Below are positions 1 to 49,123 of a stretch of 49,123 bases of DNA, piece by piece. The stretch comes from Bacteroidota bacterium. GTDB lineage: Bacteria; Bacteroidota; Bacteroidia; Cytophagales; UBA9547. Position 1 is the stretch's first letter. Each line of letters opens with the position of its first letter. The stretch is taken from positions 1-49,123 of the forward strand of contig RDZG01000086.1 in the NCBI GenBank assembly GCA_004293915.1, read 5' to 3'. The position numbers and the translations under genes were made by a program. A model generated the notes under the pieces. That model saw only the letters and a list, made by a program, of their open reading frames with translations. It was not told the DNA's origin and made no database searches.

Positions 1-381
1 TACTTCGCCAGAAACAGGAACTTGTATAACTCCTAAAACAGGAACTCCATTTTCTATTAAAGCAATATTGACAGTAAATTGCCCATTTCGTTTCACAAAC
101 TCTTTGGTTCCGTCTAATGGATCAACTAACCAAAACAGATTCCAGTTTTTACGTTGCTCATAATCAGGCAATTGTATTTCTTCAGAAATTATTGGAATTG
201 CAGGATACAACTTTGCTAACGATTCGCAAATGATTTCGTTTGCTAATCTATCTGCCAAAGTCAAAGGCGAATTGTCTGCTTTCGATTCGATTTCTTGCGA
301 TTCGATTTCCGAATTATAAACTTCTAAAATTTTTTGCCCTGCTTTTATAGCTATTTCAATAATGTCTATACTATTTACCAT
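1..381 (-). CDS. cysQ: 3'(2'),5'-bisphosphate nucleotidase CysQ (partial, N-terminal 127 residues)
   Basis: This is a member of the inositol-monophosphatase superfamily. By homology it removes the 3' phosphate from PAP/PAPS, a by-product of sulfate activation, in the cytoplasm using Mg2+. Visible motifs are ADRLAN near residue 48, the metal-binding SEE near residue 73, and WLVDPLDGTKEFVKRNG, the metal-binding DPLDGTKEF signature typical of CysQ rather than of generic SuhB. The ATG at 381-379 gives a normal N-terminus (MVNSIDIIEIAIKAG). The C-terminal half lies beyond the left edge of the window. The gene begins 2 bases after the stop of the HTH gene, so the two are probably co-transcribed. 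Confidence 0.93.
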   Translation of the reverse strand, partial: MVNSIDIIEIAIKAGQKILEVYNSEIESQEIESKADNSPLTLADRLANEIICESLAKLYPAIPIISEEIQLPDYEQRKNWNLFWLVDPLDGTKEFVKRNGQFTVNIALIENGVPVLGVIQVPVSGEV

Positions 382-383
382 AT

Positions 384-716
384 TTATTTACCGTTGTGGT
401 GCATGGCTTCCAAAATTGCATTCAATATCTTTTCTATATTATTAGTGTCATTTATTATTATGCTATTGTTGCCTTTTTGAGTATGATTTGAATTTATAAA
501 AGTGTATTTATCTTCCAATCCTATTAATTTGACAATATCTGTTTCTAAAATTTTCGAAATTGAATTTAATGTTTGAATATTTATTTTGGCATTACCTCTT
601 TCAATTCGTCCATATTGTATAAGAGAAATCCCTAGCCTGTCTGCCAAGTATGATTGTGTATAATTCTTCTTCTCTCTTTCTGTTTTTATCTTTAACCCAA
701 TATCTCTGTCAGAAAT
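384..716 (-). CDS. XRE-family HTH transcriptional regulator, apparent ATT start
   Basis: This 110-residue protein has a classic Cro/C1-type helix-turn-helix: DIGLKIKTEREKKNYTQ, then YLADRLGISLIQYGRIERG, then LNSISKILETD. The C-terminal half carries a hydrophilic tail of unknown role. The frame holds no ATG that would keep the first DNA-binding helix; the only ATG-like internal start is a TTG at 647, inside the domain. The codon right after the upstream in-frame stop (TAG, 719-717) is ATT, giving (M)SDRDIGLKIK, which is where family members normally begin. I therefore place the start at 716 and flag it. The gene ends 2 bases before cysQ and may co-transcribe with it. Confidence 0.7.
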   Translation of the reverse strand: MSDRDIGLKIKTEREKKNYTQSYLADRLGISLIQYGRIERGNAKINIQTLNSISKILETDIVKLIGLEDKYTFINSNHTQKGNNSIIINDTNNIEKILNAILEAMHHNGK

Positions 717-738
717 CTATATGTTTTGAAATTTGTAT

Positions 739-746
739 CAAATATA
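739..746 (-). promoter_or_regulatory. Bacteroidota -7 element upstream of the HTH-cysQ genes
   Basis: On the minus strand this reads TATATTTG, a perfect match to TAnnTTTG. It lies 22 bases upstream of the ATT proposed as the start of the HTH gene, leaving a leader of roughly 15-20 bases. No convincing TTTG -33 box was seen. Confidence 0.45.
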
Positions 747-814
747 AAACATAATGTATTATAAATGATACATGAAGTATCAAAATTATTGATAATTTCA
801 ATAACGTTTGGTAG

Positions 815-822
815 TAGTTTTG
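815..822 (+). promoter_or_regulatory. -7 element upstream of the lipoprotein gene
   Basis: TAGTTTTG matches TAnnTTTG and lies 21 bases before the ATG at 844. A TTG at 789-791 sits 23 bases upstream as a weak -33 candidate. Confidence 0.4.
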
Positions 823-843
823 CAAATATTTAAACCCAATTTT

Positions 844-1863
844 ATGAAAAATAAATTTATTATATTAGCATCTCTATCTATCTTTGGATGCAGTAAAAGT
901 ATTGAAACAGCAAATCCAATTGTAAAAAACGTATCAGAAGTAAAAAACAACATGTTGAATTTCAAAAACATTGATGATTTCAAAAAACTTATTGAAGAAG
1001 TTGATCCACAAAAAGGTATTCTACACAATGGAGAAAAGTTTAATTCATATTATGATTATCAAAATGCTGAACAGACTCAAAATGCAAGAATGAGTGCCGA
1101 TACTAGTATAGTTGATACTACATATTTTTTTGATTCGAGACTTGCCAGCGTATTAAATACAGAGAGAAAACTCTCAATAAACAATGAAGTATTTCTAGCT
1201 GGTAATGATTATAGTTTTATGTATCCAACAGGTGCTGATTCATTGGTTGATAAATTTTATTCGGAACTAAAATCCAATAAAATAAATTTTAATGATTATG
1301 ATTTACATAAAGTTTACAACGTTTTAAAAGTTCAAAAAACAGAATTAAAAATAATTTCTACAACTATTAGTAAGGATTCTATACCGCAAAATCTTAGAAC
1401 GGAAGTGAGTTATGAAAAAGAAGCGTATTTTTCAAGCGATAAAAGAGTACAAGGTACGTTTTGGGGTAGCACTTTTTTATTTTATGGTTCGTGTGGAATA
1501 GAAACCAAAATGCAGAAAAAAACAGGATGGTGGATATTTGCTAGCTGGAAACCTGAAAAAGCAGAATCAGTTAGCATTGATTATGATGTATACGTTGCAC
1601 CACATACTCAATCAAATCCACAGGCTTTTTGGGGAGCACCAAATAAATATGTACCTTCAAGTACTAGCAATCCTGCGTACATTAATTATTATAGATTTGG
1701 CACTAAATTTAAAAACTCGGTAGGATACAATACAGACAAAATACAAGTATATTTTGATACAAATGTAGGATTTCCATCTGCATATGGATATAATATTGGT
1801 ATTGAGTTTGCAAACCATACTGCAAAATATAACGGACAAGTCAGGACTGCAAGTTTGAAATAA
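844..1863 (+). CDS. Predicted lipoprotein of unknown function
   Basis: I do not recognise this 339-residue protein. The start at 844 is preferred over an upstream in-frame GTG/ATG-like codon at 808 because it opens a lipoprotein signal peptide: MKNKFIILASLSIFGCSKS, with the lipobox ending at Cys16. The mature part is hydrophilic, rich in Ser, Asn, Tyr and Lys, and has a Trp-rich patch (GWWIFASWKPEKAESV) near residue 235. It should be anchored in the inner or outer membrane. Its stop overlaps the next gene's start in a TAATG, so the pair is probably translationally coupled and functionally linked. Confidence 0.75.
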   Translation: MKNKFIILASLSIFGCSKSIETANPIVKNVSEVKNNMLNFKNIDDFKKLIEEVDPQKGILHNGEKFNSYYDYQNAEQTQNARMSADTSIVDTTYFFDSRLASVLNTERKLSINNEVFLAGNDYSFMYPTGADSLVDKFYSELKSNKINFNDYDLHKVYNVLKVQKTELKIISTTISKDSIPQNLRTEVSYEKEAYFSSDKRVQGTFWGSTFLFYGSCGIETKMQKKTGWWIFASWKPEKAESVSIDYDVYVAPHTQSNPQAFWGAPNKYVPSSTSNPAYINYYRFGTKFKNSVGYNTDKIQVYFDTNVGFPSAYGYNIGIEFANHTAKYNGQVRTASLK

Positions 1864-2618
1864 TGCGAATCAAAGTAATAACATCAATAATTATTATATG
1901 TTTAAGTAACACTGTTTTTGCTCAAAAGTATGCTTATTTGGCTATTACAGCAAAAGCAGGCGGTCCTTTTAGGTGGGTTGATATAAATAAAAATAATTAT
2001 TTTGATGGCAGCATGTTTTCTTATTCCAATCCAACATTTGGGTTGGAATTCGAATTTTCATATAATCATTATAAACTATTCAATAAAAAAGCGAAAACTA
2101 ATTTTGGTTTTGGACTTACATACAGTCCACAATTTTTTACTATAATTTATCCAAAAACAAATACTGGTAGCGAATTTTATGGTTCTTCACAAATTGCGTT
2201 ATTGGGATTATCAGGATATATTAATCAGTATATTTGGGGGAGTAATCGCAATAGTAGGACTCAATTAGGGCTAAAAATCGAACCCGTCTTTTTTACAACA
2301 CCAGATAACACGCAGATTTCGGGCAGCATAACCTTTGATAGTACCTATGCAAATCAACCACAAATAAGCGAAAAACTTTTTTCTGCTTTTTCATTTGGCA
2401 TTTCGACTGGACCGTTTTTAGAGTTTCATATTATTAAAAACCAATTAGCTTTATGCACCGAATTTAGCATTGGCATATCAACAGCAATGTTAAAAGGAAA
2501 AATAAACTACAAAGGTTCTGTAATTGATTACTCCACAAGCCCCATGTCGGGAAACATATTTTTATCCTTAAAATACAAATTCAATCATCAATCCGAACAC
2601 GAAGAGTACGAATTTTAA
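1863..2618 (+). CDS. Predicted outer-membrane beta-barrel protein
   Basis: This 251-residue protein starts with a Sec signal peptide (MRIKVITSIIIICLSNTVFAQ). It then shows alternating aromatic/hydrophobic beta-strand segments and Gly-rich turns typical of small Bacteroidota outer-membrane barrels (FGFGLTYSPQF, LCTEFSIGIS). It ends in a strand-like SGNIFLSLKYKF, followed by an acidic tail. No specific family was recognised. The ATG at 1863 overlaps the stop of the upstream lipoprotein by one base. A lipoprotein coupled to a barrel suggests a two-part envelope structure, but the cargo or role is unknown. Confidence 0.65.
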   Translation: MRIKVITSIIIICLSNTVFAQKYAYLAITAKAGGPFRWVDINKNNYFDGSMFSYSNPTFGLEFEFSYNHYKLFNKKAKTNFGFGLTYSPQFFTIIYPKTNTGSEFYGSSQIALLGLSGYINQYIWGSNRNSRTQLGLKIEPVFFTTPDNTQISGSITFDSTYANQPQISEKLFSAFSFGISTGPFLEFHIIKNQLALCTEFSIGISTAMLKGKINYKGSVIDYSTSPMSGNIFLSLKYKFNHQSEHEEYEF

Positions 2619-2657
2619 ATAATAAAATAAAACGAAATAATTACAGCATCTTATAAC

Positions 2658-2665
2658 TATTTTTG
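2658..2665 (+). promoter_or_regulatory. -7 element upstream of the response regulator
   Basis: TATTTTTG matches TAnnTTTG and ends 21 bases before the ATG at 2687. This suggests the response regulator has its own sigma-A promoter. Confidence 0.45.
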
Positions 2666-2686
2666 TCGGTATAAACACATTATAGT

Positions 2687-3822
2687 ATGGCAAAAATATT
2701 AATAATTGACGATGAAAAAGCAATCAGAAGCACACTTCGTGATATTTTGCGTTTTGAAAATTATATTACTGACGAAGCAGCTGATGGCGAAGAGGCTTTG
2801 AAAAAACTACAAACCAATAGCTATGATTTAGCACTTTGCGATATTAAAATGCCTAAAATGGACGGAATTGAAGTGCTTGAAAGAGCAAAAAAAGATGAAA
2901 TTCCTACTCCTTTTATCATGATTTCTGCTCATGGAACTATCGAAACGGCAGTTGAAGCTACTAAAAAAGGAGCTTTTGATTTTATTCAGAAACCACCCGA
3001 TTTGAATCGCTTATTGATAACTATTAAAAATGCGCCAAAACATTGCGGGCTGTGGTTTCAAAATCGCATGAAATTTTAGGTAAAAGTGCTGCCATTTTAG
3101 ATGTTAAAGAAATGATTGCCAAAGTTGCACCAACCGAAGCAAAAGTTTTGATTACGGGTGCAAACGGAAGCGGTAAAGAGCTGGTAGCAAGACAATTATA
3201 TTTACAAAGCAAACGTTCTCGCCAAGCTTTTGTGGAAGTAAACTGTGCGGCAATTCCATCTGAGTTAATCGAAAGTGAGCTTTTTGGACACGAAAAAGGC
3301 TCATTTACATCTGCCATAAAAAACCGAACTGGCAAGTTTGAACTAGCTGATGGTGGCACTTTGTTTTTAGACGAAATTGGCGATATGAGCCTTGCTGCTC
3401 AAGCAAAAGTATTAAGAGCCATTCAGGAAAAGAAAATTACTAAAGTGGGTGGAGAGAAAGAAATTGATGTAGATGTTCGCATTGTTGCTGCCACTAACAA
3501 AAACCTTAAATTGGAAATCCAAAAGGGCAATTTTAGGGAAGATTTATATCATAGATTGGCAGTTGTTGTAATCGAAGTACCTAGTCTTGACGAAAGAAAA
3601 ACAGATATTCCGATTTTAGTCGAAGATTTTTTAATTAAAATCAATAAAGAATATGGTGGAAAGCCTAAAAATATTTCTCAAGAAGCAATAGAGATGTTGC
3701 AAAAAATGAATTGGACAGGGAATATACGAGAACTAAGAAATGTACTCGAACGACTATATATAATGAGCAACGACACCATCAATATAGATAATGTCGTTAA
3801 ATATGGAGCAAAGACTCATTAA
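2687..3822 (+). pseudogene. NtrC-type sigma54-dependent response regulator, disrupted by an internal deletion/frameshift
   Basis: The first frame (2687 to about 3034) encodes a complete receiver domain: acidic pair D8/D9, phospho-acceptor Asp52 in LCDIKMPKMDG, ISAHGT, and GAFDFIQKP. A second frame, entered near 3034, encodes the AAA+ domain: Walker A GANGSGKE, loop GSFTSA in place of GAFTGA, Walker B GGTLFLDEIGD, and WTGNIRELRNVLERL. The C-terminal part ends at 3822 without a DNA-binding HTH, as is common for this roughly 385-residue Bacteroidota subfamily. Between the parts the family has a linker of about 9 residues (NALDKxxLVTE..) that is missing here, and the frame shifts. The first frame ends at 3079. 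A TTG at 3043 could start the AAA+ piece separately. The gene is probably broken, unless this is an assembly error. Confidence 0.85.
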
Positions 3823-3941
3823 ACTTTTGCAGTTGAAGGAGATACTTTTTTTGTATTTTTCAAATAAGTAGGACAAGTCTTTTGTGGAGCACAATTAGCT
3901 AAAAACACAAGAATTGAAAGTGTCGCGAGTATTTTTTTCAT
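3819..3941 (-). CDS. Small lipoprotein (40 residues)
   Basis: MKKILATLSILVFLANCAP is a short lipoprotein signal with its lipobox at Cys17, followed by a mature tail of only about 24 residues (QKTCPTYLKNTKKVSPSTAKV). Tiny lipoproteins with a C-P-x-Y motif like this recur in Bacteroidota; their function is unknown. The frame extends upstream to 4031, but the extension is low-complexity and would bury the signal peptide, so the ATG at 3941 is chosen. Its stop overlaps that of the convergent response-regulator gene by three bases. Confidence 0.6.
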   Translation of the reverse strand: MKKILATLSILVFLANCAPQKTCPTYLKNTKKVSPSTAKV

Positions 3942-4023
3942 TCGAATTTTATTTATAGGTACAATCTTAATCAGATAAATTATTATTTCAAAACAATATT
4001 TTATAAAACAGTTAAAAATAGTT

Positions 4024-4970
4024 TTAAACATAGAGCAGATTGCATCCTCTTACATCAGAATTGTCAAATCTACCCAAAACTTTGAATAATTTGCTATTTA
4101 TTTTTTGTCCCAAGTCTTGGGTTTCGATATAATATTTATTCCTCCTCTATTTGTGGTACTTTTCAAAGTTAAAGCATCATCGGTATCTCTCAATAAAACT
4201 TTCATCCAGTTGGGTGCCGAGAACAAATCGCCATCAATCGAGTAGGCTTGCGAAAGCAACTCCGTCATGCCATATTCTGAACACAAAACTGCATTTGGAA
4301 ACGTTTTTTTTAAAATAAAATGTACTTCGTCTCTAATAATTTCTTTCTTTCGACCTTTCATTCCTCCAGTTTCAATGATATAAAATTTGGATTCATTTTT
4401 TTCTGTATTTTCTGCCCAATCTAACAATGCAAATGTTACGCCAAAAATTATAACAGGCTGATTTTGAGCAGAAAAACTATTTATTTTTTGTGTTAATTCA
4501 TCAAAATTTGATAAATAATATTTTGGAGTTTTAGTGTTTGATTTTGAAATAAAATGGTCAACCATGTGTACCAACGAAGAATTTGAACGCTCAGAATAGG
4601 ATGGTAAAAGTGGCAAAATCTCAAATTTGGATAATTGTCCAAATTTAGATTCAAAAAAATAGGATGAAATTTTATTGTAAAAATTGATATCTACTACATA
4701 ATGTTTGCTAGTTTCTATGCCTGTTGTTCCACTGCTTTCAAAGACTTTTTTAATAGCATCTTTACTAGATATAACTTTATGCGATTTGAATAGTGAAATA
4801 GGTAAGAAAGGTATATTATTTATATTTTTGGGTTGATAGTTTTTCTTAAATACTAAATCCACATATTTTTGATATACAACATTGTTATTATATTGAAAAT
4901 CAAATACTTCTAATGCTATTTTTTCGAAATCATAATAAAATTCAATTTTTATTTTTTTTGATTTAGCCAA
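4024..4970 (-). pseudogene. LuxE-like acyl-protein synthetase family gene, 3' end frameshifted with codons missing
   Basis: The first frame (4970 to 4098, 290 residues) carries the ATP-binding SSGTTG at residues 79-84 and the SEYGMTELLSQAYS motif of the LuxE/adenylate-forming superfamily, whose members activate an acyl group as acyl-AMP. After NRGGINII the frame runs into KPKTWDKK and stops. The expected family ending (ETQDLGQ, then VLGRFDNSDVRGCNLLYV) is encoded in another frame down to 4024, so about 10 codons are missing together with a frame change. The start is a TTG at 4970, overlapping the helicase 3' end by 22 bases; no ATG is available. The lost C-terminus probably abolishes normal activity. 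The adjacent helicase suggests an operon, not necessarily a shared pathway. Confidence 0.8.
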
Positions 4971-7900
4971 TAATTCCTACTAAAATTTCGCTCAAATTTC
5001 CAGTTTTTTTTCAACAATTCTAATGGTTTATATGCAAAAAAATCTTTGATAGAAATAGATGAATATAATGAATTATCATCCGTAAGAATAAGTTTATTTT
5101 TTGATAAAGCATCAGCAAAAGCATAGTTTGAAATTTGATAGTTTTCGGTATCTTCAATAAGTTTTGATGCCAAATTTTTTGTATTTCTAAGTATATTTTG
5201 TTCAAAAATTGCTGTTTTTGAAAGGTTATAAGCATATTCCAAAAACCTTTTCAATAATTTTGGACCTTCGTTTATTGTATTTTCGACTTGTAATTGCTGT
5301 GGAAAAATACTTGCAACAATGTAAATTTTTTCTCTCGCTCTAGTGATTGCCACATTCAAACGATTTTCGCCACCAAGTTGGTTTAAGCTACCAAATTGTG
5401 CATTAATTTTACCGTAAGTGTCTGAAGCATAGGCAATTGAAAAAATAATTATATCACGTTCATCGCCTTGTACATTTTCTATATTTTTAACAAAAAACGA
5501 AGTAGGAATGTTGAAACTTTGAAAAACAGATTGTTGCCACATCAAATCTTCAATCAATTCTTGTTGTTTTGCATTGAAAGTTACTACACCAACCGATTTG
5601 TCGGTATTTTTTGTAAAAATCTCAAAAACCAATTTCACAACTTCTTCGGCTTCGGTTTGATTTACATTGTTTTTCCAAATTCCATGCGTTTTTAAATATT
5701 CAATTGGTTTTTCAGTTTTAATTATATCAGCATTTTCAGGAATAAAAATTAATTTGTTTTGATAAAATGCTGCGTTTGAAAACGAAATTAATTCCTCAAA
5801 TTTACTTCTATAATGGTGCAAAAGCATGGTTTGCGGAACATATTTTTCGGTCAAATTCAAGAGCGAATCAATCGAATTTTCTATCGAATCTTCTGATTCG
5901 TTTTCGAATCTAGGCTGATACAAATCGTTGGGAGGCAACTGTTTATCATCGCCTACCACACAAATTTGATTACCTCGAAACATCACAGGAAGTCCTTTTT
6001 CGGCAAAACATTGCGAAGCTTCATCAAAAATTACTAAATCAAAATTTGTAGACAGCGGAAAAATTGATGAAACAGTTTCGGGAGACGATAGCCAACATGG
6101 CACCAATTTCATAATTTCCTCAAAATGATTTTCTAATAGCTTACGAATAGCCCAAATCTTTTTCTTTTTTGTGGTTTGATGATGCAAATCACGATACGTT
6201 ACTCTATTGTTTAATCTATTGATTTCTAGGTTTTTATAAGTTAATTCTCTTAGTTTTAATAATAAAATCTGACCAGAAATCTCTTGTTTTTTTTCAATAT
6301 ACTTTTGTAAATCTTGCTCAAGCTGCGAAAGTTCAAAAGTAGAAACAGACCGCAAAATTGGATTTTTTTCTTCTATTATATCAATCCAAAAATTATAAAA
6401 ACTATGCTGAATTTGCGTAATAATTTCTTTTTTTTCTATACCAATTTTAATAATTTCAAAAATCTCTTTTTCGGTTTTGCTGTATTCACCAACTAGTTTA
6501 TCATATTGAACAATATAGTGAAAATAGGTTTGTAATTGTGATTTAAAATTTGATACAACTTCTTGATTATCAATTATTTTTGAAATTTGTTCGGGTAATA
6601 AATACTCTAAATAGTTTGAATAATCCTGATTAGCTTCTATTGTTTTATTACAAATTTCTGAAATTAAATTTCTGAGTCCAATATTTGATTTTGGTAAATT
6701 CTTGATTTGATTTTTGAAAATATCTTGAATTGATCTTTTTATACAGAATGCTAAAAGTATGTTTTGAAATTGATTTTTGATTTCTTCTGTATTTAATTCA
6801 TTATCAAGGAGTTTTAATCCTAGATGGTTATAAATTTCAGTCGTGTATTCAATTATTTTTCTGCGATTTTGGAGCTTTTTTTCTAGTATTTCAATGCCAT
6901 TTATATCACATTTTAAATCATTTTTTTTGAGTAATTCAGTTACAAATATTTTTGTTTTAGAAAATAATTTCCATTTAGTTTTGGTGTAAAAATTGAGAAA
7001 CAAGGTTTTGGTTTCAGAAATAATTTCTATTGTTTCATCAATGTTGTTATTTTTAATTGAAAATTCAATTTGTTCATTATCAATGATTTGTAATGTGTTT
7101 TTAATTAATATTTCAATACTTTTTTGATTAATATTTTTTTCAAAAATGAATTTTATAATTTCATAAACCTGTGCATTTTCAAGATTTTCTTTTAGATTAT
7201 TTAACTCTATTATATATTTTTCAAAAGCCAACAAATCAAAAAAATGAATAGGTTGGTTTAAAATATCACTTTCAATTGTATATTTTTTATTTAGAGCTTG
7301 AATTTCGTCTAAATAAACTACCATTTTTTCTAAATCAGCCACTGAAAAAGTATTGAAATTCACTCTATTTTTGAATTCAAAATCTTCTTTTTCTATGATT
7401 TTTGCATAAGGAATAAGTTTTATGGTTTTTGCAATAAATAGTTCTAATGAATTGAAATTGAAATATTTAGCATAGTTTTTTAATTCAGGGAAATGATTTT
7501 TTTTAGCCAACAGATATAATTCTTTTGCTGTAATTCCAAAAGATTGATTATCGAATAATGCTAGTTTAAATTCAGTAAGTTTTTCAGTGATTGAGTCAAT
7601 ATTTCTGCTTAACTTCAAGAATTCTTTTTCGAGCCAAATGGCATCTAGCGAATCGTTTGTTTGTTTGTAATCTTCAATATTATCAATCTGAAAGGCTAGT
7701 TGTTGAAATAGTTTTTTTCTATCCAGTTTGAAATCATGAACAACTGCAACAAAATTATTTAATTGTTTAGTAATCAAACGATTATAAACCACATCAAGTG
7801 CTGCTTTTTTTTGAGAAACAACTAATACTTTTTTGTTATTCGAAATAAAATCAGTAATTAAATTACAAATCAATTGCGATTTACCTGTGCCAGGTGGACC

Positions 7901-8833
7901 TTGAACCACCATTGATTTTCCAGATTTTATATGAATCAAAGCAGCTTCTTGCGAAGCATCAATTGGAAATGCGGTTAAAATATGTTCTTCTTTTATGATT
8001 TTGTTTTTTTTGAATTTTGATTCAAAAAAAGATGTCAAATTATCGAATTTGTTTTCAGCTATAATCTCTTCATAATCTGCTGACAAAACAGAACCACGCT
8101 CGGGAAAAATACCTAAAATTGCTTCAGGGAATAGTTTTAACTCACCATTTTTGTATTCAATTTCAAAATCTGAACGTTTAAATTCGTCAAAAAATTGGAG
8201 CTTATTTATAAAAATATCACGGTTGAAGTTTATATCTAATTTGCTCTCTTTCAGTAAATTATACAAATAATTTCTAAAAACAAGTGCATCCTCAAAGTTA
8301 TCTTCAAAAACTGTTTCAAAAAAATCATCATCAAACGAAATTTTTGTGAAATGTGCGTATGCAATCAACAAACTTTTGTTTAAAAAAGGTTGATTTTCAG
8401 CCTGTTGGCTTATTGTCCAAGTCGATTTATTTTTTTCAGTTTGAAGTTCTAATTCAACAGGAAAAACAACTAAAGGTGCTCTTATTATTGTTCCATCCAC
8501 TAGTTTTCCTCTCACAAAAGGATAGCCTATGGCTAAATCTTTGCTTCCTCGTTCTTCAAATATTAAATTTTCTTTTCGTTTAATTTTAGCAATTCTCTTA
8601 CTTAGTTTTACTATTTTTTCATCTCTAGTGTCTGTAAAATCGCAAATTGTGATTTTTTTTTTGTTTGTAATAATCTGCTCTAAAAGTTCAAAAGAGCTTT
8701 TTTTTGAAATTGAAAAATCCAACTCATTAAAATCAATATCCAACTCAGCCGAAGGCTTTAGCAATACCAACGACCTGTTATTTGCAGTTAGATTCGTAAG
8801 TTTTTTTTGATATGATTTTAATGAATGCCAAAT
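4949..8833 (-). CDS. Large superfamily 1 DNA/RNA helicase (Dna2/Upf1-like AAA), apparent ATT start
   Basis: The protein has about 1294 residues. Motifs in order are Walker A QGPPGTGKSQ (about residue 317), a long coiled-coil-rich insertion (about 380-900), Walker B IFDEASQC (about 937), motif V-like NVQGDERDIIIFS, and motif VI LNVAITRAREKIYIV (about 1160). The N-terminal region with FEERGSKDL and YPFVRGKLVDGT is typical of Bacteroidota members of this family. An internal TTG at 8770 would remove the conserved SLKSYQKKLTNLTANNRS segment, which is clearly coding upstream of it. The only sensible start is ATT at 8833-8831, giving (M)WHSLKSYQKK. The DNA substrate and role are unknown; repair or defence are possibilities. 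Confidence 0.85.
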   Translation of the reverse strand: MWHSLKSYQKKLTNLTANNRSLVLLKPSAELDIDFNELDFSISKKSSFELLEQIITNKKKITICDFTDTRDEKIVKLSKRIAKIKRKENLIFEERGSKDLAIGYPFVRGKLVDGTIIRAPLVVFPVELELQTEKNKSTWTISQQAENQPFLNKSLLIAYAHFTKISFDDDFFETVFEDNFEDALVFRNYLYNLLKESKLDINFNRDIFINKLQFFDEFKRSDFEIEYKNGELKLFPEAILGIFPERGSVLSADYEEIIAENKFDNLTSFFESKFKKNKIIKEEHILTAFPIDASQEAALIHIKSGKSMVVQGPPGTGKSQLICNLITDFISNNKKVLVVSQKKAALDVVYNRLITKQLNNFVAVVHDFKLDRKKLFQQLAFQIDNIEDYKQTNDSLDAIWLEKEFLKLSRNIDSITEKLTEFKLALFDNQSFGITAKELYLLAKKNHFPELKNYAKYFNFNSLELFIAKTIKLIPYAKIIEKEDFEFKNRVNFNTFSVADLEKMVVYLDEIQALNKKYTIESDILNQPIHFFDLLAFEKYIIELNNLKENLENAQVYEIIKFIFEKNINQKSIEILIKNTLQIIDNEQIEFSIKNNNIDETIEIISETKTLFLNFYTKTKWKLFSKTKIFVTELLKKNDLKCDINGIEILEKKLQNRRKIIEYTTEIYNHLGLKLLDNELNTEEIKNQFQNILLAFCIKRSIQDIFKNQIKNLPKSNIGLRNLISEICNKTIEANQDYSNYLEYLLPEQISKIIDNQEVVSNFKSQLQTYFHYIVQYDKLVGEYSKTEKEIFEIIKIGIEKKEIITQIQHSFYNFWIDIIEEKNPILRSVSTFELSQLEQDLQKYIEKKQEISGQILLLKLRELTYKNLEINRLNNRVTYRDLHHQTTKKKKIWAIRKLLENHFEEIMKLVPCWLSSPETVSSIFPLSTNFDLVIFDEASQCFAEKGLPVMFRGNQICVVGDDKQLPPNDLYQPRFENESEDSIENSIDSLLNLTEKYVPQTMLLHHYRSKFEELISFSNAAFYQNKLIFIPENADIIKTEKPIEYLKTHGIWKNNVNQTEAEEVVKLVFEIFTKNTDKSVGVVTFNAKQQELIEDLMWQQSVFQSFNIPTSFFVKNIENVQGDERDIIIFSIAYASDTYGKINAQFGSLNQLGGENRLNVAITRAREKIYIVASIFPQQLQVENTINEGPKLLKRFLEYAYNLSKTAIFEQNILRNTKNLASKLIEDTENYQISNYAFADALSKNKLILTDDNSLYSSISIKDFFAYKPLELLKKNWKFERNFSRNYWLNQKK

Positions 8834-8869
8834 TACAAATAATTTACATCGAAGACGTTTTAAGTATTA

Positions 8870-8877
8870 TATATTTG
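8870..8877 (+). promoter_or_regulatory. -7 element upstream of the LptF/LptG gene
   Basis: TATATTTG is a perfect TAnnTTTG match that ends 21 bases before the ATG at 8899. It lies in the 65-bp divergent space between the helicase and the permease. Confidence 0.5.
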
Positions 8878-8898
8878 TGATTAAATACAACCTTTTTT

Positions 8899-9978
8899 AT
8901 GTTAAAGGCTTTAGACCGATACATTCTAAAAAAATATTTATCTGCATTTTTCTTTGTTGTGATGATTTTGGTGGTCGTGATCTGTGTGATAGACTACACC
9001 GAAAAAAACGACACTTTTATTCGGCACAATCTGTCGGCTAGAGTAATATTTTTAGATTATTATATTAATTTTTTTGTTTACATAGCCAATATGTTGGCTC
9101 CTATAATTGCATTTATAGCTACGGTTTTTGTTACAGCCAAATTGGCTTCTCGAACCGAAATTGTAGCAATTTTGAGTGCTGGAGTGAGTTTTAAACGGAT
9201 TCTATTTCCTTATTTTTTGGGTGCAGTTATGATTTCTAGTATTATATTTTATCTCCATGGTTTTGTGATTCCTAGAGCAAATCGTGTACGTATGAATTTT
9301 GAAAATCAATACGTGTGGTCGGAACATCATTACGATAAACGAAATATTCATATAAAAATCGCTCCAACAAGTTTGATTTACATGGAAAGTTATAATAATT
9401 CGATTACGTGTGGCTATCAAATCACGCTAGAAACAATAAAAGATGGCAAACTTTTGGACAAAATTACTGCCTCTCGACTGCTTTGGCAACCAGAATCTAA
9501 AAAATGGCGATTGGAATTTTGGAAAAAACATGTTTTTAACGGAAAAAACGAAAGTGCTACTCATGGCGATATTTTGGATACAACCATTAATTTGCACCCC
9601 GAAGACTTTGAATCGCAACGCATGATGCACGAACAACTTACTATTACAGAATTAAGTTATGAAATAGACAAGCTGCGAAATAGAGGTTCTGATGGCGTAG
9701 TTCCTTATGAGATAGAGCGTTATGATAGATATACATATCCTTTTTCTATTATAATTCTTACTATAATTGGAGTGATTGTTGCGTCTAAAAAATCAAGAAA
9801 CGGAGTAGGTGCACAAATTGCATTCGGCTTTGTTTTAGCATTTACTTATGTGTTGTTTGTAGTTATTGGCAGAAGTTTAGCCAATGTTGGCGGTTTGCCA
9901 CCAGCACTTTCGTGTTGGCTTCCAAATTTTATATTTAGCTCAATCGGACTTATCATGTATTGGCGAATTCCAAAATAA
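8899..9978 (+). CDS. LptF/LptG family permease of the lipopolysaccharide exporter
   Basis: This 359-residue YjgP/YjgQ-family membrane protein has three N-terminal membrane segments (about residues 12-34, 55-85 and 100-122). A periplasmic beta-jellyroll domain follows (about 125-265), and three C-terminal segments (about 275-295, 302-325, 335-355). The opening LDRYILKKYLSAFFFV and the TAKLASRTEIVAILSAGVS segment are characteristic. With LptB it would power extraction of LPS from the inner membrane. LptF and LptG cannot be told apart here. The last 20 bases of coding sequence and the following 8 bases recur exactly at 17736-17763. Confidence 0.93.
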   Translation: MLKALDRYILKKYLSAFFFVVMILVVVICVIDYTEKNDTFIRHNLSARVIFLDYYINFFVYIANMLAPIIAFIATVFVTAKLASRTEIVAILSAGVSFKRILFPYFLGAVMISSIIFYLHGFVIPRANRVRMNFENQYVWSEHHYDKRNIHIKIAPTSLIYMESYNNSITCGYQITLETIKDGKLLDKITASRLLWQPESKKWRLEFWKKHVFNGKNESATHGDILDTTINLHPEDFESQRMMHEQLTITELSYEIDKLRNRGSDGVVPYEIERYDRYTYPFSIIILTIIGVIVASKKSRNGVGAQIAFGFVLAFTYVLFVVIGRSLANVGGLPPALSCWLPNFIFSSIGLIMYWRIPK

Positions 9979-9986
9979 TTAATTAT
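9959..9986. repeat. 28-bp direct repeat, left copy (3' end of lptF/G)
   Basis: This 28-base sequence contains the final codons and stop of the permease gene plus 8 downstream bases. It begins ATTGGCGAATTCC and ends TAATTAATTAT. An identical copy lies at 17736-17763, just before the HAD phosphatase gene. The two bracket about 7.75 kb of accessory genes. Confidence 0.95.
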
Positions 9987-10021
9987 TTAAATACTCTACG
10001 AGCGTGCGTTTTTAGGCAAAT

Positions 10022-10903
10022 TTAGCTCAATTTTCCCACTACCAACCCCATTATTACTAATCCAACACCTATCCATTTTTGGAAAGAGATTCGTTCTTTA
10101 TAATAAAAATAACCCATAACAATTGGGAAGGTAAAGCCAATCGTTCCCAAATACTCAACAGATGAAATTGACACCAAATAAAATCCTATGTTGGAACAAT
10201 ATACACCAACAATACCGCACACTGCTAATGCAAGAGTCCACAAAATGGCAGAACTAATACCAATCAATGAGAATATTTTTTGCTTTTTTATAACAAATAT
10301 CTGAATTCCAGCCAATATAAAAATGATGCCTTCGAGTAAAAAGCTGAAAAATTCCACACCTAAAGTCTTGTTAGCAAATCCGAAAAAGGAAAATGATATT
10401 CCCCAAAACAACATGGCTAATAAAGCAAAGCCTATCCAAGTACTATTTTTAAGTTTTTTAATTGAAAAAGATGTGAAATCAAAGCTGATTACAATTACTC
10501 CTGCAAATGCCAAAATCATTGCAATGGCACGTTGAAAACTAACATTCTCTCCCAGCAAAGTAAAAGCCAATAATGTACTCACCATACCATTTAATGAGAT
10601 AATAGGTACAATAATGGTAATATCACCTTTTTCATTTGAACGATTAAAAAAATATAGACCCAAATAAGAAACTACACAAATTAAAACACACCATAAAAAA
10701 TCAGAATATGAACAAGTTATGGATTTTTGACTTAAAAGAAACCATATCCCAAAGGCAGAGGCGGTAAAAAAGTTTCTAATAAAAATAGTAGATTCTACTC
10801 CGATTATTTGAATGGGCTTTTTCCATAGTACATTTGAAATACTGAATGCTAATTGTGAAATGATGATAAAATAAAAAGCGGTGTGTTCGTTGGATGGAAT
10901 CAT
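10022..10903 (-). CDS. EamA/DMT-superfamily transporter
   Basis: This 293-residue protein is almost entirely hydrophobic. About ten membrane helices are arranged as two EamA repeats (about 10-140 and 155-290). Motifs include FNRSNEKGDITIIVPIISLN, the end-of-repeat LLGENVSFQRAIAMILAFAGVIVI, and its second-half counterpart YYKERISFQKWIGVGLVIMG. The family exports or imports small metabolites; the substrate cannot be inferred. The gene is transcribed away from the retropepsin pair. It is the first gene inside the block bounded by the 28-bp repeats. Confidence 0.9.
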   Translation of the reverse strand: MIPSNEHTAFYFIIISQLAFSISNVLWKKPIQIIGVESTIFIRNFFTASAFGIWFLLSQKSITCSYSDFLWCVLICVVSYLGLYFFNRSNEKGDITIIVPIISLNGMVSTLLAFTLLGENVSFQRAIAMILAFAGVIVISFDFTSFSIKKLKNSTWIGFALLAMLFWGISFSFFGFANKTLGVEFFSFLLEGIIFILAGIQIFVIKKQKIFSLIGISSAILWTLALAVCGIVGVYCSNIGFYLVSISSVEYLGTIGFTFPIVMGYFYYKERISFQKWIGVGLVIMGLVVGKLS

Positions 10904-11035
10904 AAGAAACTGATTTTTATAATATACTGGCAGTCAAATAGTTAAGTATTTTAAAAACTGTTTAAATTGATAGCGGTAAATTTTATTCTTAAGATGGAAT
11001 TTTGATTTTTACCACTAATATTAAACGATTTTCTG

Positions 11036-11043
11036 TAAATTTG
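11036..11043 (+). promoter_or_regulatory. -7 element upstream of the retropepsin gene pair
   Basis: TAAATTTG matches TAnnTTTG. It ends 18 bases before the ATG at 11062, a typical short Bacteroidota leader. Confidence 0.5.
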
Positions 11044-11061
11044 CAAAACAAATTGAATTTT

Positions 11062-11313
11062 ATGGAAATCTTGACCATCAACCAAATTAAAGCACAGTAC
11101 CCAAATCAGTGGGTGTTGGTTGGAAACCCAGAGTTGGAGAACCCAGAGGTAAACGGTACTATTGTTAGCAAACTTTTAAAAGGAATTGTGCTTTTAGCTA
11201 GTACAAACAAACGAGAAATTGGTTTCAAAGCCAAAGAAGTACAATATAAAGTTAATAAAACTGCCTGTATCTATACGGGGGAAATTCCAAAAAATCGCTT
11301 GTTTCTTTTATGA
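11062..11313 (+). CDS. Small hypothetical protein paired with a retropepsin-like protease
   Basis: This soluble protein of 83 residues (MEILTINQIKAQYPNQWVLV...) has no signal peptide and no membrane segment. An upstream in-frame start at 11002 was rejected because it would lie ahead of the -7 element at 11036-11043. The sequence looks like one compact alpha/beta domain with a GFKAKEVQYKVNKTACIYTGE C-terminal region. I do not recognise a named family. Its stop overlaps the start of the protease gene by four bases (ATGA), so the two are almost certainly co-expressed. It could be a substrate, inhibitor or chaperone of the protease. Confidence 0.75.
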   Translation: MEILTINQIKAQYPNQWVLVGNPELENPEVNGTIVSKLLKGIVLLASTNKREIGFKAKEVQYKVNKTACIYTGEIPKNRLFLL

Positions 11314-11699
11314 GTGAGGTTAAATTCAAGCGTGAAACATCAGAAAGTCTCATTGTTTTTACTTGTCATTTAGGTAATCATGAAGTTGCTTTAGCTTTGG
11401 ATACTGGAGCTTCTCATACCACAATAGATTTAACAACCTTGCAAATTGCTGGTTACGATATTAATGACGCTACAAAAACTACATATATTGAAACTGCAAG
11501 TGGTGTAATAGAAGCCTATTTGTTTAAAGTGGGGCAATTAACCGCACTTGGTATTACCAAAAGCAATATTGAAATATGCGCTTATGATTTTTTTACCCAC
11601 CATGTGCTTACTGACTTTGATGGTGTTTTGGGTTTAGACTTTATAGATGAATATAAAATCTGTATTGATTTTAAAAATGAGATTGTAAAAATAAACTGA
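11310..11699 (+). CDS. Retropepsin-like aspartic protease
   Basis: This single-domain protein of 129 residues carries the catalytic DTGA motif (Asp31, LALDTGASHTTIDL) and the matching hydrophobic-Gly strand GVLGLDFID near residues 105-113. This is the arrangement of clan AA proteases that work as homodimers. It lacks a signal peptide or membrane anchor, so it is presumably cytoplasmic. Its ATG overlaps the stop of the 83-residue partner by four bases. No substrate can be deduced; the tight pairing suggests the partner protein is part of the system. Confidence 0.85.
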   Translation: MSEVKFKRETSESLIVFTCHLGNHEVALALDTGASHTTIDLTTLQIAGYDINDATKTTYIETASGVIEAYLFKVGQLTALGITKSNIEICAYDFFTHHVLTDFDGVLGLDFIDEYKICIDFKNEIVKIN

Positions 11700-11827
11700 T
11701 TTATATTCTTTCAAACGGTAGTTTATCACTTTCTCGGATATTTTGGCTTCTTTTTAACCCTGAGCAAAGAATTTGAAATTGATTTTTCTAAAAATTATGT
11801 GCAATTTCGTATAGTAAATTTAAAACC

Positions 11828-11980
11828 ATGAAAATTTCAGCATCAAAAAATTTCATTACGATTGATTGCGATGAAATTATAAAAGAAATAAAACTTAAGT
11901 ACGGTTCTACACCTATCATGAGTTCAAAATATGAAACTGTGAAGAAGTCTGTAGAAGGCAGAAGATTGGCTGCACAATAG
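11828..11980 (+). CDS. Possible 50-residue hypothetical protein
   Basis: An ATG-started frame (MKISASKNFITIDCDEIIKEI..., ending EGRRLAAQ) fills most of the otherwise empty space between the protease and the convergent 468-residue gene. Composition is ordinary for a coding region: mixed charge and an amphipathic middle. No family was recognised. It may be a small real gene or the remnant of a longer one. Upstream, 11700-11827 shows no other feature. Confidence 0.35.
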   Translation: MKISASKNFITIDCDEIIKEIKLKYGSTPIMSSKYETVKKSVEGRRLAAQ

Positions 11981-12003
11981 TTTGTTCAGGATAAGAGTAG
12001 TTT

Positions 12004-13410
12004 TTAAAGGTTATTGGACCTAAAAACATCTTCAAAAAAGGCATATTTTAGCTTTTTTGCGATGGACATTCCTTCATTTGTGGTGTTTACATCTTTCACG
12101 ATTATATTTTTTACAATCAAATAATGTAAATGCTCAAATTCACGTTCATAATCGGTGTCTTGTAGTGGTTTTATCTGCTTAAAAAGTTTTTGTGCCAATG
12201 TTTCATTTTGTTGAAGGTGTGTGCACAATGCATAATACATCCATAGTTTTTTGAGGTAAAAATCTTGGCTTTCTTTCAATTCATCTAAATCGTAATCGGC
12301 TAATAGAATATGAGTTACATACCATACTAATTTAGCCCATTCACTGCATAACAACAGGGCATTTAAAATTTTGATATGAAAATGAAGTGGCTTATCATCA
12401 AAATTGGGATAAGTATGTGCCAATCGTGCCATTTGTAAGATGAGTTCCCAATAATCGTCCGAAATACCACCCCCGTAAAAGTGCCTGTAAATCAGTTCTG
12501 ACCCATAATAGCGGACAGTAGGGATGATATGTATTTGAGCAGTTTTGGGAATAATTCGAAGTTCTTCGATATGCCTTTTGCAATCAGCTTCATTTTTAGA
12601 TAAAAACGATTTCAAAAACAACAAACTGTGTCCAAACAATCGTGCTTCATCCGTTTTCTTTTGTTCCAAATATAATTCAATGGCTTTATGGTGATGCAAT
12701 ACCAAATAATCTGTATCCACAAAAAACTCAAAATAAAACGACTGTGCCACCGGATGCGTAGCATAAATTGGCAGCAGCGTTTCCCTCAATTTTTCATGCT
12801 TCCGCAAGGCAATTCCAAAATGTTGCGACAGCGACCACAATTGAAAGTGCATATAATTTTTCTCTGTGAAAATATAGGGTAAATCAAAAAAGCGACTTAA
12901 AAACTCAAAATCTTCTTTCTGAAAGGCACTTTCAATAATCTGAGGCAGAATATGGGTATATAGGTAATAATTTTCGTGGTGTGTGCTACAATAAGCTGAT
13001 ACGGTTTCAAAACTAAAATCGGGCACCTCTTTGATAGACAATATTCTCAAAAAAGGATTAATGCCTTTGTGTGTAAATCCCTTTTGGTCGTCAAAACTCA
13101 TAGGCACATTGCCAACACCTTTTTCTTCTTTGATGTTTTTGACAAATGCCTCAAAGTGCAAATAGCCCAAAAAACGAGCAAGGTAGTCTAGACTATTGAC
13201 AGACAAGTTGGGAAATGTTTTGTCTACGCCAATGATTCGCATCAGTGTTTTCTCACTTACGGGTTCTAGTGGTTGAAAACGTTTGATTTCTTCACTCATA
13301 TAGTGGCAATCGCGGCTACGAATGGCAGTGAAGCCAAACCTTATCGCCAATTTGAGTACCAATTGACCTACATAGAAATCGCTTGTACGAATGGTGTTTT
13401 TCTTATCCAT
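12004..13410 (-). CDS. Hypothetical protein, probably all-helical
   Basis: This soluble protein has 468 residues; the first true ATG is at 13410 (MDKKNTIRTSDFYVGQL). The N-terminal 110 residues contain a conserved-looking block (PVSEKTLMRIIGVDK, then SVNSLDYLARFLGY) that resembles a small DNA-binding or regulatory domain. The rest is rich in Leu, His, Tyr and Glu and looks like TPR-like helical repeats. I recall this architecture as a recurring uncharacterised Bacteroidota family but cannot name it. It lies inside the repeat-bounded block. An AAGGGTATA tandem motif sits about 40 bases upstream of its start. Confidence 0.7.
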   Translation of the reverse strand: MDKKNTIRTSDFYVGQLVLKLAIRFGFTAIRSRDCHYMSEEIKRFQPLEPVSEKTLMRIIGVDKTFPNLSVNSLDYLARFLGYLHFEAFVKNIKEEKGVGNVPMSFDDQKGFTHKGINPFLRILSIKEVPDFSFETVSAYCSTHHENYYLYTHILPQIIESAFQKEDFEFLSRFFDLPYIFTEKNYMHFQLWSLSQHFGIALRKHEKLRETLLPIYATHPVAQSFYFEFFVDTDYLVLHHHKAIELYLEQKKTDEARLFGHSLLFLKSFLSKNEADCKRHIEELRIIPKTAQIHIIPTVRYYGSELIYRHFYGGGISDDYWELILQMARLAHTYPNFDDKPLHFHIKILNALLLCSEWAKLVWYVTHILLADYDLDELKESQDFYLKKLWMYYALCTHLQQNETLAQKLFKQIKPLQDTDYEREFEHLHYLIVKNIIVKDVNTTNEGMSIAKKLKYAFFEDVFRSNNL

Positions 13411-13447
13411 GTACAAATCAAATCAAAAAAATGGAACAGCAGCCATT

Positions 13448-13465
13448 AAGGGTATATAAGGGTAT
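13448..13465. repeat. AAGGGTATA tandem motif, copy 1
   Basis: AAGGGTATATAAGGGTAT is two direct 10-base-period units. It matches copy 2 at 14038-14055 at 17 of 18 positions. It lies 38 bases upstream of the minus-strand start of the 468-residue gene, which suggests an operator or other protein-binding site. Confidence 0.6.
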
Positions 13466-13493
13466 GGAATTAGCAAAAATATATTGCTATAAT

Positions 13494-13756
13494 TTATGGA
13501 AATTTGGTATAGATTTCAGATCGATGAGAAAAAAGAATGAGGGTTATTGTATTTGCAACAATCAGTTGAAATCCCAATCTATAATCTCCAATTCGTTTTC
13601 TGTAATAATCTGAAAAACCTTTCAATTTTTTGCAATGAGTAATATCAAAAATTGTTTCTGACTGTTCCATTTCAAGAATTGCGGTTTCAATTTTAATTTA
13701 GAATCTTTCAGTTTGTTTACTGATTTTAAAAATGATTTATCAAAGGTAACGTTCAT
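13494..13756 (-). pseudogene. RelE/ParE-type toxin gene, one-base frameshift
   Basis: The ATG at 13756 overlaps the antitoxin stop by four bases (ATGA). The frame reads MNVTFDKSFLKSVNKLKDSKLK, then shifts. The continuation in another frame is a recognisable RelE-like C-terminal half: IETAILEMEQSETIFDITHC, KKLKGFSDYYRKRIGDYRLG, then a hydrophobic strand and RSEIYTKFP, stopping at 13494. The total length of 263 bases is one short of 88 codons. Adding one A to the A-run near the TTAAAATTG restores a full-length toxin of about 87 residues. As written, the toxin is truncated and probably inactive. RelE relatives cleave mRNA on the ribosome. Confidence 0.78.
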
Positions 13757-13950
13757 TTTGCTTTTAGTGCAGCAAATACCTCATTTCTTGTTACTAAATG
13801 TCCTGTTTTTGCCTTATCCATTGCATTGCCTAGTAAAATATCTTCATATTGATTTTCTTTGACTACATGCACAATAGCACCAAGTTTTTTTGCCAAAGCA
13901 ATCATCGGTTTGTTTGTATCTAGGTCTGTTTTTATCAATAGAGCATCCAT
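13753..13950 (-). CDS. Antitoxin of a type II toxin-antitoxin pair (DUF2683-like)
   Basis: This 65-residue protein (MDALLIKTDLDTNKPMIALA..., ending NEVFAALKAK) has the KKLGAIVHVV middle and the LGNAMDKAKTGHLVTRNEVF segment seen in short antitoxins that precede RelE-like toxins in Bacteroidota. The stop overlaps the toxin start by four bases. The antitoxin is intact although the toxin is frameshifted, a common end-stage for such modules. Such antitoxins often repress their own promoter. A tandem AAGGGTATA motif about 90 bases upstream is a candidate site. Confidence 0.75.
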   Translation of the reverse strand: MDALLIKTDLDTNKPMIALAKKLGAIVHVVKENQYEDILLGNAMDKAKTGHLVTRNEVFAALKAK

Positions 13951-14037
13951 GGCCTATAATGTTATTTTGATACGAAGATAGGCATTTTTTGAATAATACT
14001 TTTTCAAATGAAACCAAAAAAAGGACGAAAATTCATC

Positions 14038-14055
14038 AAGGGTATACAAGGGTAT
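14038..14055. repeat. AAGGGTATA tandem motif, copy 2
   Basis: AAGGGTATACAAGGGTAT differs from copy 1 (13448-13465) by one base. It lies between the antitoxin start (88 bases away, minus strand) and the gene at 14116 (60 bases away, plus strand). The remaining bases of 13951-14115 show nothing else. Confidence 0.6.
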
Positions 14056-14115
14056 AAGATTATGTAGGTTGATATGAAAAGATGTGTGAGGTTTGGGGAA
14101 ATTTAAAAACAAAAT

Positions 14116-14670
14116 ATGGCTCCATTCGATCCTCGCACAGAAGCATTAGCCTTACAACCCAAGTTTAGTAATGAATTTCAGGAAATGATTCTTGGTTTTT
14201 CTCAAGAAATCATCCATCATCTAGCTTTTGCTCCAAGTCCTCATACAAATAGGGCATGGTTGCTCAACGATTCTCACACTTCTACTGTTTCTTTATGTGG
14301 GCTAGATTTTTATTTTAATTATGATAATGAAGTACCTAGCAGACCTCAAACTACTGCTATCTGGATTAGAGTATTGAATCAAAACGGTTGCAACGTGTGG
14401 TTTAGAATCCAAGAAACTGTTGAAAGAAAAGACAAAAGGGTAGAAATTTATTCAAAGGAGCTACTTAATTGTTTAGAATGGAATCAAAGAGAAGATAATT
14501 ATGGCATACCTGAAGTAATTAATGGATTACCTAATGGAGTTTTCTTAAAAGATTTTTTCAGACATCCAAATTTTGAAAGAGCAGAATCTAAACTCAAAAC
14601 ATGGGCAGCTGTTGTTGATGAGATGCGTCAATTATTACCCTGTGCTTGTACTGGAAATTACACTAATTAA
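14116..14670 (+). CDS. Hypothetical protein
   Basis: This 184-residue protein lacks a signal peptide or membrane segment. It contains an aromatic-rich central part (LCGLDFYFNYDNEV, TTAIWIRVLNQNGCNVWFRI) and a C-terminal helix ending RQLLPCACTGNYTN with two cysteines. No family was recognised. The ATG at 14116 follows an A-rich leader. The T9SS gene begins only 12 bases after its stop, so the two may be co-transcribed. One cytoplasmic and one secreted product make a shared function uncertain. Confidence 0.65.
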   Translation: MAPFDPRTEALALQPKFSNEFQEMILGFSQEIIHHLAFAPSPHTNRAWLLNDSHTSTVSLCGLDFYFNYDNEVPSRPQTTAIWIRVLNQNGCNVWFRIQETVERKDKRVEIYSKELLNCLEWNQREDNYGIPEVINGLPNGVFLKDFFRHPNFERAESKLKTWAAVVDEMRQLLPCACTGNYTN

Positions 14671-14682
14671 AACTATAAAAAA

Positions 14683-17403
14683 ATGAAAAAGTTATTTTAT
14701 TTAATCTCGATGGTATCTGTATTTACGATAAATGCAGATTTATTTGCTCAGCAAAACAAGCTAATTTTCACACGCACACTACCAAAACTTCCGACAAATC
14801 AATATTGGTCTGACATACGAGTCATAAACCCAATTTGGTATAATGACACATTATTTACTACTGATCAAAATGAAACAGGAGATGTTAAGGCATGGAATAC
14901 TAACGGCACTATGCTAGGAATATTTATTAATGGTGCAGCTGGATATAATATAATACAAGATTACTATAAAAAAGGGTCCACAATTTATTATTATTCAATT
15001 AAACCCTTTTCAGGCCCAGCATTTGAAATACCGGGCTTTAGTATTTTTAGTAATATGACAATAAGTTTGTCAGTAGGTACAGCTACTTCTTCTAATTTTA
15101 TTAAACGAGATAATTTTATTTATAGAAGTGTTCAAGGTCAACGAAATTTTACACGGCAATTTTTTTATAACGGGCCTATAACTACAATGGATTTAACTCC
15201 GAATAATGAATCATTTATATGTCAAGGCACATTTGCAATACAGACAGTTCCTTCTGGTTTACGTGATAATACATATAGAAAAATACAAAACACTACTATC
15301 GGTAATCCAGTAACAATAAGTGGACTAAATACACGAGGTAAATCAGGACTATTTTATGTACCGAATTCTAATAGATATATCACAACAGATAGTATACGGG
15401 GTATTGGTTTTACACCATCAGATTTATCAGGAGGTTTTACACCCGCAACTATTACATCACCTATAGTTTTTGATCAAGATATTAATTACAGTGGTGATAA
15501 TCGATTTTCACGAGTTATTAATTTACGAGGAGTTGTATTTACGTCATCTACAACGGGTTATGGACTGATTTACAATAAAGTTTTAACTACACTTACGTCA
15601 TCATTTTATTATTATATTATTAAAACTACAGATGCCGGAAATAGTTGGAGTGTAATTTATACTAAAACTTTAGCTGAACAATATAATCCATTGTATGTTT
15701 TTGTTGATAAAGAGGCCCAACTTTATAATCAATATCATATTTTAGGCAATTATGTAAGTCTTAAACAAGACAGAAAAATCCCATACTTATTATATTTTGC
15801 ATATCGAAATGAAATATTAAATATTGATACACGATATGATGATATAAAAACCATGTATAGTACACCAAATACAGGCCTAGGTATTAATGCTTTTGATGCA
15901 TCTGATGGTTATGTAGCTATATCTGAAAGTGGTTCTACAACAATTACTTATGTGACAGGACCAAACCCGGCATATACAACTTTAAGTACTACACAAAATT
16001 TGTATATGTCAACGCTTACATTTAATCCGTTCTTCTCAATATATAGTTCAACTGATCCAAATTTACGTACAAATTATACATGGTGTGGTTCTAATACTCT
16101 AAATTTAATATCAACACGACCTGATAATGCTTATATTTGGTATACCCCAATTGGTACCTTCACAGGAAGTACATTGACAACTACTTTACCTGCCGGGAAT
16201 AATATAATCACAGTTACGGCAACAAACTTTAATAGCTCAACATTTAGAATTGTTACTGTTACGTCAATAGGCTCTCCTAATATTCCCACGGTAATTGCAC
16301 CGGCAAATGTTTGTTCAGGATCAATAATTAATATTACTTCTACAGGTTCTGTACTCTATGCAAATGGTAATGTTATTACATCTTCTTATCAAGTAAATTC
16401 TAATATTGTCTTAACAAGTTCTAATTTTAATAGTTGTACTACCGTAACATCAATTCCTTTTACTGTAACGGCACTTAGTAATCCTACTAATATTAGTATA
16501 AATTCGGTCATAAGAAGCATTACCGGAACAACTTCTTCATTTACAGTAGTCCCTAGAGTTAATGAAACATACAGATGGTCCACAGCCGATGTAGGTAACT
16601 CAACAACTTGGTATTCATCTGGATCAGGATTTAATGAAGTTAAATTGACAATTACAGGTGTATGTGGTACTCGAAGTCAATCTATACAATGGCAAACTTA
16701 CAATCCGTCTATCGTACTAAACGCAACAGTACTAACAATATCAGGCACTACTACGTCTATTAATCTTGGTATTACTGCTAATACTTCCTACCAAATCCAA
16801 TCAGATAATTGGATAAACATATCAGGCAATACACTAACCGTGACAACTACTCCAAGTTTACGAATAGGAAATATTACAGTAAGTTCAACTATAGGCAGTC
16901 CTCAATCTAGCACTATATTGGAATTAACTCAAACACCATATATAGCACCTACTATACCCGGAGTTATAACAGTACCAAATACAACAATTGGTAATAATAC
17001 AATAATAATTGGCACTTCTACAATTACTGGCTTAACAACCATTACTAGTACTATTTCCATAGTTAATGGTAACACCATCACAGGAATTACCACCTTTGTA
17101 GGCAGTATTAATGGAACCGTAACTACATTGGTCGGTGTGGCTACTACACTCACGGGTACTACAAATCTTTCAGGTTTCCAAAACGCAGAAAATGCAACAT
17201 TCGAGGTTTTTCCTAATCCTTCCAGTGGTACTTTTACCATCAAAATCGATAAGGTTTCAGAAAACCTCATCGATTCAGGGGTAGCGGTGTATAACTCCAT
17301 CGGTCAGCAAATTTCTACTTTACAAACTGGCGAAACTACTCTGCCTAAAGGATTTTATCTGTTAAAATACGGCAAACAACTTAAAAAACTCGTTGTAGAG
17401 TAA
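14683..17403 (+). CDS. Large T9SS-secreted protein with BACON-like domain and type A sorting domain
   Basis: This 906-residue protein has a Sec signal peptide (MKKLFYLISMVSVF...LFAQ). Its N-terminal half resembles a repeat-containing sensor or propeller fold (STTGYGLIY, TTDAGNSWSVIYTK). Ig/PKD-like segments follow (about 460-670). A BACON-like domain spans about 677-752 (SYQIQSDNWINISG, ending in ILELTQ), followed by a Thr/Ile/Gly-rich low-complexity stretch (about 755-830). The T9SS type A C-terminal domain (about 840-906) has FEVFPNPSSGTFTI, YNSIGQQI and LPKGFYLLKYG. The protein should be exported and anchored or released at the cell surface. It is the last gene in the repeat-bounded block. 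Confidence 0.88.
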   Translation: MKKLFYLISMVSVFTINADLFAQQNKLIFTRTLPKLPTNQYWSDIRVINPIWYNDTLFTTDQNETGDVKAWNTNGTMLGIFINGAAGYNIIQDYYKKGSTIYYYSIKPFSGPAFEIPGFSIFSNMTISLSVGTATSSNFIKRDNFIYRSVQGQRNFTRQFFYNGPITTMDLTPNNESFICQGTFAIQTVPSGLRDNTYRKIQNTTIGNPVTISGLNTRGKSGLFYVPNSNRYITTDSIRGIGFTPSDLSGGFTPATITSPIVFDQDINYSGDNRFSRVINLRGVVFTSSTTGYGLIYNKVLTTLTSSFYYYIIKTTDAGNSWSVIYTKTLAEQYNPLYVFVDKEAQLYNQYHILGNYVSLKQDRKIPYLLYFAYRNEILNIDTRYDDIKTMYSTPNTGLGINAFDASDGYVAISESGSTTITYVTGPNPAYTTLSTTQNLYMSTLTFNPFFSIYSSTDPNLRTNYTWCGSNTLNLISTRPDNAYIWYTPIGTFTGSTLTTTLPAGNNIITVTATNFNSSTFRIVTVTSIGSPNIPTVIAPANVCSGSIINITSTGSVLYANGNVITSSYQVNSNIVLTSSNFNSCTTVTSIPFTVTALSNPTNISINSVIRSITGTTSSFTVVPRVNETYRWSTADVGNSTTWYSSGSGFNEVKLTITGVCGTRSQSIQWQTYNPSIVLNATVLTISGTTTSINLGITANTSYQIQSDNWINISGNTLTVTTTPSLRIGNITVSSTIGSPQSSTILELTQTPYIAPTIPGVITVPNTTIGNNTIIIGTSTITGLTTITSTISIVNGNTITGITTFVGSINGTVTTLVGVATTLTGTTNLSGFQNAENATFEVFPNPSSGTFTIKIDKVSENLIDSGVAVYNSIGQQISTLQTGETTLPKGFYLLKYGKQLKKLVVE

Positions 17404-17413
17404 ATTACACTTC

Positions 17414-17442
17414 AAAAATCCCTCTCCTTGCAGAGGGGTTTT
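17414..17442. terminator. Intrinsic terminator after the T9SS gene
   Basis: The stem CCCTCT (17420-17425) pairs with AGAGGG (17432-17437) around a 6-base loop. It is flanked by an A-run and a T-run that extend the stem, so it could act in both directions. It lies 17 bases after the T9SS stop codon. Confidence 0.75.
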
Positions 17443-17735
17443 GATTTAAAGTATTTATGAAATTGATGTCCAATTAATGCTCCAAATAATTGAATTGAGC
17501 GTGATTTCAAAAAAATATTCTTATATCATTTACAAATCCCAAAACCGATTTTTTTTATCAATTTATATTGCATAGTGCTGTTGGAATTCTGAATTTCAAG
17601 GTTTTGTTGATGATAATAAGTAGTGAAATGCAACAAAGTTTGCAACTGTGCATTTAATAAAACAACTTTGTAAAAATATAAATTCTAATTATCTAGTTAT
17701 TTTGTCATAAGCATTTCGATGTTTGCTTAATCGGC
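17443..17735. other. Gene-free spacer before the right 28-bp repeat
   Basis: No open frame worth reporting lies in these 293 bases. They hold a short inverted repeat, ACAAAGTT (17633-17640) and AACTTTGT (17664-17671). Immediately before the repeat copy, the bases TTTGCTTAATCGG resemble the lptF/G sequence TTTAGCTCAATCGG just upstream of the left copy. The right copy may therefore be the end of a longer, decayed stretch of that gene. Confidence 0.45.
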
Positions 17736-17763
17736 ATTGGCGAATTCCAAAATAATTAATTAT
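17736..17763. repeat. 28-bp direct repeat, right copy
   Basis: This is an exact copy of 9959-9986 (the lptF/G 3' end plus 8 bases), ending 7 bases before the ATG of the HAD phosphatase gene. Here it has no coding role. It suggests that the permease and the phosphatase were once adjacent. Confidence 0.95.
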
Positions 17764-17770
17764 AAAAAGT

Positions 17771-18441
17771 ATGTCAAAATCAATATTTATTCCAGATATA
17801 GCAGCAAAAGTTGCTAAAATTTTTCAAGATAATGGGGGACAATTTATTACTCCAGCCAAAGAAATTGCTGAAAAAGTTTCTAAAATTTCGTGTTTTGTAT
17901 TCGATTGGGATGGTGTTTTTAATACTGGTCGAAAAGGTGCAGAGAAAACGAGCGATTTTGCCGAACCCGACACTATGGCTTTGCATATTATTCGCTATGC
18001 CTATTGGCGAAAACATGGGGTGCTGCCAATTGTTGCCATAATCACTGGTGTAGATAATGAATCTGCTTATAAACTTGCACAAAGAGATCATCTGACACAT
18101 GTTTTTGCTGGTTTTAAAGACAAAACTGAGCCTTTGAAAACATTGCAACTGTTTTTGATGATATTATTGATTATCCCTTGGCTGTTGGTGCCGAACTTCG
18201 GTTTATGGTTCGCAGAAATGCAAGTCCACTTTTTATGGATTATTTTAAAGAAAACAAACTGTGTGATTACATAACATACTCACAACAACCCGATTATCCT
18301 GTGCGAGAAATTGCAGAATTAATCATTGGTTTAGGTGGAAAATATGACGATATGTTGATTTCTAGATTCAAAGAGAAAGAACAATATATGCAATTTTGGA
18401 ATACGCGTCAAGCAGTAGAAACTAAAATAGATAAGGCATAA
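17771..18441 (+). pseudogene. KdsC-like HAD phosphatase, internal deletion with frameshift
   Basis: The first frame starts at 17771 with a 38-residue extension. It then has the HAD motif I FDWDGVFN (Asp45, Asp47), AIITGVDNESAYKLAQRDH, and FKDKTEPLKTL. After KTLQ it runs into unrelated hydrophobic sequence and stops at 18274. Another frame resumes the family with VFDDIIDYPLAVGAELRFMV, SPLFMDYFKENKLCDYIT and REIAELIIGLGG, up to 18441. About 14 residues of the usual sequence before FDDI (containing the motif III region) are missing. Intact relatives remove phosphate from KDO-8-phosphate or a similar sugar phosphate. If the break is real, activity should be lost. Confidence 0.82.
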
Positions 18442-18487
18442 GTTGTTTATTATATCTCAAAATATAGTAAGAAAATAGAATTATATT

Positions 18488-19513
18488 TCAATTAAAAACA
18501 TTACCAACTATTGAATAAATTTCAAGTTTTGGAAATTTTATAGCTAGTTTGTCGGCAATGATTTTACTTTTATTGCCTGAGTTACAAACCAAATAAATAG
18601 GTTCTTGTGTTGAGATTTTTGTTTCTTGATTTTCAAAATCTGAAAACGGAACATTAAGGCCTCCTAAATTATGTTGTAAAAATTCGTGTTTTTCTCTAAC
18701 ATCAATCAAATTAATATTTGGATTTGAAAAAAGTAGGTCTTTAAAATCTTGGGAATCAATTAAATGAATGTTTTTTGTTTTTATAGATTGATTTGAGTAA
18801 GAAAAAACAAAATACGCTAAAGTTAAACTATTAAAAGTTAAGGTTTTCCCTACCAAAGAATCCCCAATTTCTAATATCAATTTCAAAACTTCATTGGCTT
18901 GAAAAAGTCCAATTATGCCACAAAGTGTATTTAAAACTCCTAAAGTAGTACAAGTTGGAATAGTTTCTTGGTCGGGCTTATTTGGAAAAAGTGTTCGAAG
19001 CGAATGATTGTGTTTGAAATCAAATACGGTTACTTGTCCTTCAAATTTATAAATCGAGGCAAATACCAATGGCTTTTTTTCTTTTTCACAAGCATCATTT
19101 AATGTATATCTAGTATCAAAATTATCAGTACAATCAACAATTATATCAAACTGATTTATAATTGATTGTACATTATCATTCGTAATAAAATTACTAAAAA
19201 CTATTATTTGGTTTGATTTATTAAAGTTTTCTATTTTCGATTTAGCAGCTAGTGTTTTTTGTTTGCCAACATCATCTATAGTATATAATATCTGTCGAGG
19301 AATATTAGATATTTCAACTATATCTCCATCTGCAATGCCAATTTTCCCAACTCCTGTAGCAGCCAAATATTGCAAAACAGGGCAACCTAAACCTCCTGCT
19401 CCAACCACTAAAACCGAAGCATTTTTAAGTTTTTGCTGACCTAAATCGCCAATTTCAGCCAGATTTATTTGGCGAGCATATTGTTTTTGTTCTATTTCTG
19501 AAAGTTTTTGCAA
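18488..19513 (-). CDS. ThiF/MoeB-family adenylyltransferase fused to a rhodanese domain
   Basis: This 341-residue protein has an N-terminal E1-like domain with the ATP loop VVGAGGLGCPVLQYLAA (about 36-52), DCTDNFDTRYTLND, and IPTCTTLGVLN. A C-terminal rhodanese domain carries the active-site loop VCNSGNKS (Cys310). It would adenylate the C-terminal Gly of a ThiS/MoaD-like protein and supply sulfur for thiamin or molybdopterin synthesis. The paired zinc cysteines of E. coli MoeB are absent, a known variant. The start is a TTG at 19513, right after an in-frame stop, with no ATG available. No sulfur-carrier gene is nearby. Confidence 0.88.
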   Translation of the reverse strand: MQKLSEIEQKQYARQINLAEIGDLGQQKLKNASVLVVGAGGLGCPVLQYLAATGVGKIGIADGDIVEISNIPRQILYTIDDVGKQKTLAAKSKIENFNKSNQIIVFSNFITNDNVQSIINQFDIIVDCTDNFDTRYTLNDACEKEKKPLVFASIYKFEGQVTVFDFKHNHSLRTLFPNKPDQETIPTCTTLGVLNTLCGIIGLFQANEVLKLILEIGDSLVGKTLTFNSLTLAYFVFSYSNQSIKTKNIHLIDSQDFKDLLFSNPNINLIDVREKHEFLQHNLGGLNVPFSDFENQETKISTQEPIYLVCNSGNKSKIIADKLAIKFPKLEIYSIVGNVFN

Positions 19514-19664
19514 GGTTTAATTTAGATAGATGATTATACATAAAGATTTATATAAGCCATAAAATTATAATTTTTAACTAAATATTAACCACATATTATA
19601 ATTTCAATTAAGCTATTATAGTACTATTTTATCTTGAAATATTATTATTTTTGATTTTAATTTT

Positions 19665-19672
19665 TACTTTTG
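19665..19672 (+). promoter_or_regulatory. -7 element upstream of the PQQ dehydrogenase gene
   Basis: TACTTTTG matches TAnnTTTG and ends 17 bases before the ATG at 19690. The 176-bp divergent spacer to the ThiF gene is very AT-rich and shows no other clear site. Confidence 0.45.
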
Positions 19673-19689
19673 TGTAAATTAAATTTTTA

Positions 19690-22311
19690 ATGACAAAATA
19701 CACACTAATTTTTATATTTTTTATATATTTTATTTCTTGTACAAATAAGAAAATTGATTTTGAATCATCGAGATTAGAAAAACAAACTTTGTGCGAAACG
19801 CTGGAAGACCCCATGGAAATAGCTGTCTCTAAAGATGGATTTGTATTTATCATTGAAAGAAAAGGAAAAATAAAATTATATAACCCAATTAAAAAAAACA
19901 CGAAAACTATTGGAAAAATTGAGGTGGATTTAGGACATGAAGATGGTTTACTAGGTTTGACCTTAGATCCTGATTTTGAATTAAACGGTTGGATTTATTT
20001 GCTTTATACCCCAGTCCCTCATCAGGTTCAGCGAGTTTCAAGGTTTTATTTTAATGGAGATATAGTTGAGTTAGCATCTGAAAGGGTTGTTATTGAATTT
20101 CCAATTGTTCCAGAAAGACATCAGGGTGGAAGCTTAGCTTTCGATTCAAATCGCAATTTATTTATTTCAACAGGCGAAAACACCATTCCGACTGGCATTA
20201 ATGGGTATGCTCCAATAGACGAAAGAAAAGGTTTTGAACGTAGCGATGCACAACGTAGTGCTGGCAATACAAACGACTTAAGAGGGAAAATATTACGTAT
20301 TCGTCCCGAAAAAAATGGTGGTTATACAATCCCAAAAGGTAATTTTAAAGAAAAATATAATTTAAAATTGGCTCGACCAGAAATTTATATTATGGGTTGT
20401 AGAAATCCTTTTCGCATCGCTGTTGATAAAAAAACGAATACTTTATTTTGGGGAGAAATTGGTCCAGATGCTGGTAGTGATAGTGAAAAAGGTCCAAAAG
20501 GACATGATGAAATTAATCGGGCTAGCGAATCGGGATTTTATGGTTGGCCTTATTTTATTGGAAACAACAAAGCCTACTCAAGGGTTGATTTTGAAACAGA
20601 TGCAGTTGTAAGTATTTTTGATACACTTCATCCTCAAAACAATTCTCCAAACAATACAGGTGATATTCTTTTGCCAAAACCTCAAAATGCCTTGATTTGG
20701 TATCCTTATGATGCTTCTAAAGAATTTCCTGTTTTGGGAAAAGGCGGACGCTCCGCTATGGCTGGTATGATTTATCACAGAAGTTTGCATAAACAAAACG
20801 AAAATATGTTGCCCGATTTTTTTGAAAATAAACTTTTTATTATGGATTGGATGCGAAATTGGATAATGACAGTTGAGCTTTCTGATGATGGTAAACTAAA
20901 AAGCATTTCCCCATTTATGCCTGAAATTTCTTTTAAAAGACCTATGGATATGGCTTTGGGTAATGATGGTTGTATGTATTTGTTGGAATATGGAGAAAAT
21001 TGGTTTGGTAACACTAATGGAACATTGAGTAAGATTATCTATAATAGAAATAACAGAAATCCTACGATTAAAAGCAATGTTTTTCCTACTCAAGGCGGAT
21101 TGCCTTTGGCTATAAATTGTTCATCAAAGGGTACTTATGATTTGGATGGCGATAGTTTAACTTACAAATGGAGCATTTCCTCCAAAAATAATCCAAAAAA
21201 TATGATTGAAATATCAAATTTAAAAAATCCAGTTTTTAATTTAAAAGAGGCTGGAGAGTATGAAATAAAACTGTCCGTTTCTGATTCAAAACAAATTTCT
21301 TGTGCTGAAACCAAAATAGTAAATGCTGGAAATACTGCACCTGATTTAAAATTAAAAATTTCTAATAATAAAACCTTTTATTGGAATAACAGAACCATTA
21401 ACTTCACTTCAACAGTTTCTGATCTTGAAGATGGGACTTCAATTTCTCCGATAAAAAGTATTGAAGCTGTACATATTTCAAAGATAAATTCAGAATTGGA
21501 ATATAATAATGCTTACAACAGAGGTAAAATTTTAGTTGAAAATAGTGATTGCAAATCCTGTCATGCTATCAATCAAAAATCAGTTGGTCCAACTTTTTTG
21601 ACAATAAGTAATACATACCAAGAAAACGATTTGACGATTACAAATTTAAGTCAGAAAATCCTTAATGGAGGAAGTGGAGTTTGGGGCAACTCTCCCATGA
21701 GTGCACATCCTCAACTAAGTCAAGACCAAGCCAAATTAATGGTAAGATATATTTTATCGCTTAAAAATAGCCAAAATCAACCAAATATCGAATTAAAAAA
21801 CGGTACAGTTGTGCTTCCCAAAAATATAGAAAACGATGCAAACACATTTATTAAATTTAAAGCGTCCTATACCGACAAAGGCTCAAATGGAATGCCTTCT
21901 ATAAGCAATAAAGATAGTATCATGCTTAAAAATCCAACTGTTCAAGCACTTAATTATAGCACCTCTGGCGATATTATTGAAACAAACGGACTAGCACGTT
22001 TGCCATTTCCAAACTCATTTATTAGTTTTAAAAATGTAGATTTAACTCAGGTAACATTTATAAATATTGAATATGGTTACGATTTTTATGTCCCTAATTG
22101 TTGGGTTGAAATTCATGCAGATACTCCTTATGGGAAACTTATAGGTAAAATTGAAATGAAAAAAATTGGTACAAACGAAAAATTCGGGTTAGATAAAATT
22201 TCAATAACACCCACAAACGAAATGAAAGATATTTTTATCGTTTATCAACCAGCCTTAAATTTACATGCTCCAATAAATATTAAAACTTTAACTTTTAAAT
22301 TCAACAAATAA
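19690..22311 (+). CDS. PQQ-dependent sugar dehydrogenase - PKD - cytochrome c - carbohydrate-binding lipoprotein
   Basis: This protein has 873 residues. A lipoprotein signal (MTKYTLIFIFFIYFISC) precedes a glucose/sorbosone-dehydrogenase-type propeller (about 30-455: HQGGSLAFDSNRNLFISTGEN, GCRNPFRIAVD). A PKD-like domain follows (about 460-560). Next is a class I cytochrome c (about 605-700) with haem motif CKSCH (Cys621, Cys624, His625) and a likely Met670 ligand. The C-terminal segment (about 770-873) resembles CBM6. It would oxidise a sugar in the periplasm or at the surface and pass electrons to its own haem. The GH2 gene starts 13 bases later, so the two likely form one transcript. Confidence 0.88.
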   Translation: MTKYTLIFIFFIYFISCTNKKIDFESSRLEKQTLCETLEDPMEIAVSKDGFVFIIERKGKIKLYNPIKKNTKTIGKIEVDLGHEDGLLGLTLDPDFELNGWIYLLYTPVPHQVQRVSRFYFNGDIVELASERVVIEFPIVPERHQGGSLAFDSNRNLFISTGENTIPTGINGYAPIDERKGFERSDAQRSAGNTNDLRGKILRIRPEKNGGYTIPKGNFKEKYNLKLARPEIYIMGCRNPFRIAVDKKTNTLFWGEIGPDAGSDSEKGPKGHDEINRASESGFYGWPYFIGNNKAYSRVDFETDAVVSIFDTLHPQNNSPNNTGDILLPKPQNALIWYPYDASKEFPVLGKGGRSAMAGMIYHRSLHKQNENMLPDFFENKLFIMDWMRNWIMTVELSDDGKLKSISPFMPEISFKRPMDMALGNDGCMYLLEYGENWFGNTNGTLSKIIYNRNNRNPTIKSNVFPTQGGLPLAINCSSKGTYDLDGDSLTYKWSISSKNNPKNMIEISNLKNPVFNLKEAGEYEIKLSVSDSKQISCAETKIVNAGNTAPDLKLKISNNKTFYWNNRTINFTSTVSDLEDGTSISPIKSIEAVHISKINSELEYNNAYNRGKILVENSDCKSCHAINQKSVGPTFLTISNTYQENDLTITNLSQKILNGGSGVWGNSPMSAHPQLSQDQAKLMVRYILSLKNSQNQPNIELKNGTVVLPKNIENDANTFIKFKASYTDKGSNGMPSISNKDSIMLKNPTVQALNYSTSGDIIETNGLARLPFPNSFISFKNVDLTQVTFINIEYGYDFYVPNCWVEIHADTPYGKLIGKIEMKKIGTNEKFGLDKISITPTNEMKDIFIVYQPALNLHAPINIKTLTFKFNK

Positions 22312-22324
22312 ACAACCAACAAAA

Positions 22325-24640
22325 ATGAAAAAACACATCTTATTGTTCATTATTTTAGCTGTACAATCTATGGCACAAAACACTATTCCTGTAAAATGGA
22401 CTATTGGCTATCATCCTACCTTAAATGATAAACCTGCGAATTATTACCCTTCTACAGTGCCTGGTGCTCCACAACTCGATATTATGTTGGCAGAAAAATA
22501 CAAACAACCTATTTGGTATGCAGATAATGTAAAGCAGTTTTTATGGATGGAAAAAACTTATTTTACCTATAAAACAAATTTTAAAAAACCTGCCTTAAAA
22601 CAAGGACAAACATTGAATTTTCATTCAAAAGGTATTGATTATGAGTTTATTATTACTTTAAATGGCGAAAAAATATGGGATCAAGAAGGAATGTTTAGAT
22701 ATGTAAACCTTGATTTGACTTCAAAATTAAAAGATGAAAATGAGTTTAAAATTACTATTTTTCCACCCAAAATGGCTGGCTCTGACAGACCCAAAGATGA
22801 GTTAAACGTAAATGGTTTTTTTAGAGATAATGCCCGAACAAGTGTAAAACCTCCTATGAGTTATGGTTGGGACTGGCATCCACGTTTGATTAGTCGTGGA
22901 ATTTGGGACGAAACTTATTTTGAAATCAAAAATCAATCTTTTCTTGAGCAAACAGAAGTACGTTATACCCTCGACTCTGCATTGAAAAATGCTAAATTGA
23001 ATTTAATTATTGATGGAAAAAATCTAACAAATGGTAGCTATAATTGGGTATTAAAAAATCCTAATGGCACTGCGGTTATTTCTAAAAGTGGAAAATTAGA
23101 CAAAGATGTTTTTATGCTTTCAGAAAATCTATCTAATGTTTCGCTTTGGTGGCCAAATGGATATGGAAAACCCGAACTTTATACAAGCATTGTTGAAATA
23201 AAATCAGCTGATGGCACTTTAATTGGCACTCAAACCAAGAAAATTGGGTTTAAACGCTCGAAAATGGTGATGGGAGAAGGAACATGGATTGAACCAACCA
23301 TTTTTCCAAAATCAAGAAGTGTGGCTCCTGCAACTTTAGAAATTAACGGAAAAGTAATATTTGCAAAAGGTAGCAACTGGGTGCCAAATGAACTATTTCC
23401 AGGTATTCAAAACCGTGATAATTATGAGCCTTATGTTAAAATGGCAAAAGAGGCAAACTTTAATATTTTACGTTCGTGGGGTGGACAAATCATTAATAAA
23501 GAGTCTTTTTTTGATTTATGTGATGAGTATGGTTTATTGGTTTGGCAAGAATTTCCACTCACAGGAACGAACTATCCTGATGAGGAAAATTTCTTAAAAG
23601 TACTCGATTTAGAAGCTGATGCGATTATAAAAAGAGTGCGACAACATGCTTGTTTGGCATTTTGGAGTGGCGGAAACGAGCTTTTTAACGAATGGAGTGG
23701 TATGACAGAGCAATCTCATGCCATGCGATTATTGAATATGAAATGTTACCAATTAGACAAAAATATCCCTTTTATTTTTACAAGTCCATTGATGGGAATG
23801 GGACACGGGCATTATGTTTTTAGAGAAGAAAAAAATGGGGGAGAGGTATTTCAATGGATGCCTAAAGGCAAAAATAAATATACCGCTTATCCAGAATTTG
23901 GCGTACCTTCAGTGGCAAGTGTAGAAGAGTTGAAAAAATTTATTCCTGCCAATGAATTATTTCCTCCAAAACCTGGCACTAATTGGGAAACACATCATGC
24001 TTATGGCGTTTGGGGAATAAACCGTTGGATTGAATTACCGTTTTTAGAAGAATATTTTGGAAAGATAAATTCGCTTGAAGAATTAGTTTCTTATAGTCAA
24101 TTAACACAATGCGAGGGCTATAAATGTATATTTGAAGAAGCAAGAAGGCAAAAACCGTTTTGTGGAATGGCAGTAAACTGGTGTTTCCAAGAACCTTGGC
24201 CTTGTGCCGCCAATAATTCACTTATAACTTGGCCCGGTAAGAAAAAACCAAGCTTCGAAGCCGTAAAAAAAGCCTGTCGTCCAACTTTAGCAAGTGCCCG
24301 ATTTCAAAAATTTAGATACGACCCAGGAGAAATATTTGCCTGCGATTTGTATATGCTCAACGATAGCTACGAAAAATTGCCACCAATGAAAGTGATTGTA
24401 AAAATCCAATATGATGGAAATAAAGAAAATACATTTCTTACTTGGGACTTCCCTGGCAGCGATGAAAACAAAAATTATGAAGGACCAACAGCCAAAATTC
24501 CGCTACCTAAAATAACTTCGCCTTTCTTTAAAATAATAATAGAAGTTCCATCAAAACCAGAATATAACTCAGAATATACATTCATTTACAAAGGTTCAAA
24601 AGGCAGCAAAGTCAAATATTTGAATGGCGTAACAGAATAA
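22325..24640 (+). CDS. GH2-family glycosidase, beta-mannosidase-like
   Basis: This 771-residue protein has a short Sec signal (MKKHILLFIILAVQSMAQ). The GH2 layout is an N-terminal sugar-binding jellyroll (about 20-200: SYGWDWHPRLISRGIWDE), an Ig-like domain (about 205-315: LWWPNGYGKPELY) and a TIM barrel. The likely acid/base is Glu452 in FWSGGNELFNEW. The probable nucleophile is Glu524 in AYPEFGVPS. The DWHP and WPNGYG motifs favour exo-beta-mannosidase over galactosidase or glucuronidase. It acts in the periplasm on mannose-containing oligosaccharides and is co-transcribed with the upstream PQQ dehydrogenase. Confidence 0.88.
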   Translation: MKKHILLFIILAVQSMAQNTIPVKWTIGYHPTLNDKPANYYPSTVPGAPQLDIMLAEKYKQPIWYADNVKQFLWMEKTYFTYKTNFKKPALKQGQTLNFHSKGIDYEFIITLNGEKIWDQEGMFRYVNLDLTSKLKDENEFKITIFPPKMAGSDRPKDELNVNGFFRDNARTSVKPPMSYGWDWHPRLISRGIWDETYFEIKNQSFLEQTEVRYTLDSALKNAKLNLIIDGKNLTNGSYNWVLKNPNGTAVISKSGKLDKDVFMLSENLSNVSLWWPNGYGKPELYTSIVEIKSADGTLIGTQTKKIGFKRSKMVMGEGTWIEPTIFPKSRSVAPATLEINGKVIFAKGSNWVPNELFPGIQNRDNYEPYVKMAKEANFNILRSWGGQIINKESFFDLCDEYGLLVWQEFPLTGTNYPDEENFLKVLDLEADAIIKRVRQHACLAFWSGGNELFNEWSGMTEQSHAMRLLNMKCYQLDKNIPFIFTSPLMGMGHGHYVFREEKNGGEVFQWMPKGKNKYTAYPEFGVPSVASVEELKKFIPANELFPPKPGTNWETHHAYGVWGINRWIELPFLEEYFGKINSLEELVSYSQLTQCEGYKCIFEEARRQKPFCGMAVNWCFQEPWPCAANNSLITWPGKKKPSFEAVKKACRPTLASARFQKFRYDPGEIFACDLYMLNDSYEKLPPMKVIVKIQYDGNKENTFLTWDFPGSDENKNYEGPTAKIPLPKITSPFFKIIIEVPSKPEYNSEYTFIYKGSKGSKVKYLNGVTE

Positions 24641-24660
24641 CTTTGAGGTATTTTATACAA

Positions 24661-24762
24661 AAATTACGCAATAGGAAAAAATGTGTATTTTTTACTGTTA
24701 GTTCCCTTACCTTTGGATAGGATTAAAAGTAAAGTTAATAAAAACTTTCTAATGCGTAATTT
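24661..24762. repeat. Inverted repeat in the convergent intergenic region
   Basis: AAATTACGCA (24661-24670) is repeated inverted as TGCGTAATTT (24753-24762). A smaller hairpin lies inside: AAAGTT (24731-24736) pairing with AACTTT (24743-24748). The whole sits between the converging GH2 and esterase genes. It could serve as a terminator for both or be the footprint of a small element. Confidence 0.5.
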
Positions 24763-24766
24763 GAAT

Positions 24767-26989
24767 TTATTCCTCTTCCAAAGGTTCTAATTGTTTTCCT
24801 AGAATGAGTTCTTTTACTTCACCTTCATATTCTTTTTTACCATTCCAAATCACTTGTACTATTCCAGTCATTTGAAGTCCACCGTCACCAAGGTTGATTT
24901 TTAGTCCATTTGTTCCTTTGCTTTCAATTTTCACGGTTTGACCTTCTATGCTACAATCAAATGTGGGCAAAGCTGATAGTGCTTCTTCTCTTTTCATTGA
25001 AATTCCCCAAACTCCAAGGTGTTCGTTCTTATCGGCTGTAAAAGAAAACTGATTGGGTCTTTTTCTAGTAAAATTCATCATCCAATTTAGTCCCATCTCC
25101 TGAGCAGTTTCGGGATAATTATGATACATTCCCTTTGTAGTTTTCACTTCTGGTTTATTTCCATATTTCTCTAATTCTTTTTGCATCAAAGGCAGCTCTG
25201 CAAAAAGCCCATCTTTATCTCCACACCAAATAAAAACGGGTGTGTTTTTAAGATTATTACCTAAGCTTGCAGCAGATCGTTCGCTCCAAAGCCCTCCTGC
25301 AAATATGCCAATGGCTGCCCACAAATCTGGAGTTCTAATTCCTACAGACCATGAGCCTCCTCCTCCCATCGAAAAACCATATAAATATCTTTTGTTTTCA
25401 TCGATCTTGAAAATTTTATGTACATCATTATACGCTTCAAAAATATCTATTTCACCAATGCCTACATACGAAGAATTTCCTCGTCCGAATGGTGCTACAT
25501 GATAGCCAATCCCTTGTTGTTGCATATACGATTTGGCAGAAGTGTAGCCAAACAAATCTAGGCTAGAAGTAGAAGAACCTAGTTGAGATTTCAAAGTAGA
25601 TAGTGCATTGGGATTTCCTGAACCGTGGAGCTCAAAAAACAGGGGATAAGTTGCCTTAATGTCCCAATTCTTAGGTAAGTCTAGCGAATAATATTGTAGT
25701 GTATTGTCTTTTCTAGAAATGAAAGCCATGGTTAAGGTACGCTCGTTGCTGAGATAACTTTCCCACTTTCCTGCGTCAGATTTCAGCCCTTCGTTGATAT
25801 CAAAAATGTACTTGTAAATTTCTTTTTTGGTTCTAAAATTGGATTTGTAGAGTCCCATTTTAGCCCATTCTGTTTGAACCAATGCCTTTACTGAATTCAA
25901 ATGCCTATCAAATAATTGATGATTATTGGGAACGGCTATCAAGCTGTCTATTCTAGTATTAAAATCAGAAATAGTAAAATCTGGAATCGCCAAAAATGAA
26001 GTCTGCTTACCTACTATTTCTTTCTTGGCATTGGTTATGAAAGCCTCGAAAGTAAGTGGGTTGGTCAATTTCTTAGGAAATAATTTGACAGAATACCTTT
26101 TTGCAATTAAGTTTTGAGCGCTTGGTACTACAATTTGGGTTTCAGCATTTTCACATTTTGCGGTTAATGTGGTATTAAGCATAGTTGCAGTAGAAAAACA
26201 TATTTCTGCATATTCTCCCACCTTCCAAATCATCTGATTTAGATTATATGAATTGGTGAATTCATTTAAAGGGTTACTGATTTTTAGTCTTTGAAATAAG
26301 CCCGGTGTTGCATTGCCACCCGCACCAGCTCCCCAAGAAATTCTGTTTTGTTCTTTTGTAGACTCATCGGTATCGTTTACCTGAATTGCAAAACCCATTT
26401 TGGAATAGGTTCCCGGAATGAGTTTTAGCTCCGTAAAAGGGATTGCTATTTCGTAAATAGTGAGTTTTTTAGTCTCTTGTCTTTCTATTTTAATTAATTT
26501 TTTATTTAAAGGGGTTGAGACAAAATTACCTCCCAAAAACCAAGCAAACACTTCTGGTCCATTTTTGCCTATGGCTAGTCCAATACCTGCATCATTGCCG
26601 ACCATTCCAGGAGTTTCTTTAGGCATATCACCAGCTCCGTCTCCTTCTACATCTATGCCTATTTGAATGGCATCTCCATTCCAGATGTCGCCTAATTCTT
26701 TGTTGTTGATGTGTTGGTCATCTTTTACCACTACTTTAATGAGTAAATCATTTTGCGTCATGGCAAGCCAACCTTTGGCGAAAAGCTCAGATTTGGGGTC
26801 TTGAATCTGGAAAGTTGGTTTTAATTTTTTCCAAGAATTATCATTTGGCTTTAACCAAGGCAATACTGTTAAATTTTCTCGATCTACTAGTTCATCTATT
26901 TGTAAAATAAACGCTTCATTTTCTATTTTCTGAGCCGAAACTCTAAAAAGACTAAGGAGAACAAGTGTAGAAAGTAGTAATTTTTTCAT
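24767..26989 (-). CDS. CBM9-like domain fused to an alpha/beta-hydrolase esterase
   Basis: This secreted protein has 740 residues and a Sec signal (MKKLLLSTLVLLSLFRVSAQ). Residues about 25-240 resemble the family 9 carbohydrate-binding fold (GDIWNGDAIQIGID, IAIPFTELKLIPGT). Residues about 430-660 form an esterase of the PHB-depolymerase/feruloyl-esterase type with the nucleophile elbow GFSMGGGGSW (Ser540), a likely acid in CGDKDGL and a His in GMYHNYPE. It probably removes ester-linked groups from a plant-type polysaccharide. It converges on the GH2 gene, fitting a common carbohydrate locus, although SusC/SusD genes are absent here. Confidence 0.8.
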   Translation of the reverse strand: MKKLLLSTLVLLSLFRVSAQKIENEAFILQIDELVDRENLTVLPWLKPNDNSWKKLKPTFQIQDPKSELFAKGWLAMTQNDLLIKVVVKDDQHINNKELGDIWNGDAIQIGIDVEGDGAGDMPKETPGMVGNDAGIGLAIGKNGPEVFAWFLGGNFVSTPLNKKLIKIERQETKKLTIYEIAIPFTELKLIPGTYSKMGFAIQVNDTDESTKEQNRISWGAGAGGNATPGLFQRLKISNPLNEFTNSYNLNQMIWKVGEYAEICFSTATMLNTTLTAKCENAETQIVVPSAQNLIAKRYSVKLFPKKLTNPLTFEAFITNAKKEIVGKQTSFLAIPDFTISDFNTRIDSLIAVPNNHQLFDRHLNSVKALVQTEWAKMGLYKSNFRTKKEIYKYIFDINEGLKSDAGKWESYLSNERTLTMAFISRKDNTLQYYSLDLPKNWDIKATYPLFFELHGSGNPNALSTLKSQLGSSTSSLDLFGYTSAKSYMQQQGIGYHVAPFGRGNSSYVGIGEIDIFEAYNDVHKIFKIDENKRYLYGFSMGGGGSWSVGIRTPDLWAAIGIFAGGLWSERSAASLGNNLKNTPVFIWCGDKDGLFAELPLMQKELEKYGNKPEVKTTKGMYHNYPETAQEMGLNWMMNFTRKRPNQFSFTADKNEHLGVWGISMKREEALSALPTFDCSIEGQTVKIESKGTNGLKINLGDGGLQMTGIVQVIWNGKKEYEGEVKELILGKQLEPLEEE

Positions 26990-27204
26990 TGTTAATTTAA
27001 TTTGTGCAATCTATAAAAAGGCTTGATAAAACTCATTAAAAAGTATTGAAATAGGTTTTATATCTATTTGATTTTTAATTTCAGTTTAACTTTAACTCTT
27101 AAAATCAAGGTGTCTAAATAGCATATTGTTTTCAATTCTAGAGCAATTATTTTGTTTCTTTACCACCTTTTGGAAGAGGTTTTTGTATATTTTGCTTTAT
27201 ATTT

Positions 27205-29289
27205 TCAGAAACTATACTTGGTCTGAAATGTAATATCAGTTTTTGAATTTCCGTCAATTTCGTTTATTCCAGCACTTATTTTATCAATATCACGATAGTT
27301 AAATGCGGCAATCCTAGCCCAAAAATCCCAATTTCGGTTTAATTTGTATTGTAAAATGACATAATTTCTTACGCCAACACCTTGATATAGAGGCAAAGCA
27401 AAAGCATAAAGCACATTTTTTTCATAAACATAAAGCCTTGTGTTAAAATTTTTTGAATCGAAAATGGCAAATCGAAAACCGATTCTAAATTTTTTATTAA
27501 AATCAAAATTCACATCTTGCAACATTACAATTCCCGTTTCAAGTTTTGAGCTATCCTGCTGAAATGTTGTGAGTTGCACACGAGATTTGAGCGAAAGTAT
27601 TTTTTCGGTTTTATAATCCATATTAAAAAGCCAATTTCTGCGGTATTGACCAACAATATAATCTTGTGGAGTAAGATTATTTATTTTATTGGTTTGTTTA
27701 TGTTCGTCAATAAACTGTGCATAAAGCGTGATTTTTTTGGTCGGCATCCAATTGATTCGCAAACGATATTCGTAGCCATCGGTTGGTGCTTCGGCTCTAC
27801 TAGTAAGCCAAGGTTGCGAAAATTTATCAAAATAGGCTGCAAAATTGAGCTTGCGATGAGGTGTGTATTTTATTCCCCAATAAAAACCTCGCTCATTTCG
27901 GTTGGTAGAAATTTCGCCAAATGTATTTCCATAAAAACTATAAAAGTTGGGGTCGTAGTTTCTAAATAGCAACGACAAATCAATTTTGGGATGCAAACTG
28001 GCAATTAAACCAGCTAAAATGCCATTTCCACCACCTTTGCTTCGATTGTATTCTCCAAAAAAAGTAAAATTTTGGTAATTATAAGTAAAATCTGCTCCTA
28101 AATTATAGTTTACATTTCCACTAAAATCAAACAAATTATAAACCCTATTTTGAGGTTGAAATGCAACATTATAATGTGTATAAATCCCACTCAGTCCAAT
28201 TTTTAAATTTTTGTCAGTAGAAATATAAAGCAAATGTGTGCCTCCCATAACTTCACCAATATTTCCTTTATTTGCCAATTCGTTTTGTGTTCGGTGGTAG
28301 CCAAAACGCAAAACAGAACTCACATATTGATCCGAATTTGTAATGGTATCAAAACCTGTTCGGATGTTTCCATCTAGGTTTCGGTAAGAAAAAAAGTTTG
28401 TCCAATCTATTTTTTTGAAATTTAATGTAGCAGCTACTCCTCTCAAAAATCCAGTTTCCATAGCACCTGTGTATGGACGTATTCCTTGGTTGCTGCGTTT
28501 CACAGTTGTGATTGCTTCTGCTCCTTTGCCGATATAAAATCCTGACGACATGGCTAAACCTTGTCCAATTTGAACTTGATAATCGCCTATGGCTAAGGAT
28601 TTTAAATTTCCTTTGTTTTGAATAAAAAAATGTGCTGAGTAATAATCAAGTCCGTATTGTTTTTTACTTGGATTCCAGGTTATGGCTTCTCCAGCATCAT
28701 TTTTTGCTGTAATTCCCAAACTAAAATCGCCTTGCGATTGAATACGATAGCGAGCAAATATTTCGGCTGGACTTCCTATAAAGCGCTGGTTTTCTGGCGT
28801 TTCAGGTAAAAATCCTTTCCGTTTTTCCAATGTTTGTTCGTACCTTACAATGGCATACGAATTGTCTTCGGTTTTTATCCGTTGCCATAGCGAACGAGCA
28901 TCTTTATTTAGTCCTTCGTCTAGTATTTTTACAAATGGAATTAATTTTTCAAATGTATTTTTATTGATACCTTCAACAGCTTGCAGTTCGTAAATAGTTA
29001 AATATTTTCCGTTTTTATTACGATAATCAATAATGTTTTTTGCTTGAACAGGAGTTAAAATAAACAAACTTTCGAGTTCATCTCTTGTGGCTTTATTCAA
29101 ATCGAGTGGATAGCGATAAAATTGAAAAAGCGATTCGTACATGGCTTCGTAGTTTACATTTGCTGATTGTTGCGAAAACAAATCTTGCACAAAAGCATCC
29201 ATATCGATTTCTTTTTTAGGAGGATTTTGAGCTTTTAATTCGCTGATAATCAAAAAAATACACAAAAAAAGATATGATTTAAAATACAT
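27205..29289 (-). CDS. Helix-hairpin-helix domain fused to an outer-membrane beta-barrel
   Basis: This 694-residue protein has a Sec signal (to about residue 20). A ComEA-like tandem helix-hairpin-helix region follows (about 62-120: LDLNKATRDELESL, TPVQAKNIIDYRNKNGKYL, ELQAVEGINKNTFEKL). About 550 residues of amphipathic beta-strands, rich in Tyr, Asn and Gly, come next and end in a terminal strand TDITFQTKYSF. HhH modules bind DNA or act as protein dimerisation units. The fusion to a barrel suggests a DNA-uptake or cell-envelope role. The ATG overlaps the stop of the PorV-like gene by one base. Confidence 0.82.
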   Translation of the reverse strand: MYFKSYLFLCIFLIISELKAQNPPKKEIDMDAFVQDLFSQQSANVNYEAMYESLFQFYRYPLDLNKATRDELESLFILTPVQAKNIIDYRNKNGKYLTIYELQAVEGINKNTFEKLIPFVKILDEGLNKDARSLWQRIKTEDNSYAIVRYEQTLEKRKGFLPETPENQRFIGSPAEIFARYRIQSQGDFSLGITAKNDAGEAITWNPSKKQYGLDYYSAHFFIQNKGNLKSLAIGDYQVQIGQGLAMSSGFYIGKGAEAITTVKRSNQGIRPYTGAMETGFLRGVAATLNFKKIDWTNFFSYRNLDGNIRTGFDTITNSDQYVSSVLRFGYHRTQNELANKGNIGEVMGGTHLLYISTDKNLKIGLSGIYTHYNVAFQPQNRVYNLFDFSGNVNYNLGADFTYNYQNFTFFGEYNRSKGGGNGILAGLIASLHPKIDLSLLFRNYDPNFYSFYGNTFGEISTNRNERGFYWGIKYTPHRKLNFAAYFDKFSQPWLTSRAEAPTDGYEYRLRINWMPTKKITLYAQFIDEHKQTNKINNLTPQDYIVGQYRRNWLFNMDYKTEKILSLKSRVQLTTFQQDSSKLETGIVMLQDVNFDFNKKFRIGFRFAIFDSKNFNTRLYVYEKNVLYAFALPLYQGVGVRNYVILQYKLNRNWDFWARIAAFNYRDIDKISAGINEIDGNSKTDITFQTKYSF

Positions 29290-30146
29290 TATGGAACTAA
29301 TGATTTTTTTGTTTCTGAATTAAGTTTAGCGTTTTTACCAAAAAAATAATTGAGCGAAATGCCGTGTGAAAATCCTAATTTTTCGTGATAGGATAAGGCA
29401 TAGTCGAACTGAAATTGGTGTACTTGATAGCCAATTCCAAAAAATGCTAAAAACGGTTGTACATTTATTCCTGTTCTGGCTTTAAATTTTTCGATAATGG
29501 CATATTCTATCCCGAATTTATATTTTGGAGCCAAAACCACATCTTTTTCGATTTCTACATTGAGATTTAACTTTTGATATACCAAATATGATAAACCAAT
29601 TTTCATCACTGTTGGCAATCTTTCGTCTTGATAATCAGCCAATTTGGCTTGATTTATATTTCTAATGGAAGCACCAAAACGTAGACTAGAAGTGATTTGT
29701 GCCATACCACCAAAGTTCAACATCAGATTATTTTTTGTACCAACTTCAAAAATATTAGTTTGTGCATATTCGAGCTGCAAACCCAGCGAAACCCACTCGA
29801 TTTTATGTGCAAAACCCAATGAGATACGCAAATGATTATAGTTTAAGTTACCAAACCGAAAAATCCCAATTCCTGCGGTGCCGTATTTATCGAAAGGTTG
29901 AACTGCAGTTAATGCAACGGTATTGAAAGCAGTGTTTGAAAACCTGTTTTCATAAAAAAGCCCTGCTTGTGTTTGGGTTGCAGTGCTAATTCCTGCAATA
30001 TTATTGAAAACAGACCAAGAATCTTGAATGGCGACAGCAGTATTTGCCAAACCAACCGCTCTGGCTCCAATTGGAAAATATTCGCCAGCAGAAAATAAAA
30101 AGTTTGGAAATAAAAATAGTGCTAAACTAAAAACTACTTTATTCAA
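29289..30146 (-). CDS. PorV/PorQ-family outer-membrane protein
   Basis: This 285-residue protein opens with a signal peptide (NKVVFSLALFLFPNFLFSAGEY). It then has the family block GARAVGLANTAVAIQDSW and FNNIAGIST, typical of PorV/PorQ, and ends with a FadL-like barrel. PorV and PorQ act in T9SS by shuttling or anchoring cargo. This copy is coupled to a HhH-barrel gene rather than to a T9SS gene, so its partner may differ. The start is a TTG at 30146 because an in-frame TAA lies four codons upstream and no ATG fits. Confidence 0.82.
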   Translation of the reverse strand: MNKVVFSLALFLFPNFLFSAGEYFPIGARAVGLANTAVAIQDSWSVFNNIAGISTATQTQAGLFYENRFSNTAFNTVALTAVQPFDKYGTAGIGIFRFGNLNYNHLRISLGFAHKIEWVSLGLQLEYAQTNIFEVGTKNNLMLNFGGMAQITSSLRFGASIRNINQAKLADYQDERLPTVMKIGLSYLVYQKLNLNVEIEKDVVLAPKYKFGIEYAIIEKFKARTGINVQPFLAFFGIGYQVHQFQFDYALSYHEKLGFSHGISLNYFFGKNAKLNSETKKSLVP

Positions 30147-30162
30147 GTCTCTTACTTATATC

Positions 30163-30195
30163 TAAATCAAAAACAAGTTATAAGTTTTTGATTTA
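30163..30195. repeat. Perfect 12-bp inverted repeat at the recombinase stub boundary
   Basis: TAAATCAAAAAC (30163-30174) pairs with GTTTTTGATTTA (30184-30195) around a 9-base AT-rich loop. The right arm overlaps the first bases of the recombinase-derived reading frame (30192). It might be a terminator, a recombination scar or half of an attachment site. Confidence 0.6.
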
Positions 30196-30344
30196 AAAGC
30201 AAAATGCTTGGACATAAAAATTTGCGTACCACACAAATTTACGCCAAGGTATTGGATAGAAAAGTGAGTGATGATATGAGGTTATTGAAAGAAAAGTTTA
30301 ACGCTACTATTCTAAATTCAAAGCAAAATCAAAAAATTGGTTAA
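30192..30344 (+). pseudogene. C-terminal fragment of a tyrosine recombinase (integrase)
   Basis: A frame opening after a TGA reads SKMLGHKNLRTTQIYAKVLD, then RKVSDDMRLLKEKF, and stops at 30344. This is the terminal catalytic block of phage/ICE-type tyrosine recombinases: the LGH motif histidine, and the nucleophile Tyr in TTQIYAKV. Only about 50 of the usual 350-400 residues remain, with no RHK upstream motifs. It is therefore a dead remnant of a mobile element that once lay next to the efflux operon. It was not flagged as a standalone gene because it lacks a start region. Confidence 0.82.
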
Positions 30345-30360
30345 AAATTTTGAAATAAAT

Positions 30361-30391
30361 TTTGGCAGTATAAAAAAAAGTAGTTCCTTTG
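30361..30391 (+). promoter_or_regulatory. Predicted tetR promoter
   Basis: A TTTG -33 box (30361-30364) and a TTCCTTTG -7 box (30384-30391; consensus TAnnTTTG) are spaced by exactly 19 bases. The expected transcription start falls inside the operator-like palindrome at 30394-30409, consistent with autorepression. Confidence 0.55.
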
Positions 30392-30393
30392 CG

Positions 30394-30409
30394 TTAACAA
30401 TTTTGTTAA
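30394..30409. promoter_or_regulatory. TetR operator-like palindrome, copy 1
   Basis: TTAACAATTTTGTTAA is a perfect palindrome of 7-base arms around 2 bases. It lies between the tetR -7 box and the ATG at 30430. Two variants of the same 16-base layout lie before tolC. Confidence 0.7.
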
Positions 30410-30429
30410 ACAATGCTGTATAAACAAAA

Positions 30430-31047
30430 ATGGATAAAATGACAGACGATAAACGCGATACCGAACAAGCAATAAAAGAAGCCGCTAAAAAGGTTTTTTT
30501 AGTAAATGGGCTTAAAGGGGCTCGTATGCAAGCTATTGCAGATGAAGCAGGCATTAATCGGGCGATGTTGCATTACTATTTTCGTACAAAAGATAAATTA
30601 TTTGAAGTGATTTTTGCAGATGCTATGCAAGAAATGAACCAACGAATGGGAGCTATTGCCACTTCTGATTTACCTATCTTAAAAAAAATCGAACATTTTG
30701 TATATGGCTATATGGAAAGTGCAAGCTCTAACCCAGAGTTTGATTTATTTATCATTAATGAGTTTCAACAAAACCCCGACTATTTTACCGAAATGATGAA
30801 AACATCAAATGCTGGTACCGCCATGAAAGCATTTGTACATGAAATTGAAAAAGCAGTAAAGAAAAAAGAAATTGTTGGAGACCCTCACCAAATATTTTTG
30901 AGCATGATTTCTTTATGTGTATTTCCTTTTGCAGCAAAAACGATGGTTCGCACCATGTTAGGGCATTCCGAAAAACAATACACCAAGTTATTAGATGAAC
31001 GTAAAAAGTTTTTGGTTCAGTTTGTAGTTAAAGGCATTTCGCCATAA
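30430..31047 (+). CDS. TetR/AcrR-family transcriptional repressor
   Basis: This 205-residue protein has an N-terminal TetR HTH (about 13-60) with VFLVNGLKGARMQAIADEAG and INRAMLHYYFRTKDKLFEVI, followed by an all-helical ligand-binding and dimer domain. It is the first gene of the efflux operon and probably represses both itself and the downstream genes. Palindromes of one consensus (TTAACAAwwTTGTTAA) lie at its own promoter and twice before the tolC gene. A second in-frame ATG at 30439 is possible, but 30430 is used. The inducer is likely a substrate of the pump. Confidence 0.92.
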   Translation: MDKMTDDKRDTEQAIKEAAKKVFLVNGLKGARMQAIADEAGINRAMLHYYFRTKDKLFEVIFADAMQEMNQRMGAIATSDLPILKKIEHFVYGYMESASSNPEFDLFIINEFQQNPDYFTEMMKTSNAGTAMKAFVHEIEKAVKKKEIVGDPHQIFLSMISLCVFPFAAKTMVRTMLGHSEKQYTKLLDERKKFLVQFVVKGISP

Positions 31048-31064
31048 AATTTTTTATTCTAAAA

Positions 31065-31080
31065 TCAACAAAATTGTTAA
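31065..31080. promoter_or_regulatory. TetR operator-like palindrome, copy 2
   Basis: TCAACAAAATTGTTAA matches the 7-2-7 layout of copy 1, with one arm mismatch. It lies 61 bases before the tolC ATG. Copies 1 and 2 are both followed by ACAAT. Confidence 0.65.
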
Positions 31081-31112
31081 ACAATATTATTAAAAAAACG
31101 TTTAGTTATCAA

Positions 31113-31128
31113 TTAACAAAAAAGTTAA
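31113..31128. promoter_or_regulatory. TetR operator-like palindrome, copy 3
   Basis: TTAACAAAAAAGTTAA keeps the same outer TTAACAA arm with two mismatches in the right arm. It ends 13 bases before the tolC ATG, so bound repressor could block initiation at an internal promoter. Confidence 0.55.
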
Positions 31129-31141
31129 ACATAAAAGTAAA

Positions 31142-32464
31142 ATGAAATATCTAATTACACTTTCCATTATCCTCCTAGTCAATTTGGCAAAAGCACAAAC
31201 GGTATATACCCTTAATCAATGTATTGAGGCTGGCTTAAAAAATAATTTACAAATAAAAGCAGCAGAAAACGAATTGCTAAAAACCAAGTATCAAGTTGGC
31301 GAAGCTCGCAGTGCTTTATTGCCACAAATTAGCGGTGCTTTAGATTATACTTATTATTTTGATTTGGCAGTTCAAGCTTTGCCAGCCTCTGTGTTTGGTG
31401 GACCACAAGGAGAATTTATTTTTAGTGCCTTGGGTGTACAGCAAATAACAGCAGCAAAAGTAGATGCCACGTTACAAATATTTAATCCACAAATATTAAT
31501 TGCACTAAAGGCAGTAAAAGTAGCAGGTACTATTAATGCAACACAACTCCGAAAAACCAAAGAAGATATTGCTTATAACATTAGTTCTACTTACTACAAT
31601 CTACTCACGCTTTACCAAACAGCTGATTTGTTGGATAGCAACATTGTTAACTTAAATAAATTGATTACAAGTACAGAACTATTAGCCAAAAATAATTTAG
31701 CCAAAAGAACAGATGTGGATAGATTGATTCTAACCCGAAAAGGGATAGAAGTGCAAAAAGTAAACATTACTACCTCCATCAATTATTTATTGAATCTATT
31801 AAAATTATTAATGGGCATGAATCAAACAGAGGTTATAGCCATTAATCAAACGAATACAACATCTACAACTGCAATTTCAACAGATAGCAGTGCTATTACA
31901 AAAAATATATCGCTCGAATTAGTAGCCATTCAAAAAGCCATAAAAGTAATTGAACAAAAAAGTATTTGGGCTGCTTACATTCCAAATATTACAGCCTTTG
32001 GTTCTTATGGCTCGCAGGCTTTTAATGATGCGTTTAAACCATTTGAACGCTTGAGTAATAAATCTTATCCCGTCTCACTATTCGGTTTAAAATTATCGGT
32101 TCCTATTTTTGACGGTGGTAATAAACACTACCGAATTCAACAAAAAAAAGTTGAAATCAAAAACACAGATATTCAATACACCCAATTAAAACAACAACTT
32201 CAAACTGAACTAAGCAATGCCATTGCCAAATACAATTCAAGTATAGAGGCTTTAAGATTAGAAGAAGAAAATGTGAGTTTAGCAAAACGAATTTTTGATG
32301 AAAATCAGCTGCTTTACAAACAAGGATTAATAGCAATTACCGATGTTATTTCTACCCAAAACGATTTGCTCAAAAACGAAGCCAATCGCTTAAAAGCCAT
32401 TGTTTCCATTAAACAATCCGTTCTCGAAATTCAAAAAATAAACGGTTCCATTTTAAACAATTAA
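31142..32464 (+). CDS. TolC-family outer-membrane efflux protein
   Basis: This 440-residue protein has a Sec signal (MKYLITLSIILLVNLAKAQ). The TolC repeat pattern follows: TLNQCIEAGLKNNLQIKAAE at the first helix, EARSALLPQISGALDYTYYF, and later LKLSVPIFDGGNKHYRIQQK and NLLKNEANRL. It would form a trimeric channel through the outer membrane and periplasm, joined by the MFP and RND proteins encoded just downstream. The adaptor gene begins 13 bases after its stop. Expression is probably controlled by the TetR upstream. Confidence 0.93.
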   Translation: MKYLITLSIILLVNLAKAQTVYTLNQCIEAGLKNNLQIKAAENELLKTKYQVGEARSALLPQISGALDYTYYFDLAVQALPASVFGGPQGEFIFSALGVQQITAAKVDATLQIFNPQILIALKAVKVAGTINATQLRKTKEDIAYNISSTYYNLLTLYQTADLLDSNIVNLNKLITSTELLAKNNLAKRTDVDRLILTRKGIEVQKVNITTSINYLLNLLKLLMGMNQTEVIAINQTNTTSTTAISTDSSAITKNISLELVAIQKAIKVIEQKSIWAAYIPNITAFGSYGSQAFNDAFKPFERLSNKSYPVSLFGLKLSVPIFDGGNKHYRIQQKKVEIKNTDIQYTQLKQQLQTELSNAIAKYNSSIEALRLEEENVSLAKRIFDENQLLYKQGLIAITDVISTQNDLLKNEANRLKAIVSIKQSVLEIQKINGSILNN

Positions 32465-32477
32465 ACTATATCAGATT

Positions 32478-33542
32478 ATGAATTCATCCATTAAAAAAAT
32501 TACAATAACCTTAGGCATTGCCGCTTCATTAGGAGGCATTGTGTTACTACTCATGAGTAATAAAGAAAAAGTAGAAGCAAAAGTGTATCAAAAAAATAAA
32601 ACAGTATTACCAATTGTGGAAGTTGAGATTATAAAAAAATCAAGTTTAGAATCAAATCTGCTATTGCTAGGTACGTTTGCACCCAACAGAGAGATTGATG
32701 TTTTATCAGAAGCAAACGGAAAAGTAGAGGAGGTTGGCGTGAGCAAAGGACAACTTATTTCCGAAAACCAACTCATTGCCAAATTAAACGATGATATTTT
32801 ACAAGCCCAATTAACAGCAGCTAAAGCAAGTTACAACAAAGCAATGGTGGATGTGAATCGTTTAAAAACGGTAACCAATTCAGACGCACTACCAAAAGCA
32901 CAATTGGAGCAAGCAGAATTAGGCATGATACAAGCCGAAGCACAAGTGAAATTATTACAAAAGCAAATTAGCCAAACCACTATCAAAGCACCATTTTCAG
33001 GAACTGTATTAATGCGACTGTTTGAAAAAGGCTCGGTACTTTCTCCTGGTGCTCCTACCATAAAGTTAATGGATATTTCTTCCTTAAAACTAGTTGTGAA
33101 CGTACCTGAAAGTGATGTCATTAATTTAAAACTAAACCAAATCGTTCAAGTAACAACCGATTTTTATCCGAATAAAAATTTTGATGGAAAAATAATTACC
33201 ATTTCAGATAAAGGTGATGCTGCCCATAATTACGAAGTTGAAATTTTAGTTATCAATAATTCGCAAACACCTTTAAAAGCTGGTATGTACGGGAGCGTAG
33301 CACTAAAACGAAACAATGCAGTCAACGAAATTACCATACCACGTAGTGCCATTTTAGGTTCTTACAAAAATGAAAAAGTGTTTGTAATAAAAGATAATGT
33401 TGCTTACCTCAAAAAAATAGCCATAACAAAAACCGCTGGCGATTTTGTGCAAGTTGCTGAAGGGTTATCAGAAGGCGAACAAGTTGTAACCGCAGGACAA
33501 ATCAATTTAACCGATAGTACAAAAGTTTCCATTAAAAATTAA
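32478..33542 (+). CDS. RND efflux periplasmic adaptor (membrane fusion protein)
   Basis: This 354-residue protein is anchored by an N-terminal membrane segment (about 9-27) without a lipobox. It has the adaptor order: barrel-sandwich lipoyl half (LLGTFAPNREIDVLSEANGK), a short alpha-hairpin with AKASYNKAMVDVNRL, the second lipoyl half (ISQTTIKAPFSGTVLMRLFE), then the beta-barrel and membrane-proximal domains (GLSEGEQVVTAGQINLTD). It bridges the RND pump and the TolC channel. It lies between those genes in a tight operon. Confidence 0.93.
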   Translation: MNSSIKKITITLGIAASLGGIVLLLMSNKEKVEAKVYQKNKTVLPIVEVEIIKKSSLESNLLLLGTFAPNREIDVLSEANGKVEEVGVSKGQLISENQLIAKLNDDILQAQLTAAKASYNKAMVDVNRLKTVTNSDALPKAQLEQAELGMIQAEAQVKLLQKQISQTTIKAPFSGTVLMRLFEKGSVLSPGAPTIKLMDISSLKLVVNVPESDVINLKLNQIVQVTTDFYPNKNFDGKIITISDKGDAAHNYEVEILVINNSQTPLKAGMYGSVALKRNNAVNEITIPRSAILGSYKNEKVFVIKDNVAYLKKIAITKTAGDFVQVAEGLSEGEQVVTAGQINLTDSTKVSIKN

Positions 33543-33570
33543 CGAATTATTCACTATAAAAAATAGAGCC

Positions 33571-36500
33571 ATGTCAATTACAGAAATAGCCATTAAACGT
33601 CCCTCATTAATTATTGTCATCTTTGGTGTACTCATCCTTGGTGGTATTATGAGTTACAATAAATTAGGGTATCAACTCATGCCTAATTTTGCACAACCCA
33701 TTATTAATATTCAAACAACTTATCCTGGTGCCTCACCTTCAGAGGTAGAGAGCAAAGTAACTCGCAAAATTGAAGATGCCGTTTCTGCTCTTGATAATAT
33801 TGATAATACCAATAGCAAATCGCTTGAAAACGTATCGGTTGTTACCGTAAGTTTTAAAAACGGAACCGACATAGATAAAGCCTTGCAGGATGCCCAACGA
33901 AAAATTGAAAACATAAAAGCTGATTTTCCAACAGATGTAAAATCGCCTGTGCTTTCAAAAATTTCGCAAAGCGATTTACCAATTATTCAACTCATTGCAA
34001 CATCCAATACTATTCCAAAAGATTTTTTTAGGTTGATGGATGAAGATGTGAAACCTCAACTTCAAAAAATTACTGGTATTGCTAACATTAGTTTACTAGG
34101 TGGCGAAGAAAGAGAAATTCGCGTGAATGTGAATCCCGAAAAATTAAAATTATATGGATTATCCTTGCTTCAAATCAATGCCACATTACAAGCCGCAAAC
34201 ATTGAAGTGCCAACGGGTAAAGTAAAAGACAACACCGAACAAATATCTGTACGCTTAGCTGGTAAATTTAAAACAACCGATGATATTAAAAATCAAATCA
34301 TTATTGGATTAGGTCCAAATGCGAGTCCTATTCGTATTGGCGATGTTGCAGAAATTAGAGACGATGTGAAAGATGCAAGTACCATTGGTCGTTTTAATGG
34401 TAAAGAAGGCATTGCCTTATTAATAAAAAAACAACCCGATGCCAACGCTGTTGCCATTAGTAAAGAAGTAAAAAACAAGATTTCACAGATAGAAAAACTA
34501 TATAGCAGCAAAGGTTTAAAAATTGCCATAGCAGAAGATAATGCAGATTTTACATTAGAATCGGTAGAAGCGGTTCAGCACGATTTATTTATTGCCATTA
34601 TTTTAGTGGCTGCGGTTATGTTATTATTCCTACATAGTATTCGTAATGCTGTAATTGTAATGATTGCCATTCCTACCTCTTTAGTATCAACCTTAATTGT
34701 AATGGCGTATTTAGGTTATTCGTTTAATTTAATGACGCTTTTAGCCATGAGTTTGGTTGTTGGTATTTTGGTGGATGATAGCATTGTGGTACTCGAAAAC
34801 ATCACACGCCATTTAGAAATGGGTAAAGATAAACGCACCGCAGCCTTAGATGGCAGAAATGAAATTGGCTTTTCGGCAGCCGCAATTACGTTTGTAGATG
34901 TGGTTGTATTTTTACCCATTGTGTTATTTGTAAATACAACCATTGGCGAAATACTACGTCAGTTTTCGGTTGTAATTGTTACATCTACTTTAATGTCTCT
35001 ATTTGTTTGTTTTACGCTTACACCTTGGTTAGCCTCTCGTTGGGGCAAACTAGAGCATTTGAATCCAAAAAATCCGTTTCAAGCCTTTTTAATTTGGTTT
35101 GAAAAACAACTCGATAAATTTACCAACTGGTACACCAATCGTTTAAAGTGGGCATTAAAAAACAAAGGTTTAGCATTTGGCATTGTACTGCTTTGCTTTG
35201 CAGGGTTAGGTGCTATGATGAGTTTAGGTATTTTAGGAGAAGAGCTCGTATCACAAGGCGACCAAGGAAAATTTACGATGAAGCTCGAATTTGATAAACG
35301 CTCATCGGTTGAAAATTCAAATACTCAAACAAAAACAATTGAGAATTACCTTTTATCAAACCCAGCGGTAAAATCAGTATTTGCAAACATTGGTGGTCCT
35401 TCTATTACGGGTGGCTCAGGTTTGGGTGCTGCCAATATTTCTGAACTATCGGTTGCCTTAGTGCCAAAAGCAGAACGCACAATTGCCACAGAGCCTTTTA
35501 TGTTAGCCATTCGCGATTCTATACTACTACAAACCACGGGTGTAAACATCGAAACAAATGTAGTTGGTATTGCAGGAGGTGGCGCACCTATTGAATTAAT
35601 TTTAACGGGTCCCGATTATAAAACCATGTTATCGTCAGGACAAAAACTAAAAAAAGCCATTGCTCAAATTCCTGGTGCTGACAATGTAAGAGTGAGTGTG
35701 GAAGATGGTATGCCCGAACTGAATGTGAATTTGGATAGAGAAAAAATGGCAACCTTGGGTGTAAACGTTTCGTTGGTGGCAGCCTCGTTAAGAACTGCGT
35801 TTAATGGAAACGATGATAATAAATTTAAAGACAAAGGCACTGATTATGATATAAAAATTATGATGGACGAATTTGATAGAAAAAATCCAGATGATGTAGC
35901 CAATATGAATTTTGTAAATGATAAAGGACAACAGGTTAAACTTGCTCAATTTGCCTCTATCTCCCAAACATCAGGTCCATCGCAACTAGAACGACAAGAT
36001 CGCCAACCCTCTTTGTCCATTACGGCTTATAATGTTGGTATTTCAACTGGGAGTTTATCGGATAAAATAAATGCAGTTATTGATCAACCTAATTTTTTAC
36101 CAAGCGATGTAAGTGTTATTTGGGGTGGAGAAACCAAGCGTACCGAAGAATCATTAGGGGCTTTATTTGCTGCTTTGGGCATAGGTTTACTCTGTGTGTA
36201 TTTATTGATGGTGGCCTTGTATGATAATTTTATTTATCCATTAGTTGTATTATTTTCTATTCCTGTTGCATTAATTGGTGCTATGGCAGCCCTTAATTTT
36301 TCAATGACACCAATGAGTGTGTTTACGCAATTAGGAATTATTATGCTACTGGGATTAGTAGCAAAAAATGCCATTTTAATTGTGGATTTTACAAATCAAC
36401 TCAAACTAGAAGGAAAGAATAGTTACGATGCTTTAATTGCCTCGTGCCAACAACGCTTGCGACCTATTTTAATGACTACCATTGCCATGGTAATTGGGAT

Positions 36501-36717
36501 GCTACCTATTGCGTTGGCTAAAGGTGCTGGCGCAGAATGGAAGAACGGATTAGGCTTAGTATTAGTTGGGGGCTTAACCTCTTCTATGATGCTTACAGTA
36601 TTTGTAGTACCAATGGCTTACTTAACCGTAGATAAACTAGCAGAACGTTTAGGGAAGTTAAAACTACGCTTTCAAAAAAAATCATTTACACCACAAACTA
36701 TTATTCAAAATAATTAA
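33571..36717 (+). CDS. RND-family efflux pump (AcrB/HAE1 type)
   Basis: This inner-membrane proton/drug antiporter has 1048 residues and the usual twelve membrane helices and two large periplasmic loops. TM4 has the proton-relay pair Asp402-Asp403 in VDDSIVVLENITRH, and TM10 has Lys932 in GLVAKNAILIVDFTN. Together these indicate the hydrophobe-exporting HAE1 type rather than a metal exporter. Loops contain the porter-domain motifs TYPGASPSEVESKVTRKIED and GEEREIRVNVNPEKL. The gene appears intact. The DUF2141 gene begins one base after its stop. Confidence 0.94.
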   Translation: MSITEIAIKRPSLIIVIFGVLILGGIMSYNKLGYQLMPNFAQPIINIQTTYPGASPSEVESKVTRKIEDAVSALDNIDNTNSKSLENVSVVTVSFKNGTDIDKALQDAQRKIENIKADFPTDVKSPVLSKISQSDLPIIQLIATSNTIPKDFFRLMDEDVKPQLQKITGIANISLLGGEEREIRVNVNPEKLKLYGLSLLQINATLQAANIEVPTGKVKDNTEQISVRLAGKFKTTDDIKNQIIIGLGPNASPIRIGDVAEIRDDVKDASTIGRFNGKEGIALLIKKQPDANAVAISKEVKNKISQIEKLYSSKGLKIAIAEDNADFTLESVEAVQHDLFIAIILVAAVMLLFLHSIRNAVIVMIAIPTSLVSTLIVMAYLGYSFNLMTLLAMSLVVGILVDDSIVVLENITRHLEMGKDKRTAALDGRNEIGFSAAAITFVDVVVFLPIVLFVNTTIGEILRQFSVVIVTSTLMSLFVCFTLTPWLASRWGKLEHLNPKNPFQAFLIWFEKQLDKFTNWYTNRLKWALKNKGLAFGIVLLCFAGLGAMMSLGILGEELVSQGDQGKFTMKLEFDKRSSVENSNTQTKTIENYLLSNPAVKSVFANIGGPSITGGSGLGAANISELSVALVPKAERTIATEPFMLAIRDSILLQTTGVNIETNVVGIAGGGAPIELILTGPDYKTMLSSGQKLKKAIAQIPGADNVRVSVEDGMPELNVNLDREKMATLGVNVSLVAASLRTAFNGNDDNKFKDKGTDYDIKIMMDEFDRKNPDDVANMNFVNDKGQQVKLAQFASISQTSGPSQLERQDRQPSLSITAYNVGISTGSLSDKINAVIDQPNFLPSDVSVIWGGETKRTEESLGALFAALGIGLLCVYLLMVALYDNFIYPLVVLFSIPVALIGAMAALNFSMTPMSVFTQLGIIMLLGLVAKNAILIVDFTNQLKLEGKNSYDALIASCQQRLRPILMTTIAMVIGMLPIALAKGAGAEWKNGLGLVLVGGLTSSMMLTVFVVPMAYLTVDKLAERLGKLKLRFQKKSFTPQTIIQNN

Positions 36718-36718
36718 T

Positions 36719-37152
36719 ATGAAAACATTTAAAGGTATATCCCTACTCATCGTAGCCATAAGCTTTGCTTCGTTTAAGCAAAGCACACCCGACAAAAAAA
36801 TAACAGTGAACGTAAGCAACTTTAAAAATACAAATGGCAATTGTTTAATTTGTTTATTTAATAAAGCAGACGGGTTTCCTAATAAGAATTCTTTAAAATG
36901 TGTAACTGCAAAAATTGTAGGCTCAACGGCTCAGCTTATAATTGAGGGTATAAAGCCTAACACGTATGCCATAGCGGTTGTACATGATGAAAACAAGAAT
37001 GGTACTTTAGATGAAAATTTTTTGGTATTCCGAAAGAAGGTTATGGGGCTTCTAATAATAACTTACCTAAAATGAGTTCGCCAACATTTGAAGACAATAA
37101 ATTTATAGTAGCAGATAGCGATAAAGTGATAAACATAAAATTAAAGTATTAA
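36719..37152 (+). pseudogene. DUF2141 secreted protein gene, one-base frameshift
   Basis: The protein opens with a signal-like segment (MKTFKGISLLIVAISFASF). DUF2141 motifs follow: NGNCLICLFNKADGFP, KPNTYAIAVVHDENKNGTLD. It should continue as ENFLGIPKEGYGASNN and then NLPKMSSPTFEDN, but the frame shifts after ENF and stops at 37075. The second frame supplies the missing half to 37152. The length of 434 bases is one short of 145 codons. The likely lesion is a lost base in the T-run or G-pair (AATTTTTTGG). As written, the C-terminal third is lost. The DUF2141 function is unknown; here it rides at the end of an efflux operon. Confidence 0.82.
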
Positions 37153-37288
37153 GCAACTATGCAAAAAACTTTAATTACGGTAATTTAATAAAAAAAAACA
37201 GACTATAATTACTTGGAATAAATGCTATTGTAGATAATTGCGTAAGTATTTGTGCTGAGGTTATTTTTAAGACAATAAAAGTAGGCTA
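37153..37288. other. Gene-free AT-rich spacer
   Basis: This stretch holds an AATTAC/GTAATT palindrome near its start and an A-run. No gene or clear terminator was seen. Confidence 0.3.
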
Positions 37289-37639
37289 GTGAATAAATCA
37301 ACAATAATCTCTATTAAATCTTTTCAAAAATACGTTATGGAATACATTTTACATTGCCGATTTCAATTTTTAAATAATTACAACTTGATTGAGGCGTTTT
37401 TCACTTCTAATGAAATTAGCTTTGTTCTCATTGATAACTTATTTCAAATACAAACTTCAAGGTTTCAATCCATAGAATTAGCCGTTCTAATATCAAGTAA
37501 TATTAGTTTTTCAAACATAGATATAAGTGATTATATATATTTATATTCTGCCAATAATAATAGTTGGCATTGTTATATAATTAAAAAAATAGGGCATTAT
37601 CGTATTTATAATTTATCACACCGCTACAAAACAAGATAA
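37289..37639 (+). CDS. Doubtful hypothetical protein (116 residues)
   Basis: A GTG-started frame (or an ATG at 37337) encodes a Ser/Ile/Asn/Tyr-rich polypeptide (MEYILHCRFQFLNNYNLIEA; ending YNLSHRYKTR). It lies between the end of the efflux operon and the convergent atpG. It has no recognisable domain, signal peptide or membrane segment and a composition close to the AT-rich background. Only its length and the lack of any other gene in a 689-base gap support it. The rest of the gap to 37841 shows nothing. Confidence 0.3.
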   Translation: MNKSTIISIKSFQKYVMEYILHCRFQFLNNYNLIEAFFTSNEISFVLIDNLFQIQTSRFQSIELAVLISSNISFSNIDISDYIYLYSANNNSWHCYIIKKIGHYRIYNLSHRYKTR

Positions 37640-37841
37640 TAAAAGAAAAGACTTATAAAGTTATAATATTTATCTAGTAAATGATTTAAAACAAATCATT
37701 CTACAAAAATACCCCTAACAAAAGTAATGGTTTAGAAGACTTAAAGTAACAAAAATACAAAACACTTCATTATAATTGTGGGAAATAAAAATAGATATCA
37801 AATGAATATTAATACAATATAAAATGCAATTTTTAACAATT

Positions 37842-38723
37842 TTATTTCTTAGCCAAAGCTTCTGCACCACCAACAATTTCCAAAATTTCTTTAGTAATGG
37901 ATGCTTGGCGTGAGCGATTGTACGTAATTTTAAGATCTTTTAACATCTCTCCAGCGTTTTCAGTTGCTTTGTCCATGGCAGTCATTCTAGCACCATGTTC
38001 CGATGCATTAGACTCAAGCAAACATTTGTAGAATTTAATTTTCAACGATTTTGGTATCAAATCATTTACAATATAATCTGCCGAAGGTTCAAAAATATAA
38101 TCCGTATTCGATTTTTTAGAATCTGAAACGGTAGGAATTACAGGTAAAAATTGCTCTTTCTGAATAATTTGTGTTGCAACATTTTTAAATTCGTTATACA
38201 CAATCTCAACAACATCATATTTTCCAGACACAAAATCCGCCATTACCATTTCAACAGCAGGTTTTGCAACATCAAATGATAATTTTTGAAAAATGGTAGC
38301 GTATTCTCCAACAATTGGCTGGTTGCGTTTAGTAAAAAACTCTAATGCTTTTTTGCCCAAACACATATAATGCACATTACCAGATTGGCTTTGCGAAGCA
38401 TATTTTTCGTTTACTAAAGAAATTGTGCCTTTCAAAACATTGGTATTAAAAGGTCCGCAAAGTCCTCTGTCTGAGGTTACTACGACTATTAAAACATTTT
38501 TAATTTCACGAACTTTGGTATATGGATTTTCAGCGAAAACTTCTTCATTTGTAGTTAAATTACCTAAAACTTCGTTTAGTTTAGAAGCATACGGACGCAA
38601 CTGAATCGTAGCATCTTGTGCTTTACGCAATTTTGCGGCTGCCACCATTTTCATGGCTTTAGTAATTTGTTGGGTCGATTGAACCGAACGAATTCTATTT
38701 CTGACTTCTTTTAAACTTGGCAT
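37842..38723 (-). CDS. atpG: ATP synthase F1 gamma subunit
   Basis: This 293-residue protein has N-terminal MPSLKEVRNRIRSVQSTQQI and TKAMKMVAAAKLRKAQ, the start of the rotating coiled coil. A central Rossmann-like domain follows (LIVVVTSDRGLCGPFNTNVL). The C-terminal helix NRSRQASITKEILEIVGGAE is the other half of the shaft. It transmits torque between the c-ring and the alpha/beta ring at the inner membrane. It is the last atp gene here; atpD and atpC (beta, epsilon) are not in the window. A 16-bp inverted repeat separates it from atpA. Confidence 0.96.
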   Translation of the reverse strand: MPSLKEVRNRIRSVQSTQQITKAMKMVAAAKLRKAQDATIQLRPYASKLNEVLGNLTTNEEVFAENPYTKVREIKNVLIVVVTSDRGLCGPFNTNVLKGTISLVNEKYASQSQSGNVHYMCLGKKALEFFTKRNQPIVGEYATIFQKLSFDVAKPAVEMVMADFVSGKYDVVEIVYNEFKNVATQIIQKEQFLPVIPTVSDSKKSNTDYIFEPSADYIVNDLIPKSLKIKFYKCLLESNASEHGARMTAMDKATENAGEMLKDLKITYNRSRQASITKEILEIVGGAEALAKK

Positions 38724-38742
38724 TCTGTAATTGTTAATTATT

Positions 38743-38784
38743 AATGGTTAATTGTTAATGAATTACTTTTAACAATTAACCATT
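38743..38784. repeat. 16-bp inverted repeat between atpA and atpG
   Basis: AATGGTTAATTGTTAA (38743-38758) pairs perfectly with TTAACAATTAACCATT (38769-38784) around a 10-base loop. It fills most of the 66-base space between atpA and atpG. It may adjust mRNA stability or attenuate transcription into atpG, or be a copy of a dispersed intergenic repeat. Confidence 0.8.
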
Positions 38785-38789
38785 TACGA

Positions 38790-40370
38790 TTATATTAAGC
38801 TTTTAACTAAATCTTTTGCAGTCTGTTTCAACACATCTGTAACTGTATCATCTATTTTGCCCGATTTTAACAAATCCAATGTAGATTTATGTGATGCGTT
38901 CATAGTGCTATAAAATGCTTGTTCAAAAGCTTTTACTTTATTTACAGGCAATTTATCTAAGAAACCATTTGTAGAAACATAAATCATTGCAACTTGATTT
39001 TCGACCGAAACTGGCGAGAATTGTGGTTGTTTCAACATTTCTAAGTTTCTTCTTCCTCTTTCGATTACAAGTTTTGTAGCAGCATCTAAATCAGAACCAA
39101 ATTTAGCAAACGCTTCGAGTTCTCTAAATTGAGCTTGGTCTAATTTTAATGTACCAGCCACTTTTTTCATCGATTTTATTTGTGCATTTCCTCCCACACG
39201 TGATACCGAAATACCCACATTGATAGCAGGACGAATGCCCGAAAGGAATAAATTAGTTTCCAAAAATATTTGACCATCTGTAATCGAAATCACATTTGTT
39301 GGAATATAGGCAGAAACATCACCCGCTTGGGTTTCAATAATTGGAAGTGCTGTTAATGAGCCACCTCCTTTAACTTTACCTTTTAATGATTCTGGCAAAT
39401 CGTTCATCGATTGTGCAATAGAATCCGAAGAGTTTATTTTTGCTGCACGCTCTAGCAAGCGTGAATGCAAATAAAACACATCACCAGGATAAGCCTCACG
39501 ACCAGGTGGACGTCTTAATAACAACGAAACCTCACGGTAAGCAACAGCTTGTTTCGATAAATCATCATAAATACAAAGAGCTGGACGACCAGTATCTCTA
39601 AAAAACTCGCCAATAGCTGCACCCGTAAACGGAGCATAAAACTGCATTGGAGCAGGATCAGAAGCATTTGAAGCTACAATTACAGTATATTTCATTGCAC
39701 CAGCTTTTTCTAAAGCGGCAACTATACCAGCAACGGTAGATGCTTTTTGTCCGATAGCAACATATATACAATATACAGGCTGTCCTTTTTCGTAAAATTC
39801 TTTTTGGTTTATAATCGTATCAATCGCAACGGCAGTTTTTCCAGTTTGACGATCACCAATAATTAACTCACGTTGTCCACGTCCGATTGGAATCATGGCA
39901 TCAATCGCTTTTATTCCAGTTTGCAAAGGCTCAGTTACAGGTTGTCTGTAAATTACACCTGGTGCACGTCTTTCGATAGGCATTTCGAATAATTCGCCTT
40001 CGATTTTACCTTTTCCATCAATTGGGTTTCCTAAGGTATCAACCACACGACCCAACATACCTTCGCCAACTTGTACATTGGCAATTTGCTTGGTACGTTT
40101 TACAGAATCACCTTCTTTGATTCCAGAAGATGAACCTAAAACCACAACACCAACATTGTCTTCTTCCAAATTCAATGCCAAACCTTTGGTTCCGTTTTGG
40201 AATTCGATAAGCTCTCCTTGTTGTACTTGCGAAAGCCCATATACACGAGCCACACCATCGCCAATACTCAAAACGATACCTACTTCTTCTAATTCTGATT
40301 CAGTTTTTGCACCTGAAAGCTGTTGTCTTAAAATTGCCGAAATTTCATCGGGTCTGATTTCTGTTACCAT
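38790..40370 (-). CDS. atpA: ATP synthase F1 alpha subunit
   Basis: This 526-residue protein has the expected motifs: P-loop [15 protein letters not shown] (about 172), [12 protein letters not shown], and the signature [15 protein letters not shown]. The N-terminal region begins [16 protein letters not shown]. It forms the catalytic hexamer with beta; its own nucleotide sites are regulatory. The start at 40370 lies 3 bases after the atpH stop (40374), so translation may be coupled. The gene is fully intact. Confidence 0.97.
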
Positions 40371-40373
40371 TGG

Positions 40374-40931
40374 CTATATTTTTGATATATATGGATTACT
40401 TGAAAATTGATTTTTAAATTTTGTAAGTTTGGTACGAACCGAAGCATCGTATTGCAACCCACCTGTATTCACAATAAAACCACCAACTATAGACGGATCT
40501 ACTTTGGTAGTTAATTCTAATTTTTTATCTGAAATTTTAGCTAAAAGTTTATCTACTTGCTGTTTCAACACATCATCTATCTGAACAGCAGTTGTGATTG
40601 TTGCAGCTTGAATTCCATTGAGTGTTTTGTATTGACTCACAAACTCTTTTGAAACATCAAAAATAGCGTTTTCTCTACCTTTTGACGAAAGCAAACTTAA
40701 AAAACCAATAGTTAATTTATTTACTTTATCTGCAAAAATTGCTTTTAAAATTTCTGATTTTTTGGCATTTCCAACAACTGGATTATCCATTAAGTGGCGT
40801 AAATCAAAACTTGTAGCAAACGATTTTGATATCAATTGCATATCAGCAAAAACCACATCAAGGCATTTTTGCTCTTGTGCTAAGTCTATTAACGATTTGG
40901 CATAAGCCGCTGATACTCTATAATTTACCAC
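40374..40931 (-). CDS. atpH: ATP synthase F1 delta subunit (OSCP)
   Basis: This 185-residue protein has N-terminal helical bundle AAYAKSLIDLAQEQK and the C-terminal signature VDPSIVGGFIVNTGGLQYDAS, typical of delta/OSCP. It links the peripheral b-subunit stalk to the top of the alpha3beta3 ring. It is closely spaced with atpF (12 bases upstream) and atpA (3 bases downstream). Confidence 0.95.
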   Translation of the reverse strand: MVNYRVSAAYAKSLIDLAQEQKCLDVVFADMQLISKSFATSFDLRHLMDNPVVGNAKKSEILKAIFADKVNKLTIGFLSLLSSKGRENAIFDVSKEFVSQYKTLNGIQAATITTAVQIDDVLKQQVDKLLAKISDKKLELTTKVDPSIVGGFIVNTGGLQYDASVRTKLTKFKNQFSSNPYISKI

Positions 40932-40943
40932 TTTCTAAAGGGA

Positions 40944-41438
40944 TTAATTAAATTTTGATTCTTTTAAATAAGCTTCGATAAGTTCTTTCTGAGCCGCATC
41001 GTTGCTTAAATTTTTCTTAACTATTTGTTCTGCTATTTCTACCGAAGTTGTTGCAACTAAGTTTTTAAGTTCAGTAATAGCTGCATTTTTTTCGTTCAAA
41101 ATTTGCACACGAGCATTTGCAATCATTTTTTCTGCTTCAATTCCTGCTTTATCTTTTGCTTCGGCTATCGTATTTGTTACCACAGTTTGTGCATCTTTAA
41201 GCATTTTATCTCTTTCAGAACGAGCTTGTGCTAACAATGCTTCGTTTTCAGATTTTAATTTTGCCATTTCTTCTTTGGCTTGATTAGCCTGAGAAAGAGA
41301 ATCAGCTATAAATTTTTCGCGTTCTTCTAAAGCAGAAACAATAGGTTTCCATGCAAACTTAGAAAGAATGAGCATCAAAACCACAAATATAATTGCAGTC
41401 CAAAAAAGTAAGCCTAAACTGGGAGTTATTAATTCCAT
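40944..41438 (-). CDS. atpF: ATP synthase F0 b subunit
   Basis: This 164-residue protein has a single N-terminal membrane helix (about 6-26) and then a long charged coiled coil (WKPIVSALEEREKFIADSLS, QANQAKEEMAKLKSENEALL). It forms the peripheral stalk that holds delta and the alpha/beta ring. A 34-base imperfect hairpin lies in the 108-base gap between atpE and this gene. Confidence 0.95.
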   Translation of the reverse strand: MELITPSLGLLFWTAIIFVVLMLILSKFAWKPIVSALEEREKFIADSLSQANQAKEEMAKLKSENEALLAQARSERDKMLKDAQTVVTNTIAEAKDKAGIEAEKMIANARVQILNEKNAAITELKNLVATTSVEIAEQIVKKNLSNDAAQKELIEAYLKESKFN

Positions 41439-41484
41439 AATGATTGGAAAATTAAAGGTTGAAAAATTAAGAATCTAAACCACA

Positions 41485-41518
41485 AGATATTGTACTGAAT
41501 TTATACAGCACAATATCT
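41485..41518. repeat. Hairpin between atpE and atpF
   Basis: AGATATTGT (41485-41493) pairs with ACAATATCT (41510-41518), and CTG with CAG inside, around a 9-base loop region. It sits downstream of atpE, whose product is needed in excess. It could stabilise the atpE end of the transcript or reduce readthrough. Confidence 0.6.
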
Positions 41519-41546
41519 CGCAATTTTGTAACGCTTAACTAATGAA

Positions 41547-41792
41547 TTATCCTGCGATAAGGAAACAAACTGCAATTGCAAATAGCGTTGCACCCTCAAT
41601 AAGGGCAGAAGCGATAAGCATACCAGTTTGAACTTTTCCTGCTACTTCAGGTTGGCGAGCCATAGCTTCCATTGCAGAACCACCGATACGACCAATACCC
41701 ATACCAGCACCCACAACAGCAAGACCTGCACCGATACCTGCACCTAAAGTACCAAAATTACCAGTTACTTCTAATAATACGTTTAATGACAT
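41547..41792 (-). CDS. atpE: ATP synthase F0 c subunit
   Basis: This 81-residue two-helix proteolipid has a Gly-rich first helix (GAGIGAGLAVVGAGMGIGRI), the polar loop ARQPE, and the ion-carrying Glu in SALIEGATLF. The residues around the Glu and the absence of a Gln in helix 1 favour protons over sodium ions as the coupling ion. It makes the rotor ring in the inner membrane. Confidence 0.96.
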   Translation of the reverse strand: MSLNVLLEVTGNFGTLGAGIGAGLAVVGAGMGIGRIGGSAMEAMARQPEVAGKVQTGMLIASALIEGATLFAIAVCFLIAG

Positions 41793-41835
41793 TTGATTGA
41801 AAGAATTAAGTTAAATAAATATGAATTTTAAGGGT

Positions 41836-42897
41836 TTAATGATGATCTTCGTGATGTTCATGTTCTGCCACCGCTTGACCAATGAATAGAGCCGAAAGAA
41901 GTGTGAATATATAAGCCTGTAAAGCCGCCACAAACACCTCCATTAAACTCATTACTACTGCAAATGGGATAGAAACTCCAGCCACTGCAAAACTTTTGAA
42001 TATGAAAATAAAACTTAAAATACTTAATATAATAATGTGTCCTGCTGTGATGTTGGCAAACAAACGAATCATCAATGCAAAGGGTTTTGTGAAAATACCA
42101 ATAATTTCGACTGGCAACATGATCACTCGCAATGGCATCGGAACTCCTGGTGTCCAAAAAATATGCATCCAGTAATCTTTATTTCCAGAAAATAATGTAA
42201 ATAAAAGTGTAATTACTGCTAATGTCATTGTGAAAGCAATATTTCCAGATGTGTTTGCACCTGTTGGAATAAGACCTAATAAATTATTAACCCAAATAAA
42301 GAAAAATACAGTTAATAAATAAGGTAAATATTTTGCAAATTTTGGACCAATATTGGGTTCTGCAATTTCGTCTCTAACAAATGTAATCAATGGCTCAAAT
42401 ACCGATTGCATTCCTTTTGGTGCTTGTCCTACATTTTTTTTGTACGATGAACTTATAGATAAAAATATCAAAATAATGATTAATGAAGCAATCATCATTG
42501 ATGCTACATTTTTAGTAATCGAAAAATCGTAAATTTTTTCAGTACTATCTTCGGCTATTAAATGATTATGTTCTAATTTATAACCAATATAAGCTTCTGT
42601 ACCGTGATGAAAATTGGCAGAGGAGAATACTTGTAAGCCTTTTGTGGTCGAATATAAAATTACAGGCAAAGGAATAGAAACCGAGGCATGACCTTCGCCA
42701 AACAAATGCCAATCATATGCATCTGAAATATGATGCTTAATCATTTCGGCAGCATTAAATTTTGTTTCTTCGCCTTCTGAAGGTGCAGCTTCTTCGCTTG
42801 CAAAAACAGTTGAAAATGAGGCAAATAAAACAGCCAAAAGTGTTTTAAAAAGTAAAGATTTTAATCTATTTAATTTCATCCCTGTGCGTGTCGCCAT
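41836..42897 (-). CDS. atpB: ATP synthase F0 a subunit, with N-terminal signal/extension
   Basis: This protein has 353 residues, longer than the E. coli form. After an N-terminal secretory-type leader (MKLNRLKSLLFKTLLAVLFA) and an acidic segment, a periplasmic domain precedes the usual membrane helices. The essential Arg lies in ALMIRLFANITAGH. The C-terminus is His-rich (EHEHHEDHH). The ATG at 42897 is 18 bases upstream of an alternative at 42879 that starts exactly at the leader. Both overlap the stop of the atpI-like gene (42866). Confidence 0.95.
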   Translation of the reverse strand: MATRTGMKLNRLKSLLFKTLLAVLFASFSTVFASEEAAPSEGEETKFNAAEMIKHHISDAYDWHLFGEGHASVSIPLPVILYSTTKGLQVFSSANFHHGTEAYIGYKLEHNHLIAEDSTEKIYDFSITKNVASMMIASLIIILIFLSISSSYKKNVGQAPKGMQSVFEPLITFVRDEIAEPNIGPKFAKYLPYLLTVFFFIWVNNLLGLIPTGANTSGNIAFTMTLAVITLLFTLFSGNKDYWMHIFWTPGVPMPLRVIMLPVEIIGIFTKPFALMIRLFANITAGHIIILSILSFIFIFKSFAVAGVSIPFAVVMSLMEVFVAALQAYIFTLLSALFIGQAVAEHEHHEDHH

Positions 42898-43276
42898 TTG
42901 AATTCGGGTGCAAACTTAGTAATAAGGTTTTAATTTCAAAAAAAGAGAAAACAAAATATAAAATAAAAAAATTGATTAAGAACGTAACCATCTGATTTTT
43001 AATGAAATAGAAGTATAAAAATAAAATAATTCCTGACAAAACTATTTTCAATGAACTCGAAAGCATAAAATAGTTTTGAGCATCAAGTGGCGTTTTAGAA
43101 AATCCTTTTTGTGTGATTTTGTGCGAAATAAAACTTAGTGTACCTAAATAAAACAAAATGTGCCAAGTATAACTATTGATGAGCAAACTACCCCAAACGG
43201 TTTCTGTTACACCAATAATAAATGTTAAGGCAATAATTAATAGCGTAAATTTCTTTTCGTAAGTATCTAATTTCAT
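42866..43276 (-). CDS. AtpI-like small membrane protein of the atp operon
   Basis: This 136-residue protein has four predicted membrane helices (about 10-35, 38-56, 70-92, 95-120) and a charged tail (NSNGDTHRDEIK). It is not similar enough to canonical AtpI for a sure call. Its place just before atpB, with a stop overlapping the atpB start, matches the position of AtpI-type c-ring assembly factors. An upstream TTG at 43303 was rejected because it lies at the -7 element. The ATG at 43276 is used. Confidence 0.65.
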   Translation of the reverse strand: MKLDTYEKKFTLLIIALTFIIGVTETVWGSLLINSYTWHILFYLGTLSFISHKITQKGFSKTPLDAQNYFMLSSSLKIVLSGIILFLYFYFIKNQMVTFLINFFILYFVFSFFEIKTLLLSLHPNSNGDTHRDEIK

Positions 43277-43300
43277 TGCTGAAATATTTTTATTAAGCAA

Positions 43301-43308
43301 CAAAAGTA
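43301..43308 (-). promoter_or_regulatory. -7 element of the atp operon promoter
   Basis: On the minus strand this reads TACTTTTG, a TAnnTTTG match. It is 24 bases upstream of the AtpI-like start, so it probably drives the F0-to-gamma gene set. Confidence 0.5.
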
Positions 43309-43363
43309 GGTTTAATTTAAGTACCTAATTTATTTTTTTGTAAAATATATTTTAGGAGGAAAA

Positions 43364-43405
43364 AAAAGATTGAATTTTTAAATTTCAAACGATTTTCAAT
43401 CTTTT
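43364..43405 (-). terminator. Hairpin terminator of the T9SS operon
   Basis: AAAAGATTGAA (43364-43374) and TTCAATCTTTT (43395-43405) form an 11-bp stem. On the minus strand it is followed by a run of T bases. It lies about 16 bases past the stop of the type B sorting-domain gene. Confidence 0.65.
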
Positions 43406-43420
43406 CAATCACTGACAACC

Positions 43421-45445
43421 CTACCTCACTACCATCACCGTTCCTTTTATGTTTTTGGTTTGGTTGTTGCAATCGGTGTAGGTTATGTGCCAAAAATAGA
43501 TGCCATCGGCTTGGCTTTGGGCATTCCAAGGTTCTGAGATTTCGGTTGTTTGATGCACAAGTGCACCCCAACGGTTGAAAATTGAGCGTTCGTAGTTGCT
43601 TACTGGCTCTATGGCTGGTAGCCATGTATCGTTTATGCCATCGCTATTGGGAGTAATAACATTGCTGATTTTTGAAATATCGGTTGGTGCCACAAAGGTA
43701 ATGTTTATAAAATTTGTATCGACAAAGCAACGATTGGAGCGAATGAGCGAATACCTGCCTGATTCTGTAATTTTAAGCTCTTTTTGGTTGCTGTTGTCTG
43801 ACCAACGAAGCAAATAATCACTTGGGGCTTTTGCTTGCAAGATAAGCTCCTTTTGGTGGCAAATTACGCTATCTGTGCCAAAGGGTTTGGCTTGGCGTTG
43901 TAAGATTTCTACCTTAAAAGTATCGTTTACAGTAAAACATTCGTTTGCCAACAACGCATAGTTGGTGCCATTGTTTATAGTTACAACTCCGCTTATTGTT
44001 TTGTTGTTGATTAAAACCGCTTCTGTTTTAGGTGGTAAAAGCAAAGTATTTTTGGCACACAAAAACGTATCGCTGATGGCAACAGGTTTGGCTGGTGGCA
44101 CGTATGCTGTATCGTACACATCGCAATAATTGTACCGCAAATGTATTTTTTGCTCTTGGCTAATATGCCGTTTTACGCCTGATAGTGTACTCATAAACCC
44201 ATCGGCAAAACGCCAGATGTATTGGTCATCACTAGCTAATTTTGGGACCTCAAACAGCACCGAATCGCCTATGCAGGTTTGCGAAATCTTAAAATCATAT
44301 TTGCGACCGTAGTAGTTTTCTACGGTGTTGGGGAATTTATAAACAGGGCTTTGCAAGGTATCAATTTGATTTTCTCTATAATCACAAGCTGGGCAGGGCA
44401 AGTCGGGTTTGTGAATAATGCTTAGAGCATTATCAAAATTCGAAATATATAAGCGATTATCAATACCTACTTTTGCTTGACGATGTTCTTTGTCTGTTAA
44501 TTTATAAAAAACACTTGTTTCTATATCTAATTGATAAGGTTTTATTGAACCAATTGGTGAATCTTTTGTGGATAAAATATACAAATACTTGCCATTAGGT
44601 GATAATGCAAAATTAAACTTATTTGCATCACTTGCCGAACGAATACTAACTCTTTCTAGACTAGAAACATCAAATTTTTTATAAAAAGTAGCCTTGCCTG
44701 AAACAGCATCAAAATCGAAGATGTAAATATAATACCAGTTTGAAATTGCTAATCGCTTACCATTATTGCTTAAAAAAATATTATATTGGTTATTTAATCG
44801 TGGGTTTCTACCCAGCACATTGGGTGTAAGTAAATCTAGCGTTTGCCAAGTCATAGATTGGTAGTTTGAATCAACTTTGGTTAAATACACAAAGCCTAAA
44901 CAATCAATTGCAGGTAGCCAAAAGCCATGGCAATTATCAGACCCTATTGCTGTACCAAAATGAATACATGTTGAATTATCTTCAGGAATTTCTAAAAACT
45001 CAACAATGTCGTAATTAACTGGATAGGCTTTGCTGGTATCTATAGTTTCTCTCACTACTCTGAATCTAGAATTACTTACATCAATTCGCAGATATTTTTT
45101 TTTTTGTGGTATCTTAAAAATATAGGAGTCAAAGTAACCATCGGAACCTGGAAATGGTCTGCCATTCCCCATAATTATATTACGTGGGGCATAATTTATG
45201 TATCTGTAATTTGAGTAAAAAAGTAAGGTGCCATTGCTATCTGAAAGGGTAGCAGGTGCAAGAATATAAGCTTCATTTATCCCATTTAGTGATGTGCCAG
45301 AAATGGATTTTATACCATTTAAGTCGAAACTAATTATTTGTAAATGAGGGATGTACCAATTGGCATTTTCGAGTTGGGCAAAAGTACATATAGCAAAAAA
45401 GAGCATGGCTATAAGCCATGCTCTTCTAAATATATAAACAAACAT
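43421..45445 (-). CDS. T9SS protein with type B (gliding-motility-associated) sorting domain
   Basis: This 674-residue protein has a signal peptide that ends LFFAICTFAQ. A propeller-like central region follows (repeats with DKEHRQAKVGIDNRLYISN). The C-terminal CHU_C/type B sorting domain (about 595-674) has NVITPNSDGINDTWLP, FNRWGALVHQTTE and ADGIYFWHITYTD. It should be exported by T9SS and stay at the cell surface. The ATG at 45445 overlaps the stop of the upstream gene by one base (TAATG). A strong hairpin lies inside its first 16 codons, so an ATG at 45406 is an alternative start. Confidence 0.85.
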   Translation of the reverse strand: MFVYIFRRAWLIAMLFFAICTFAQLENANWYIPHLQIISFDLNGIKSISGTSLNGINEAYILAPATLSDSNGTLLFYSNYRYINYAPRNIIMGNGRPFPGSDGYFDSYIFKIPQKKKYLRIDVSNSRFRVVRETIDTSKAYPVNYDIVEFLEIPEDNSTCIHFGTAIGSDNCHGFWLPAIDCLGFVYLTKVDSNYQSMTWQTLDLLTPNVLGRNPRLNNQYNIFLSNNGKRLAISNWYYIYIFDFDAVSGKATFYKKFDVSSLERVSIRSASDANKFNFALSPNGKYLYILSTKDSPIGSIKPYQLDIETSVFYKLTDKEHRQAKVGIDNRLYISNFDNALSIIHKPDLPCPACDYRENQIDTLQSPVYKFPNTVENYYGRKYDFKISQTCIGDSVLFEVPKLASDDQYIWRFADGFMSTLSGVKRHISQEQKIHLRYNYCDVYDTAYVPPAKPVAISDTFLCAKNTLLLPPKTEAVLINNKTISGVVTINNGTNYALLANECFTVNDTFKVEILQRQAKPFGTDSVICHQKELILQAKAPSDYLLRWSDNSNQKELKITESGRYSLIRSNRCFVDTNFINITFVAPTDISKISNVITPNSDGINDTWLPAIEPVSNYERSIFNRWGALVHQTTEISEPWNAQSQADGIYFWHITYTDCNNQTKNIKGTVMVVR
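45399..45425 (-). terminator. Terminator-like hairpin inside the signal-peptide codons of the type B T9SS gene
   Basis: AAGAGCATGGCT (45399-45410) and AGCCATGCTCTT (45414-45425) form a perfect 12-bp stem with a 3-base loop. In the minus-strand transcript the stem is followed by a T-run. It encodes part of the protein (RAWLIAML). It lies just downstream of the stop of the 979-residue gene. It looks like an intrinsic terminator that translation would have to pass. Confidence 0.75.
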
Positions 45446-48384
45446 TATTTATTTAAAATTAACTTAAATGTTTTTGTTCCAATTTTGATAAAATACATTC
45501 CTGATTGGTAGTTGCTCAAATCTATTTTAGTTTGCAAATCAGTGATGGTTTGTGTAATTACTTTTTTGCCTTGCATATCATACACTTCGAGTGTTGCATT
45601 CAGAAAAGTATCGTTCACCAAAACTTCAATCATGCCCGAGCTTGGGTTTGGATAAATCGAAACTTCATCTTGACTTTGGGTAGTTGTCAACGGAGTAGTT
45701 TCCTCATCATCACCTTTTCTAAACACCATTTCTACGCAAGTAGCTTGACTCCAAGAAGTTGCACTGCCAGATCTTGGCGATGTACCAGGTAAATAATCGT
45801 AATATAAGCCTATGCCGTTGAGGGCTGGCTTATAATTCGGGTCTACATCTCCTGCCAAATCAATTGGTGTTGCACCAGCACCATCGTTTAATCGCAAATA
45901 AGATACCAAACCAGTTGCAAAAGAAGTACCAGAAATAATTTTAGTACGCTTGTTTGTTTGAATAAAACTTTGCGATTTAGCTTCATTCCACAATCTGGCT
46001 TCTCTAATTACCCCCACAAAGTTGGCAATAGGCAAAAGATTGCCCAAGAGATCAGTAGTCTCTTCAGTATCAGTGCCAATTAAATAATGGTTGCCATTGT
46101 TTATATTCAAGGTGCCATTGATGGTTCTTGAACCAGCTGCTACTCCATTGATATAAAAAGTGATAGTAGTTCCATTTGAAACTACAGCCACATGATAACA
46201 TCTGTTTGTAGTTGTAAAAGACTCGCCAACAGACAAAGCATTAGATTCATAATAATTTCCAAATGAGTTAAAAACCAATTTATTGGTAGTAGGATTTACA
46301 CCAAATGTAAAACCTGCTTGTGTGCGTGTGTTCCAGTTTGAGAATATACTATACAGAGGTAAATTGTAGCTATTTGTTTTACCTTGCACCCAAGCTTCCA
46401 TAGTAAATTGTGAACTACCTCCCGAAATTATATTAAAGTTAAAACGGCTTGTACCAAAATTTACATTAGGGTCGGTAGCTGCTGGTACTCGAATGTAAGT
46501 TTTCCCTCTGTATGGCATACCTGTAGAATACAAATCAAACATGTAACCACCTGTTGATGCTGTGGCATCGCTTACCAAATTGAATGTTTTTGTTAACGAA
46601 TTTGGACAGCCAACTGGGGCATCGTTCCTTTTGGCTGTAACGGTAAATCCTTCAGATAAAATATTGCCAGTACGTACGGTAAATAAACCAGTTAGTGGAG
46701 TTGGATTATTTGATATTAAATAGCTTGAAACAGAGTTAGGCACTGTTTTGGTAGGAGCAACCGTAATTTCATAATTATATCCAGAGGGTTTCGCTTCCAT
46801 ACTTAAACTGGATTCTATCATAAATGGTCTACTTTGCGATTGATATATATCAGTTGGTATAAAATCTGTATTTTGTTGATAAGATTGAGTTACCCAATTT
46901 GAAGTTAAATTAGTGTTTGGATTGTCATTAAGTACACGAACAGCTAAATCAAATGATGTCTCTCTGTTAAAAGTAATCGAAACATTACTTGTGGTTTGGT
47001 TTTGCAAGGTTGTTGAATTGTTTAACGTAAATCTAGCAGTTGTTGCTGGCGATAATGTTCCTTTATTAAATAATTTCCATTCGTATTTTGCACCATACAC
47101 TGCTTGTAAATTTGTATTAGAAATTACACTTTCAAAAATACTGAATCCTGTTACATCACAAAATTGAGGTCTAGGCACAGGAGAAACCACTATTTTTGAA
47201 AACTGAGGAATTATTCTACCTGTGTAGGTTGTGGAGTTTCCAATAATACATCCCCCTCCGTGTATTGATGTAGCTTTTACTGTATAATATGGATAGAATT
47301 TTCCACCACTATTTGGAATTGTAAATGCAGAATTTGGTATAGAAACAGCAGATGTCCAAGTTGGAATAAACCTTCCGTCAGATGTAAACCTAGTATTCGT
47401 GGTATATACTGGCACCTGGTTATATCCACCATCGTTTGCCGTGTTAGATACTAGTACTTCCCATTTGATTTGACTTAAAATGCCATATGTACTAAGTTCA
47501 AACCTTTCTGCTTTTAAATTAGTAACATTCAAACTAAAAATAGTTGCGTTTGTAACAGGATTACCATTAGTAGTGGTTATGTTATTTAGCAATGGAAAAT
47601 CAATTGTATATTTTATAGGTTTTGATAGAGTTTGTTTTATACCACATCTAATATCTGTTTCTACTATTAAATCACCACAAAAAGGTTCATTCGGGTTTGC
47701 AGGTGTCAATATAATAGAATTCAAATTTGCAGATTCAACTATCCTACTAGTTGATGTAAGTCTTCTACCAAATAAATAATAAACAAAATTCCAGCCTGCT
47801 GGTATCGTCCATTTATATTTAGTTACTCCAGTGTTTCCAGCTATTGAATATGTATAGTCAGTTTGAGAAGTAGTTTGGTTTTCTGTACCTGTAATATTTC
47901 CAATATTATAATTTGCATCAATTGCATTTATATTTAAAAATGCAATTCCAGGACCTAACAAAGGAGTACAAATACCCAAAGGTCCTAATCCGTATGCATT
48001 TACAGCTAATAGTCCTGTTTGTACATTGTTTATTTGTACAGACTCGAAATCTCTACCATAGTTTCTTGGATCATCATCAGGATTAGGAAAGCTTTTTGGG
48101 GTGTCATAATAACAATTTGACCACACATTTGTGCTTTCTTTTTTAAGTTTACTTCCTGAAAATGGGGTGATTGTATTCGTTCCATTTGTATTCCATTTTA
48201 TACAAGATGTAGACCCACCAGTATAATAATTTACACTATAGGTTTCAGATGATCCTCTACATGGGGTAGCGTTTCCTAAAATTTTTAAATCTCTGCAATA
48301 GAAAGTAGTATTTCCTCCGTATCCAAAAGAGTTTGATATTGAAAGCATTAAAGCTATTATGATTGTTTTTATTAAATTTTTCAT
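45445..48384 (-). CDS. Large T9SS protein with LamG-like domain and type A sorting domain
   Basis: This protein has 979 residues and a Sec signal (MKNLIKTIIIALMLSISNSF). Several Ig/PKD-like segments fill about 150-600. A LamG/concanavalin-type jellyroll follows (about 640-830: FTMEAWVQGKTNSYNL, INGVAAGSRTINGTLNINNG, EARLWNEAKS). The T9SS type A sorting domain ends the protein (about 905-979: SIYPNPSSGMIEVLV, DMQGKKVI, YQSGMYFIKIG). The jellyroll suggests carbohydrate or cell-surface binding. It is the middle gene of a three-gene operon with an outer-membrane barrel gene upstream and a second T9SS protein downstream. Confidence 0.87.
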   Translation of the reverse strand: MKNLIKTIIIALMLSISNSFGYGGNTTFYCRDLKILGNATPCRGSSETYSVNYYTGGSTSCIKWNTNGTNTITPFSGSKLKKESTNVWSNCYYDTPKSFPNPDDDPRNYGRDFESVQINNVQTGLLAVNAYGLGPLGICTPLLGPGIAFLNINAIDANYNIGNITGTENQTTSQTDYTYSIAGNTGVTKYKWTIPAGWNFVYYLFGRRLTSTSRIVESANLNSIILTPANPNEPFCGDLIVETDIRCGIKQTLSKPIKYTIDFPLLNNITTTNGNPVTNATIFSLNVTNLKAERFELSTYGILSQIKWEVLVSNTANDGGYNQVPVYTTNTRFTSDGRFIPTWTSAVSIPNSAFTIPNSGGKFYPYYTVKATSIHGGGCIIGNSTTYTGRIIPQFSKIVVSPVPRPQFCDVTGFSIFESVISNTNLQAVYGAKYEWKLFNKGTLSPATTARFTLNNSTTLQNQTTSNVSITFNRETSFDLAVRVLNDNPNTNLTSNWVTQSYQQNTDFIPTDIYQSQSRPFMIESSLSMEAKPSGYNYEITVAPTKTVPNSVSSYLISNNPTPLTGLFTVRTGNILSEGFTVTAKRNDAPVGCPNSLTKTFNLVSDATASTGGYMFDLYSTGMPYRGKTYIRVPAATDPNVNFGTSRFNFNIISGGSSQFTMEAWVQGKTNSYNLPLYSIFSNWNTRTQAGFTFGVNPTTNKLVFNSFGNYYESNALSVGESFTTTNRCYHVAVVSNGTTITFYINGVAAGSRTINGTLNINNGNHYLIGTDTEETTDLLGNLLPIANFVGVIREARLWNEAKSQSFIQTNKRTKIISGTSFATGLVSYLRLNDGAGATPIDLAGDVDPNYKPALNGIGLYYDYLPGTSPRSGSATSWSQATCVEMVFRKGDDEETTPLTTTQSQDEVSIYPNPSSGMIEVLVNDTFLNATLEVYDMQGKKVITQTITDLQTKIDLSNYQSGMYFIKIGTKTFKLILNK

Positions 48385-48413
48385 TTTTTAAGATATTTTT
48401 AAAGTTATAATTA

Positions 48414-48923
48414 TTATTTTTTTGTGAATCTAATTTTAAATCCTACATTAATTTCTAGTGGAATTGTTGTCGAATTTCTATATCCCAGCAATGCATCAAG
48501 ACAAAAAGATAGCCTAGTTTTTTTCACAAACCACTCGATACCAGCTACCACACTTGGATAGACATATGCTTGAGCTTGTAAAGTTGTATCTCTAAATCCT
48601 GCTGAGTTTCCGCCTGTAAGATATGTTAAATCAATAGCTATTCCTGCATAAGGCTGAATGGCATGTTTGGTGTTTTTTTGATAACATATAATAAGTTGAG
48701 GGTTTATTATCGCTCTATAAAAGCCACCAAACCCAAATCCAAGATTAAATTCTGAAGATATATATTTAAAGTAATGTTTGTATGATATTCCTTTTAATAG
48801 TTTCAGCCCTACTCCATTGCAGTATTTATTTGCTGGTTCTATTTTTATAGAATCAGATTTTGTAATTTGCGAAAATGAAACAACGCTTGTAGCCAACAGC
48901 ATTATTGAAATATATTTTTTCAT
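48414..48923 (-). CDS. Predicted outer-membrane beta-barrel protein
   Basis: This 169-residue protein has a Sec signal (MKKYISIMLLATSVVSFSQ), followed by alternating beta-strands (FNLGFGFGGFYRAIINPQLI, VVAGIEWFVKKTRLSFCLDA). It ends in a final strand (EINVGFKIRFTKK). It is small for a porin; an 8-stranded OmpA/OmpX-like barrel is likely. It is the first gene of the T9SS operon and starts 29 bases before the large LamG protein gene. The role could be in anchoring or sensing. Confidence 0.7.
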   Translation of the reverse strand: MKKYISIMLLATSVVSFSQITKSDSIKIEPANKYCNGVGLKLLKGISYKHYFKYISSEFNLGFGFGGFYRAIINPQLIICYQKNTKHAIQPYAGIAIDLTYLTGGNSAGFRDTTLQAQAYVYPSVVAGIEWFVKKTRLSFCLDALLGYRNSTTIPLEINVGFKIRFTKK

Positions 48924-48996
48924 TACAGAAGTTTTAAACGTTTGTAGCTATCATTTTACGTAACAGTTTCCCTTTTGTGGTTTTTTGTTCAATTCT

Positions 48997-49004
48997 CAAA
49001 GATA
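48997..49004 (-). promoter_or_regulatory. -7 element of the T9SS operon promoter
   Basis: On the minus strand this reads TATCTTTG, a TAnnTTTG match. A TTG lies about 19 bases upstream of it, as a -33 box would. It is about 73 bases before the ATG of the barrel gene. Confidence 0.5.
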
Positions 49005-49009
49005 TAAAG

Positions 49010-49030
49010 CCTATTGACAAAAACAATAGG
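49010..49030. promoter_or_regulatory. Operator-like inverted repeat at the T9SS operon promoter
   Basis: CCTATTG (49010-49016) and CAATAGG (49024-49030) form a 7-bp inverted repeat around 7 bases. It lies directly upstream of the -7 element and covers the -33 region, so a bound protein could block RNA polymerase. The remaining bases to 49123 show no gene. Confidence 0.45.
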
Positions 49031-49123
49031 TACTAAATTATTTATTTTTGTATTTATTGTAACTATTTAAAAATCAAAATGTTGGGTTTGTAAATAGTTT
49101 TAAAATTCTGTAATCTGTTATAT

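Follow-up and report, generated by a model that had tools for sequence, protein, structure and literature searches.

A putative intrinsic terminator within the signal-peptide codons of a T9SS cargo gene

Intrinsic terminators in coding sequence are already known, and the hairpin described here probably joins them. In Escherichia coli, terminators within the first 100 bp of a coding region are efficient, with the first ribosome still behind the polymerase, and translation from a start codon 30 bp before the tR2 terminator cut termination by only about 10% (PMC4824070). According to the same source, a ribosome completing the upstream gene can repress a terminator located less than about 27 nt from the stop codon. 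This effect is strongly sequence-dependent: at 17 bp one series had a terminator efficiency of 0.12, and at 18 bp another series, with a different sequence, had 0.8 (PMC4824070). Upstream translation can also influence the intrinsic terminator of pyrBI-type attenuators, where the terminator lies in or after a leader ORF (PMC4824070). A terminator within codons is likewise described for brfA of Bacillus subtilis, a gene likened to arfA of E. coli, in which the terminator is placed near the 3' end, leads to a non-stop mRNA and controls the gene's own product via tmRNA (PMC6881298). Among titles and abstract openings we saw no previous account of a terminator within signal-peptide codons, which does not prove that none exists.

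The window analyzed here is the whole 49,123-nucleotide stretch of contig RDZG01000086.1 from a Bacteroidota bacterium. On its minus strand, gene 1 (45445..48384) encodes a T9SS type-A cargo protein of 979 aa with Laminin_G_3, PKD_6 and Por_Secre_tail domains, and gene 2 (43421..45445) encodes a T9SS type-B cargo protein of 674 aa with a weak PD40 match and a CHU_C domain, as taken from the ORF list, Pfam and NCBIfam (TIGR04183 and TIGR04131, respectively). C-terminal T9SS sorting domains were found in both proteins by Pfam and NCBIfam. An N-terminal signal peptide is recognized by hydropathy and motif in gene 2 and by hydropathy only in gene 1, which lacks the ..Q motif. The stop codon of gene 1 (TAA, 45447-45445) and the start codon of gene 2 (ATG, 45445-45443) have one base in common in a TAATG overlap (45443..45447, minus strand), an arrangement of stop and start codons characteristic of termination-reinitiation gene pairs. 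Such one-base overlaps are not rare, as they occur in 23 of 896 same-strand neighbor pairs in the genome sample.

A stem-loop (45399..45425, minus strand) begins 19 nt past the gene 1 stop and 20 nt past the A of the gene 2 ATG, and spans gene 2 codons 7-16. Read from 45425 to 45399 it is AAGAGCATGGCT-TAT-AGCCATGCTCTT, with a 3-nt loop and a stem of 12 Watson-Crick pairs, six of which are G-C. It is followed by a U-tract of six T (45395..45400, minus strand; codons 16 and 17, both F), whose first two bases are also paired in the stem, and hairpin and T-run together make up nt 21-51 of gene 2. The core was calculated at -16.1 kcal/mol, and the fold of 71 nt of RNA at -24.9 kcal/mol (z -5.4), which was equaled by none of 200 shuffles. 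Sequence and fold thus agree with the initial annotation, which described the one-base TAATG overlap and, after it, a perfect 12-bp hairpin with a T-run in the direction of the transcript. On the opposite (plus) strand the stem is followed by CTAAATATATAA, without a T-run; since the T-run is present on the minus strand only, the hairpin serves the direction of gene 1. Three features of an intrinsic terminator are present, namely a stable stem-loop with G-C pairs, a T-run directly after it and the usual distance from the stop codon. The hairpin was absent from the 12 terminator-like sites returned by a simple consensus scan (7.5 expected by chance), presumably because the stem was extended into the T-run.

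In our best reading, which we consider probable, the hairpin serves gene 1 as its intrinsic terminator and doubles as signal-peptide codons of gene 2, and gene 2 is expressed by read-through. Since the two genes meet at the gene 1 stop, one stretch of DNA would serve both as terminator and as signal-peptide code. The locus resembles W48 with tR2 of E. coli, where the terminator is 30 bp past a start codon in an operon and no stop precedes it; W48 is engineered, whereas the hairpin here is natural, has a 20-nt spacing and comes with a one-base gene overlap (PMC4824070). It would share with brfA an intrinsic terminator within codons and a non-stop mRNA, but here the terminator is at the 5' end of the gene and would end the upstream transcript. 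Unlike the pyrBI-type attenuators, it has no leader peptide, the upstream ORF being the 979-aa gene 1, and no exact antiterminator partner was detected when the 1,500 nt upstream were searched, for exact matches only, with 8-mers and 7-mers from the 3' arm.

The hairpin was compared with other terminators of its genome in a survey of 1,643,410 of the 3,848,767 bases, drawn from the longer contigs and those bearing T9SS genes. We retained perfect stems with a minimum of 8 bp and four G-C pairs, a loop of 3-10 nt and at least six T of nine, and in the first 849 kb (loops of 3-8 nt) 67 of 128 stems were discarded for want of a T-run. The survey yielded 129 strand-specific hairpin-plus-T sites, among which bidirectional hairpins are counted twice because the strands are counted separately; 113 are intergenic, nine lie in an opposite-strand gene and seven overlap a same-strand ORF, where genes are the longest ORFs from ATG only and their starts may be over-extended. 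Sixty-eight sites have a same-strand stop codon less than 100 nt before them, and their median stop-to-stem distance, 19 nt, is also that of the hairpin. Fifteen of the 129 sites have a G-C-bounded core at least as stable as this one and 80 match or exceed its T-run, while both values are at least this good in four (the hairpin itself is included in the first and last of these counts). Like the gene-end intrinsic terminators of this genome, it has a perfect GC-containing stem, a short loop, a T-run and a position 19 nt after a stop codon. Unlike them, it lies wholly within the first codons of the next gene, and its core is preceded by two A only, whereas many other surveyed sites show four or more. 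Among the 66 terminators that have a stop close upstream and are followed by a gene on the same strand, it is the extreme case of overlap: gene 2 starts 47 nt before the stem end, the next case is at -8 nt, and in all others the gene starts at least 12 nt past the stem. The hairpin has the build and the stop distance of an ordinary terminator, but its placement relative to the next gene is unusual.

Some further hairpins were seen along the way. The next-most overlapping site (16194-16222 of L117, contig C96) is one in which a thymidine kinase ORF (PF00265), its start set by the longest ATG frame, begins in the 3' arm of the terminator; two relatives of the same genus (L206 and L207) have a different terminator just before the thymidine kinase start. 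On contig C97 at about 25937 (about 5937 of L189), a T9SS gene is followed by a one-base-overlapping gene with a 10-bp stem in its first codons, which has three G-C pairs, a loop of 9 nt and no T-run after it. A 15-bp palindrome with eight G-C pairs (AACGCAGACAGGG...) and T-rich tails occurs twice, 1.5 kb apart, on contig C84 (about 397-429 and 1948-1980 of L186).

The stem exceeds what the peptide demands. When the first 25 codons of gene 2 were recoded synonymously, with codon usage taken from the genome sample, a stem of at least 12 bp arose in 25 of 200,000 draws (1.25e-4), a figure for the stem alone, before the T-run, the six G-C pairs and the 19-nt distance from the stop are counted. 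Rare codons of this genome are used in the hairpin, namely CTC (5% of its family), CTT (16%) and GCC (17%). A coincidence of codons, i.e., a chance stem in a T-rich signal-peptide region, would draw on the abundance of T-runs in such regions, as six-T runs occur in the first 75 nt of 11 of 48 T9SS genes versus three of 48 at nt 300-375. The stem alone is also less surprising when set against all 1,220 genes in the sample that encode 100 aa or more, two of which have so long a stem within their first 75 nt (in the second, on contig C27, the T-run is on the opposite strand). Against the recoding frequency, however, we find a coincidence hardly credible. A mobile or repeated palindrome was also considered and ruled out, as the motif GAGCATGGC-N3..8-GCCATGCTC has a single occurrence in its own genome (listed on both strands, being palindromic) and none in 18 relatives.

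The hairpin could instead act on translation or mRNA stability or as a DNA operator, and not terminate transcription. The hairpin sits just downstream of the position of an initiating ribosome, and perfect dyads can be protein sites, both of which would fit such a role. The T-run in one direction only, together with a position and an energy typical of terminators in this genome, argues otherwise, as does the lack of an Rfam family for the 501 bases searched, where none of the seven matches listed reached the gathering score (the best, AbsR25, had 34 bits vs 47). We regard a role of this kind as decidedly improbable.

A terminator at this position raises the question of where gene 2 begins. Its signal peptide (45374..45445, minus strand), assigned by motif and not by a dedicated predictor, is MFVYIFRRAWLIAMLFFAICTFA|Q with presumed cleavage after residue 23, and the hairpin DNA encodes its positively charged and hydrophobic parts (RRAWLIAMLFF). 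The two Winogradskyella homologues, 26 and 24% identical, start with MKANIFKLALSIIILVNTLCYAQLENANWY and MKINIHKIVTLVLIFPLLSNAQLENANWY, and gene 2 with MFVYIFRRAWLIAMLFFAICTFAQLENANWY; their signal peptides have 22 and 21 residues versus 23 in gene 2 and end in AQLENANWY, with the same motif and the same residues past the cleavage site as in gene 2. Up to codon 92, the only in-frame ATGs after the first are at codons 14 and 92, and a stop codon lies two codons before the first ATG. The initial annotation had offered, as an alternative, that the start was wrong and the hairpin a plain terminator, with gene 2 starting at the internal ATG at 45406 (codon 14); in a variant of this reading, gene 2 is transcribed independently from a promoter beside the hairpin. 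This could find a parallel in the thymidine kinase ORF on contig C96, which by its longest ATG frame begins inside the 3' arm of a terminator, and in the same gene, which starts just past a terminator in the two same-genus relatives. A peptide from 45406, however, would have ten residues before cleavage, none of them K or R, and would thus lack a positive n-region. In the 18 T9SS genes with the required cleavage motif, gene 2 among them, cleavage falls after residue 16 or later; these come from 49 examined T9SS genes, several others of which were over-extended, truncated or had another motif. Homologues from another lineage, moreover, keep the full-length peptide with matching residues. Given the full-length peptides of the homologues and the short, uncharged alternative, the annotated start of gene 2 (45445) appears sound, with strong support from homologous signal peptides, the signal-peptide lengths of this genome and the positions of ATG and stop codons. 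We consider a plain terminator followed by a new start or promoter very improbable. If the hairpin does terminate transcription, it also shows for annotation that finding a terminator just inside an ORF does not by itself make the start codon wrong.

An annotation error of the kind suspected here by the initial annotation probably exists in a distant homologue (L214), where a 9-bp stem with flanking A and T runs (AAAGAGGGCTTCGGCCCTCTTT) lies inside an over-extended ORF start and is probably a terminator ahead of the true start.

If gene 1's terminator doubles as signal-peptide codons, RNA polymerases leaving gene 1 would mostly stop in the T-run. Gene 2 would depend on the fraction that reads through, and the ratio of the two surface proteins would be low and roughly fixed. 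A ribosome that closely trails the polymerase to the gene 1 stop, 19 nt ahead of the stem, may raise read-through. The initial annotation had proposed a switch instead, in which ribosomes ending gene 1 restart at the overlapping ATG and cover the hairpin, so that transcription continues, and without which it stops. The TAATG overlap at the junction would suit this proposal, since overlapping stop and start codons have been linked to termination-reinitiation in a source that names ATGA and TGATG (PMC6728339), and a stem 20 nt past the A of the ATG could be melted by an elongating ribosome. The polymerase, however, has only about 50 nt to cover between the ATG and the T-run end, and the small loss of tR2 termination in E. 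coli with a start codon 30 bp upstream (PMC4824070) makes re-initiation kinetically unlikely as a control. The frequency of one-base overlaps and the presence of other terminators equally far from stop codons also indicate no special device. We consider a re-initiation switch quite unlikely; the likelier modulator of termination would be the ribosome ending gene 1, if the ribosome-polymerase kinetics borrowed from E. coli apply to this phylum. The proposed dependence of gene 2 expression on translation of gene 1 is therefore possible, though through that terminating ribosome and not through re-initiation.

From its ATG to the T-run end, the gene 2 frame is free of stop codons. Terminated gene 1 mRNAs would thus end in the first 16-17 codons of gene 2, and because they would hold its ATG and these codons but no stop, ribosomes initiating there would need rescue, e.g., by tmRNA. 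A tmRNA was found in the same genome on contig C55 (107 bits vs a gathering score of 47); in the control searches, all 14 control genomes had a match at E<=1 and nine were above the cut-off. A bolder version would hold that the DNA is selected both as a terminator and as signal-peptide code, that the protein ratio is set in the first 50 nt of gene 2 and increases as more ribosomes reach the gene 1 stop, and that every terminated gene 1 mRNA carries a stopless mini-ORF calling on ribosome rescue. Taken as a whole, we think this version unlikely.

If the hairpin terminates transcription, it would be a natural case of a gene-end signal written inside the export signal of the next gene and a compact means of fixing the ratio between neighboring surface proteins. 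The gene 1 mRNAs would then end with a start codon and no stop, placing a load on ribosome rescue.

Read-through need not be the only source of gene 2 transcripts. Sigma-70-like sites were at chance level (57 found vs 57.2 expected), and no convincing Bacteroidetes-type promoter was found near gene 2. This strand of the window carries 67 perfect TAnnTTTG -7 boxes, including one at 45524, and four promoter matches of 8 of 10 positions surround the gene 2 start, compared with 385 matches of at least 8 on the strand. The -33 element is reported not to be findable in Flavobacterium johnsoniae (as cited in PMC7366714). An independent promoter of gene 2 is possible, and nothing was found against it. 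At the other end of gene 2, before the atp operon, lies a candidate terminator (43361..43406, minus strand) in which a run of eight T follows a 12-bp, AT-rich stem enclosing a large loop. The stem appears in the fold, though with a z of only -1.1 and with 20 of 200 shuffles folding as well, and the site is probably a weaker terminator of gene 2.

The full gene 2 protein had matches in 57 of 59 genomes, its own included, nearly all of the listed matches being to the C-terminal sorting region, and the best match in a relative was 41% identical over residues 480-674. Nine family members, 290 further genomes of the order and 394 further genomes of the class yielded no orthologue. A search with the 470 aa that follow the signal peptide gave one marginal match in the nine family members (E 0.04, 44 aa), and the first 381 aa had matches in one of the 290 order genomes and 11 of the 394 class genomes, at 25-30% identity. 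Searches with gene 2 further returned two Winogradskyella MAGs among genome contigs and six plasmid records, all of the latter within residues 353-674.

Thirteen homologue loci were tried for the stem; L008 and L215 gave no start, and L218 and L220 were omitted because they match the inner part only. Of the 11 distant homologues whose start could be determined, none shows a stem above 6 bp in the 75 nt that follow a plausible start. Counted from the farthest upstream ATG, as was done for all, L214 showed the 9-bp stem described above, and from its inner ATG (MRLLILAT) the longest stem is 3 bp; L213 and L216 have stems of at most 4 bp from any ATG. As these distant homologues lack it, the stem is not a family trait as far as their sequences indicate, and probably arose in this lineage.

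In two relatives of the same genus, the region upstream of the atp operon did not show the gene pair, which may therefore be a recent arrival. A paralogue of gene 1 (C152:1-2058, L148) with 48% identity over residues 9-699 is located at the very end of its contig and ends with it, hence it offers no 3' end for comparison. Two C-terminal sorting domains, which share 58 and 57% identity with the gene 2 domain (L067, C142:2-229, and L069, C123:26706-26933), each lie at a contig end as well, and the assembly breaks may stem from repeated T9SS genes.
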